This document shows, piece by piece, positions 1-38,817 of a stretch of 38,817 nucleotides of DNA. The stretch lies in the IMG/VR virus record IMGVR_UViG_3300044981_000086, positions 1 to 38,817 of that record. One strand, 5' to 3'. A program made the position numbers and the translations under genes. This stretch comes from a virus. Numbering within the stretch: the stretch's first letter is position 1; every line of letters starts with the position of its first letter. Below the pieces are notes generated by a model. The model ran no database searches. It saw only the letters and a list, made by a program, of their open reading frames with translations, and was not told the DNA's origin.

Positions 1-1409
1 TGTCTATCTTCTTCAGGATTTTTATAATTAGAATCAAAAGGTAATTTTGTTTTTATCTGATCGGGCGCATTCTTCTTTAGATAACCCATAATCCGTCCTT
101 TGGCAATATCATGCGCTAGCCCGTATTCTGGATATAGTGATTTAAATGGATGTTGCTGAGATATAGATGGGATAACTTCTCCGCCTTCGGCATAATTGTC
201 TGAATTGGTATGAAAATAATCATCAAATCTTTCATGTAGCTTTTCAAGGAGTTGTTGGCGCTTTGTATCGTCTGATGCATAATCGCTTAGTTGTTTTCCA
301 CCTTCAGAAAATAAAGCTTTAACTCCATTTTGTATAACAGAATTTCCTTTCCCAAGATTAATAGCCTTTCCAATGTTTTGGTCTAATCCGTCAGTTACTC
401 CAGAACTGGCCATTTTATAAAAAACAGAAGATGCAAAATCCTTTGCCCAATTCGGTATCGCAGCGCCAATAACTTTATCTAACGTACCCTTTGTTTCAGC
501 GGCAATATTCCCTAAATTGAAAATAATTTTTTCGGCTGGAGTTGGAAGATATTGCGAAAGTCCATACCCCCCCACAACACCAGTCCCTTTATTTATTACA
601 TTCTGACCTAGTTTAAAAAGACCGGCATCCATCAAGTCTTTGCTTACTGGTAACTCTAGCTCATTAACTTCACTCAATGGTATTACATTTCCTAAATTTT
701 TTGCTCCATAACCCATTCCAGATAAAAAACTAGAAAATACTTTGCTAAAGTCCTTTATTCCTGCGGCATTAACTCCATATTTTAAAGCATTGGCTCCTGT
801 ACCAAGAAGCATATTACCAATTGTTCCACCAGCCATATCCCATGCCACGGCTTTGGCTGATGAGACGGGATCATGTTGTTCTCCTAAAAGCCATTGTGAT
901 ACTTGATCCAAACCTCCTGTAATACCTCCTTGAGCAGCGCCTTGCATAGCAAAATTCAAAAGTGATTTACCAGCTTGAATTAATGGAGCGCCTTCAACAG
1001 CAAAACCAGTTCCTTCAGTGGCAAGTCCTAACCCAATTCCTACTCCAACATTTCTAACAGCTTGAGAAACAGCAAGTTCATTAGGATTCGTTTTTGATCG
1101 ATTAATAATGTCTTGTGAAGATGTTCCTGGAACTCCAAATTGATTTAATATTTTCTCTCCACCAATAGCTACTGGGCCTAAAGCTCCCTCTGCAATTGTA
1201 GCAGCTTGCTGACCAGGTGTAGAATAATCCTTTGGTGGGTCTATTTGAAATCCAGCAGGCAATTCTTTTGATCCTGAAGATGAACTATCTACTGTAAAAC
1301 CGGCAGGCAAAGTAGAAGACGATTGTGGTGTAGGAGTATTATTCTCTGGGATATCAGATGCACCAGAAGAGAATTGATCTACTGTAAAGCCTTCTGGCAA
1401 AGTATCCAT
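1..1409 (-). CDS. Large virion (internal/ejection-type) protein, N-terminal part, cut at window edge
   Basis: The frame is open from the ATG at 1409-1407 to the edge (469 codons). The N-terminus carries three copies of LPxGFxxD (residues about 4-11, 34-41, 50-57), a repeat I associate with phage virion proteins. A long Gly/Ala-rich, partly hydrophobic middle follows, as in proteins ejected with the genome. Near the visible end is AEGGEV, a motif shared with three other proteins here. The gene follows the 793-aa gene closely, with a GGAG Shine-Dalgarno inside that gene's last codons. If the molecule is circular, base 1 joins base 38817 in the same frame, giving a protein of about 593 aa that ends at 38445. 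Role as an internal virion protein is inferred from position and composition. Confidence 0.7.
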   Translation of the reverse strand, partial: MDTLPEGFTVDQFSSGASDIPENNTPTPQSSSTLPAGFTVDSSSSGSKELPAGFQIDPPKDYSTPGQQAATIAEGALGPVAIGGEKILNQFGVPGTSSQDIINRSKTNPNELAVSQAVRNVGVGIGLGLATEGTGFAVEGAPLIQAGKSLLNFAMQGAAQGGITGGLDQVSQWLLGEQHDPVSSAKAVAWDMAGGTIGNMLLGTGANALKYGVNAAGIKDFSKVFSSFLSGMGYGAKNLGNVIPLSEVNELELPVSKDLMDAGLFKLGQNVINKGTGVVGGYGLSQYLPTPAEKIIFNLGNIAAETKGTLDKVIGAAIPNWAKDFASSVFYKMASSGVTDGLDQNIGKAINLGKGNSVIQNGVKALFSEGGKQLSDYASDDTKRQQLLEKLHERFDDYFHTNSDNYAEGGEVIPSISQQHPFKSLYPEYGLAHDIAKGRIMGYLKKNAPDQIKTKLPFDSNYKNPEEDR

Positions 1410-1415
1410 TAATTA

Positions 1416-3797
1416 TTAACTCCATTTTCCATTATGAAATGTAATTTTTTGACCATTGGGTCCAGTAGCTGTTTGGCCCTCTTGATACTGTCCAGAAGAT
1501 TGCTTTGGTTTTTGTATTTGTGAATTTTGGCCCCAAGCAGAAGAATTACTCATTCTATTTACATTATCGTTAGAAATCCCAACAGATCCAAGATTTCTTT
1601 TTAATTGCATAGCATTCGAAAGGCGCATTTCTTGAACTCTTCCGGGAGCGCCCATTAGATACTGAAAAGGACTTAAGGGATGTTTTGCATTCATTTGTTT
1701 TTCAATATTATCAATTTTACCCAAACTATTTGGTCCTGATAAAACGGAACTATAGATATTAGAAGCTTCTTGAGCTTTTTGTTTTGCAATAGGCCATTTT
1801 CTCCAATCTCCGGTACCAACATTTTTTGTTACATAATCTTGAAAATCTTTTAATTTATCTTCTAAGAGTTGTTGATTGGCCACAGTGCTTCTAATATTTT
1901 CAGGAACGGGTCTTGTTGCTTTACCTATTCCTGGGATTGTTTTAGATTCAATATCTTGACCATATTCTTGCATCTCTGGTCCTAAAAGACCGGTTTTCAT
2001 GGCAGCAGTATTACCTCCTCCTCTAAGCATTTGACCTAAAGCATTAGCTCCTGCTGCTTGAGCAAAGGCACTAGCATTTTCTTGTTGCATAGACGTTCTC
2101 ATTAAAGCCAAAGTCATTTGAGCTTTTTGAGCTTGTTGCGGCTTTGAATAATCTCCTGCTTGCTTTGCTAATTCATTATAATAACCATAATTTTGCATAC
2201 CTTTTGATATAGCAATATTCATTTGTCTTGTGTCAGCTCCAATTTTACCAGCATTGGCCAAATTCATTAAATTTTGCCCATTAATAGTAAATAAACTACG
2301 TTTGTTTTGTTGATTTTTTTCTTGAGCTGCCAAATCATTTTGGATCTCTTTATTCATTTGTGAAAGCGCTGCATTATCTGTGTGTGTAAGTCCAGCTCCC
2401 GCTCCTCCCACAATTAATCCGAATAACATACCTATTTTCCCTAAAGTACTTTTATCATTATATAGGTCGTGAAGAGTTTTGGGCTGTATTTTTCCAGAAT
2501 CAACATCAGCATAAAATTTATTCATTTCATCATGCATCAACTGATTCGCATTGGCAGCCTTTTGTTGATAAGCCTGATATGGGTCCATTGTTTGAGGATT
2601 TGAAGCATATGGATCATTTTGATCGGGGCTTGCATTTGATTGAGGGGCAGATTGATCTTGAGGCATACTATCAGCAGAAGCTTGAATAGGAGCATTTGCT
2701 TGACTATCATCCTCTGGGGCTGGGCCTGCAGCTTGATTAGCGGCATCTATTTCTTTATCTAAATCTTGAGGAGGAGGTGTGGGCATAGGAGCGGAATTTG
2801 AATCGGCATTTATACCACTATCGATATCATCACTTTTTAAATCAGGTTGAACCTCAGAATCAGAAGGATCATCTGTACCAGAGAATTTTTGGATACCTCC
2901 TCCTTTATAATAATTACCTTTTCCACCAAAAGCATTATTTATAGAATTTTGTAAAGTAGACATTGCAGAAGTATCGGTCTCACTGTCACTATCAGGTGTT
3001 GGACTAGGTGTAGGTTGTGGTTCAGTATCTCCTCCTCCCCAAAAACCTTGAATTTTAGGCTTAGGCATGGACTTCATTTCACTAAGTGTTTTTACATGCT
3101 CTAACTTTGCTTTTGCATTAGAGTCGGGTCTTATGTCTGAACTCCGTACATGTTCTCCAGCCTTAGATTCTCCAGCCCATGATTTTTCAGTTTTATTCTG
3201 AGGACGCTCCACTTCCATAGCAGATTGGTTTACACCTTTTACGCTGCCACCTTCTGCATAATATTCACAAGACTTTCTATGCATACGATTATCATCACAA
3301 TAATATTCTTTTTCTACTTCTCCACCTTTAGCGAAATGTCCACCTTCAGGTACACCACCATAACAGCGGCAATTAGGATGTGATTTCCCAAAGGACTTGC
3401 AACTTGGATTTATACAAGGAGGATAATGTTGTTTTTCTTCAGTCCCCAACGGACCAAAAGGAGGAGCTTGTTTATTAAGTGCTGCTAATACTACATCAGG
3501 CCCCTGATCTTGTGGTTCTGTGTATGCTTTAGAAGCAGCCTTTGGAACCATATTAGAAGCTTTTGCTCCTTGAGCAGCACTTACACCACTATTTTTAGAG
3601 CCCCTGAAATGACTTTGACTTCTAGGTTCCATAGGGCCACCCATTGCTTTATGTATGGGCATTTCATCAAGCTGTTTTTTATAATCATCAGAAAGATCTT
3701 TTTTAGAGATCTTAATCTTATGCCCAGAAGGATGAGCTAGAATTGTGAATTTATCGTTATCTTCAGCTTTCTTAAATTTACTTAAATCTAGTTTCAC
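1416..3797 (-). CDS. Large virion protein with HPSGHKI N-terminus and Cys motif, 793 aa
   Basis: It probably starts at GTG 3797, overlapping the previous stop (GTGA). Visible parts are: an N-terminal module with AHPSGHKIKI followed by a short basic helix (about 20-50); a Cys-rich element CINPSC...SHPNCRCYGG near residues 128-148 that could bind a metal; GG motifs FAKGGEVEKE, YAEGGSVKGV and YKGGGIQKF; a low-complexity Pro/Asp/Ser/Gln stretch (about 260-420); a Gly-rich hydrophobic segment (IGMLFGLIVGGAGAGL, about 455-470); and a mostly helical, Gln/Ala-rich C-terminal half. The layout resembles internal/ejection proteins of podoviruses. The HPSGHKI and SHPNCRCYGG modules recur in environmental phages as far as I recall. 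Exact role unknown. Confidence 0.7.
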   Translation of the reverse strand: MKLDLSKFKKAEDNDKFTILAHPSGHKIKISKKDLSDDYKKQLDEMPIHKAMGGPMEPRSQSHFRGSKNSGVSAAQGAKASNMVPKAASKAYTEPQDQGPDVVLAALNKQAPPFGPLGTEEKQHYPPCINPSCKSFGKSHPNCRCYGGVPEGGHFAKGGEVEKEYYCDDNRMHRKSCEYYAEGGSVKGVNQSAMEVERPQNKTEKSWAGESKAGEHVRSSDIRPDSNAKAKLEHVKTLSEMKSMPKPKIQGFWGGGDTEPQPTPSPTPDSDSETDTSAMSTLQNSINNAFGGKGNYYKGGGIQKFSGTDDPSDSEVQPDLKSDDIDSGINADSNSAPMPTPPPQDLDKEIDAANQAAGPAPEDDSQANAPIQASADSMPQDQSAPQSNASPDQNDPYASNPQTMDPYQAYQQKAANANQLMHDEMNKFYADVDSGKIQPKTLHDLYNDKSTLGKIGMLFGLIVGGAGAGLTHTDNAALSQMNKEIQNDLAAQEKNQQNKRSLFTINGQNLMNLANAGKIGADTRQMNIAISKGMQNYGYYNELAKQAGDYSKPQQAQKAQMTLALMRTSMQQENASAFAQAAGANALGQMLRGGGNTAAMKTGLLGPEMQEYGQDIESKTIPGIGKATRPVPENIRSTVANQQLLEDKLKDFQDYVTKNVGTGDWRKWPIAKQKAQEASNIYSSVLSGPNSLGKIDNIEKQMNAKHPLSPFQYLMGAPGRVQEMRLSNAMQLKRNLGSVGISNDNVNRMSNSSAWGQNSQIQKPKQSSGQYQEGQTATGPNGQKITFHNGKWS

Positions 3798-5041
3798 GCT
3801 TTCATCCTTTTCTTAGCTAAAACACTTTGAACAAAACTAGCAGCTCCTTTTACTGGATCTTTTGAATTCATAATAGATCTAGGGATAACAACTTCTCCAG
3901 GGCTTAATTTAGCATCAACGGTATCATTTTTTAACGAATCCCCTTTAACTTTAGCAACTCCGGGAACGTGTCCCCCGTTTTTCAATTTATCTCCTACATT
4001 GCCACCAGTAGAAAATGCTGCAGCAAGCATAGGTAGCATAGACATAATACCTCCTCCTCCAGATCCACCTGGCCCCTTACCTCCTGATCCTTGTCCTCCA
4101 CTTGTTAGCGCTGCAGTTCCTGCTGCCAAAGCCGCGGCCCCAGAATCAGAACCATAGTTTTGCGATTGGCCCGCGGCTGCTTGAGCGTTATTATTATTTA
4201 CGGCTTGCCCAAACATACTTTGAGCTCCAGAGCTCGGAGTAACGGGGGTAGAATCCATAGCCCATTGAGGAGTTGGAGCTTCTTGTTGATTAGCAATTTG
4301 AGTTTGAGCTGGCATAGAAGGTTGGTCTTCAGGGTCAGGACTAGGAGGTTCTTGTGTCATTCCCCCATTATCAAATTTTTGAACTTCTCCACCTTTTGCT
4401 AAAGAAGAAAGCCCAGACGCTATTCCTTGCTCTACTCCACCTGTAACAGCTTGTTGGCCTTGAAGAGTTGTATTAGCAAGTTGACCTTGAACACTATTAT
4501 ATCCGGTATTCGCTCCTTGAATAATACCTTGAGCTCCTTGAGCAGAGGCTTCATTTTGATTTGTTTGACCAACTTGTTGAGCGGCCATAGTGTTAGCCAT
4601 GTTGCCAGCTTGCCCAAGAGCATTGAGAGATTGATTGGCTTGCATTGTCGCACCCTGACCTGCAGCTTGTTGTTGAATATTTGCGCCTTGTTGAGCGGCT
4701 TGCCTTGCCATTAACCCTACATTTGCTCCAGCTCCACGCTGCCCCGCCATAAGAGAGGCTTGATTAGCAACGTTTGCGCCCGTAGCTTGATTGAGCATTG
4801 CTTGGGCAGGATTTGGACCCCCTCCTGCTGCGATATTTTGGAATTGATTATAAACTTGATTCTGAGCTCCTAAACCACCCTGATTTTGAAGCGCTGCTAA
4901 TAATTGTTGCTGGGCTGTCATTCCATTTTGAACTTCAGCATTAGTTTGATCTAAAGTTCCAGGAGCAGCTCCATTAGTACCACTAAACCCAGTTCCCCCA
5001 GATCCACCTGCCATTCCAAGCAAACCCCCAACAGATCCCAT
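3794..5041 (-). CDS. Gln/Ala/Gly-rich internal virion protein with GG and LSPGEVVIP motifs, 415 aa
   Basis: The protein opens Gly-rich, then has a long Ala/Gln/Asn-rich helical region (about 35-215), the composition of podovirus ejection proteins such as the P22 gp7/gp16/gp20 class. LAKGGEVQKFDNGG follows near residue 217, then Pro-rich and Gly-rich linkers. The C-terminus has NGGHVPG and LSPGEVVIPRSIM before a basic tail. LSPGEVVIP-type ends recur in phage virion proteins; whether they serve as a packaging tag is not established here. It starts one base after the acetyltransferase gene ends and is translationally coupled to the downstream 793-aa gene. Function is inferred from context and composition. 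Confidence 0.7.
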   Translation of the reverse strand: MGSVGGLLGMAGGSGGTGFSGTNGAAPGTLDQTNAEVQNGMTAQQQLLAALQNQGGLGAQNQVYNQFQNIAAGGGPNPAQAMLNQATGANVANQASLMAGQRGAGANVGLMARQAAQQGANIQQQAAGQGATMQANQSLNALGQAGNMANTMAAQQVGQTNQNEASAQGAQGIIQGANTGYNSVQGQLANTTLQGQQAVTGGVEQGIASGLSSLAKGGEVQKFDNGGMTQEPPSPDPEDQPSMPAQTQIANQQEAPTPQWAMDSTPVTPSSGAQSMFGQAVNNNNAQAAAGQSQNYGSDSGAAALAAGTAALTSGGQGSGGKGPGGSGGGGIMSMLPMLAAAFSTGGNVGDKLKNGGHVPGVAKVKGDSLKNDTVDAKLSPGEVVIPRSIMNSKDPVKGAASFVQSVLAKKRMKA

Positions 5042-5371
5042 TCAGAGCTCCTTTTCAAAAACAATAAAATCATTCGAAGATGATTTAAGATTCATTCCAT
5101 AGGCCAGTAATACTTTTACACTTGCAGTCGAATTTTTATTACTCGGCACAACACTTCCTAAAAGATTAATGCAGCCCTTATCTTTAGCTTCGTAACAAAC
5201 GCTATCAGCTAGTTTACTTGCAACATTAGTATTTCTCCACTCAGGCAATACGTAAAGATCAATTATATAAACTGTCTTTTCGTCTACATATCTATAAGTG
5301 AGAAAGCCCTTATCCGTTTCTATGATCAGATCTTGAGTCTTTTCTTTTAAATACTCAGCATATTGACTCAT
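5042..5371 (-). CDS. GNAT-family acetyltransferase, 109 aa
   Basis: A compact GNAT fold is recognisable. YIIDLYVLPEWRNTNVASKL provides beta4 and the acetyl-CoA loop region, although the usual Q/RxxGxG/A is degenerate (RNTNVA). A C-terminal SVKVLLAYGM segment matches the family's beta6/alpha4 ending. At 109 aa it is short for GNATs (140-170 aa is common). The ATG overlaps the stop of the nozzle gene (TAATG), and the gene ends directly before the ATG of the 415-aa virion gene, so it is made together with structural proteins. Substrate unknown; it might acetylate a virion or host protein. Confidence 0.7.
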   Translation of the reverse strand: MSQYAEYLKEKTQDLIIETDKGFLTYRYVDEKTVYIIDLYVLPEWRNTNVASKLADSVCYEAKDKGCINLLGSVVPSNKNSTASVKVLLAYGMNLKSSSNDFIVFEKEL

Positions 5372-8300
5372 TAATTCTGCCCCCTACTAGTGGCGTTTCC
5401 ACCAACAGAAGTGCTTGTACCAATAGCGCGGAAGCTCCTAGCCACGGCGACTATCAAATTAAGCCCAGAAATAGTAAGCCCAGCTCCTGCAGATACCCCT
5501 AAAGAAGCATCAAAAACTTCCTGCATAGTTAATTGAAAAGACTGGCAACGTTGTTTAGTTAGAAACACTCGCCATTGTTCCTTATCTCCAAGACCTCCGT
5601 AAGGAGATTCTTGGCCATAAGGACTAATATCTCCATAAGGAGCACTATAATTATTTGGTGTAATAAGAGAAGCCTGGGACGGAGCTTCGTTATAATCATA
5701 AGCAATAGAATATTGCAGATAATGAGGGCTCATATATTGCCCAAGCATGTAGAAAAAATAAGCTCTTTGATAACCCTGAAGTCCTGCAAGATTTATCCAG
5801 GAAGTAGTAAAAGACATTAATACCGGATTTGATCCATCAAGATAAACATTTGGAGTTTCTTGAAAAATCTGGCCTTGAGCATTTAAATAAGTATGATAAT
5901 CCTGATACAAAGTTGAACTAATAGCAGGCACTCCAGAGAACGTACCCCATTGCTGATAATAATAATCATACATGAGAGTAAGCCCAGAGCTTAGTGTAAA
6001 TCTAACTTGTGTTGTTTCAGGAATAGCTACAGCGCTTTGAACTGTAGCCGTTCTAGTATAAGACTCGACAGGGGCCCCTATATAACTAACCCCCATACCC
6101 CTGCCAAGTAGCCATATACCCTTATCTGACTGAAACATCAAGCCATCAGGCATAAAAACAATGGACTGCTGATTTGTTGATCCCACGACCGAAGTAATAA
6201 ATAAAGGCTCACTGTATTGTGAATTCGCTCCAGTATTATCAGGACCAGTCCCATTGATATAATAAAGAGCATTTGCTTTAAATATAATTAGTTTATCATC
6301 CATTGGGGCGATACATCGCATATTCCCAGTGGATCCTTGAGAAGCTATACTTGGGGCTACGTAGATAGTGAACAGATCTGACATTTCTACAGGAGTATTT
6401 TCAATAACTTGTTTTGAATACCAAAGAAGATTTGGATCTTCGGCATCTATTCCCCATACTCTGTCATCAAAAAGAGTGAGGGCATTGAAGCTTGGGGCTC
6501 CTATATCCTCAATCACTCCTCCAGTAGTATAGATTAGAGAATTTCCTAAAATCTGATTATCAGCTTGAGTATCTACGTATGTAACATAATCAATAGTTGT
6601 ATTGTTTATTAATGGCATTTCTATGCTGGTTATTTGAAAGAATTCTTCTTGCGTTGTAGACCATCTAAATATTTCAATCTTTACTGGATTAGCTGTTTTA
6701 TAAGTTAAACGTAAAGTAGGTATATTTAGAGTCACCATACAGGTGTCAACTATTGTTAAGTTATCTGCACTAGATGTCCCAGCAAAAGGTTGATTAACTG
6801 TGATGGTAGTCCCAGAGATTTTAGTAATATAGGTACCAGCTAAGATGCTTGCCGGTGTACTTTGATCAATAACATATTGTCCAATAGCTAGCCCTGTAGC
6901 TGAAGATACGGTCATTGTTGTTGTGCCTTCAGTAAAAACTCCAACTGGAGTCAAAGGTGTGGGCTGAACAAAGGCAGGATTATTAGTAGACATATCCACA
7001 ATTAGCGGAACGCTCGGTGCAGAATATTCAATATTCCCCTGATTGTTGGTCCAGGTATAAACCACTTTATATTGATACTCTTGTGGGGGCATAGAACCAC
7101 CAGTATTAGCTGGGGTTCCTTCAACATCATCAGCCCATAAAAAAAAGTTCTGTTCTACTGGAATATAACCGTCATACTCCCATAAAAACCCACCGCTTAA
7201 ATTGAGAGTCTGAGCAATTTCCACAGGAACAACATTTGAAGTGCCAATAGTAAAATTAACAAGATTTAATCCAGTCTGGGAATAGATTCCTGATTTAGTG
7301 ATGGACACAGTTTGAGATGTGTTCGCTGAAGTAATGAAGTCTTTGAAGAGATATCCAATTTGAGCCACATTTCCATTAATTGTAACTGATGGGAGTCCAG
7401 CGGAGCAATATCCTCCACCATTTGCGTAAGCAAGCTTTGATACAACTTCGCCCAAGCCATTGATAAGAAAATAGGTTGATTGAAGCTCTGACTGATAAGC
7501 CGCCAAAACATAATATTCTCCATTAACTATAAAAGCTTTAGATGCAAGTCCTACTGATCTGACCAGAACACTTGGAGACCCGACTGTCCCAGACTGGGTA
7601 CATGTGACAGTAGAAATGTAGTTAGTAGGAAGAGAAGAATCATAACCATAAGTATTTGCCACTTCATAAAATACTGTTAACACTCCTCCGCTTGCTACGG
7701 TGGCTAAATTATCAATTGTCCCAGTTGTTATAATTTCAGCAGGTGTTGTTAAAATCTTACCTAAAGTAGAATTAACTGCAACAGCATAACCAGTGCTTGT
7801 TCCAGAATTATAATAACTAGCCCATATGACTGGACTCGATGGATTAGTCGTATCCACACACATACTCATGATAGTTGCTGTGACTTTTCCGGAATTTGTG
7901 TAAGTAATGGCAGAAGATAAAATGAGAGTGGCAGTTAGATATTTAATGGCAATAGATTGCCCACCAGAAGTGGTGTCATAAGCGATATATAAATTACTTC
8001 CATACACAACGCCGTCCCATGAAAGTCTAGTAGATGGAACATAGCTTGAAGCAATGTCTGCATTAGTTGTAACAAGAGAAGGATTGTTTGTGCTTACAGC
8101 AATATATTGTAAGTGATAAGCCCCACTAATATCATTAGTAAATATGATTATAAAATAATTGCCTAATACAAAAACTCTAGGAGACCCAGTTACCGTGCCA
8201 CTTCCAACGGGTATTACGGTTGGTTCTACAATATTTTGTCCAGTTGTAGAGTTAGCAACAGCATACATATACCGAGGAGTTGAGAGACTGGTGGGTGTTT

Positions 8301-8688
8301 GATCGGTATAAACCGTGCATATTAAGCCATTAGGAGCAATTGCTGTATCAAGCTGAGATTGATTTGTATTTGATCTTATTAATGGCAAAACTGAAAGCAT
8401 TGCCGGTTGAAGCGTACCTTTAGTAATCCATTGATTAGTACTTGAGGATAGAGCTTGTAATGTGCTTCCGATGGCCGTTAAGTTTTGGTTAAAGGTAGTT
8501 AAAAAAGTAGCGGACTCAGGAAGAGCTACTAAATATCCATAACCATTTCTTTTAGTTAAACGCTGGCCGGTCGTGAAAATCATATTATCTAAAGCTAAAA
8601 AATTACCCATAGGCACTTGCCATGGATCAGTCTTTGTATCTAATCCTTTTAAAAAATTAATACTGACAGCTTGTTTTTGGAGATTCAT
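5371..8688 (-). CDS. Tail nozzle / DNA-stabilisation-like beta-propeller protein, 1105 aa
   Basis: This is the largest gene of the window and almost entirely beta-strand by sequence. The N-terminus (INFLKGLDTKTDPWQVPMG...NMIFTTGQRLTKRNGYGYL) is typical of podovirus proteins that close the tail below the adaptor (P22 gp10 or T7 gp12-like nozzle). Many repeated Ser/Thr/Asn-rich blades follow. The C-terminal third holds the family-like run LFDDRVWGIDAEDPNLLWYS, MDDKLIIFKANALYYING, MFQSDKGIWLLGRG and MYDYYYQQWGTF. It lies next to fibre and adaptor genes, as expected. It follows the 371-aa fibre gene with the ATG directly after that stop. Assignment rests on family resemblance and gene order. Confidence 0.75.
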   Translation of the reverse strand: MNLQKQAVSINFLKGLDTKTDPWQVPMGNFLALDNMIFTTGQRLTKRNGYGYLVALPESATFLTTFNQNLTAIGSTLQALSSSTNQWITKGTLQPAMLSVLPLIRSNTNQSQLDTAIAPNGLICTVYTDQTPTSLSTPRYMYAVANSTTGQNIVEPTVIPVGSGTVTGSPRVFVLGNYFIIIFTNDISGAYHLQYIAVSTNNPSLVTTNADIASSYVPSTRLSWDGVVYGSNLYIAYDTTSGGQSIAIKYLTATLILSSAITYTNSGKVTATIMSMCVDTTNPSSPVIWASYYNSGTSTGYAVAVNSTLGKILTTPAEIITTGTIDNLATVASGGVLTVFYEVANTYGYDSSLPTNYISTVTCTQSGTVGSPSVLVRSVGLASKAFIVNGEYYVLAAYQSELQSTYFLINGLGEVVSKLAYANGGGYCSAGLPSVTINGNVAQIGYLFKDFITSANTSQTVSITKSGIYSQTGLNLVNFTIGTSNVVPVEIAQTLNLSGGFLWEYDGYIPVEQNFFLWADDVEGTPANTGGSMPPQEYQYKVVYTWTNNQGNIEYSAPSVPLIVDMSTNNPAFVQPTPLTPVGVFTEGTTTMTVSSATGLAIGQYVIDQSTPASILAGTYITKISGTTITVNQPFAGTSSADNLTIVDTCMVTLNIPTLRLTYKTANPVKIEIFRWSTTQEEFFQITSIEMPLINNTTIDYVTYVDTQADNQILGNSLIYTTGGVIEDIGAPSFNALTLFDDRVWGIDAEDPNLLWYSKQVIENTPVEMSDLFTIYVAPSIASQGSTGNMRCIAPMDDKLIIFKANALYYINGTGPDNTGANSQYSEPLFITSVVGSTNQQSIVFMPDGLMFQSDKGIWLLGRGMGVSYIGAPVESYTRTATVQSAVAIPETTQVRFTLSSGLTLMYDYYYQQWGTFSGVPAISSTLYQDYHTYLNAQGQIFQETPNVYLDGSNPVLMSFTTSWINLAGLQGYQRAYFFYMLGQYMSPHYLQYSIAYDYNEAPSQASLITPNNYSAPYGDISPYGQESPYGGLGDKEQWRVFLTKQRCQSFQLTMQEVFDASLGVSAGAGLTISGLNLIVAVARSFRAIGTSTSVGGNATSRGQN

Positions 8689-9804
8689 TTATATCTCATA
8701 GGCTACAAGTACTGCATTATTTAATTGACCAAAAGCTGGATTGCTTCCTACCGTACTTCCACTAAAAGATACTTTAAAAGTGTAGGTATAAGTTCCGGCA
8801 GATGGAAAATCAATTTGATTAAACATCCCAACAGGAACATAATTTTGTCCCCCAAAAACTACTCCTCCACTTGCCTGATTCAATACAGATTCCCAAAATA
8901 ATTCCATAGTTGAAAGTTGAGTAGTTCCTCTGAAAAAAGCTCCCGTTAAAAGAGCGGTGAGTGTTTCTGCACTAGTCAGGGTGGTCAAATCACCAACACT
9001 AGCTAATGATCCTCCCCCACTTCCATCATCTTGAAGCATTAACATTACAGGCCTACCGGTCGTAGTGAGGGTCACTGAAAGATTAGTAACCAAAGTAAAA
9101 CCTTGATTACCAAAGTTATTATTTCCACAACTATTACTTATCGCTACGCCACCTGCTCCAACAGATGTGCCAGTGGAACGAGCTGGACCCACGGCTTGAG
9201 GAGCCATATTCCCACTCGTATCTATCGTGACATAACTTGCTTGAGATGGAACTAAAGGCAATGTCAGAGAATAACTTGAAGCTAAAGAATTCTGAGCTTG
9301 TAAAGTCACAAAATTAGAACCAGAAACATTATTTCCTATTAGTATAGAAGCGCCTTGAATATTAGCAGGCGTATTTACGTTTGAATCTACAACTAAAACT
9401 CCTCCGACAAATGAAGCCGTGGCAGTACCACTTGAAATGCCACTACTAGTGGCATTTACTGCCCCGCCACTAGTGATTTTTACTTGATTACCGGCTCCAT
9501 CATTAAAATAAAGATTACCATTAGCAGCATAAATAGTAGTCAGGTATGGCAAAGCTCCAGGCAATAAAACTGAGAGATTACTTAATTCAAGACCATTGAT
9601 CTCAGTTAAATTATTCCCTTGAAGCGATAAATCAATATTTATATTAAGCCCGGCAGGAGTGATCTGCACACCTTCACCGTTTGAGTGATTATGTTGATCT
9701 AATATTCCAAGGTCTGCGTTTATATCATTTGCCCAGGCAGGTCCTAATTCTTGACCTACTGTTGGAACTATTAAACCCATGTTTGGAGATGTAGTAGATG
9801 CCAT
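8689..9804 (-). CDS. Tail fibre-like protein, 371 aa
   Basis: The N-terminus (MGLIVPTVGQELGPAWANDI...LDQHNHSNGEGVQITP) is a pattern seen in phage fibre proteins, where it attaches a trimeric shaft. Residues about 75-200 alternate short beta repeats with Gly/Asn turns (shaft-like). The last 170 residues look like a beta-sandwich tip: FTLVTNLSVTLTTTGRPVMLMLQDD and a Tyr-rich end (GTYTYTFKVSF...AVLVAYEI), reminiscent of C1q/TNF-like trimeric heads. No chaperone or endosialidase motif is visible. It lies between the collar-type gene and the nozzle gene. Probably a receptor-binding fibre. Confidence 0.65.
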   Translation of the reverse strand: MASTTSPNMGLIVPTVGQELGPAWANDINADLGILDQHNHSNGEGVQITPAGLNINIDLSLQGNNLTEINGLELSNLSVLLPGALPYLTTIYAANGNLYFNDGAGNQVKITSGGAVNATSSGISSGTATASFVGGVLVVDSNVNTPANIQGASILIGNNVSGSNFVTLQAQNSLASSYSLTLPLVPSQASYVTIDTSGNMAPQAVGPARSTGTSVGAGGVAISNSCGNNNFGNQGFTLVTNLSVTLTTTGRPVMLMLQDDGSGGGSLASVGDLTTLTSAETLTALLTGAFFRGTTQLSTMELFWESVLNQASGGVVFGGQNYVPVGMFNQIDFPSAGTYTYTFKVSFSGSTVGSNPAFGQLNNAVLVAYEI

Positions 9805-9805
9805 A

Positions 9806-10129
9806 TTAGTTCACCTTTATGAAAGCAGTCACACCGCTTACAGTTACAGTTGGTACAGTTTTATTATTTGTTAAAGTTTCATAGGAAGTGCCAACGGAAC
9901 TCTGCCCATTAGCAATAATCCAATCATCACCATGAATTGTTTGGAATTGAGATAAAGTCAGTGGAGACAAAATCACATCACCCAATCCTTGAATCTGAGA
10001 AACAGAGCTTTGAAGTGTCGTAACTTGCCCATAAATATTGTTTAGAACTTTATTTATATTTTGTTGAACTTGAGTCATAGATGGGACTTGAGTTTGTATG
10101 ACTGGAATATTTACTTGATTACCACCCAC
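9806..10129 (-). CDS. Small tail protein with collar-like domain, 107 aa
   Basis: I favour the GTG at 10129-10127. It has GGAGGT about five bases upstream and overlaps the adaptor gene by 11 bases, whereas the longest frame (ATG region at 10189) would overlap by 71. A helical part with VQQNINKVLNNIYGQVTTLQ (coiled-coil-like) is followed by LTLSQFQTIHGDDWIIANGQ and SYETLTNNKTVPTV, the pattern of phage tail-collar/fibre domains (xFQxxHGxxWxxADGxxxxGTxYxxLTGxxTVP). It may be a short tail tip or fibre connector. Confidence 0.6.
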   Translation of the reverse strand: MGGNQVNIPVIQTQVPSMTQVQQNINKVLNNIYGQVTTLQSSVSQIQGLGDVILSPLTLSQFQTIHGDDWIIANGQSSVGTSYETLTNNKTVPTVTVSGVTAFIKVN

Positions 10130-11195
10130 CTTGACCTCCGCCTTGGCCCCAGCCAGTCCCTCCATAAACAGAATCTTTTCTAGTTTCACTGATTGTATCC
10201 GGCTGACCTACGTCTCTATTCTGAGCGGATTGCTCAATTCTAGTTTTCAAGAATAAAAGCTCATCCGTTAGTTTAGAGGTGTCCATACCTTCTTCTTTAT
10301 CAAGAGCATATTTTGCAGCCCTTACGATTACATATCTGAGCCACCCTGAATACCCGATGGTTGTAAGATCTGTATCTTGAAGAAGGGCTCCTAGTATTGG
10401 CTGATAAGTAATTCTGATTTGTTGATTACCTGCAGGGGTAGGGATGAATGTAATATTGTTTCCCATCACCCTATATCTGAGATTATAAACCCCATAGATG
10501 GTAGAAGTAGAATTGGGATATACATAAGCATTGCGATCAATGTAATCAAATCTATTAAGAGTCACCCACGCGTTATTCGAAGTATTAACGCCAAGGTCCA
10601 CACCCGCAAGCTTGTAAAATTTCTGAGCCGGAACTCCACTACTGCTGTTCGGATATGTACCTCCCACGTAATTAGAAGTCCCATTAGGTAAAGGATATTG
10701 CTGAAGAGCTCCTGCTACTAATGTTAATTGGGTGTTGATATAGATAAATGGTGCAACATTATAGTCTTCATAGCTTGTAATTAGAAGATCATAGAGTTCA
10801 TACATAGCTAAGCGTATGAAAGCGTTCCATTCACTATTTACAACAAAATCTGAATCAACCCTATCTGCACATTGTTGAGATCTAAGTCTTAATTCTCCTA
10901 AACTCATTTCTCCCGGAGGAGCTGCAACAATAGAACTAGGGGTAGAGTAAACTCCAGTTCCTGATCCTGATACTCCAGCCACTTGATAATAATATTGAAC
11001 GCCTACTGTAACGCTCGGATAGCTATCTAAATAACTATTAGTTAGTGATGTACCGAGATTAGAATAGTTCACTCCATCAGTGGATCTTTGAATTTGATAA
11101 TAAGTAGCGCCCAAGGAGCCAACCCAGGTAAGTGAAATATTACCATCTGCTTGTTCAGCCACCAATCCTTGGGGCTGGTACGGAATTAGTGCCAC
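10119..11195 (-). CDS. Head-tail adaptor-like protein with N-terminal fibronectin type III domain, 358 aa
   Basis: Residues about 5-92 form one FN3 domain: PQGLVAEQADGNISLTWVGS, YYQIQRSTDG, then QYYYQVAGVSGSGTG. The rest resembles head completion/adaptor proteins that sit under the portal: MSLGELRLRSQQCADR, WNAFIRLAMYELYDLLITSY, an all-beta middle, then LRYVIVRAAKYALDKEEG and KTRIEQSAQNRD. The C-terminus is Gly/Trp/Gln-rich. Position between coat and nozzle genes fits an adaptor (P22 gp4 class). The FN3 fusion is unusual for an adaptor and may be displayed on the outside of the connector. The TAA overlaps the next gene. Confidence 0.65.
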   Translation of the reverse strand: MALIPYQPQGLVAEQADGNISLTWVGSLGATYYQIQRSTDGVNYSNLGTSLTNSYLDSYPSVTVGVQYYYQVAGVSGSGTGVYSTPSSIVAAPPGEMSLGELRLRSQQCADRVDSDFVVNSEWNAFIRLAMYELYDLLITSYEDYNVAPFIYINTQLTLVAGALQQYPLPNGTSNYVGGTYPNSSSGVPAQKFYKLAGVDLGVNTSNNAWVTLNRFDYIDRNAYVYPNSTSTIYGVYNLRYRVMGNNITFIPTPAGNQQIRITYQPILGALLQDTDLTTIGYSGWLRYVIVRAAKYALDKEEGMDTSKLTDELLFLKTRIEQSAQNRDVGQPDTISETRKDSVYGGTGWGQGGGQGGW

Positions 11196-11579
11196 TTAGT
11201 ACCCCTGATAGAGATTGATATTGCTTTTAACCATATTGGGAACGGAATCGATTGCATTAGCTGAACTCAGCACTGCACTTAAAACATCACCTGCTGCAGC
11301 ATTTACTCTTATACTTGTTCCAATAGAGGGTTGAGTAGGTGTGGGATTCTGTGAAGATCCACCTACGGTAACACTAGATGAAACACTCCCAGTTTGACTA
11401 AGGACAATTTGAACAGCAGACGCTACACTCGGAGTTACTGAAGAGTTATTATAAGTGCCTTGTTCATATGGAAGAGTTGTTTTACAAGACAAAGTATAAA
11501 GACCAGCAGTTACAACGGTATAAGAAAATGTTCCTAGTCCCGCTACTGATTGAGCCCCAAGACTTAAACTATTAGCCAT
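11196..11579 (-). CDS. Small beta-rich structural protein, 127 aa
   Basis: Beta-rich and poor in charged residues, with Ser/Thr/Val repeats (SLSLGAQSVAGLGTFSYTVV, VQIVLSQTGSVSSSVTVGG). This is typical of small virion decoration or spike proteins. It starts with AAGGGGA before the ATG, just below a strong hairpin that ends the upstream decoration gene, and its stop abuts the adaptor start. Not assigned to a named family. Confidence 0.6.
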   Translation of the reverse strand: MANSLSLGAQSVAGLGTFSYTVVTAGLYTLSCKTTLPYEQGTYNNSSVTPSVASAVQIVLSQTGSVSSSVTVGGSSQNPTPTQPSIGTSIRVNAAAGDVLSAVLSSANAIDSVPNMVKSNINLYQGY

Positions 11580-11589
11580 AATTTCCCCT

Positions 11590-11612
11590 TAAAATAGGGG
11601 CCCGAAGGCCCC
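11590..11612 (-). terminator. Intrinsic terminator with UUCG loop
   Basis: On the minus strand GGGGCC-UUCG-GGCCCC is a perfect 6-bp stem with the stable UUCG tetraloop, followed by TATTTT. It lies right after the 365-aa decoration gene and before the next Shine-Dalgarno, so it probably attenuates the coat/decoration transcript before the tail genes. Confidence 0.75.
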
Positions 11613-11620
11613 AGATAAGA

Positions 11621-12718
11621 TTATAATCCGTCTACAGAAACGGCACCTTCGTCAAATCTGAAACTCATACCAATAACCGTGTTATTAGCAGGAGCTGTTG
11701 CAATCAGAGTAGGATTGCTAGAACTTGTAGCAGCTACGAATTGAACCAGAACCCAAGCGCCACCATTTTGAGCAATCGAACTATTAGCAATACTTTGATT
11801 AGGATCATTACTTGCTATTTGAACGTTTACAATTTGTGAAACAGTAGGCGCTTGAACAGCACCAGTTCCTAATGCCCCCCCAGTAGCTGTTGCAATAAAT
11901 CCTTGACCCACTGTTGGAGTAAGCCCTGGTTGAAGACCAACGTTTTGCCAGTCTTGTTGAAGAGAGGTATAAGTCACAGCAGAAACTGTCCAGATACTCG
12001 TTCCAACATTGGGAGCAGGAGATAAAGCCAGAGTTGAACTTGCTAAACTTGTAACTAAAACTGCCCCTGAAGTGTTAACAGCAGAGAAACTATTTCCACT
12101 ATTTACTCCAGCAATCGCTGTAGCAAGAGCTGCTCCAATGGTCGTGGCACTTGCGCCTGAAGCATATGAAACAGGAACCGCAACATAATTAGCCAAAGCT
12201 CCTACTAAGGCAGGAGCTAATCCTTTACCACTGACCACATTATAAAATGCATAGTTATTACTATAAGCATCAGAGGCTAGAAAATATTCACCAGCAGTTG
12301 CTCCACTTACATCTGCAGCAGCAGTTACGGTAAACTTAGGAGCAGGTACTGCACCGACAGAAACAATCGTATAAGGATTTCCAATTGTAAGAACACTAGA
12401 ACCATCAATTGAAATGGATGATCCAGAAGTGGGAGGGTTAAAACCAGAGAAACCTCCAAGATAAACATTATAGTTTGATTTGAATTGGATTAATGCATAA
12501 CCAGAAGCGGGATTGGGATTGGTGTAATTATCGCTTTTACCAGGAGTAGCTGAAGTATGCATGAACACATTTCTTACAAAGCCATTACTTTTAAGAGACC
12601 TGATACCAAGGCCATTCCCATTGGTTGAATCGACAATAAAGTTAATATCGATTTGTGTGGGACTGACAATATTGGAGTATGTGAGCCCTTTATTAAGGCC
12701 CGGACGTGCTACTGACAT
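11621..12718 (-). CDS. Virion protein downstream of coat gene, possible decoration protein, 365 aa
   Basis: It sits directly behind the coat gene and ahead of a strong terminator, the usual place of an abundant capsid decoration or head fibre protein. The sequence is beta-rich, dominated by Ala/Ser/Thr/Gly/Val, with few charges. Its N-terminal 100 residues (IDINFIVDSTNGNGLGIRSL, GYALIQFKSNYNVYLGGFSG) look like one domain. A middle part carries GALANYVAVPVSYASGASAT and a domain with IVNVQIASNDP ends in MSFRFDEGAVSVDGL. I do not recognise the family with certainty. Confidence 0.6.
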   Translation of the reverse strand: MSVARPGLNKGLTYSNIVSPTQIDINFIVDSTNGNGLGIRSLKSNGFVRNVFMHTSATPGKSDNYTNPNPASGYALIQFKSNYNVYLGGFSGFNPPTSGSSISIDGSSVLTIGNPYTIVSVGAVPAPKFTVTAAADVSGATAGEYFLASDAYSNNYAFYNVVSGKGLAPALVGALANYVAVPVSYASGASATTIGAALATAIAGVNSGNSFSAVNTSGAVLVTSLASSTLALSPAPNVGTSIWTVSAVTYTSLQQDWQNVGLQPGLTPTVGQGFIATATGGALGTGAVQAPTVSQIVNVQIASNDPNQSIANSSIAQNGGAWVLVQFVAATSSSNPTLIATAPANNTVIGMSFRFDEGAVSVDGL

Positions 12719-12747
12719 AGAAACCTCATGATACTAGCGATGTCTCT

Positions 12748-12796
12748 CGGGGTAGCGCTAGCTACTTGCCCCGCAGTACGCCATAGACAATCTATG
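12748..12796 (-). other. Two consecutive hairpins in the coat-decoration intergenic region
   Basis: A nested hairpin at 12748-12773 (CGGGG...CCCCG enclosing GTAGC-GCTA-GCTAC) and a perfect 6-bp hairpin at 12782-12796 (CATAGA-CAA-TCTATG) lie in the untranslated stretch between the coat stop and the decoration start. They may stabilise or process the coat mRNA. No T-run follows them. Confidence 0.45.
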
Positions 12797-12823
12797 ACCT
12801 CAAATACTGTGGGTTTTGGGAAA

Positions 12824-12855
12824 GGAGCCTGACCCCTTGAGGAAGATCAGGCCCC
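12824..12855 (-). terminator. Weak terminator-like hairpin after the coat gene
   Basis: GCCTGA/TCAGGC (12827-12832 with 12847-12852), extended by two G-C pairs past a mismatch, forms directly downstream of the coat stop. On the minus strand only TTTCCC follows, so termination would be weak. It may set the coat to decoration ratio or protect the 3' end. Confidence 0.4.
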
Positions 12856-12861
12856 CACTGA

Positions 12862-14895
12862 TTAAGCTGACAAACTAACGTACATATTGTAACCAGGAGC
12901 GCTATTAATAACGTTTCCATAGTATGCAATACGAATTTCTAGAGCATCTGCATTACCTACGCGCAAGCCCTCGAGACCTTCCATACCATAGGTAAGGATG
13001 TGAGGAGCTTTGCCCAGGGTACGGAGCTTCCAGGTATCGGTCGTAAGGCACCATGCCGTTTGAGGCTGACATGATCTATCGGCCAATACAGGGATTTTCC
13101 CATAAGCAGAATGGAAATGAATAGCTTCGAAAGCCACTTCCACTTCATCATGCTCCAATTGAACGTACTGGACTTTAGCACCAAGCTCGTTAACCAGTGT
13201 TGAGTAACTGACGAAATCGATAACGATTAAATCAAAGCTAGCTCCTTCACGGTTTCCGAAAGCAAGAGCACTTGTAATGCCTTGTTCAATTGTGTAAGCA
13301 GAAGCGTTGTAGCGAAGTCCAGCTAAACGAGTAGGATCTGCAGAGCGATTAACTCCCCAGAAATTATCGTTTGAAGGAGGATCAACCACAGGCACCCATG
13401 CCGCCATACCAGAGAGACCTAACATACCAGCAATAGTTGTAGATCCACCGAGACCAATATCTCCCAAAACTTGGAGATAATCATTTGCACCCCACGAACT
13501 TCCAGGAGCACCTTGCACCACAGTACCTACAAGAACACCAGTTCCACGGTTAACAGATGTCAATTGAATAGCATCGATTGTTCCGGGAGTGTTTTGAAGA
13601 GCGGCACCACCATCAGTAGCTGTAGCTTGAAGGGTCATACCAACTTCAAATTGAACTACGTTTTGGCTGTTAGACAAAGTCAAAGTCAATTGAGAGCCAG
13701 TGAGACTTACACCAGCGCTTGAGATTTGACCACGGCTTGCAGTTCCACCGTAGAACAATTCAAAAGCCATGTTGTTTGAAAGGTTTCTAAAACCATTATC
13801 CATGGTCCTAGAAGCTTCATCAACAAAAGCTCCTGCGTTGGACTTAGTTTGTTCCATCAATAAGTTAGTGATGGTTACTAATTGGTAATCTTGTACTGCA
13901 TAAACGAAGTACGAAATTACATCACTTGCAGTTTGCTGATTTTGAGCATTAGCAAATGTGTGACTACGGCCTTGAGGATTGCCGTATTCCAAAGGAACTG
14001 GAATGTACTTCCCTGCGACAGGTTGTTACCGTAAGGGCTTTTTATCCCCTACTTCTGATATTTTCTTATGTATTCGAGTAGGCTTAGAATGAACTCTTGG
14101 TTCTCTTCTAAAAGTCCTAAAGCCCGATTACATTTCATGCAAAGAACTCCGCGTGGTTTATTAGTTTTATGATCATGATCTAGAGCCATATTAACCTCTT
14201 GACCACGCCATATATTCTTCACGCTTCGTCTGCAGCCTCCACAAACACCACCCTGTTCTTTTAACTTGGCGTTGAAGTAGTTAATTCCTACTCCATATGC
14301 TTGCTTCAGCTTTGTATCCCTTATTTTTTCAGGATACTCGTTACGATATTTGGCGACTCTTTTAAGAGTCTTTTCCCTATCTCTTAGGTAAGTTTGCTTT
14401 CGCATTTCACTTACACACTTTCTACACCGCGCTTCTTTATGAAGAGCTTTGTAAAATTCAGAGAGGGCTTTCGTTTTACCGCAACGTTTGCACTCTTTCA
14501 TATCAGCTCGGCGTACATTTTCACCTCTGTACTGCTAGTGGTGTCGGGCACTCTTGGTAGCTTATATTCTAACACATAGTGTTAGTTTCATCTACTACGC
14601 TCTACGGTGATAAAGGCTTGTTATTTCCTTTATTTACCTCGGGATTGGCATTTCAGCTTCCCCCGATATTGCCCGATTTAAGATGGGCGCGCATTGTTCA
14701 CCCATCCGGGCTCTCGTTCTTAGGAATCATTGCAAGCCACATCAATGATTAGCGAGAGGCCCTTGAACCCCTGGCTATACTTTAAGGGTTCTTAGAATAA
14801 ACAATATTTTTCATGTAATCTTTGTCATCGACATATAACTCTTTAAGAGCCGCGATCTGATTACTAGAATTCGCGTATACTGGCGAAATAGCCAT
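12862..14895 (-). CDS. Major capsid protein, interrupted gene (three coding segments, 435 aa when joined)
   Basis: Coding segments are 14895-14785 (37 codons, ends YSKNP), 14739-14700 (WLAMIPKNESPDG plus one base) and 14018-12862. Joined, they make 1308 nt with no internal stop: ...NIVYSKNP/WLAMIPKNESPDG/FAGKYIPVPLEYGNPQGRS... This matches the HK97-like phage coat pattern KELYxDD...NPxLAMxPKxE...GKYxPVPxxYGNPQGRSxTFA. The rest continues with FANAQNQ, VVQFEVGMTLQATATDGGAA and an all-coding C-terminus. GAGGAT precedes the ATG, three bases after the scaffold-like gene. The two interruptions are a 45-nt insert (14784-14740) starting with TAA and a 681-nt group I intron (14699-14019). Without removal of both, only a 37-aa peptide would be made. 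A second copy of the N-arm lies at 19232-19489 and shows the uninterrupted NPFLSM order. Junction residues W38 and F51 are deduced, not observed. Confidence 0.85.
14019..14699 (-). ncRNA. Group I self-splicing intron (IA-like) in the coat gene
   Basis: On the minus strand the core is readable in order: P1 exon GATGGGT (14706-14700) pairs with guide GCCCATC (14688-14682), with U-G at the splice site; P3 CATCT (14685-14681) with AGATG (14593-14589); P4 CGGG (14665-14662) with CCCG (14643-14640), in a context like phage T4 td; P6 ATAAAGG with CCTTTAT (14633-14610); P7 GTAGT (14598-14594) with GCTAC (14561-14557); P8 CTAACAC-TAT-GTGTTAG (14585-14569). The 3' site ends in the required G (14019). 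Exon bases CGCA pair with TGCG (14693-14690) as P10. Joining restores frame as G-F-A-G. Guide P1 and P3 share CATC, so they must exchange or P1 must be shorter. The homing endonuclease gene lies behind P7. Confidence 0.85.
14049..14501 (-). CDS. Endonuclease VII-like HNH homing endonuclease inside the group I intron, 150 aa
   Basis: The N-terminus has a zinc-binding CKRCGKTK...CRKC pair. The C-terminal half has GGVCGGCRRS, then MALDHDHKTNKPRGVLCMKCNRALGLLEEN, the recombination endonuclease VII/HNH pattern with the catalytic DHDH and a second Cys pair. Such proteins cut the intron-less allele and spread the intron. The gene lies between P7/P9 and the 3' splice site. A seven-codon leader frame (MYAELI, 14518-14498), preceded by AGAGGTGA, ends in an ATGA overlap with this start, so translation may be coupled to it. 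Known family; activity inferred. Confidence 0.85.
   Translation of the reverse strand: MKECKRCGKTKALSEFYKALHKEARCRKCVSEMRKQTYLRDREKTLKRVAKYRNEYPEKIRDTKLKQAYGVGINYFNAKLKEQGGVCGGCRRSVKNIWRGQEVNMALDHDHKTNKPRGVLCMKCNRALGLLEENQEFILSLLEYIRKYQK
14740..14784 (-). other. 45-nt in-frame insert with complete group I splice guide but no core (candidate mini-intron)
   Basis: It begins TAA right after the Pro37 codon and ends ATG before TGG CTT GCA. Bases 14776-14765 (AGCCA then GGGGTTC) are complementary to both flanks: GGGGTTC to GAACCCT (14791-14785) with the single U-G exactly at the boundary (P1), and AGCCA to TGGCT just after it (P10). Its second half pairs with the next coding segment: AATCATTG (14750-14743) with CAATGATT (14732-14725), and GGGC(C)TCTCG with CGAGAGCCC, leaving the 3' boundary ATG/TGG in a 10-nt apical loop. 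The last base is G, as in group I introns. No P3-P8 core fits into 45 nt; the nearest core is 80-180 bases downstream. Excision is inferred from the coat frame, not observed. Confidence 0.7.
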
Positions 14896-14898
14896 AAA

Positions 14899-15921
14899 TT
14901 ATCCTCGTTTTAACGTTCCAGCAAAAGCAGCTAATGCACGGGCTCGCCTGTCCATCACTGGTCTAGCGCTGTCACGGTTGGTTAATGTTCTCATTACTTT
15001 TGTGTTTGGCTTTGTTGGTCGCTGCTCAAGCAATGCCTCTTGTGCAGGTGTTAGCCTGCTTTGAACCTTACTTAACTTAGCAAAAGGAAGTGATTCTTCG
15101 ATGAGCTGATTTTCAACATATTCAGCAGCTTCAGCAACATCTAGAATATGACCAGGCTCATAACCCTTATCCGGCCAACCTTTTTGCCAGACTCTATGAA
15201 CTAAATCTTTAACATCGTCATAGGCTTTGGCTTCACGGATTGCCTCATACTTGTCACCTTGACTAGCTAGAGCTATTGCTTCACGTTTAATATCGTTAAG
15301 CACTTGAGCTTCAGCTTGTTGATCTCTAGTTGTGAACTGACCAGAAAGTTCTTCTAAAAGTTCTTTCTTAATATCGCTTCTCAACTTCTGAGCATCAATC
15401 GGTGAGTTCTGGTTATTGATAATGGCTTCTGTGAGTTGGTCATATGTAACACCAGCCTCTTGTAGTACTGTCAGTGGACTAGCTTTGAGTCGAGCTATAA
15501 TGTCCTCTTGCCCTGCAGGGGCTTGAGTCTTAAGAGCTTCTTCTCGTTGAGCTAATTCCCTCTCTTTAACTTGGAGGGCACGCTTAGCCTTAGCTAAAGC
15601 GGCAAACTGAGGGCTTAGAGGTTTCGTAGCTTCGTCCTCTAAAGCAGGTTCATTATTGTGATCTTTGGGAACTTCGGTAATTGCCTCTATGACTTCTTGT
15701 ACTGGGGTCCTATCTGGACTGACTTGGGTCCTCATCTTAATACTTTTAACTGAGGCTTTGACTCTATCGGCCTGTTGATCTCCAGTTGTTTCACGTGGAA
15801 CTTCTTGACCTGAAGCTATTAATTTAGCTCTGGCTAGTTTAGTTGGAGATGCAGTTTGACCGATTGTTCCTTCTGAGGCGGCTGGCACACCCGTGCCTTG
15901 GGCTAATGGACTGATTTTCAT
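14899..15921 (-). CDS. Capsid scaffold-like protein, 340 aa
   Basis: It lies between portal and coat genes, the usual scaffold position. The protein is strongly charged and helical: AALAKAKRALQVKERELAQREEALK (about residues 108-132) is a clear coiled coil, flanked by Gln/Pro-rich unstructured parts, and the C-terminus is short and basic (RARALAAFAGTLKRG), like scaffold coat-binding ends. AAGGGAAA precedes the ATG. No protease motif is visible. Function is inferred from composition and gene order. Confidence 0.7.
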   Translation of the reverse strand: MKISPLAQGTGVPAASEGTIGQTASPTKLARAKLIASGQEVPRETTGDQQADRVKASVKSIKMRTQVSPDRTPVQEVIEAITEVPKDHNNEPALEDEATKPLSPQFAALAKAKRALQVKERELAQREEALKTQAPAGQEDIIARLKASPLTVLQEAGVTYDQLTEAIINNQNSPIDAQKLRSDIKKELLEELSGQFTTRDQQAEAQVLNDIKREAIALASQGDKYEAIREAKAYDDVKDLVHRVWQKGWPDKGYEPGHILDVAEAAEYVENQLIEESLPFAKLSKVQSRLTPAQEALLEQRPTKPNTKVMRTLTNRDSARPVMDRRARALAAFAGTLKRG

Positions 15922-15962
15922 ATTATTTCCCTTCCCCTACGTAGCTTCTGAGGGGTTTATAG

Positions 15963-17894
15963 TTATGCGGCTGGAGCTTGGCTAGCGGGAGCCGCGTTTG
16001 TATTCGGTACTAGGGGTGAAACTTTATTGGGTTGTGGATTAGCTGTTGGAACTGGCTGAGGTTGTGGAGGTGGAGTTGCAGCCTGTATAAGAGCCTGACA
16101 TGCACTAAAGAAGTCACGAAGCATATCAGCTTTATTCTCTTCAAGGTTTGCAGCTAGATACAAATTGATATATTGAACTGTTAATTGAGTAGCTAATTGT
16201 AGATCCATGAAAGCATCAGGTGGCACATACTTACCGTCTTCCACAATACCATCTAGGATCTTAAATATTCTCTCTTCACTGGCATTATCTAGACGTTCGT
16301 TCTGCTCAAGATCAGGGAAGCGCATAAGCCTGCGGCCTTCTTTGAGAGTTAACATTCCAGCTTGCACTTGCTCAGTCACTGTTTCAATACGACCTGCGGG
16401 AGTTCTGGGTAATGCACTTTCAGTGAAACATTGAATAATAAAGGGGTCCTTTAAGAACTTCATGGCCGGAAGGTCTATTTCCTTGGTCCCGTCTTTATTA
16501 GGGTAAATAGTTTGATACTTACCATCTCGCTCTGCTATTTCCATAGCCACATCCGTGATTTGGTAAGCGAGTTCTTTAAAAACGTTATCGTATTTCTTGG
16601 CTAGTTCCGCATATCGATCGGTATTGATGTCGTCATAAGAACGAATGGCTTCCCCTGAATTAAGGCCTGCAGGCTTCTGACTTGTAGCTTGCATATTTGA
16701 GATACCGCATTGCTGAAAGCCGTATTGAATAAGTCTATCACGCTCCTCATACATCTCTGGGGCATTACAAGGTGCCACTTCATAGCTAGGCTTTGTACCT
16801 GAATAAGTGACGATTACACCTATTTCATTATTGTTATGGGCTTTAACGACTTTAGATCCTTGTTCAATAAAGACTCTAGGCACACCAACTAAAGTAATAG
16901 ACCTAGCGATAGTGTACAATATGCGGTTAAGAGTAAGCTGGGTTCCAAATAACTGAGTCGCAAGACCTTGACCAAAAAATCCAAGGAAAGGATCGCTATA
17001 GTTACAGAATACAAAAGGATACTTAGTTTTATCCCATCCTTCATCTAAAACCACCCCATTGACTGTAGCAATGGTATGGCGCCCAGGATAATAACCAGGA
17101 GCTTTAGGGTCTGGACCCGAGGGAAGCTTCCATCCTTCCACAACCATGACTTGATCGGCTGTTGTTCTTCCGCTGTCTGGAGAGTTGTCTGGATAGGATT
17201 GAGGAGTATCTTCAAGCATCTTCTCCTTTTTAGGATACATTGAAATAAGCTTTTCGCGATCCATGAGTTTTAATTGATAAAGAGTCTGAGGATTACCGTT
17301 TAAGCAGTCATTATCGTCTACAAAGAGGTCTGTGATTAACACGCGGTCAATTGCAACTTTACCATCATCACCTTCATAGATCTTTAGACAACCAGTGCCC
17401 ATGACAATGGTGTCACGGAGCATCTTAGTTGCCTTCTCATAAGCTTTAGTTTGATAGAATTCACCCAGAACGAATTGATTTAATCGTTGTGCAAGATGTC
17501 TTTGCTTATAGTCTGCCCCATCAGTAAGGAACTTAGGTTGAGGCTCAGCCTGAGACAAACGCGATACAAGAGTGTCAGTACAAGCCTGGATAAGATTGAA
17601 AGTGGGCCTGTCGTCCGGCAAAGTCTTCGTGCGATCCATTTTCGAAACATTGCTACCCGCATAAGAATATATAGATAATCCACAATATAATCTCACGTCA
17701 CATGCCAGTTGGCGCATACGATAAGTTTGATTTGTCTTTAAATAACTCGCAGTGCCACAAAGCTCGATAGCTAATTTATCTTTATCCTCAGCTAACCACC
17801 ACTCAGCTAATTCTCCCTTACCCGTAAGATCAGTCTTAGGCTTAGTCTTCATTTTGATCTTAGTTACGGGATCTTTAGCTTTAGTGATCTTCAC
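15963..17894 (-). CDS. Portal protein, 643 aa
   Basis: Length and pattern fit podovirus portal proteins: YRMRQLACDVRLYCGL, then DDRPTFNLIQACTDTLVSRL and ...AEPQPKFLTDGADYKQRHLAQRLN near residues 80-150, a central VMGTGCLKIYEGDDGKVAID, DLFVDDNDC, PFVFCNYSDPFLGFFGQGLA, AGLNSGEAIRSYDDINTDRYA (stem/wing region) and a Pro/Gln-rich C-terminus. It starts at GTG 17894 overlapping the previous stop (GTGA). It forms the dodecameric DNA channel at one capsid vertex, working with terminase and adaptor. Gene order (terminase, small genes, portal, scaffold, coat) agrees. Confidence 0.85.
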   Translation of the reverse strand: MKITKAKDPVTKIKMKTKPKTDLTGKGELAEWWLAEDKDKLAIELCGTASYLKTNQTYRMRQLACDVRLYCGLSIYSYAGSNVSKMDRTKTLPDDRPTFNLIQACTDTLVSRLSQAEPQPKFLTDGADYKQRHLAQRLNQFVLGEFYQTKAYEKATKMLRDTIVMGTGCLKIYEGDDGKVAIDRVLITDLFVDDNDCLNGNPQTLYQLKLMDREKLISMYPKKEKMLEDTPQSYPDNSPDSGRTTADQVMVVEGWKLPSGPDPKAPGYYPGRHTIATVNGVVLDEGWDKTKYPFVFCNYSDPFLGFFGQGLATQLFGTQLTLNRILYTIARSITLVGVPRVFIEQGSKVVKAHNNNEIGVIVTYSGTKPSYEVAPCNAPEMYEERDRLIQYGFQQCGISNMQATSQKPAGLNSGEAIRSYDDINTDRYAELAKKYDNVFKELAYQITDVAMEIAERDGKYQTIYPNKDGTKEIDLPAMKFLKDPFIIQCFTESALPRTPAGRIETVTEQVQAGMLTLKEGRRLMRFPDLEQNERLDNASEERIFKILDGIVEDGKYVPPDAFMDLQLATQLTVQYINLYLAANLEENKADMLRDFFSACQALIQAATPPPQPQPVPTANPQPNKVSPLVPNTNAAPASQAPAA

Positions 17895-18100
17895 CGCTGG
17901 ATACCTATTTCTATGTGATTCCCATAAGGCGAAGTAATTTTATTATCTTTGTCTAATTTAGGTTTAATTAATTCAAAACTGGCTTCGTCTATGTAGAGAT
18001 TAGTGATATATACATTCTCCCGGTTAGCCATACTTATGACATTAATAATTCCAGATTCAACAGATTCCAAGCTTGGATGGACTATGCCTCTACACATCAA
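17891..18100 (-). CDS. Small conserved-type phage protein, 69 aa
   Basis: Short alpha/beta protein (MCRGIVHPSLESVESGIINV, then ENVYITNLYIDEASFELIKP). It overlaps the genes on both sides by 4 bases (coupled translation). Position between terminase and portal is typical of small uncharacterised phage genes. I do not recognise a function. Confidence 0.6.
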   Translation of the reverse strand: MMCRGIVHPSLESVESGIINVISMANRENVYITNLYIDEASFELIKPKLDKDNKITSPYGNHIEIGIQR

Positions 18101-18357
18101 ATGGCTTCCTTATTAGCTGGATCATCAGCCGGATTACCACCTGCAGAATAGAACATGAGTTGTTCAGGGGTAAGCTCACCTTGTGGGAAGTTTGCATAGC
18201 CTGGTAAAGAGGCAGGATGTATATCAACATCGGTATTCTCATTAGTCTGGGGTAGTTCACCAAACTTAATCTCTAACCCATTCATCTTAAAGTCAGTAAT
18301 GCCTTGGGCGCGACAGAGCTTTAGTAAGGCTCTAAGATCCTTTAAATCGTTAATCAT
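18097..18357 (-). CDS. Small acidic phage protein, 86 aa
   Basis: An N-terminal helix LKDLRALLKLCRAQGIT precedes a short strand with MNGLEIKFGELPQ, then a Pro-rich loop and ELTPEQLMFYSAGG. Its ATG overlaps the stop of the 192-aa gene by one base, and it overlaps the next gene by four. Function unknown; part of the packaging block. Confidence 0.6.
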   Translation of the reverse strand: MINDLKDLRALLKLCRAQGITDFKMNGLEIKFGELPQTNENTDVDIHPASLPGYANFPQGELTPEQLMFYSAGGNPADDPANKEAI

Positions 18358-18935
18358 TAGGCAGGTCTCGGAAGCTTATCTTTCTTGGCCCTGGACTTCA
18401 TAATTCTTGCAACGATATCTTTTCGATCCTCGTCTTCTTGTTCATCTCCAAGTTCATCCCCGGAGTTAGCGCCTGTATAGGATGATTCGAGATCATCTCT
18501 AAGGGCAAGATCATCGAATTCATTAGGACTAAAATCAGCAAGATCCTCATCTTCGCCTCCATTAGCCACCATTCCGCCCTCAGACAACCGAGCTTCACTC
18601 GAAAAGTCTTTGCTATGTTGCTGCATGATTCGGTCTACTAGGTCATCGTACATGTCCTCTTTAGTCATGGGCATGTGTTGGTTGAGATCTTTAGCTGCTT
18701 CAGCGTGAGCTGGGCCATTCATAACTACTTCAGGGCTAGGATCGCGGCCTATAGCCGTGCAGCAGTTAGGACATTCACAGTCCTCACCATGCATCATCCC
18801 ACCCTTGGCCATCTTCTTTTTCTTCTTCATTGCATAGGCAATAGCTAATGACTGTTTCATAGGCTTTCCCGCCTTTCGTTCTACTTTAAAGTTATGTTCA
18901 AAGACTTTAGGATTAGATCCTTTAAGAAGAGGCAT
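18357..18935 (-). CDS. Charged phage protein with basic N-terminal motif and GG motifs, 192 aa
   Basis: The N-terminus (MPLLKGSNPKVFEHNFK...GKPMKQSLAIAYAMKKKKK) is the lysine-rich pattern of a small uncharacterised family common in phages and bacteria (KGxPxKQAxAIAxxxAxK). It is followed by MAKGGMMHGEDCECPNCC (possible metal site) and LSEGGMVANGGEDEDL. The C-terminus is very acidic and then basic. It shares the (A/S)(K/E)GG motif with the large virion proteins, so it may be a virion component although it lies in the packaging block. Confidence 0.6.
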   Translation of the reverse strand: MPLLKGSNPKVFEHNFKVERKAGKPMKQSLAIAYAMKKKKKMAKGGMMHGEDCECPNCCTAIGRDPSPEVVMNGPAHAEAAKDLNQHMPMTKEDMYDDLVDRIMQQHSKDFSSEARLSEGGMVANGGEDEDLADFSPNEFDDLALRDDLESSYTGANSGDELGDEQEDEDRKDIVARIMKSRAKKDKLPRPA

Positions 18936-19156
18936 TAGATATGCTCTCCTTCTTCATGAGGCTGAGAGTCAACTAATTCAAAAGCTGCTCTAAGGGCGCT
19001 ACAAACGGCTTTGACATCCTTGGAATGAATGGCAGAGATTAAATCTTCAGCTGCTGATTCAAGCATATCGTATTCCTGATCTTCATCAGGCTTACGTTTG
19101 ATAGGATCAACATCTACTGAAGCAGAGCCTTCTTTGTCCTTTAGGAATGGTAGCAT
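18935..19156 (-). CDS. Small helical phage protein, 73 aa
   Basis: After MLPFLKDKEGSASVDVDPIK the protein is helical (YDMLESAAEDLISAIHSKDV, then VCSALRAAFELVDSQ) and ends acidic. It is the first gene after tRNA-Asn, and its Shine-Dalgarno (GAGGGTG) lies in the 3' arm of a hairpin. Its stop overlaps the next start. Unknown function; this type recurs between portal and terminase of related phages as far as I recall. Confidence 0.6.
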   Translation of the reverse strand: MLPFLKDKEGSASVDVDPIKRKPDEDQEYDMLESAAEDLISAIHSKDVKAVCSALRAAFELVDSQPHEEGEHI

Positions 19157-19162
19157 CTATAA

Positions 19163-19186
19163 CACCCTCTAATATGGGTGCTTTTT
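19163..19186. promoter_or_regulatory. Hairpin covering a ribosome binding site; terminator-like on the plus strand
   Basis: CACCC (19163-19167) pairs with GGGTG (19176-19180). On the minus strand the 3' arm contains the GAGGGTG that would bind the ribosome for the gene starting at 19156, so folding would limit its translation. On the plus strand the same hairpin is followed by CTTTTT and could stop antisense transcripts. Confidence 0.4.
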
Positions 19187-19193
19187 GGGAAAT

Positions 19194-19269
19194 TGGCTGG
19201 CGAGGCAGGATTCAAACCTGCGGTAGGCGTCTTAACAGGACGCTGCCTTATCAGCTTGGCTACTCGCCA
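19194..19269 (-). tRNA. tRNA-Asn (anticodon GTT)
   Basis: A full cloverleaf is readable: acceptor TGGCGAG/CTCGCCA (7 bp, 19269-19263 with 19204-19198), D-arm GCC...GGC, anticodon stem GCGTC/GACGC with loop CTGTTAA, T-stem GCAGG/CCTGC, discriminator G and an encoded CCA at 19196-19194. Its 5' 38 bases lie inside the reading frame of the 85-aa gene upstream, whose stop codon is in the anticodon loop. The phage may use it to supply Asn tRNA, as its fibre proteins are Asn-rich. Confidence 0.92.
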
Positions 19270-19489
19270 TCATAGAAAGGAATGGATTATTCCGATAGAC
19301 TAAACCCTTCAGCACAAATGCATCATCACTATATAACTCTTTAAGTATTTCTAACGAAGTTTTTCTGTTCGCATAAGCTAATGCTCTCGGTCCGGGCAAA
19401 GAAATATAGGTGTTGGTGATTAGTTCCTTGGGGAGATAAAGGGCTACACCTGTACCAAGTAATGTTTTTAGAAATCCACGACGATCCAT
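19232..19489 (-). CDS. Tat-leader mini-protein carrying a copy of the coat protein N-arm, 85 aa
   Basis: The ATG overlaps the TerL stop (TAATG). Residues 1-20 form a twin-arginine leader (MDRRGFLKTLLGTGVALYLP). Residues about 38-75 (AYANRKTSLEILKELYSDD, then FVLKGLVYRNNPFLSMM) align without gaps to coat residues 6-43 (VYANSSNQIAALKELYVDD, YMKNIVYSKNP-WLAMI). The frame then runs into the tRNA-Asn gene and stops in its anticodon loop, so the last 11 residues are tRNA-encoded. It is either the remnant of a second coat gene truncated by the tRNA, or a small expressed protein. The Tat resemblance is by motif only. The NPFLSM run lacks the 45-nt insert seen in the coat gene. Confidence 0.6.
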   Translation of the reverse strand: MDRRGFLKTLLGTGVALYLPKELITNTYISLPGPRALAYANRKTSLEILKELYSDDAFVLKGLVYRNNPFLSMMASSQADKAASC

Positions 19490-20946
19490 TAGAACTTATC
19501 TCCCCTAAATATGTCTGTTCTATACTCTTCTTCAAGTTTTTCACGCTCAATATCCCACATCTTAGCATTTTGTTCATCATGCCATTGCTTTGTGCCCATT
19601 ACAGCTTTAGGCACGGGTATTTCAGCTTGATATGAGTAACAAAATCGCCACGCATAAAGCATAGCATCACATAAGTGATTAGGTAATGATGGATGCTCAG
19701 TTCTGGGTATCTTTATCTTATCGCCTTCTGTCACCCATACTAAACCCATAAGCTCATTTATTAGATTAGTGCACTTAGTTTGGATCTTAATCTTAGCTTG
19801 TATAAGCTCTGCGTTGAGAATCTCGATGAAATCAGACTTACCTATCTTATCTGCTGGGTCTAATGCTAACCCATGGCGATGCTTCATCTCTTCCACTGCC
19901 TGTTTATTAGCACCATCTATGATCACTTTAGCTATTTGAAAGGTTTGATGGAACTCTTTGATCTTATTAGCGACATCTGTGATGTCCATGTGCTTCTTGT
20001 TAAAGGTCTGGATGATATAAAGGGTATGATCTTGTTCATGGAATGCACATAGAACAAAGGCTGAATCATCATCATAGCCAAGATCTACACCTAATACATA
20101 AGTCCACATGCTTGGATTAAGCTTCTCTGGGCGTTTATCAAAGACGTTCCTATCCAAATTGAACTTATAAACTAGCTTCTCAGTATCGATAACCCATTCA
20201 TTTAGATACCATTGCCGAAAGAGTGGCGTTTCCATGAACAAGGGCCGATTAGTTTTGATATCATCTAGTTCTTCTTGCCATTGTTTTGCAACATAGGGAT
20301 TATCATGAGCTGTCCATGAATGAAGAGACCATCCGGCCTCCTTTTTATTGGTAATATCAAAGAAAAGTCCTTGAGTGAAATTGGAGCTTGTACCCATAAG
20401 GCAAATAGTTCCTCGTTCCCCTTTACTATTGGGATCTGCAACAGCTGGTTTTAGGATGCCGTATACAAGTCTGTTAAGGTTGATGGTATAGAATGACGCT
20501 TCATCAAGACAGACGATGCGATACTTCTTACCCAAGAGCTTATCCATTTCATCTTCATCTGCATCTACTCCTGTAAGCCATATTATTGAACCATTAGGGA
20601 ACGTCATTGTTAGTTCAGTTGAATTGAATTCGCACTGAAGGCTATACTTTCGATCTAATACTTTTAAAATATCCTTCCAGATAATACCTTTAGCTGAAAG
20701 TCTTGTGAGTCCTATAAAGAGACAGTTCACACCTGGGTTATCTAGGGCTTCTTTAATCATATAAAGACCAGCAGTGAAGGACTTAGAAGCGCGGCGCGTG
20801 CACCAGAGGGCTTTAAGCTTTGATGGGTCTTGAACGAAGTTGAGCTGTTGAGGGAAATTAGGATCAAATAACGAAAGCGGGTTTATTTCAGTCTTCTGAT
20901 TTTGATTCAATAAGGATTGTAGTATCTCCAGCTTCCTTTGTTCCAC
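19489..20946 (-). CDS. terL: Terminase large subunit (packaging ATPase/nuclease), 485 aa
   Basis: The ATPase half has an adenine/Walker A-like segment ALWCTRRASKSFTAG (about 46-60, a deviant P-loop ending KS), Walker B YRIVCLDEASFY and a coupling-type motif ICLMGTSSNF. The nuclease half has YVLGVDLGYDDDSAFVLCAF with the first acidic residue, KVIIDGANK, and the last acidic site in HLCDAMLYAWRF. It pumps DNA through the portal and cuts it. The start at 20946 overlaps terS by 59 bases; a later start cannot be excluded. The stop overlaps the Tat-leader gene. Assignment is firm. Confidence 0.92.
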   Translation of the reverse strand: MEQRKLEILQSLLNQNQKTEINPLSLFDPNFPQQLNFVQDPSKLKALWCTRRASKSFTAGLYMIKEALDNPGVNCLFIGLTRLSAKGIIWKDILKVLDRKYSLQCEFNSTELTMTFPNGSIIWLTGVDADEDEMDKLLGKKYRIVCLDEASFYTINLNRLVYGILKPAVADPNSKGERGTICLMGTSSNFTQGLFFDITNKKEAGWSLHSWTAHDNPYVAKQWQEELDDIKTNRPLFMETPLFRQWYLNEWVIDTEKLVYKFNLDRNVFDKRPEKLNPSMWTYVLGVDLGYDDDSAFVLCAFHEQDHTLYIIQTFNKKHMDITDVANKIKEFHQTFQIAKVIIDGANKQAVEEMKHRHGLALDPADKIGKSDFIEILNAELIQAKIKIQTKCTNLINELMGLVWVTEGDKIKIPRTEHPSLPNHLCDAMLYAWRFCYSYQAEIPVPKAVMGTKQWHDEQNAKMWDIEREKLEEEYRTDIFRGDKF

Positions 20947-21268
20947 CTTCTAACCTCCGCTTCGCTTCTTCTAGGAATTCGTCATCCGAGATCTTACTTA
21001 TGTCGATGTGACTTCGATCTACTTGGCCTAATAATTGTTTGCCTAGCCATATCATCATTGCTACATTACCTTTTTGAGCTGATTGGATCTGCATACGCCT
21101 TAAGCTCATTTTGAGATCTGCTCGACCTTTGCTTAATTCCTCCGCAAAACGACGATCCACCGTGTCAACAGAACATTCTAGAAAGTCTGCAATCTCTTCT
21201 GTCTTACAGCCCAACTGAGCTAGCTTCAGAACTTCTTGCGCGTCTATCTCTATAAGAGGTCTAGCCAT
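20888..21268 (-). CDS. terS: Terminase small subunit, 126 aa
   Basis: The N-terminal helix-turn-helix (IDAQEVLKLAQLGCKTEEIADFLECSVDTVDRRF) is the DNA-recognition module of small terminases. A helical oligomerisation segment LKMSLRRMQIQSAQKGNVAMMIWLGKQLLG follows, with GNxxMxIWLGKQxLGQ characteristic of the family, and the C-terminus is acidic. It lies immediately upstream of terL and overlaps the methyltransferase stop. It selects phage DNA for packaging. Confidence 0.88.
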   Translation of the reverse strand: MARPLIEIDAQEVLKLAQLGCKTEEIADFLECSVDTVDRRFAEELSKGRADLKMSLRRMQIQSAQKGNVAMMIWLGKQLLGQVDRSHIDISKISDDEFLEEAKRRLEGGTKEAGDTTILIESKSED

Positions 21269-22421
21269 TAGTTAACTCAGCTTTTTTACCTGTGTACTTC
21301 TCCCAGCGGGCAACGATGACGTCGCAATAATGAGGGTCTAGTTCCATCATGAAGCATTTACGATTGGTCTTCTCGCAGGCGATGAGGGTTGAGCCGGAGC
21401 CTCCGAAGAGGTCGATTACTCTTTTTTCAGAATATAATTTAATAAACTTTTCGCATAGCGCTACAGGTTTTGACCACGCCGTTTCGTTATCTTGATCTTT
21501 TCCACCACTAAATAACTTAGAATATAGTTCCTTGTCTTCACCTAAACCCGTCCTCGGGGATTGTTTCCCTACAACCATTAAATATTCAAGGTCCGTCATA
21601 AGATGGCCCCCATAATTTGGGGTTATGTTTTGTTTGTGATAGACAGCGATATCCCAAGAAACGCCCCAGTCATCAGCAAGCTTTATATACTTTGGAACTA
21701 AAGGTTTATTGCAACAAAAGATGGAAGTATCAGCATGGGAAATTAATATAGATGGATCAAATTTATCTATTCCAAGCGTTTTAATTGCTTTCATTGCTCG
21801 GGACTCTTGAAAGAGTCCCCCACCTTTTGTTTCTAATTCATAAGGCGGGTCAGTGAAAACCATATCAGCCTTCTCGCCATTCATTAGCTTCTCAACACAT
21901 AAAATATCAGTGCTATCACCGCAGAGAAGCCTATGATTCCCCAGAGTATAAATGTCCCCAAGCTTAGTCTTTGGTTCAACATGTTCAGGTATCTCGTCTT
22001 CATCGCACTGCCCACGATCCGCCACATCAATCTCAAAGCCTTTAATACCCAAGAGATCAATATCGAAGTCTGGCCCCAAGTCTTGAATATCTAAGTTAAT
22101 GCCAGAAAGATCTAGTTCAGACCATGAGGCTATTGCGTTGTCTGATTGTATGTCAGCGTATTCTTGGGTTTCGTCTTCGTAGTCTTGTCGGCTAATTGGG
22201 ACCTGAGATAATCCAAGTTTCATAGCGGCCATTAGTCTGCCATGACCTGAAGTTATATATCCAGATCTCTTGCTCACTTTTATAGGATATCGCCAACCTT
22301 GATATTCAAGAATCTTGCATAAGCGTTCTATCTGTTCTTTTGAATGCTTATTTCTATTTTTAGGATGTTGCTTTAAAGAGCTAAGGTTTATTAACTCATC
22401 ATAAGCACAATGAATCTTCAT
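21261..22421 (-). CDS. ParB-domain DNA methyltransferase (adenine/N4-type), 386 aa
   Basis: Residues about 5-120 are a ParB/sulfiredoxin-like N-domain: LKQHPKNRNKHSKEQIERLC, then SGHGRLMAAMKLGLSQVP. The C-terminal half is an amino-methyltransferase of the beta type: catalytic MVFTDPPYE near residue 188, and a late SAM-binding motif RVIDLFGGSGSTLIACEKTN near 340. The DPPY comes before the FGGSG motif, as in beta-class enzymes. It lies just before terminase and after small conserved genes. It probably protects phage DNA from host restriction; no cognate endonuclease is seen nearby. Confidence 0.88.
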   Translation of the reverse strand: MKIHCAYDELINLSSLKQHPKNRNKHSKEQIERLCKILEYQGWRYPIKVSKRSGYITSGHGRLMAAMKLGLSQVPISRQDYEDETQEYADIQSDNAIASWSELDLSGINLDIQDLGPDFDIDLLGIKGFEIDVADRGQCDEDEIPEHVEPKTKLGDIYTLGNHRLLCGDSTDILCVEKLMNGEKADMVFTDPPYELETKGGGLFQESRAMKAIKTLGIDKFDPSILISHADTSIFCCNKPLVPKYIKLADDWGVSWDIAVYHKQNITPNYGGHLMTDLEYLMVVGKQSPRTGLGEDKELYSKLFSGGKDQDNETAWSKPVALCEKFIKLYSEKRVIDLFGGSGSTLIACEKTNRKCFMMELDPHYCDVIVARWEKYTGKKAELTNG

Positions 22422-22699
22422 TAAAACTTCCTTTTACCTATAGTCCCATCACCGTTATTTACATTCCCGCCTATCACTCTTTGAGTGGGAAGTATTGGCA
22501 TTGGAGGTGGGATTGGTTCGTTTATTTGTCTCTCTAATGCGGCAATAGTTGAAGGCGCTTGGGCTGTAATAATAGGTCTCACCTGTGGCTTAACTAATTG
22601 AGTTTCCACTTCTCCCAACCGTTCAATAAAGAGATCCTTCACTCCCTTAGGAAGCTTATGTTGGGTTAGCATTTTGATAAGCCATTGGAGCTCAGTCAC
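22421..22699 (-). CDS. Small Pro-rich phage protein, 92 aa
   Basis: The N-terminal half is helical (LQWLIKMLTQHKLPKGVKDL, then LGEVETQLVKPQ), followed by a Pro-rich linker (NEPIPPPMPILPTQRVIGG) and a basic tail. It overlaps the methyltransferase start by one base and the gene before it by four. Unknown function; part of a tightly coupled block of conserved-type small genes. Confidence 0.6.
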   Translation of the reverse strand: MTELQWLIKMLTQHKLPKGVKDLFIERLGEVETQLVKPQVRPIITAQAPSTIAALERQINEPIPPPMPILPTQRVIGGNVNNGDGTIGKRKF

Positions 22700-23073
22700 T
22701 CGCCTTGAACCTCTTCACCTTGATATTTAGCTTTACTTCCAGGTTTACCTTGCACCTTATCCATGGGCGTAGATACTTGAGCAGTAAACACTTCATTAGG
22801 TCCACCGATTTGAGCTTTTACTGCTACATTAGCTACCATTGGTTTAGTTATGTTCTTTGGCTCTGTTAAAGGGCCAGTGTCTTCATTAAAGAAAGCCCAA
22901 TTTTTGATATGTGCTTTTTCGTTCTTATAGCCCACAATCACATGATCTGTTTCGGTATCATGGGTAAGATCTAAATGTCCTTTACCTGAATGTTCTATGA
23001 GCCGCTTACCTAGATTAGATCCAGATAAGAACAAATCCTCGTGAAGTTGAACTAGTTTTACTTTATTAATCAT
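22696..23073 (-). CDS. Hypothetical phage protein, 125 aa
   Basis: It appears to be a small beta protein: KVKLVQLHEDLFLSGSNLGK, then TDHVIVGYKNEKAHIKNWAF, followed by a Pro/Lys-rich tail. It is coupled to both neighbours by 4-base overlaps. I do not recognise the family. Confidence 0.6.
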   Translation of the reverse strand: MINKVKLVQLHEDLFLSGSNLGKRLIEHSGKGHLDLTHDTETDHVIVGYKNEKAHIKNWAFFNEDTGPLTEPKNITKPMVANVAVKAQIGGPNEVFTAQVSTPMDKVQGKPGSKAKYQGEEVQGE

Positions 23074-23591
23074 TTTTTCTCCTCGGGTTTTATTTTACCG
23101 CCAATAATCCAATGTTTAAAGGCTTGCCAATCTGTTAAAGGACGCCATTCTTCTTTAGGCATCGTATCTAGTTGTTTAATCTTATCTAATTCAATAAGTC
23201 TTTCTTTCTCTTCTTCTCTTAATGGGCTAGGAGGAGTAGAGATGTAAGCTTGTCTTCCCAGTTCTTTTCTTTCATCATTTACTGAAGATTTATCACTCTG
23301 ACCAATAGAATTCTTAGGCTTTCGTCTTGTATCTTCGATGAGATTAAATTCAAATGGATCTATATTACGAGCCACAGTATCAGGATGGGGAGCTTTCCAT
23401 GATTTATCCTCAAACATCTTTTTAACTTTTGCAGCATATTGTTCATCTGAAGTGTCTAAAGATTCTTGGGTACTTGCACATTGAATTGTAGAAGCGGGTT
23501 TAATTTCTCTTTTTATTTCTTTTAAAGATCTAGCCATACTTTGAACGTAAGCAGCTTGTTTGCTTTCTTTATATTCGTCTGACTTCTTCAT
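23070..23591 (-). CDS. Hypothetical charged phage protein, 173 aa
   Basis: Largely charged and probably partly disordered in the middle (DTRRKPKNSIGQSDKSSVND). It has a helical C-terminus with LREEEKERLIELDKIKQLDT and an ending EEWRPLTDWQAFKHWIIGGK. Four-base overlaps on both sides show translation within the block. No function recognised. Confidence 0.55.
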   Translation of the reverse strand: MKKSDEYKESKQAAYVQSMARSLKEIKREIKPASTIQCASTQESLDTSDEQYAAKVKKMFEDKSWKAPHPDTVARNIDPFEFNLIEDTRRKPKNSIGQSDKSSVNDERKELGRQAYISTPPSPLREEEKERLIELDKIKQLDTMPKEEWRPLTDWQAFKHWIIGGKIKPEEKK

Positions 23592-24049
23592 ACGAATGGA
23601 TCAAACCTCACTAATGGATAGTAATTAGCCCACAACTTCAAACCAATGTTAGTTATGTGACTTATAATACCAAAATATTTAGGCAATAGAGCTTGGCCAA
23701 TACCTTGTCTTCTAACCTCTTTTTTAACCCATATGTAATGCACAATTGTTCTCTCATATAAACACCACCCTAAAATCACATCATCTAAAACAGCCAAAGT
23801 GATAATTGAATCAGGGCGCTGTAATAAAATGTCAATATATTTACTATACTTTTCAAAATAGGCTTCTTTATCTATTAATTTAAAAAGATCATTCCCATAT
23901 CTAAGTGTGGTTTTAAATGGAGCAATAACTAAGTTTCTATATTCTCCTGGCAATTGATTAGCTGGATATTTTACTAATTTATAATGAGCTACTTTTTCCA
24001 AGTCATTTGTTTCAAACTCCAGCTCTTTATCCCCCACCTGTTTTGCCAT
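23588..24049 (-). CDS. GNAT-family acetyltransferase, 153 aa
   Basis: The central acetyl-CoA motif is good: TIVHYIWVKKEVRRQGIGQALLPKYF has the RRxGIG loop between beta4 and alpha3. IITLAVLDDVILGWCLYE supplies beta2-beta3, and the C-terminal strand ends YYPLVRFDPFV. The start at 24049 overlaps the preceding gene by 61 bases, so a start further in is possible. Substrate unknown. This is a second acetyltransferase distinct from the one at 5042-5371, and it lies in the early-type region. Confidence 0.75.
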   Translation of the reverse strand: MAKQVGDKELEFETNDLEKVAHYKLVKYPANQLPGEYRNLVIAPFKTTLRYGNDLFKLIDKEAYFEKYSKYIDILLQRPDSIITLAVLDDVILGWCLYERTIVHYIWVKKEVRRQGIGQALLPKYFGIISHITNIGLKLWANYYPLVRFDPFV

Positions 24050-24384
24050 TTTCTTATTGTGTATCTAACTATCTTTCTATCTCGTTCAAAATGTTTAACA
24101 TCTCCTATTTCATGACATATCTCTGTGATTGAAAAGCCCTCTGAATGCATAAGCATAACTAACTTTTCAAACTTATTTATAAACTCTGTGTTGCTAGCAA
24201 GATGTGAGAGGCGGCAATAATACTCAAGCCTTGTCTCTCTTTCTAATTGGCTAGCCTTTTCATATCCCCCATGTTTTTTTAAAAGACCTTTTTCTTGATC
24301 TACAAAGCCTGAATCTTTAAGTTTCGAATACCATTTGTCATTTAATGCTTTAAATGTCTTGGTTCTCCAGAACTCTGCCACCAT
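23989..24384 (-). CDS. Small helix-turn-helix-like phage protein, 131 aa
   Basis: AEFWRTKTFKALNDKWYSKLKDSGFVDQE is the EWYxKLKxSGFxDxE pattern of a small uncharacterised phage family. The C-terminal half looks like a helix-turn-helix: GFSITEICHEIGDV...DRKIVRYTIRKWQNRWGI. It probably binds DNA, perhaps as a regulator. The first 35 bases overlap the preceding gene and the tail overlaps the acetyltransferase start. Confidence 0.6.
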   Translation of the reverse strand: MVAEFWRTKTFKALNDKWYSKLKDSGFVDQEKGLLKKHGGYEKASQLERETRLEYYCRLSHLASNTEFINKFEKLVMLMHSEGFSITEICHEIGDVKHFERDRKIVRYTIRKWQNRWGIKSWSLKQMTWKK

Positions 24385-24730
24385 CGACCACCTGTAAGTT
24401 AGGCGCCGTGGCTTCGGCTTGTTTCTTTTCTCTTTCTTGTTCTTCTTTAATTTCTTGGAGCATCATGTGAGCTGTCTGAGTTGAGGCAGCTTTGCGTAAA
24501 GCTAGAACAAAATAAGCATCTTCTTTAAAGGCCTCTGTAGGACCTAAGTGCATGATCATGGAAGCTAGGGAGAATTTCAAAGAACGCTCCGAAGCCTCCA
24601 CACATGCGGCTTTTATAATTCTATCTGACCATTCGGTAAACTGCGACCTACCAATGGGTAAAGCTTGACGCTCGAGCAGGGCCCCTTGCATATCTCCAAC
24701 AGCTAGATCTTCAGTTTTCTTAATATTCAA
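24350..24730 (-). CDS. Conserved-type phage protein, 126 aa
   Basis: The core LPIGRSQFTEWSDRIIKAAC...LKFSLASMIMHLGPTEAFKEDAYFVLALRKAA matches a recurrent phage protein pattern (GRxEFxxWSDRII...xMLMHLGPT). It is helical throughout with a charged linker (EIKEEQEREKKQAE). It overlaps its upstream neighbour by four bases. No experimentally known role that I can name. Confidence 0.6.
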   Translation of the reverse strand: MNIKKTEDLAVGDMQGALLERQALPIGRSQFTEWSDRIIKAACVEASERSLKFSLASMIMHLGPTEAFKEDAYFVLALRKAASTQTAHMMLQEIKEEQEREKKQAEATAPNLQVVDGGRVLENQDI

Positions 24731-25014
24731 TGTTTTGATTCCTCTTTTAATTCTAATTTAGGTTCATCTTTAAGTTTAAGCTTTTGAAATTTCTTGGCTT
24801 GAAGTTCTTTATGTTTATGGGCTGCAGATTTCACAGCCCTTTCAGTTGTGTCTAATTGTTTTTCCATTTCTCTTTGTTGGCTTTCAAGTTGAGATAGATT
24901 GAATCTGATTTGGCCTGCTTCACAGCATTTTTGAAGATATTCTTGGTAAAGTTTTGTTAATTCATCATCTTCTGGCAAGACTGGTGTCTTTGGAGTTTCT
25001 GGCACTAATTCCAT
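24727..25014 (-). CDS. Small coiled-coil protein, 95 aa
   Basis: After a Pro-rich start (ELVPETPKTPVLPEDDELTK) the chain is one long coiled coil: YQEYLQKCCEAGQIRFNLSQ, then LESQQREMEKQLDTTERAVK, ending in a Lys/Glu-rich tail. It is first in the block that runs to terminase. The AT-rich gap 25015-25099 upstream could hold a promoter, but I see no convincing boxes. Confidence 0.6.
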   Translation of the reverse strand: MELVPETPKTPVLPEDDELTKLYQEYLQKCCEAGQIRFNLSQLESQQREMEKQLDTTERAVKSAAHKHKELQAKKFQKLKLKDEPKLELKEESKH

Positions 25015-25099
25015 ATAATTTATGTTCCCCTAAATTTGAGTGATTTTCATCATTACATGGCAATATTTATATGATTTTTGATTAAAAACAAGAGATTTT

Positions 25100-25495
25100 T
25101 TACAAATCTGTGAGTTTTATGATTTCTATTTCCGTAAGAAAGGCTGGGGCACCAAAGATTTTACGTGAACCATCATGAGAATAAATAAGCTTATCATTTT
25201 CTATCACGCCTATTTCTTGGAGGATATCTTCGATACCTTGGTAGAGGTTTGAAAGATCCGGTTCGCCTTGGTGATTAGGGAAGTGGAATTTGCAGGAGAG
25301 ATTAATGGGTTCCTTAATGGGCATTGGGAATTGTGAGAAATTTTTCTGTTGCAACATAATAACTGAGGCGTAGCTATGCCAATTCTTATAGTTTTCACTT
25401 GTTCGGACAAAGACCCTACCCCCTCGAACTGATATTTGTTTACCATTCTTTTTAATGCCGATTCTGCCCTCAAGTCTAGCTTTAAATAATATCAC
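25100..25495 (-). CDS. rusA: RusA-like Holliday junction resolvase, 131 aa
   Basis: The RusA signature is clear in the second half: HFPNHQGEPDLSNLYQGIED, then ILQEIGVIENDKLIYSHDGS. It contains the metal-binding PDxSNLxxxxxDxL and the ND before IxxHxxxK-type end. Length is close to E. coli RusA (120 aa). The enzyme resolves branched DNA before packaging, fitting with the ERF annealing protein upstream. It starts at GTG overlapping the preceding TGA (GTGA). Confidence 0.85.
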   Translation of the reverse strand: MILFKARLEGRIGIKKNGKQISVRGGRVFVRTSENYKNWHSYASVIMLQQKNFSQFPMPIKEPINLSCKFHFPNHQGEPDLSNLYQGIEDILQEIGVIENDKLIYSHDGSRKIFGAPAFLTEIEIIKLTDL

Positions 25496-25953
25496 TTATC
25501 CTCTGGTTCTAGATCTGTGTCATTGTCACGCCAATCTGCTTTTGCTTTAGCAATTCCAGTGATATATTTGGCCCACATGTACTTTTGATAGGGCTCACAA
25601 TATTTTACTATCTCGTCTAATCTAATCTGTAAGACTAAGATCTGTTTAATAAGATCTTTTCTTTCATTGGCCCATTGTCGGCCCATTCTTTTACAGGGTG
25701 TCCTCACAAGACGAAACCCGACGTAGCCGTAGCGATAGCCAGGATCGCAGCCGTCGCGATAAGCAGCCCGCAAGTACTGCATATCGTCGTACCAAGAGCC
25801 ACCACGAACGACGCCATAGGAGCCCGATTTAGGGCCAGTGGGATTTTGATAAATTATTTTTTCTTCGCCACATGTAGGGTATTTATTCTTCTTCATCATC
25901 ATAAGCCCCATAAAAATCTTGAACCCATTCCCAAACATTGCCAAGCATGTCAT
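25492..25953 (-). CDS. C-terminal FGE/C-type-lectin-like variable protein (contains variable repeat 1)
   Basis: The frame carries NPTGPKSGSYGVVRGGSW...QYLRAAYRDG...GYVGFRLVRTP, the C-terminal half of a formylglycine-generating-enzyme/C-lectin fold, followed by a helical tail (RKDLIKQILVLQIRLDEIVK) not normal for that fold. The N-terminal half of the same domain lies in the +1-related frame at 26371-25883. Internal ATGs at 25911, 25902-25896 could start a separate product, or a +1 shift near GAAGAAGAATAA could join the two. In this fold the region between GGSW and GFRLVR is the ligand loop region and a known target of diversity-generating retroelements. Stop overlaps rusA. Confidence 0.65.
   Translation of the reverse strand: MTCLAMFGNGFKIFMGLMMMKKNKYPTCGEEKIIYQNPTGPKSGSYGVVRGGSWYDDMQYLRAAYRDGCDPGYRYGYVGFRLVRTPCKRMGRQWANERKDLIKQILVLQIRLDEIVKYCEPYQKYMWAKYITGIAKAKADWRDNDTDLEPEDK
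25695..25800 (-). repeat. Variable repeat 1 (DGR-type), partner of 27401-27506
   Basis: It aligns without gaps to 27401-27506. The 27 bases 25695-25721 (end of the coding repeat, GFRLVRTP) and the 19 bases 25762-25780 (AVxx QYLRAA part) are identical. The 40 bases between them differ at 13 positions, and 5 more differ next to the GGSW codons. All 18 differences are at codon positions 1 or 2 and all change the amino acid. Confidence 0.75.
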
Positions 25954-26371
25954 ATAGACCTAATTTATTTGGTTGTTTTTGTTTTACAGGATGAGTTTTA
26001 TTATTAGAATTTTCATAATACCACGCTTGATCATTTAGTGGAATTTTATCACAAGATTTTGAACAATATTCCCATTCAGCTTCAGTAGGCAATCGATAGA
26101 CATAGCCATCATTTTTTTCGTTTAGCTTTTTAATAAATTTTTGGCAATCATTCCATGATACTTGTTCAACGGGATTATTGGGATTGTCTTTAAAATAACT
26201 TGGATTATCCCACATTACTTCTTGCCATTCACTTTGAGTGACTGGCGCATCCATCATTTCAAAATCTTCAGTTAACTCTACATTATGAAGAGTTTCATCT
26301 GAGAATCTATTTAGATCGTTTTTGGGGCTTCCCATTTTGAACTTGCCTGCTTTAATTTTTAAAAATTTCAT
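25883..26371 (-). CDS. FGE-sulfatase-domain protein, N-terminal part, 162 aa
   Basis: Family landmarks are in order: KFLKIKAGKFKMGSPKNDLN, VTQSEWQEVMWDNPSYF, PVEQVSWNDCQKFIKKLN, YRLPTEAEWEYCSK and MLGNVWEWVQDFYGAYDD. This is the N-terminal two thirds of the FGE-sulfatase/SUMF1 domain. It stops at EEE where a complete domain would continue to RGGSW...GFRLVR; that continuation is in the neighbouring frame. Catalytic cysteines of true FGE are not evident, so it is likely a ligand-binding version. Either a broken gene, a sequencing indel or a split/frameshifted gene. Confidence 0.7.
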   Translation of the reverse strand: MKFLKIKAGKFKMGSPKNDLNRFSDETLHNVELTEDFEMMDAPVTQSEWQEVMWDNPSYFKDNPNNPVEQVSWNDCQKFIKKLNEKNDGYVYRLPTEAEWEYCSKSCDKIPLNDQAWYYENSNNKTHPVKQKQPNKLGLYDMLGNVWEWVQDFYGAYDDEEE

Positions 26372-26411
26372 TTTATCTCCTCATATGGCGTTTGATAAAA
26401 AATCAGAATAT

Positions 26412-26639
26412 TCACTCATAAATACCATTTTTATCTAAAAGCATTTTTAATCTAATAATCTCAGTTTTTAAAGATTCGACTTCAATAATTAAAAGAGATT
26501 GTTCTGCCATTTGTTTACCAAAAAATTTAGCCATATCCTCAAGGCTTGAGTCTCTTACGTCGATACCAGAACAAAGATGTCCGAAGCTTTCCGACCATTC
26601 GTCGATAATATCTTGACCACAAGCCTTACATTTACTCAA
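26412..26639 (-). CDS. Small zinc-ribbon and coiled-coil protein, 75 aa
   Basis: The N-terminus MSKCKACGQDIIDEW has one CxxC, with a later single Cys (GHLC), so a complete Zn site is uncertain. The C-terminal half is a coiled coil (EQSLLIIEVESLKTEIIRLK). It lies between the FGE-like gene and a 27-aa gene. Unknown function. Confidence 0.55.
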   Translation of the reverse strand: MSKCKACGQDIIDEWSESFGHLCSGIDVRDSSLEDMAKFFGKQMAEQSLLIIEVESLKTEIIRLKMLLDKNGIYE

Positions 26640-26653
26640 AATTCCCTCGTTAA

Positions 26654-26737
26654 TTATCTATTTTTCAACTGTTCTGGAACACCAAAATTATCTCTCCACA
26701 GATCTTCAATCTCCATAAGATGCTCGCCCGGTGTCAT
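26654..26737 (-). CDS. Very small protein, 27 aa
   Basis: The ATG overlaps the stop of the ERF gene (ATGA), so it would be translated by coupling. The product is acidic and amphipathic (MTPGEHLMEIEDLWRDNFGV...). It fills the gap between ERF and the next gene exactly. Coding is inferred from the overlap and lack of other content. Confidence 0.45.
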   Translation of the reverse strand: MTPGEHLMEIEDLWRDNFGVPEQLKNR

Positions 26738-27306
26738 GGATTGATTATCTGTTCTTTGCAATATTCACCATTTGGCAATTTCACAGTGCAATATTCTATA
26801 GAAGTATTATATTTAGATATTTTAAAAATATGTTTATGTTGTACCTCTTCTAATGTTTGAGAAGCTTTTTGCTGATGATTCTTGGATGGGGTGGCTAAGT
26901 TTTCTTGTAGATTTTTTACGCCTCTATCTTCAGCTTTTTCAGCGTCATCATCTTCTTGTGTTGCCACAGCTAATAAAGATGAAATGGTATACCTCTTAGC
27001 ATAAGTAATTGATGAGCCCATACCTTGATCAGTTTGAGCTTTGTTTATGAGCGGCATAGAACTATCTAAAATTTCTCCAGTCGGCGCATGATGGATTTCA
27101 GTGACTAGCTCTGTTTTGTTTTCAATTTGGGTTGAAACTCTATGTGTAATAAACATATTGTATTTATGACACACTCTTTTACATTCTTCTATGACATGAT
27201 CATACTCAGCATATTCAGATTTGAAATGAGGATTATGGCCAGTCTTTTTAATGGGCTTAATTTCATTTTGAGCTTTTATAAGATCTTCTACAAATTGCTT
27301 ATTCAT
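26734..27306 (-). CDS. erf: ERF-family single-strand annealing protein, 190 aa
   Basis: The ERF pattern is visible: AQNEIKPIKKTGHNPHFKSE then YAEYDHVIEECKRVC near the N-terminus, MGSSITYAKRYTISSLLAVA (family (G)SxxTYAxRYxLxxLL) and the acidic DDDAEKAED after it. The C-terminal third is a separate tail with a possible zinc pair (YCTVKLPNGEYC). ERF proteins form rings that anneal complementary strands in recombination and circularisation. It works naturally with the RusA resolvase downstream. The start overlaps the upstream gene by four bases. Confidence 0.82.
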   Translation of the reverse strand: MNKQFVEDLIKAQNEIKPIKKTGHNPHFKSEYAEYDHVIEECKRVCHKYNMFITHRVSTQIENKTELVTEIHHAPTGEILDSSMPLINKAQTDQGMGSSITYAKRYTISSLLAVATQEDDDAEKAEDRGVKNLQENLATPSKNHQQKASQTLEEVQHKHIFKISKYNTSIEYCTVKLPNGEYCKEQIINP

Positions 27307-27542
27307 TTCAATAACTCCTCTATTTCTTTAAGAGCTTGTCTCGCTTTAGCTAACGCTTGCTCAACTTTGATTTCAGAAGTGTAAGAGGGTAAGAGAGTAG
27401 AGGGTGTCCTCACAAGACGAAACCCGATGTAGTAGTCGCGAATGCCAGGAACGTCGTAGTCGCGACCAGCAGCCCGCAAGTACTGCGCACCGTAGCACCA
27501 ACTACCGCCGCGTAACACGCGGTACGAGCCTTTTTTAATCAT
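27303..27542 (-). CDS. Free-standing variable-repeat protein, 79 aa (contains variable repeat 2)
   Basis: The protein starts almost directly with the C-lectin/FGE end: KKGSYRVLRGGSWCYGAQYL, then AAGRDYDVPGIRDYYIGFRLVRTP. A coiled-coil tail (EIKVEQALAKARQALKEIEE) follows. It lacks the N-terminal two thirds of the fold. The ATG overlaps the previous stop (ATGA), so it is translated as its own gene in the operon. It may act with another chain, or be a reservoir copy for the repeat at 25695-25800. Confidence 0.65.
   Translation of the reverse strand: MIKKGSYRVLRGGSWCYGAQYLRAAGRDYDVPGIRDYYIGFRLVRTPSTLLPSYTSEIKVEQALAKARQALKEIEELLK
27401..27506 (-). repeat. Variable repeat 2 (DGR-type), partner of 25695-25800
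   Basis: Offset from repeat 1 is constant at 1706 bases, with no indel. The end that encodes GFRLVRTP is identical over 27 bases (27401-27427), as expected for an initiation-of-mutagenic-homing end. Variation lies upstream in NNC/NNT-type codons (for example TAT/GGT, GGC/TAC, TGC/GAC) with the third base kept, as if templated by AAC/AAT. Confidence 0.75.
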
Positions 27543-27780
27543 TTCGTCTACTCCATCCTAAATCTTCCATATCACTTCTACTAACATCATCGCAAGGACC
27601 ATCCGGATGAATTCTTTGTTCTTTTATCCATTTATTAAAATGGTCAGCTAGATCTTGATGTCTCTCTAATTCTTCTTCAGTGAGTTTTGGAGGTTTAGGT
27701 TTAGTCTTTTCAAGTAATTCTTTTTGTCTAAACTTTTCATTCTGGTCTTTAATCCATTGGTTTAACTCTTTAAAATCCAT
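27535..27780 (-). CDS. Small charged helical protein, 81 aa
   Basis: Rich in Lys/Glu and helical (LNQWIKDQNEKFRQKELLEK, then LTEEELERHQDLADHFNKWI), with a C-terminal DGPCDDVSRSDMEDLGWS. TTAAGGAGTAGTT precedes the ATG (AAGGAG). Its stop overlaps the variable-repeat gene. No known family recognised. Confidence 0.6.
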   Translation of the reverse strand: MDFKELNQWIKDQNEKFRQKELLEKTKPKPPKLTEEELERHQDLADHFNKWIKEQRIHPDGPCDDVSRSDMEDLGWSRRND

Positions 27781-27791
27781 AACTACTCCTT

Positions 27792-27958
27792 AAAAGTGCA
27801 GGCCAGACGCGACTCTGACTTATGGGAAATTTCTATGCTGGTTCACCCAAGATGCCATCCAGAGTATGGGACCCCTTCGTCCACTCCTCAGGCTGAACGC
27901 GTGTCTCCAGTGGGCCGCTTTTAACGTATCACCACAGCTTTCCACGCCGCTGCACAAA
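27792..27958 (-). other. Untranslated, structured stretch between two small genes
   Basis: No convincing reading frame. Base composition is richer in G+C than its neighbours. The ends of the stretch pair (GTGCAG with CTGCAC), with inner short stems such as GGAC...GTCC. It could be a small RNA or an mRNA leader for the 81-aa gene. I cannot match it to a known RNA class. Confidence 0.35.
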
Positions 27959-27959
27959 A

Positions 27960-28076
27960 TCATCTACTTAATAAAATACTAAAAAACTTAAAGTTAAGAT
28001 AAAACATATAACCTAATATTGTGAAGCCTGTAACCATTAGTACATCGAAGATTAAGAGTTCTTTATTATACTTCAT
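27960..28076 (-). CDS. Single-pass membrane micro-protein, 38 aa
   Basis: Strong AAAGGAGGT stands six bases before the ATG at 28076. The product is one hydrophobic helix (DVLMVTGFTILGYMFYLNFK) with a short basic tail. A transcription terminator lies just upstream, so it needs its own promoter or readthrough. Function unknown. Confidence 0.55.
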   Translation of the reverse strand: MKYNKELLIFDVLMVTGFTILGYMFYLNFKFFSILLSR

Positions 28077-28091
28077 AAATACCTCCTTTTC

Positions 28092-28125
28092 AAAAACAAA
28101 TGCCCTGGGTTTTTAAGCCAAGGCA
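28092..28125 (-). terminator. Intrinsic terminator
   Basis: On the minus strand TGCCTTGG pairs with CCAGGGCA (one G-U) around a 9-nt loop (28125-28101), followed by TTTGTTTTT. It follows the 87-aa gene and would separate the first three genes of the minus-strand early operon from the rest. Confidence 0.65.
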
Positions 28126-28192
28126 CTTGCAGAGTTAATCCAACCGGCGAAGGTTTAGATTTAATTTATAATACCTTGAACTCAAAGTTTTA

Positions 28193-28456
28193 TCAATCTT
28201 CATTTTTAAATGCCGAGATGTTTTTAAAAGCCACATCAAATAGTTTCTTAGAAGTGGCATCTTCATCTCCATACATTCTCATTACTTCATGGGCAAAATA
28301 ATCTCTCAGCTCTGACTTTAATTTATCAACAATAATTCTTTCAGCTTCTTCTATACGATTAGTTAATTCATGAGAAACGCCTAAGCATAGAGCTTTTTTA
28401 ATTTCCCATTTAATATCTACTTTTAAAAGAGCTTCAGTTAATGTTTTAGCAGCCAT
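28193..28456 (-). CDS. Small helical protein, 87 aa
   Basis: I place the start at ATG 28456, which has AAGGGAG eight bases upstream, rather than at GTG 28465. The protein is helical and charged (LTEALLKVDIKWEIKKALCL, then RIEEAERIIVDKLKSELRDY). It begins one base after the preceding stop. No family recognised. Confidence 0.55.
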   Translation of the reverse strand: MAAKTLTEALLKVDIKWEIKKALCLGVSHELTNRIEEAERIIVDKLKSELRDYFAHEVMRMYGDEDATSKKLFDVAFKNISAFKNED

Positions 28457-28457
28457 G

Positions 28458-28631
28458 CTAGTCACTCCCTTCTAGAAATCCCTTTAGATCATTAAGGGTT
28501 ATTTTCTGTTCGAGGTGGCCATCTCCATCACAAGAGCTACATGTAACTAATTGCTCTTCTCCAATATAGATTTCACCTTCACCATTACAGTCTTCGCATT
28601 GAACTTCTATTTTTATCCATGCTTTAATCAT
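28458..28631 (-). CDS. Small DnaJ-type zinc-finger protein, 57 aa
   Basis: The start at ATG 28631 is supported by GGAGGT upstream. Two CxxCxGxG elements are visible: CEDCNGEGEIYIG and CSSCDGDGHLE. Together these make one zinc centre like half of the DnaJ cysteine-rich domain. Phages carry many such small Zn proteins; role unknown. Confidence 0.65.
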   Translation of the reverse strand: MIKAWIKIEVQCEDCNGEGEIYIGEEQLVTCSSCDGDGHLEQKITLNDLKGFLEGSD

Positions 28632-28806
28632 GATTAACCTCCAAAGCAACACATTTCATTCCAGTGACAGTGTTACCATAGAGATCAACTGTACAAACTT
28701 TAGGCAGATGCTTTTTAGCTGTGATCATATCAAACTTGGCTTGATGACTTGGTGTTAAAGAGGAACAACCTGAAAACATAAGGGCTATGATTATTAGATA
28801 TTCCAT
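28624..28806 (-). CDS. Small lipoprotein, 60 aa
   Basis: A short leader (MEYLIIIALMFSGCSS) ends in a lipobox-like FSGC at Cys14. The mature part is about 45 residues (KVCTVDLYGNTVTGMKCVAL). It is the first gene of the leftward operon, behind two promoter candidates. An early lipoprotein could act in superinfection exclusion, but this is only inference. Confidence 0.55.
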   Translation of the reverse strand: MEYLIIIALMFSGCSSLTPSHQAKFDMITAKKHLPKVCTVDLYGNTVTGMKCVALEVNHD

Positions 28807-28839
28807 ATAAACCTCGCCTGTTAATGTTTAACTCTAGGA

Positions 28840-28868
28840 TTAGTATCTCACAGAAAGTCTAGAAAGTA
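28840..28868 (-). promoter_or_regulatory. Candidate sigma70-type promoter for the leftward early operon
   Basis: TTTACT (28868-28863), 17-base spacer, GATACT (28845-28840): four of six matches in each box. It lies about 35 bases upstream of the lipoprotein start. Confidence 0.45.
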
Positions 28869-28869
28869 A

Positions 28870-29300
28870 AGTTTAGAATTTGTATGAAAGGAGCCAGGCT
28901 AATCTTTTTGCTTGCGCTAGAAACTAACCTGGCGTATATATTGAATCGCTTAAAGACAATATGGGGTCAAATTAAATCAATCTCATATAGATGTCAAGCG
29001 AGTAGCCAAGAGCCCAACTGTAGTGGTTTAACCAATGGCGTTGGGGGAACAGTTTGTAGTCAAGGTCTAGCGTGGCCAAGAGGACGAGGTTAGTACGACT
29101 CCGAAACGACACGAGCCATATCCGCGCTAAGATCCATGCTGGGGACAGTGGACTGACTGTGGTGAGTATCTACCTTACGGACACTTAGAGAGCCGTAATT
29201 AAACAGATGCCTTTGCTCAAACTCAGGGGAGCGATAGAGTTGTGCAGAGCAAGATATTGACCCTTATTGTCTAGGGGATTAATCCTTGCTTTGTCTAAAT
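28870..29300. ncRNA. Long stretch without genes; candidate structured RNA in the divergent control region
   Basis: No coding signal on either strand, though a 69-codon frame on the plus strand is open without a ribosome site. The region is dense in short perfect stems, for example GCCAGG/CCTGGC (28891-28930), CCCAAC/GTTGGG with inner TGGTT/AACCA (29011-29042), TAGCG...CGCTA, ACAGT/ACTGT, TACGG/CCGTA and GCTC/GAGC (29140-29230). It is less AT-rich than flanking genes. It could be a phage noncoding RNA or a replication/regulatory region. It does not match tRNA, tmRNA or RNase P landmarks. Confidence 0.4.
28967..28995 (-). promoter_or_regulatory. Candidate promoter with consensus -35 box, leftward
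   Basis: A perfect TTGACA (28995-28990) is followed after 17 bases by a weak TAATTT (28972-28967). It would transcribe the early minus-strand operon from further upstream. Confidence 0.35.
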
Positions 29301-29301
29301 C

Positions 29302-29330
29302 TTGGGTTAGCGATCACGATGCGTTATATA
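29302..29330 (+). promoter_or_regulatory. Candidate promoter for the rightward micro-gene operon
   Basis: TTGGGT, 17-base spacer, TATATA. It stands 37 bases ahead of the first plus-strand gene. A further TTGACC at 29257-29262 could be an alternative -35 box. Confidence 0.4.
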
Positions 29331-29366
29331 GTTTCTATTCCAATAATCATAAAGAAGGAGTCAATA

Positions 29367-29591
29367 ATGAAACATTATGAACAATGGGCCTTAGATTATC
29401 AAATGAAGCTGATTGAAGAACTAGAGAATGCTCCATTAGGAAAAGAGCGTGTTCTTGCAAAGATTAGGAAGAACTCAAATAATAAAACATGGGAAGCTGG
29501 ATTTCTTTTTGCTATAGAAGCTGTTCTTTCAGGAAAATTTAGTAATTCTGATCAGATTCAGGAATGGGCATTTGGAGAATGTAAAGAATGA
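29367..29591 (+). CDS. Small early-type protein, 74 aa
   Basis: The start at ATG 29367 has AAGGAG nine bases upstream; the longer frame from 29286 lacks such a site and covers the promoter. The product is helical and charged (WALDYQMKLIEELENAPLGK, then WEAGFLFAIEAVLSGKF). First gene of a plus-strand operon in which most genes overlap by ATGA. Unknown function. Confidence 0.6.
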   Translation: MKHYEQWALDYQMKLIEELENAPLGKERVLAKIRKNSNNKTWEAGFLFAIEAVLSGKFSNSDQIQEWAFGECKE

Positions 29592-29845
29592 AAGCTTATG
29601 CATGGTTAATGGACGCTTCTTCTAAAGATGCAGTTGTTAAGATCTTAAGAGAAGATGGTGTGTTGTTAGTGGAAGTAGTTAAGAATGGTTGTAATGAAGC
29701 TGAGAAGTTTATCAGACGCTATCTTCCTAAAGGCTGTAATGAAATAACATGGCTTGGATTTAATCCTTGGATAGATGAGAATTTTCAGAGATATGTTGTA
29801 GAGTATGAGGCGATACATAATTGTAGCTTTGAGGGGAAGGTATGA
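29588..29845 (+). CDS. Small early-type protein, 85 aa
   Basis: ATGA overlaps with both neighbours. The product is alpha/beta (AYAWLMDASSKDAVVKILRE, then WLGFNPWIDENFQRYVVEYE). No family recognised; probably one of the host-takeover or replication-accessory proteins typical of such clusters. Confidence 0.6.
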   Translation: MKAYAWLMDASSKDAVVKILREDGVLLVEVVKNGCNEAEKFIRRYLPKGCNEITWLGFNPWIDENFQRYVVEYEAIHNCSFEGKV

Positions 29846-30216
29846 AGTTCTTTGAAACCAAAGATTTCTATGGAGTCCATTTAGATAGTACATCAGATTA
29901 TTTTATTCCATTATCCAAAGCAGTTGAAATGGCGAATGCCAAACTAGAGCGTGAAGGTAAGATTGTTTATTCTTATCATCCAAATGAAGGCCATTTTGTT
30001 CCTAACTGGATTGCTGACAAAAGCATGTTCCACAAAGAGAAAGTTACTCATAAAGCTTTCCTTATCAATATTGAATTGATAGAAAAGTGCACTCATTCTG
30101 TTGGAGCCTATCAAATGGGGAATGCAGACCCATGGAAATATATAAATGAAGATGGTGCTTTCTTTTGTTCAAAATGTGGCATTAATTTAAAGGTAAAAGA
30201 ATGGGAAGAAGCTTAA
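29842..30216 (+). CDS. Early-type protein with C-terminal Cys/His elements, 124 aa
   Basis: It has FYGVHLDSTSDYFIPLSKAV near the N-terminus and a C-terminal CTHS...FFCSKCGINLKV that can form a CxnCxxC zinc site. AGGGGAAGG precedes its ATG. Function unknown. Confidence 0.55.
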   Translation: MKFFETKDFYGVHLDSTSDYFIPLSKAVEMANAKLEREGKIVYSYHPNEGHFVPNWIADKSMFHKEKVTHKAFLINIELIEKCTHSVGAYQMGNADPWKYINEDGAFFCSKCGINLKVKEWEEA

Positions 30217-30234
30217 AACATTCTTGGGGAAGAA

Positions 30235-30468
30235 ATGTTTATCAAACGAAAAAGAGTTATAGATAAAAAACTTATGGCTAGCTTTAAAGATAAAACTTGT
30301 TTAATAAACGATAAAAATTGTCTAGGTGACGTGTGTGCTCATCATCTTAAGAGTCAAGGCTCGGGTGGAGATGATATTATAGAAAATCTTATTCCGGTCT
30401 GTATATTCCACCACAATGAAATTCACATGATCGGAAGCTACACTTTTAAAAGGAAATATAGGAAATGA
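30235..30468 (+). CDS. Small HNH-type nuclease-like protein, 77 aa
   Basis: CLINDKNCLGDVCAHHLKSQ then IIENLIPVCIFHHNEIHMIG matches the HNH arrangement (AHHxxxxxxGG...NLIPxCxxHHxEIH) with flanking cysteines. GGGGA lies eight bases before the ATG. The family includes small phage nucleases; a free nuclease could help recombination or packaging. It overlaps the next gene by four bases. Confidence 0.65.
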   Translation: MFIKRKRVIDKKLMASFKDKTCLINDKNCLGDVCAHHLKSQGSGGDDIIENLIPVCIFHHNEIHMIGSYTFKRKYRK

Positions 30469-30668
30469 TTTGTCATAGATGTGGCTTTCAAGTTTATATG
30501 AATGGATCATGTAATTGTACAAAAAGAATGCAAGATCAAATATTTGGTGGAGGGGGATTATCTCAAATGCAAATGAATTCAGTTATTGAAGGATTAGATA
30601 AAATAGGTGGCCTTTTAATGGAAATCATAAACTTGATAAAATTAAATACGAAGTCGCAAGAAAAATGA
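30465..30668 (+). CDS. Small zinc-ribbon protein, 67 aa
   Basis: Cys residues MICHRCGFQVYMNGSCNC form a CxxC...CxC cluster. The rest is an amphipathic helix (LDKIGGLLMEIINLIKLNTK). Coupled at both ends by ATGA overlaps. Confidence 0.55.
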   Translation: MICHRCGFQVYMNGSCNCTKRMQDQIFGGGGLSQMQMNSVIEGLDKIGGLLMEIINLIKLNTKSQEK

Positions 30669-30766
30669 AATTTCTATGCCTTATCTTTGGACATAAATTT
30701 ATTAATCACTGGACTAACTTTAAATGCTGCCAGAGATGCTACTATTTCACTAGAAGGCTTCCATGA
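30665..30766 (+). CDS. Micro-protein with Cys/His cluster, 33 aa
   Basis: The ATG overlaps the previous stop (ATGA). The peptide MKFLCLIFGHK...FKCCQRC resembles small phage zinc-binding proteins of the pattern CLxxGHK...CxxC. It ends in an ATGA overlap with the next frame. Confidence 0.5.
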   Translation: MKFLCLIFGHKFINHWTNFKCCQRCYYFTRRLP

Positions 30767-30840
30767 TTATATTTTGGCTTGCCATGTTATTAATGACCCT
30801 CCTTGGCATAATTAAGATTGTTAACGACACTAAGCTATGA
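30763..30840 (+). CDS. Membrane micro-protein, 25 aa
   Basis: ATGA-coupled to the frame before it. Almost the whole peptide is one hydrophobic helix (MIIFWLAMLLMTLLGIIKIV). Coding status rests on the coupling and composition. Confidence 0.45.
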   Translation: MIIFWLAMLLMTLLGIIKIVNDTKL

Positions 30841-30851
30841 TCTCATTTTAA

Positions 30852-30936
30852 CGCAAGAGCCTTTAAGTGGGTAGCATTGGCAAGGAAGCTTATGTGTGGG
30901 GTATGCTTGGCCTTCCCTTGGCATACCTCTCTTGCG
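30852..30936 (+). promoter_or_regulatory. Structured leader directly before a ribosome binding site
   Basis: CGCAAGAG (30852-30859) pairs with CTCTTGCG (30929-30936), enclosing GGTATGC/GCATACC (30900-30906 with 30921-30927) and a partial GGCAAGGAAG/CTTCCCTTG pairing. The closing stem ends just before AGAGGAT and the ATG at 30947. It could be a regulatory leader, an RNA processing site or a small RNA. It lacks a T-run, so an ordinary terminator is unlikely. Confidence 0.4.
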
Positions 30937-30946
30937 CTAGAGGATA

Positions 30947-31159
30947 ATGACTAATAAAGAAGATGTCACCCATATGTTCGCTAAACTCTTAGGTGATGAA
31001 ACCCGAGACTTTCAGCTAGATCCTATTACTCAAACTGAAACCCAAGCTCTTATAGAAAAGCTCTTTCAAATCATACAGGATAAGAGCGTATCAGACGATA
31101 TGGCAGACTTTTGCTTCGAATGCTTGAAAGTGGCTAAGTCTAATATGCGTTATAACTGA
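30947..31159 (+). CDS. Small acidic helical protein, 70 aa
   Basis: AGAGG lies before the ATG. The product is acidic and helical (EDVTHMFAKLLGDETRDFQL, then MADFCFECLKVAKSNMRYN). It converges with the lipoprotein gene, overlapping its end by 10 bases. Function unknown. Confidence 0.55.
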   Translation: MTNKEDVTHMFAKLLGDETRDFQLDPITQTETQALIEKLFQIIQDKSVSDDMADFCFECLKVAKSNMRYN

Positions 31160-31557
31160 TGGGCTTTTAAAGCTGTTTTATGGGCCTTTAAAATCTTACC
31201 CATCTTCTGAGTCACAGCATTAATGGTCTGGGTATCGTCATAAGAGCAATCATTAGAGTCTGAGCATAGCTTCTCTAAATCAGACTTCCATGCCGCAAAT
31301 ACACTTGAATTAGTACAGATAAGTGGATCAGAGGTATTATCCCAAAGGGCTGCGAATTGCTCTAATGTGATCACTGTTGAGCCGGATTGCAAAACATGCT
31401 CTGCTACTGCTCCCTGGCTCCCGAGACTCCCATACCAAATGCTATCGTCAATGGTGACCGTTTTACAGGCGTTAAGGGCTAGCAGACCCATCATAATGAA
31501 TAAGAGAACCCCAGGCCGCGACCATTGCTTGAGTTGCTTGTTGAATTGCTTGAACAT
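31150..31557 (-). CDS. Lipoprotein next to lysis genes (spanin-like candidate), 135 aa
   Basis: A basic n-region (KQFNKQLKQWSRPG) is followed by VLLFIMMGLLALNAC, a lipobox with Cys31. The mature part has several Cys residues and a helical end (TQTINAVTQKMGKILKAHKT). The start at 31557 has GGAAGG upstream and lies 86 bases inside the preceding gene in another frame. That nested arrangement recalls Rz/Rz1, but the mature part is longer and the neighbour is not a typical inner-membrane spanin. Confidence 0.55.
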   Translation of the reverse strand: MFKQFNKQLKQWSRPGVLLFIMMGLLALNACKTVTIDDSIWYGSLGSQGAVAEHVLQSGSTVITLEQFAALWDNTSDPLICTNSSVFAAWKSDLEKLCSDSNDCSYDDTQTINAVTQKMGKILKAHKTALKAHQL

Positions 31558-31858
31558 TATTAGATCCTTCCGCTAATTGTAATGCAGTACCAGCGCTTAC
31601 TACTTTAGATTCTTCTCCATTAGTTTGAATATCGATTATGAGATTTGTGCCCATTGTGGCTAAAAAGTTATAAAGATACTTCCCAAACTCAGCTACACCG
31701 AAGTCTAAAATGGCACTTATGATAGGGGCTCCTAAGAGGCCTGGATCTAATCCAGTTAGAAAGGCCTCTGCAGCCGCATCTCCCCCAGTAATAAGGATGT
31801 TTAAAAACGTGTTAAACGCCGTTGCTACTGGATCAGTATCAGTAGGTACAGAGCCCAT
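31472..31858 (-). CDS. Hydrophobic helical protein in the lysis region, 128 aa
   Basis: Ala/Leu/Gly-rich with hydrophobic stretches (FNTFLNILITGGDAAAEAFL, then LGAPIISAILDFGVAEFG) and no signal peptide. The ATG overlaps the previous stop (TAATG). It could be membrane-associated, but no clear transmembrane helix pair is seen. No family recognised. Confidence 0.5.
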   Translation of the reverse strand: MGSVPTDTDPVATAFNTFLNILITGGDAAAEAFLTGLDPGLLGAPIISAILDFGVAEFGKYLYNFLATMGTNLIIDIQTNGEESKVVSAGTALQLAEGSNNVQAIQQATQAMVAAWGSLIHYDGSASP

Positions 31859-32130
31859 TAAACCTTGGCTAAAGCAGCATTAAGAACTGCTTCAAAAGCT
31901 GCAATCTCTACCGACAAAGCAGGGTATAAAGAAGCTACAAGCTTTAATAGAGCATCTACCACTTCTACACCACTCAAAGATCCCTGAACACTCGCTGAAA
32001 CTTTACCAGCTCCGGCAATAGATCCACCGGTAGCTTCACCCACACTTAGACTTACACTTACTACGCCACCTGCTTCAGAAAGACTTAAAGAACCAGCACT
32101 ACCAATTTGAATTACTTTAGAATATGCCAT
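31858..32130 (-). CDS. Small Ser/Gly/Ala-rich protein, 90 aa
   Basis: The first 60 residues are alternating beta repeats (SLSLSEAGGVVSVSLSVGEA), and the C-terminus is a hydrophobic helix (ALLKLVASLYPALSVEIAAF). AAAAAGGGGATAAAT precedes the ATG. Possibly a small surface or membrane-active protein. Function unknown. Confidence 0.5.
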   Translation of the reverse strand: MAYSKVIQIGSAGSLSLSEAGGVVSVSLSVGEATGGSIAGAGKVSASVQGSLSGVEVVDALLKLVASLYPALSVEIAAFEAVLNAALAKV

Positions 32131-32135
32131 TTTAT

Positions 32136-32363
32136 TTATCCCCTTTTTTCTAAGTTATCGACTCTTGATTCAACGTTATTAATTCTTGACGTCTGATTTG
32201 ACAACGCTTTTGATAGATTATCAATGCTATTAATCACACTTTCAAACTTACCCTTCATTTGGCTGCTATGGATCCATGAAGCAATTGATAAGGCTACAGT
32301 CCACTTAGTTACATCATGAGAGAGGGCTGCACCTAGAAAGTTTTGAACTGTCTCTAAGTCCAT
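32136..32363 (-). CDS. Small protein with coiled coil, holin/hemolysin-accessory-like candidate, 75 aa
   Basis: I place the start at ATG 32363, one base after the stop of the 31-aa frame, rather than at 32399 inside it. A moderately hydrophobic segment (WTVALSIASWIHSSQMKGKF) is followed by a coiled coil (VINSIDNLSKALSNQTSRIN, then VESRVDNLEKRG). The layout resembles small phage membrane-lysis accessory proteins, without a decisive motif. Confidence 0.45.
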   Translation of the reverse strand: MDLETVQNFLGAALSHDVTKWTVALSIASWIHSSQMKGKFESVINSIDNLSKALSNQTSRINNVESRVDNLEKRG

Positions 32364-32364
32364 A

Positions 32365-32460
32365 TTATTTATCACTACTACGTAAGGTACAAATACCATA
32401 AACTACCAAACAAAAGCTTGCTATAAAAAAGCCTGTCATCATTGTATCTATAAAGCGCAT
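32365..32460 (-). CDS. Single-pass membrane micro-protein, holin candidate, 31 aa
   Basis: AGGAGGG stands before the ATG at 32460. The product is one transmembrane helix (TMMTGFFIASFCLVVYGICT) with a short basic end. Its position directly behind the GH25 lysozyme suggests a membrane role in lysis. It is short for a holin, so this is tentative. Confidence 0.5.
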   Translation of the reverse strand: MRFIDTMMTGFFIASFCLVVYGICTLRSSDK

Positions 32461-32468
32461 AAGCCCTC

Positions 32469-33068
32469 CTAGCTAGTTAAAGAAATTAGCCAATTTAAAT
32501 CCCCATAACCAATATTTAAATCACATGGCGAAACTATTCCAGGAATATTACCAGAATCTGTGTATTGCCAAAATGTATAATTAGCCCAAGGTTGGGGCAC
32601 TGTGGGGTTAGTTGTGTAATCAGCTAACCATAATGGATATTGTGAAAGCATAGGATTACCCAATTCAGATATATAAGCAGGATTAGAATAGATTATAGGT
32701 GTTTTACCTGTGGCTTGTTGTACAAACTGTAACCAAATTATAGCGTTTTGTATTTCAAGAGTTGGAGTTAATTCATGAACTTCCCAATCTAAAACTGGAG
32801 GTAAATCCCCTGGACCAAGTTGTCCAACTATACTTAAAAAATGCTTGGCTTGTAATGTAGGATCATCATGAGGGTGGAAGAAATGATATGCACCCCTGTA
32901 TATATTATGAAGCTTACTATTAGCCCAATCATTAGAAAACAAAGGATTTGTATAAGTAATTCCCTCACTAGCCTTAATAAATGCGAAAGAAATTCCACTA
33001 GCCGCCACCTGACTCCAGTCTGTACCTGGGTTATATCCTGAAACATCCACTCCTTGAACAAATCCCAT
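32469..33068 (-). CDS. GH25 muramidase (endolysin), 199 aa
   Basis: GH25 landmarks are complete: GVDVSGYNPGTDWSQVAASG with the first Asp, SFAFIKASEG, YHFFHPHDDPTLQAKHFLS, LPPVLDWEVHE with the catalytic Asp/Glu pair, TPIIYSNPAYI, PLWLADYTTNP and FWQYTDSGNIPG. It is one catalytic domain without a wall-binding module or signal peptide, as for many Gram-negative phage endolysins that need a holin. It cleaves the MurNAc-GlcNAc bond. Confidence 0.9.
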   Translation of the reverse strand: MGFVQGVDVSGYNPGTDWSQVAASGISFAFIKASEGITYTNPLFSNDWANSKLHNIYRGAYHFFHPHDDPTLQAKHFLSIVGQLGPGDLPPVLDWEVHELTPTLEIQNAIIWLQFVQQATGKTPIIYSNPAYISELGNPMLSQYPLWLADYTTNPTVPQPWANYTFWQYTDSGNIPGIVSPCDLNIGYGDLNWLISLTS

Positions 33069-33126
33069 ATTTTACCTTTTAATTTCCAAAGTTCTAAGCA
33101 ATACTCTAAACAAACAGGAGGTACTT

Positions 33127-33423
33127 ATGTCTTCACCCATTTTTAATAACGCCTTAACTGCTTCAGTGGCTTCTAGCCTTGGGGTGAATGCTACCTTTCA
33201 TGTCATTACAGGGTTTGTCTTTAATGACCTAACTGAAGTAGCCTCTGTTTCAATCTCAAGCTATCTGTCTCAGGCCGCTTATCTAGCCGGCGCTGGACCT
33301 GTAATTACAAATGTTTTTCAAACTTCTAATCCTGCTCAATATCTAGCTGCTCTAAATGCAGGATCTGGTCTTTTCACAGCTGCATATAATTATGTGGCTA
33401 CATTAGCTCCATTTAGTTCTTAA
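33127..33423 (+). CDS. Plus-strand small Ala/Ser-rich protein, 98 aa
   Basis: A strong AGGAGGT lies before the ATG. The product is low in charge and rich in Ala, Ser and Val (SSLGVNATFHVITGFVFNDL, then YLAALNAGSGLFTAAYNYVA). It stands alone on the plus strand between minus-strand genes, and its end overlaps the next minus-strand gene by four bases. Only 58 bases separate it from the lysozyme start, so its promoter must be within that gap or upstream in the lysozyme gene. No family recognised. Confidence 0.6.
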   Translation: MSSPIFNNALTASVASSLGVNATFHVITGFVFNDLTEVASVSISSYLSQAAYLAGAGPVITNVFQTSNPAQYLAALNAGSGLFTAAYNYVATLAPFSS

Positions 33424-33797
33424 AACGTAGTCAAAAATTGAAACACAGTTATAGTTCCTGCTCCAGATGATGGAGTCCATACAACCCTAAGCCATCTAAA
33501 CCCAGGATAATTACTTGGAGTTATGTAACAAATACCATTTGCTCCAGAGGCCACTGTAACAGAACTATTTGTTCCAGGAGCATTGATCCAATTAATAGGA
33601 GCGGGGGCGTTTTGACCACCTAAATATTCAGAGGTATCATTGCTACATTGAATCTGTAGAGTTCCAGAATTACTTGCACTTGAACTGACAATAAAGAAAG
33701 ACACTCCATAACCGAATTGAATGTTTATAGCGCTAGAATTCTGGGCACTAGTGGCACTTACTGCGTTAAGCAAAATATTATTAGCTGATCCGGCCAT
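33420..33797 (-). CDS. Small beta-sandwich structural protein, 125 aa
   Basis: Beta-rich with the ending FRWLRVVWTPSSGAGTITVF, which resembles the end of the 130-aa protein at 37787-38179 (FAWIRLVYNYTSGSGSLTVV). The two appear paralogous. GAGGAGAGAG precedes the ATG inside the end of the membrane polymerase gene. Likely a virion surface or fibre accessory protein. Confidence 0.6.
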   Translation of the reverse strand: MAGSANNILLNAVSATSAQNSSAINIQFGYGVSFFIVSSSASNSGTLQIQCSNDTSEYLGGQNAPAPINWINAPGTNSSVTVASGANGICYITPSNYPGFRWLRVVWTPSSGAGTITVFQFLTTF

Positions 33798-34896
33798 AGT
33801 CTCTCTCCTCTTCTGTGGTTATCTTAAAACACTCATACACTAAAGCACAGCCAAATAATTGCATAAAAAAGAGTCTTAATGGGAATTGGGTAAGACCCAT
33901 AAATCCATAAGCACAGACCATTGAAAAGAGCCATGGCCGATTAAAAGATTTCTTAAGCATAAATAGATACAGCATGACTAAAGAAACAAATCCAACAATG
34001 CCTTGCTCCCACAGGACTTGTAGCCAGTCATTATGAAGCCAAAAGAAAATGGGATAATGGGGATCAACTGGACCAGTGAAAGATAAGAATTGAATTCTTG
34101 GCCCTAATATAAAGAATGTTCCGGGACCTGCTCCAATATACCGGTTTAAGTGCTCCCACCAATAATGCATTTGCAATTTCCATTCATAAAACCTACCATC
34201 ACTCTCTAATAGCTTATCTTGTAAAAAGACCCACGCGATACCGGCGGCAACCGGAACAAGTAAAAGTGGTTTCAAAGACCTCTTCTTAGATAAATAATAA
34301 GCAATAGTTCCTACCCCTAAACAAGCCATAGCGGTGCTAGAATGGCCTAAATATATAGCCATAAATCCTAAAGTTAAAAAGATGAAATTAACTCCTTCTT
34401 CTTTCTTCTTTAAAGAAATAATGGCTGGTAGAATACAGGCTATAACCGATGAATCAACTGAGGGATGAACAAATAAATACCAGGCTGACTGAGATCCAAA
34501 TAAACAGGCTTTAGCGATCATAATAAGCGCATCTAAACCAAAGATCCAATAAAGAGCTGACATTAATTTATCTAAGTATTTTCTATCTAAAGAAATAAAG
34601 GGGATAGCAAATAAAAGTGTAGTCATAGTAGCGCCACAAATGCTAGAACCCCATTGCGCAGCTTCTATTCTTGTAATTCCTGTAAATAACCCATAAGGAA
34701 AGAAATACTGAAATAAACCCCAAAGTGAAGATATTAAGAAAAGAAGCGCTACAGACCAGTGATATTTCTTACAAAGACAATAAGACATGCCTGATAAAAT
34801 GGCTATAAAGCCTTCAAGCTGCTGCCAAACCCAATGATTATCGGCCGGATAAGGGCAGAAGCCTGCAATAAGAAGCAAGATAAAAATTACAATCAT
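33781..34896 (-). CDS. O-antigen polymerase/ligase-like membrane protein, 371 aa
   Basis: About ten hydrophobic helices are visible (for example IVIFILLLIAGFC, IAILSGMSYCLC, ALLFLISSLWGLF, LLLVPVAAGIAWVFL). A large periplasmic-type loop holds SDGRFYEWKLQMHYWWEHL, GAGPGTFFILGPR and WLHNDWLQVLWEQGIVGF, the Wzy/WaaL pattern (RxxxW...G.G.g.f....HN.yLq.l.E.GiiG). Such proteins polymerise or ligate O-antigen, and phage versions can change the host surface and block superinfection. It is embedded between fibre-type genes and overlaps both. Confidence 0.75.
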   Translation of the reverse strand: MIVIFILLLIAGFCPYPADNHWVWQQLEGFIAILSGMSYCLCKKYHWSVALLFLISSLWGLFQYFFPYGLFTGITRIEAAQWGSSICGATMTTLLFAIPFISLDRKYLDKLMSALYWIFGLDALIMIAKACLFGSQSAWYLFVHPSVDSSVIACILPAIISLKKKEEGVNFIFLTLGFMAIYLGHSSTAMACLGVGTIAYYLSKKRSLKPLLLVPVAAGIAWVFLQDKLLESDGRFYEWKLQMHYWWEHLNRYIGAGPGTFFILGPRIQFLSFTGPVDPHYPIFFWLHNDWLQVLWEQGIVGFVSLVMLYLFMLKKSFNRPWLFSMVCAYGFMGLTQFPLRLFFMQLFGCALVYECFKITTEEERDYGRIS

Positions 34897-37292
34897 CTAA
34901 TCTGTCTTATACACATATCTATAGTAGATGCAAGAGATCCAGGAGCTGTGACATTTAAAGTTCCACCACTTGCTCCCTGGAGAAGAATAGTTACAGAACC
35001 AGTCGTTGCAGGAGCATATACACCTGATAAATAAAGTGGGGCATACTCACCTGTAACAAGGTTACTATCTCTTTGAGTAATTATATTGCTGCTACTATCA
35101 ATTAATTGAAAAGAAGCCGTGCCGCCTAAAACAGTTTGACCAAAAGAAGTGGTAAATGAAACATCATAGGAGGCAGTAGTAGCAGGTACAGAAAAGGTAA
35201 TACCAGGTAAACTAGATGCTGCAGCGGTTACACCAGTTATGCCATTTGATTTCCTAGGAAGTAGGGTTATAACACCTGTTTCAGTAGTAAAATTAGAATA
35301 GGCAGAAGCAGTGGTAGACCAATTTACTCCATTAGCAAAATATCCACACCAAAAATTATTAGTTATAGCAGATCCATTCGCTTGAAAAGTTGGATCAGAA
35401 GCAGGACCATTACTTGTTAAAATATAACCAGCTGTCTGAGGAGCAATTACTCCTACCGTGGTTCCTTCACCAACTAAAACGTTATGACTAGTTGGGTTTC
35501 CACTAAGAATAGGATAATAAGCACTTCCATTCTGAGAAATCTTAAATACGTTAGCAGTAGAGTCGAAATATTGTATACCTTGGGTGGCACTTGAAGCTGA
35601 TGGAGCTGCAATACCACGCTCAACCATAGCTCCGTTAAGATCTAACTTCTGAGAAGGGTTTGCGTCGCCAATACCAACGTTACCTGTTTGGAAAGTTGCA
35701 GCATAGTTGTTAGTAGCTCCAGTGGGAGCTGAAACGTTAAGTGCGTATCCATTTGTAACCCCAGCACTTAAAGCTCCGGCCGCAATATATAAAGCTGAGG
35801 AGTTTGTAAAATTCTCATTAGTTCCAGCTTTAGGCGCTCCGCCAATATAGACTTGATAAGCATTTGTGGTTGTTACGCCTGGATTAGCGGCTAATAAAGT
35901 TCCTTGCCCAAAAGAGCTAGAAGCAAAGCTAGCTGCAATTCCATTGGTAGCTGTATTATTATCTGTGAGATTAGCTCCATTAAATGACGTTTCTAATCCA
36001 ATAACTGAAGGTGTTCCAGACATCGAACCAGCTATGAGCAAATCCTGTACTGGCGTAGTAGCTCCAGAACCAATTCCAGTAGGACCTGTAAAAATAGCGG
36101 CATAATTATTAGTTGAGCCAGAGGGAGAGGTAACATAAAGCCCATAGCTTGTGGAAATGCCGGCATTTCCTTGATTGGCAATAAATTCACCATAATTAGT
36201 AGCTGGAAGTGTTGTACCAAAAGACGCGTTGGCTATATTCAATCCATATAAATTTGTGATCTGCCCACCAAGTGAACCTGTTTGTGGTAATAAATATTCA
36301 CTTTGTGCATTAGCAACCGCAGATCCTGAGGGAGGGGCAAAATTAGGATTTAAATAATATCCATAATTCACAACCACAGAAGTACTTGGCGATAACGTGG
36401 TAGTGACCGCTAGTCCCCCAGCGGAATTGCCAGATCCATTTAAAGTCCCTGCAATTTGAACTTCTCTTGAGTTTGCAGAATTTGAAGAATTTGTCATTAA
36501 TATGCTTAACGGATTTGCCGGAGTAAGTGTGCCTATTCCAACGTTTCCGCCTTGGAAAATAGCAGAATAGCTATTAGCGGCCCCTGTTTGAGAAGCCACA
36601 TAAAGTCCATAAGAATTTGTCTCTCCGTTTACTCCTTGATTATTAACATAAAGCCCATATTCATTAGTAGGAACCATAGAACCCAAAGAAGGAGCAAAAA
36701 TATCTAATCCATAGAGATTGGTAATAGCCCCGCCACCAGCTGATCCAGTCTGAGGCGTTATGGATTCTGAATAAGCATTCGCAATCGAAGCCGATGGATT
36801 AAATGTAGGTTGAATATTTACACCAGTTGGAATCCCTCCACTTCCACTAAAGGTTCCATTTACTTCTTCTTGAAAAGATCCATTAGAGGATACATTTGAA
36901 GCATATGTAATAGTTAAAGGACCAGTTAATGTTCCCCCCACTAAAGGCAAATAACCACTTAACCCTAATGATTGAAAAGAAGGATTATTTCCAGGGCCGT
37001 TATCTATTAATGCATAGCCAGCACTTACAGGTGAAGCAAAGCCTATCGTTGAGCCTTCCCCTAGCATTACACTGTTTGCAGTGAGAGTGGAAATACCCGT
37101 GCCACCTCCTAATACAGAGTTAACACCAAGATTAAATGTAATTCCATTATGGGTTCCGGTAAAGTTTGGAAAACCAAAATTGAAAGTTGTAACAGGATTT
37201 GCATCAGTAGAATCTTGAGAGGTTGTGGGAGGTAGCCCAGCAGACGCTACAAATACATTTAATAATAAGATTAAAAATAAGAATTTTTTCAT
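34893..37292 (-). CDS. Secreted or fibre-like repeat protein with signal peptide, 799 aa
   Basis: The first 18 residues (MKKFLFLILLLNVFVASA) look like a Sec signal peptide. Then come Gly/Thr/Asn-rich beta segments and three tandem modules of roughly 130 aa, each with TNLYGLxI, YGLYV, NSYSAIFQGGNVGIG and the like (about residues 180-260, 340-410 and 500-560). A NPSQKLDLNG...GIQYFDSTANVFKISQNG segment, typical of phage fibre tails, follows. The C-terminal 160 residues form a separate beta domain. No endosialidase/S74 catalytic end is seen. A signal peptide is odd for a virion fibre; it may be a bacterial-style surface protein or a fibre. Confidence 0.65.
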   Translation of the reverse strand: MKKFLFLILLLNVFVASAGLPPTTSQDSTDANPVTTFNFGFPNFTGTHNGITFNLGVNSVLGGGTGISTLTANSVMLGEGSTIGFASPVSAGYALIDNGPGNNPSFQSLGLSGYLPLVGGTLTGPLTITYASNVSSNGSFQEEVNGTFSGSGGIPTGVNIQPTFNPSASIANAYSESITPQTGSAGGGAITNLYGLDIFAPSLGSMVPTNEYGLYVNNQGVNGETNSYGLYVASQTGAANSYSAIFQGGNVGIGTLTPANPLSILMTNSSNSANSREVQIAGTLNGSGNSAGGLAVTTTLSPSTSVVVNYGYYLNPNFAPPSGSAVANAQSEYLLPQTGSLGGQITNLYGLNIANASFGTTLPATNYGEFIANQGNAGISTSYGLYVTSPSGSTNNYAAIFTGPTGIGSGATTPVQDLLIAGSMSGTPSVIGLETSFNGANLTDNNTATNGIAASFASSSFGQGTLLAANPGVTTTNAYQVYIGGAPKAGTNENFTNSSALYIAAGALSAGVTNGYALNVSAPTGATNNYAATFQTGNVGIGDANPSQKLDLNGAMVERGIAAPSASSATQGIQYFDSTANVFKISQNGSAYYPILSGNPTSHNVLVGEGTTVGVIAPQTAGYILTSNGPASDPTFQANGSAITNNFWCGYFANGVNWSTTASAYSNFTTETGVITLLPRKSNGITGVTAAASSLPGITFSVPATTASYDVSFTTSFGQTVLGGTASFQLIDSSSNIITQRDSNLVTGEYAPLYLSGVYAPATTGSVTILLQGASGGTLNVTAPGSLASTIDMCIRQIR

Positions 37293-37299
37293 ATTCCCC

Positions 37300-37785
37300 T
37301 TAGCTACTTAAAACCCATTGTACGTTTACACTTGATGTAGATGTCAAAGCAATCAAATGAAGATAATTGCCAAAACCTAATGGTAAGAAGCCTGAATCTC
37401 TACCCGGCTCCATAAGCATTCCTTTGGTAGAAGATAGAATAGCCGCAGCAGAATTGGAAAATCCCCATCTTACATTTCCTGTATTTGAACTATCTGATTC
37501 TACTATAACCCCAACCGCATTTGTGGGAGCAGCTAAAGAGCTTTCAGAAGTAGTAACACTTTGCGTAGGAGATAATTGAGAATTAGCATTTACAGGGCTT
37601 CCACCACTATTAATTGTAACCGGTAGTGGAGTAGAAGGAGATACGGCTGTTAGATTACCAGATCCATTTACATATCCAACTTCAGTAGCACTTGTAGGAG
37701 CTGTGGTTCCTGTAGGACCTACTGAGGCATTAGAGCTACTTCCACCACCACTAGCACTATTAAACTGAGCATACGTTGCTGCCAT
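37300..37785 (-). CDS. Small beta-rich fibre-associated protein, 161 aa
   Basis: The N-terminus is Ser/Gly-rich with SATEVGYVNGSGNLTAVSPS. The C-terminal domain (VRWGFSNSAAAILSSTKGML, then FGNYLHLIALTSTSSVNVQW) looks like a carbohydrate- or fibre-associated beta-sandwich. It directly precedes the 799-aa gene and follows the 130-aa gene by one base. Function inferred from context only. Confidence 0.55.
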   Translation of the reverse strand: MAATYAQFNSASGGGSSSNASVGPTGTTAPTSATEVGYVNGSGNLTAVSPSTPLPVTINSGGSPVNANSQLSPTQSVTTSESSLAAPTNAVGVIVESDSSNTGNVRWGFSNSAAAILSSTKGMLMEPGRDSGFLPLGFGNYLHLIALTSTSSVNVQWVLSS

Positions 37786-37786
37786 A

Positions 37787-38179
37787 TCAATATACCTTTG
37801 CCGCTGGTACTACGGTTAAACTGCCAGATCCCGAAGTATAATTATAAACAAGCCTTATCCAGGCAAAGTCAGTCATGGGTATGTCAACGCCTGCAGTACC
37901 TGCAGAGCCCGATGCCACTGGATATGTTCCGCTAAATAATGAAGAAGGTAGAATATACCAATTCCCAGCATTTAGAATCGTACCTGTGGGACTTTGGCTA
38001 TATGTGTTACTGACCTCAAAGGAGAAGGTACCGACAGGAGATCCCGTCCAACTCATGTCATATGATAAACCCGGTAATCGATTTATATTAGTTGCAGGTC
38101 CAGTTATATTGGATCCCATACTTACGGCATTGATTATGGGAACATTTAAATTGGGCGCTATATATGGTCTATCCGACAC
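37787..38179 (-). CDS. Small beta-sandwich protein, 130 aa
   Basis: The start is GTG 38179 with AAGGAGG upstream. The sequence SYDMSWTGSPVGTFSFEVSN and the end FAWIRLVYNYTSGSGSLTVV match the paralogue at 33420-33797. It is the first gene of the leftward fibre operon, whose promoter should lie between 38180 and 38284. Confidence 0.6.
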   Translation of the reverse strand: MSDRPYIAPNLNVPIINAVSMGSNITGPATNINRLPGLSYDMSWTGSPVGTFSFEVSNTYSQSPTGTILNAGNWYILPSSLFSGTYPVASGSAGTAGVDIPMTDFAWIRLVYNYTSGSGSLTVVPAAKVY

Positions 38180-38284
38180 CTTACCCTCCTTGTAGGATTA
38201 ATGGCTGTTGGCCAAGGTTCTATTCTTGTGGATTTTGGGAATGATACATGGTACTATAAAGATAGAGTTAACCGGAGGTGATTT

Positions 38285-38524
38285 ATGAAGATTCTTAGTT
38301 TTATTCTCTTGTATGGTACATTAGGATTTATCTCATTAAAGATATATGAATACTTCTTTGAAATGATGCCATTGAATCTCTTATGGTTAGGCCTTCTAGC
38401 GTACTATGCTAGAAAAATTAGTAACTCAATATTATATAAAATATTTATTCCTTCTGACCCCTCGCGTCCCGGGCTTGTTGGTCAGTCTGTGCAAGTTCCC
38501 CCATCTTTGACAAAGAGTTCTTAG
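38285..38524 (+). CDS. Plus-strand small membrane protein, 79 aa
   Basis: A strong GGAGGTGA stands before the ATG. Two hydrophobic segments (ILSFILLYGTLGFISLKIYE and LNLLWLGLLAYYA) are followed by a polar Pro/Ser-rich tail. The gene is divergent from the fibre operon and runs tail-to-tail into the large virion gene, overlapping its end by 80 bases. A possible -10 (TATAAA) lies near 38256. Unknown function; membrane location inferred. Confidence 0.6.
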   Translation: MKILSFILLYGTLGFISLKIYEYFFEMMPLNLLWLGLLAYYARKISNSILYKIFIPSDPSRPGLVGQSVQVPPSLTKSS

Positions 38525-38817
38525 ATGATTTCCCATGGGATTGTTGAGGCGGTTGAAAAACGAAAGAAGCCTGGGCAGCCATTATATTTGGTTGCGTCAA
38601 TGTTGAATCTAGGTTGGTCCCTAAAAACAAACTTAAAGCTTGTCTCATTTTATAAGCAGGTTTAGGCGTTCCATTTAATTGATGCTCTACAATTTTCTGA
38701 TTCATTTGATTTGAAAGCTCTTGGTGTAACTCTGGGAATAAAGAAATAAAATGATTAGCCACCTGGGGAGTCAAAGAACCATCCTTTATTTTCTTTAAAA
38801 CACTCATGGGTTGCAAG
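38445..38817 (-). CDS. C-terminal part of large virion protein, cut at window edge
   Basis: The frame is open to the right edge. Visible sequence LQPMSVLKKIKDGSLTPQVA then FISLFPELHQELSNQMNQKI follows the pattern (N/Q)PLSVLxKIKxGTLTxxxxxxxxxxYPEL seen near the C-termini of large phage virion proteins. There is no ribosome site or natural start at the edge. The single base left at 38817 (C) and the two left at 1-2 complete one codon (CAC) in the frame of the gene at 1-1409, so both are best read as one gene across a circular junction. Confidence 0.7.
   Translation of the reverse strand, partial: LQPMSVLKKIKDGSLTPQVANHFISLFPELHQELSNQMNQKIVEHQLNGTPKPAYKMRQALSLFLGTNLDSTLTQPNIMAAQASFVFQPPQQSHGKSSKNSLSKMGELAQTDQQARDARGQKE

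What the first reader, a model, noticed from the sequence alone, without database searches (positions are those of the whole stretch)
14740..14784. A 45-nt core-less mini-intron in the coat gene, carrying its own P1+P10 splice guide
Seen: between codons for NP and WLAMIPK of the coat protein lie 45 bases starting with TAA. Inside, AGCCA-GGGGTTC (14776-14765) is the complement of the joined flanks GAACCCT|TGGCT, with one U-G pair exactly at the upstream boundary and G as the last insert base, the defining marks of group I splice sites. The rest of the insert pairs with the following coding segment (8 bp plus 9 bp with a bulge) and exposes the 3' boundary in a 10-nt loop. Known: group I introns need a P3-P8 core, far larger than 45 nt, and engineered ribozymes can excise short inserts using only P1 and P10. 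Inference: the core of the intron 40 coding bases downstream may serve two guides and excise both inserts. A T4 gene 60-like ribosome hop is the main alternative, but I see no matching landing codon.
Basis: partly seen in the sequence, partly recalled or inferred. Interest (0 to 1): 0.93.

Follow-up and report, generated by a model that had tools for sequence, protein, structure and literature searches.

The report
Guide-only mini-introns in phage capsid genes
The 45 extra bases in this phage's coat gene belong to a recurring family of 30-63-base "mini-introns" that carry only the splicing address label of a self-splicing intron and no catalytic part, and that always sit upstream of a complete intron in the same gene, so they are probably cut out by that neighbour: a natural borrowed-ribozyme intron for which I found no earlier report.

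Summary
A 45-nt, stop-containing insert (14784-14740, minus strand) splits the coat gene between NP and WLAMIPK, and it carries a contiguous P10+P1 guide for its own flanks. Comparison with about 130 related coat genes in IMG/VR turns a curiosity into a pattern. I found 33 distinct inserts of 30-63 nt at about nine coat positions. All 33 have U before the insert, G as its last base and a guide complementary to the joined flanks (198/204 guide cells paired in the 17 distinct guide sequences of the first 26 minis; U.G at the boundary 17/17). Most also share a hairpin between the insert's 3' part and the downstream exon, holding the 3' boundary in its loop; it shows compensatory changes. Every mini lies upstream of a full group I-type intron in the same gene; none occurs in about 86 coat genes without a full intron (p~2e-16). 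The partner intron usually lacks P2. Six more minis occur in two other capsid-gene families. The best explanation is two-guide splicing: the downstream ribozyme core excises the mini, then itself. A gene-60-like ribosome hop is disfavoured (matching triplets 0/33). There is no RNA evidence yet; excision and the acting core are inferred.

The parts
14785..14895 (-). coat gene exon 1 (MAISPVYANSSNQIAALKELYVDDKDYMKNIVYSKNP); its last 7 nt GAACCCT (14791-14785) are the 5' strand of mini P1
   Evidence: translation; homologous to intact coat proteins
14740..14784 (-). 45-nt mini-intron (core-less insert), begins TAA, ends G
   Evidence: absent from intact relatives; guide architecture
14765..14771 (-). 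mini IGS, 3' strand of P1 (GGGGTTC); G14771 pairs with U14785
14772..14776 (-). mini P10 guide AGCCA, pairs with 3' exon TGGCT (14739-14735)
14743..14762 (-). insert strand of hairpin H: 14762-14753 pairs with exon 14716-14708, 14750-14743 pairs with exon 14732-14725
   Evidence: covariation of the same element at another site
14700..14739 (-). 40-nt micro-exon (WLAMIPKNESPDG + 1 nt); contains the 3' strand of H and, at its end (14706-14700), the 5' strand of the main intron's P1
14019..14699 (-). 681-nt main intron, group I type (class A here), P2-less; P1 GATGGGT(14706-14700)/GCCCATC(14688-14682); P10 guide TGCG(14693-14690)/CGCA(14017-14014)
   Evidence: core similarity to introns of Bacillus, Clostridioides and Staphylococcus phages
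14511..14676 (-). catalytic core of main intron: P3 14676-14671/14549-14544, P4 14666-14662/14643-14639, P7 14600-14596/14515-14511 (GCGTA/TACGC), P8 14543-14540/14525-14522
   Evidence: P7 GCGTA/TACGC versus GCATA/TATGC covary across introns; P3, P4 and P8 read from the sequence, not by a tool
14049..14501 (-). 150-aa intron-encoded endonuclease VII-family (HNH) protein, downstream of P7
   Evidence: PF02945 E 4.6e-15; PHROG endonuclease VII
12862..14018 (-). coat gene exon 3 (FAGKYIPVPLEYGNPQGRS... to stop)

Best explanation
The 45 nt are a natural, core-less (guide-only) mini-intron. Its P1 hairpin (5' exon + internal guide) and P10 guide define both splice sites. Hairpin H, formed between the insert and the micro-exon, presents the 3' splice site (omega-G | exon) in its loop. 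The catalytic core is borrowed from the complete, P2-less group I intron that starts 40 coding nt downstream in the same transcript. Proposed order: (1) a guanosine cofactor in that core attacks U14785|U14784 with the mini P1 docked; (2) G14740 replaces it, P10 forms and the coat exons join, releasing 45 nt; (3) the main intron's own P1 docks and it self-splices. Shown by sequence and comparison: the insert, its guide, its U.G and terminal G, the recurring architecture, the link to a downstream intron and to P2-lessness. Inferred: that excision happens at RNA level, that the adjacent core does it in cis, and the order.
For: (a) Guide: 26 distinct minis score above shuffles (Stouffer z 24.6). 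In the 17 distinct guide sequences among them, 198/204 guide-flank cells pair, against 50% (max 71%) when guides are swapped, and the boundary pair is U.G in 17/17. (b) All 33 have U before the insert and G last; 25/33 end in TG, as the full introns usually do. (c) Hairpin H: Stouffer z 10.6; at the aa 46/48 site 13 cells with changes on both sides, covariation 0.341 against 0.144 shuffled and at most 0.136 slid; also in other capsid families. (d) Minis in 24 of 37 distinct coat genes with full introns and 0 of about 86 without (p 1.7e-16), always upstream, usually by 21-111 coding nt. (e) Partner introns are P2-less in 24/25 against 3/15 solitary ones (p 1e-6) and have longer P1. (f) The same mini site occurs with different main introns and vice versa, as expected of a generic docked P1. 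(g) Coat genes with minis are under strong purifying selection (dN/dS 0.03-0.10 where dS is measurable), so the protein is made.
Against: No RNA or peptide data. Minis are related, so the combined z-scores overstate independence, and boundaries were chosen among 1-7 protein-equivalent placements with a preference for U and G. H is weak or absent at the aa 30-32 site. L198@46 has a P2+ partner and L141's mini lies 303 nt upstream of a P2+ intron (a P2-less class B core lies further downstream in both), so strict adjacency is not absolute. Three solitary class A introns score as P2-less; one has minis further upstream and one has a poorly located 5' splice site. Rfam's models do not recognise these cores.
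Confidence: 0.8

Rival explanations
1. The mini is spliced by group I chemistry, but by a core acting in trans: a free excised intron, another intron further away, or an intron helped by a phage or host protein, not specifically the adjacent intron in cis.
For: In L141 and L198 the nearest core is P2+ and a P2-less core lies further away. The mini carries its own guide, so any compatible core might serve. Engineered group I ribozymes excise inserts in trans (PMC4094466, PMC6155759).
Against: Minis are always upstream of a full intron in the same gene, usually within 21-111 coding nt; none is found downstream of the last core or in an intron-free coat gene.
Confidence: 0.12
2. The ribosome bypasses the 45 nt, as in T4 gene 60; the insert stays in the mRNA.
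For: Insert length is similar to the 50-nt gene 60 gap (PMC5009743); a stop codon follows the last translated codon here (TAA directly after CCT).
Against: Take-off and landing triplets match in 0/33, whereas gene 60 lands on a matched codon (PMC5009743). Inserts often split codons. The guide, the U.G pair and terminal G, and the tie to a downstream intron have no role in bypassing.
Confidence: 0.03
3. The mini is a dead remnant of a full intron, or an assembly artefact, and the coat gene is broken.
For: Full introns occur at some of the same coat positions (aa 31, 51-53), so a deletion origin is plausible.
Against: 33 distinct inserts in independent metagenomes, coat under strong purifying selection, no second full-length coat gene in the window, guides co-vary with exon changes.
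Confidence: 0.02
4. The mini and the micro-exon are removed together with the main intron (exon skipping), as seen in phage Twort and SIOphi.
For: Group I cores are known to join distant splice sites (PMC11878797, PMC3073962).
Against: The micro-exon encodes residues conserved in all intact relatives (WLAMIPKNESPDG), skipping 40 nt would shift the frame, and the mini has its own guide to the micro-exon's start.
Confidence: 0.03

Closest known systems
Trans excision-splicing (Pneumocystis group I ribozyme) and spliceozymes (engineered Tetrahymena group I ribozymes that remove inserts; PMC6155759, PMC4094466)
   Same: A group I core removes a core-less insert from an mRNA, using P1 for the 5' site and base pairing for the 3' site
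   Different: Those are engineered and the guide is on the ribozyme. Here the guide is inside the mini itself, the core lies in a neighbouring natural intron on the same transcript, and the system is natural and recurrent
Phage group I introns (T4 td, Twort, Bastillevirinae; PMC3984707, PMC11878797)
   Same: P1 with U.G at the 5' site, P10, terminal G; the main introns here are of this type
   Different: The mini has no P3-P8 core at all and is 30-63 nt
Euglena group III introns (about 90-120 nt degenerate group II introns; PMC4424553)
   Same: Shrunken introns lacking the catalytic domain, thought to rely on machinery supplied elsewhere
   Different: Group II lineage, longer, helper unknown; here group I type guide elements and a visible candidate core next door
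[quoted passage not shown]
   Same: A group I core can use splice sites belonging to another intron in the same gene
   Different: There all introns are complete; no guide-only intron
T4 gene 60 bypass (PMC5009743)
   Same: Short non-coding insert with a stop codon inside a phage gene
   Different: No matched landing codon, splice-guide architecture instead, linked to a downstream intron

Membership tests
Group I intron (the 45-nt mini itself) | P1 between 5' exon and internal guide with U.G at the splice site | tested here: met
   U.G in 17/17 distinct guide sequences; 26/26 minis with U at -1
Group I intron (the 45-nt mini itself) | P10 pairing of guide with the 3' exon | tested here: met
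Group I intron (the 45-nt mini itself) | terminal G (omega-G) | tested here: met
   33/33
Group I intron (the 45-nt mini itself) | P3-P8 catalytic core | tested here: not met
   insert is 45 nt (family 30-63 nt), which leaves no room for P3-P8
Group I intron (main intron 14699-14019) | P3, P4, P7, P8 core with P7 covariation | tested here: met
   P7 GCGTA/TACGC versus GCATA/TATGC across introns; P3, P4 and P8 read from the sequence without a covariation test; similarity to known phage introns
Group I intron (main intron 14699-14019) | match to Rfam group I models | tested here: not met
   no match; a related ORF-less intron and a class B intron also do not match, so the models are probably insensitive here
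Group I intron (main intron 14699-14019) | self-splicing activity | not testable with these tools
   needs in vitro transcription
T4 gene 60-type translational bypass | landing triplet identical to take-off codon | tested here: not met
   0/33
Trans-splicing split group I intron | core present but divided between pieces | tested here: not met
   the main intron is complete with its own P1 and P10; the mini contributes no core
Trans excision-splicing / spliceozyme substrate | insert removed by a group I core not contained in it | not testable with these tools
   architecture fits; excision not observed

The most novel reading that the evidence does not exclude
Phage capsid genes host a previously undescribed class of non-autonomous group I-type introns (30-63 nt, only P1, P10, omega-G and a 3'-splice-site hairpin shared with the exon) that are removed by a neighbouring P2-less group I ribozyme able to accept a series of P1 hairpins, so that one core removes two or even three introns from one mRNA.
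Probability: 0.75. Interest if true: 0.95.

Novelty: categorically new. Interest (0 to 1): 0.93.

Why it matters
If true, these are core-less introns removed by another intron's ribozyme on the same mRNA: a natural counterpart of engineered spliceozymes, and a step on the road that is proposed to have led from self-splicing introns to a shared splicing machine. It makes testable how a single ribozyme core can process several introns, how non-autonomous introns arise, and why phage capsid genes collect them. It also means many capsid genes in metagenomes will be mis-annotated as broken.

Tried and rejected
Exact DNA match of the guide region in IMG/VR gave one unrelated hit (L082, chance). Rfam found no group I model hit to the window, L045 or L076. 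No coat relative in INPHARED or in GTDB genomes. No isolate with a mini found: MW202674 has a class B intron in a P22-type coat gene and Roseobacter phage CRP-118 one in ribonucleotide reductase, neither with a mini seen. MAFFT misaligned the short concatenated guides, so pairs were counted directly. A first regex for P2 missed most introns and was replaced. Candidate minis at L225, L235, L305, L371, L382 and L348 were not confirmed against intact relatives and are treated as chance. Small alignment gaps at L112@210, L142, L173, L206@213/235 and L189 are taken as coat length variation, not minis. Bypass, pseudogene and exon skipping were considered and are listed as rivals.

Full report
WHAT IS THERE. 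The window is an uncultured phage with a P22-type portal; its coat protein has no relative among 50,697 phage records. On the minus strand the coat gene reads MAISPVYANSSNQIAALKELYVDDKDYMKNIVYSKNP, then 45 nt with two in-frame stops, then WLAMIPKNESPDG, then a 681-nt intron with an endonuclease VII-type ORF, then FAGKYIPVPLEYGNPQGRS.... Uninterrupted relatives read NPWLAMIPKNESPDGFAGKYIPVPLEYGNPQGR, so both inserts are cleanly removable.

A RECURRING ARCHITECTURE. I fetched coat relatives and aligned each gene to intact coat proteins with a spliced aligner. Of 128 distinct coat sequences (some near-duplicates), about 86 have no real insert, 13 have only full introns, and 24 distinct ones have one or more 30-59 nt mini-inserts as well as a full intron. 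No gene has a mini without a full intron (Fisher p 1.7e-16; the counts enter by hand). Further loci brought the total to 33 distinct minis, 30-63 nt, at coat residues about 22, 28, 30-32, 37, 46-48, 51-53 and 414. Lengths are 0, 1 and 2 modulo 3 (14, 10, 9), so they cannot simply be read through.

GUIDE. In every mini, a contiguous stretch pairs with the joined flanks, P10 part first and then P1 part, as in group I introns. For 26 distinct minis the score against dinucleotide shuffles gives mean z 4.8. Among the 17 distinct guide sequences of these 26, 198 of 204 cells are standard pairs; swapping guides among minis gives 50%. The pair at the 5' boundary is U.G in all 17 while every other position varies freely. 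All 33 minis have U before and G at the end; 25 end in TG, the usual end of the full introns too. Caveat: boundaries were chosen among 1-7 protein-equivalent placements, favouring U and G, but minis with a single possible placement (L076, L087, L141, L198@414) obey the rule too.

3' SPLICE-SITE HAIRPIN. The insert's 3' part usually pairs with the exon downstream, leaving G|exon in the loop (Stouffer z 10.6; 13 of 26 strong individually; weak at aa 30-32). At aa 46/48 the exon strand differs between phages mostly at synonymous third positions (GCA/GCG, GGA/GGC/GGT, AAA/AAG) and the insert compensates: 13 cells changed on both sides, covariation 0.341 against 0.144 in shuffles and at most 0.136 in slid controls.

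THE PARTNER. The full introns of the main class here (class A) have a group IA-like core: P7 GCGTA/TACGC, covarying with GCATA/TATGC, plus P3, P4 and P8 that I read from the sequence; blastn finds the core in Bacillus, Clostridioides and Staphylococcus phages. Introns immediately downstream of a mini lack P2 in 24 of 25 cases; solitary ones in 3 of 15 (p 9.5e-7). P2-less introns also have a longer P1 (mostly 7-9 bp against 4-6 in P2-containing ones). A second class (class B, about 200 nt, without ORF, also P2-less) serves minis in L016, L076, L178 and L198@424. The same mini site appears with different main introns, and the same main intron site with different minis (e.g. main at aa 55-57 with minis at 30, 31, 32, 46, 48), so recognition looks generic. 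Three genes carry two minis in series (L016, L092/L094, L187).

BEYOND THIS LINEAGE. Scanning 122 class A cores found mini candidates only in this coat family, apart from doubtful hits (19 candidate rows against 1 in reversed controls). Scanning 139 class B cores gave 14 cores with upstream candidates against 3 in reversed controls and 2 downstream, one of which is itself upstream of another core. Those judged real include an N4-gp56-like capsid gene (L337, L390, L409) and a P22-gp5-like coat gene (L363, L365, L372); these family names rest on my reading of the proteins, except that the L363 relatives MW202674 and MW202520 are annotated as P22 coat protein. Removal of the L363 mini restores FAVVG-GKIGNTVNVR, matching an intact relative. 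Hairpin H recurs there: L337 GTTTATCTG/CAGATAAAC, L390 TTGATTCTG/CAGAATCAA, L409 TTCTTGCAG/CTGCAAGAG.

MECHANISM. The simplest reading is that a P2-less core accepts P1 hairpins in turn: first that of the mini, then its own. H occupies roughly the position of P2 right after the mini's guide, and may stand in for it. Coat genes with minis evolve under strong purifying selection (dN/dS 0.03-0.10 where dS is measurable) and the window has no other full-length coat gene, so the inserts must be overcome. Bypassing would need matched take-off and landing codons (PMC5009743); there are 0 in 33. Not shown: excision itself, cis versus trans, and order. L141 and L198@46 hint that a core further downstream may sometimes serve.

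KNOWN OR NEW. Searches of an open-access library found engineered counterparts (trans excision-splicing and spliceozymes, PMC6155759, PMC4094466), group I exon skipping (PMC11878797) and the shrunken group III introns of Euglena (PMC4424553), but no natural guide-only group I-type intron. That library lacks most subscription papers; for example, deletion derivatives of a group I intron in Streptococcus thermophilus phages (Foley et al., cited in PMC11878797) could not be read here. The mini fails the defining test of a group I intron (no core), so I do not file it as one; it works like a group I splicing substrate.

Noticed in passing
window 19489-19232 (-): An 85-aa ORF ends in a diverged copy of the coat N-terminus (ALAYANRKTSLEILKELYSDDAFVLKGLVYRNNPFLSMM, about 50% identity, E 3e-7) and runs straight into a tRNA-Asn gene (19269-19194): a truncated coat-like fragment abutting a tRNA.
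   Followed up: partly
L187, L171, L116, L016, L094: Capsid genes of this lineage are intron hot spots: up to six inserts in one gene (L187: two minis plus introns at aa 61, 90, 322, 407), of at least three core types, plus introns at aa 14 whose ORF starts near the 5' end and looks GIY-YIG-like by eye (L068, L094, L132).
   Followed up: partly
L150, intron at coat aa 56: A class A intron with P1 and P2 also keeps what looks like a former P1/IGS segment (TGTATTTGCCAGCG) between P2 and P3, as if a P2-less intron had acquired a new P1-P2.
   Followed up: no
L107, coat aa 31: A P2-less full intron with no mini found upstream: either solitary P2-less introns work alone or a mini was missed.
   Followed up: no
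L423 (Roseobacter phage CRP-118, OR420741): An unannotated class B intron (about 200 nt) in ribonucleotide reductase of an isolated phage; possible laboratory model for the class B core.
   Followed up: partly
window 33781-34896 (-): ORF with a weak O-antigen ligase (Wzy_C) match, E 4e-4, below the curated cut-off.
   Followed up: no
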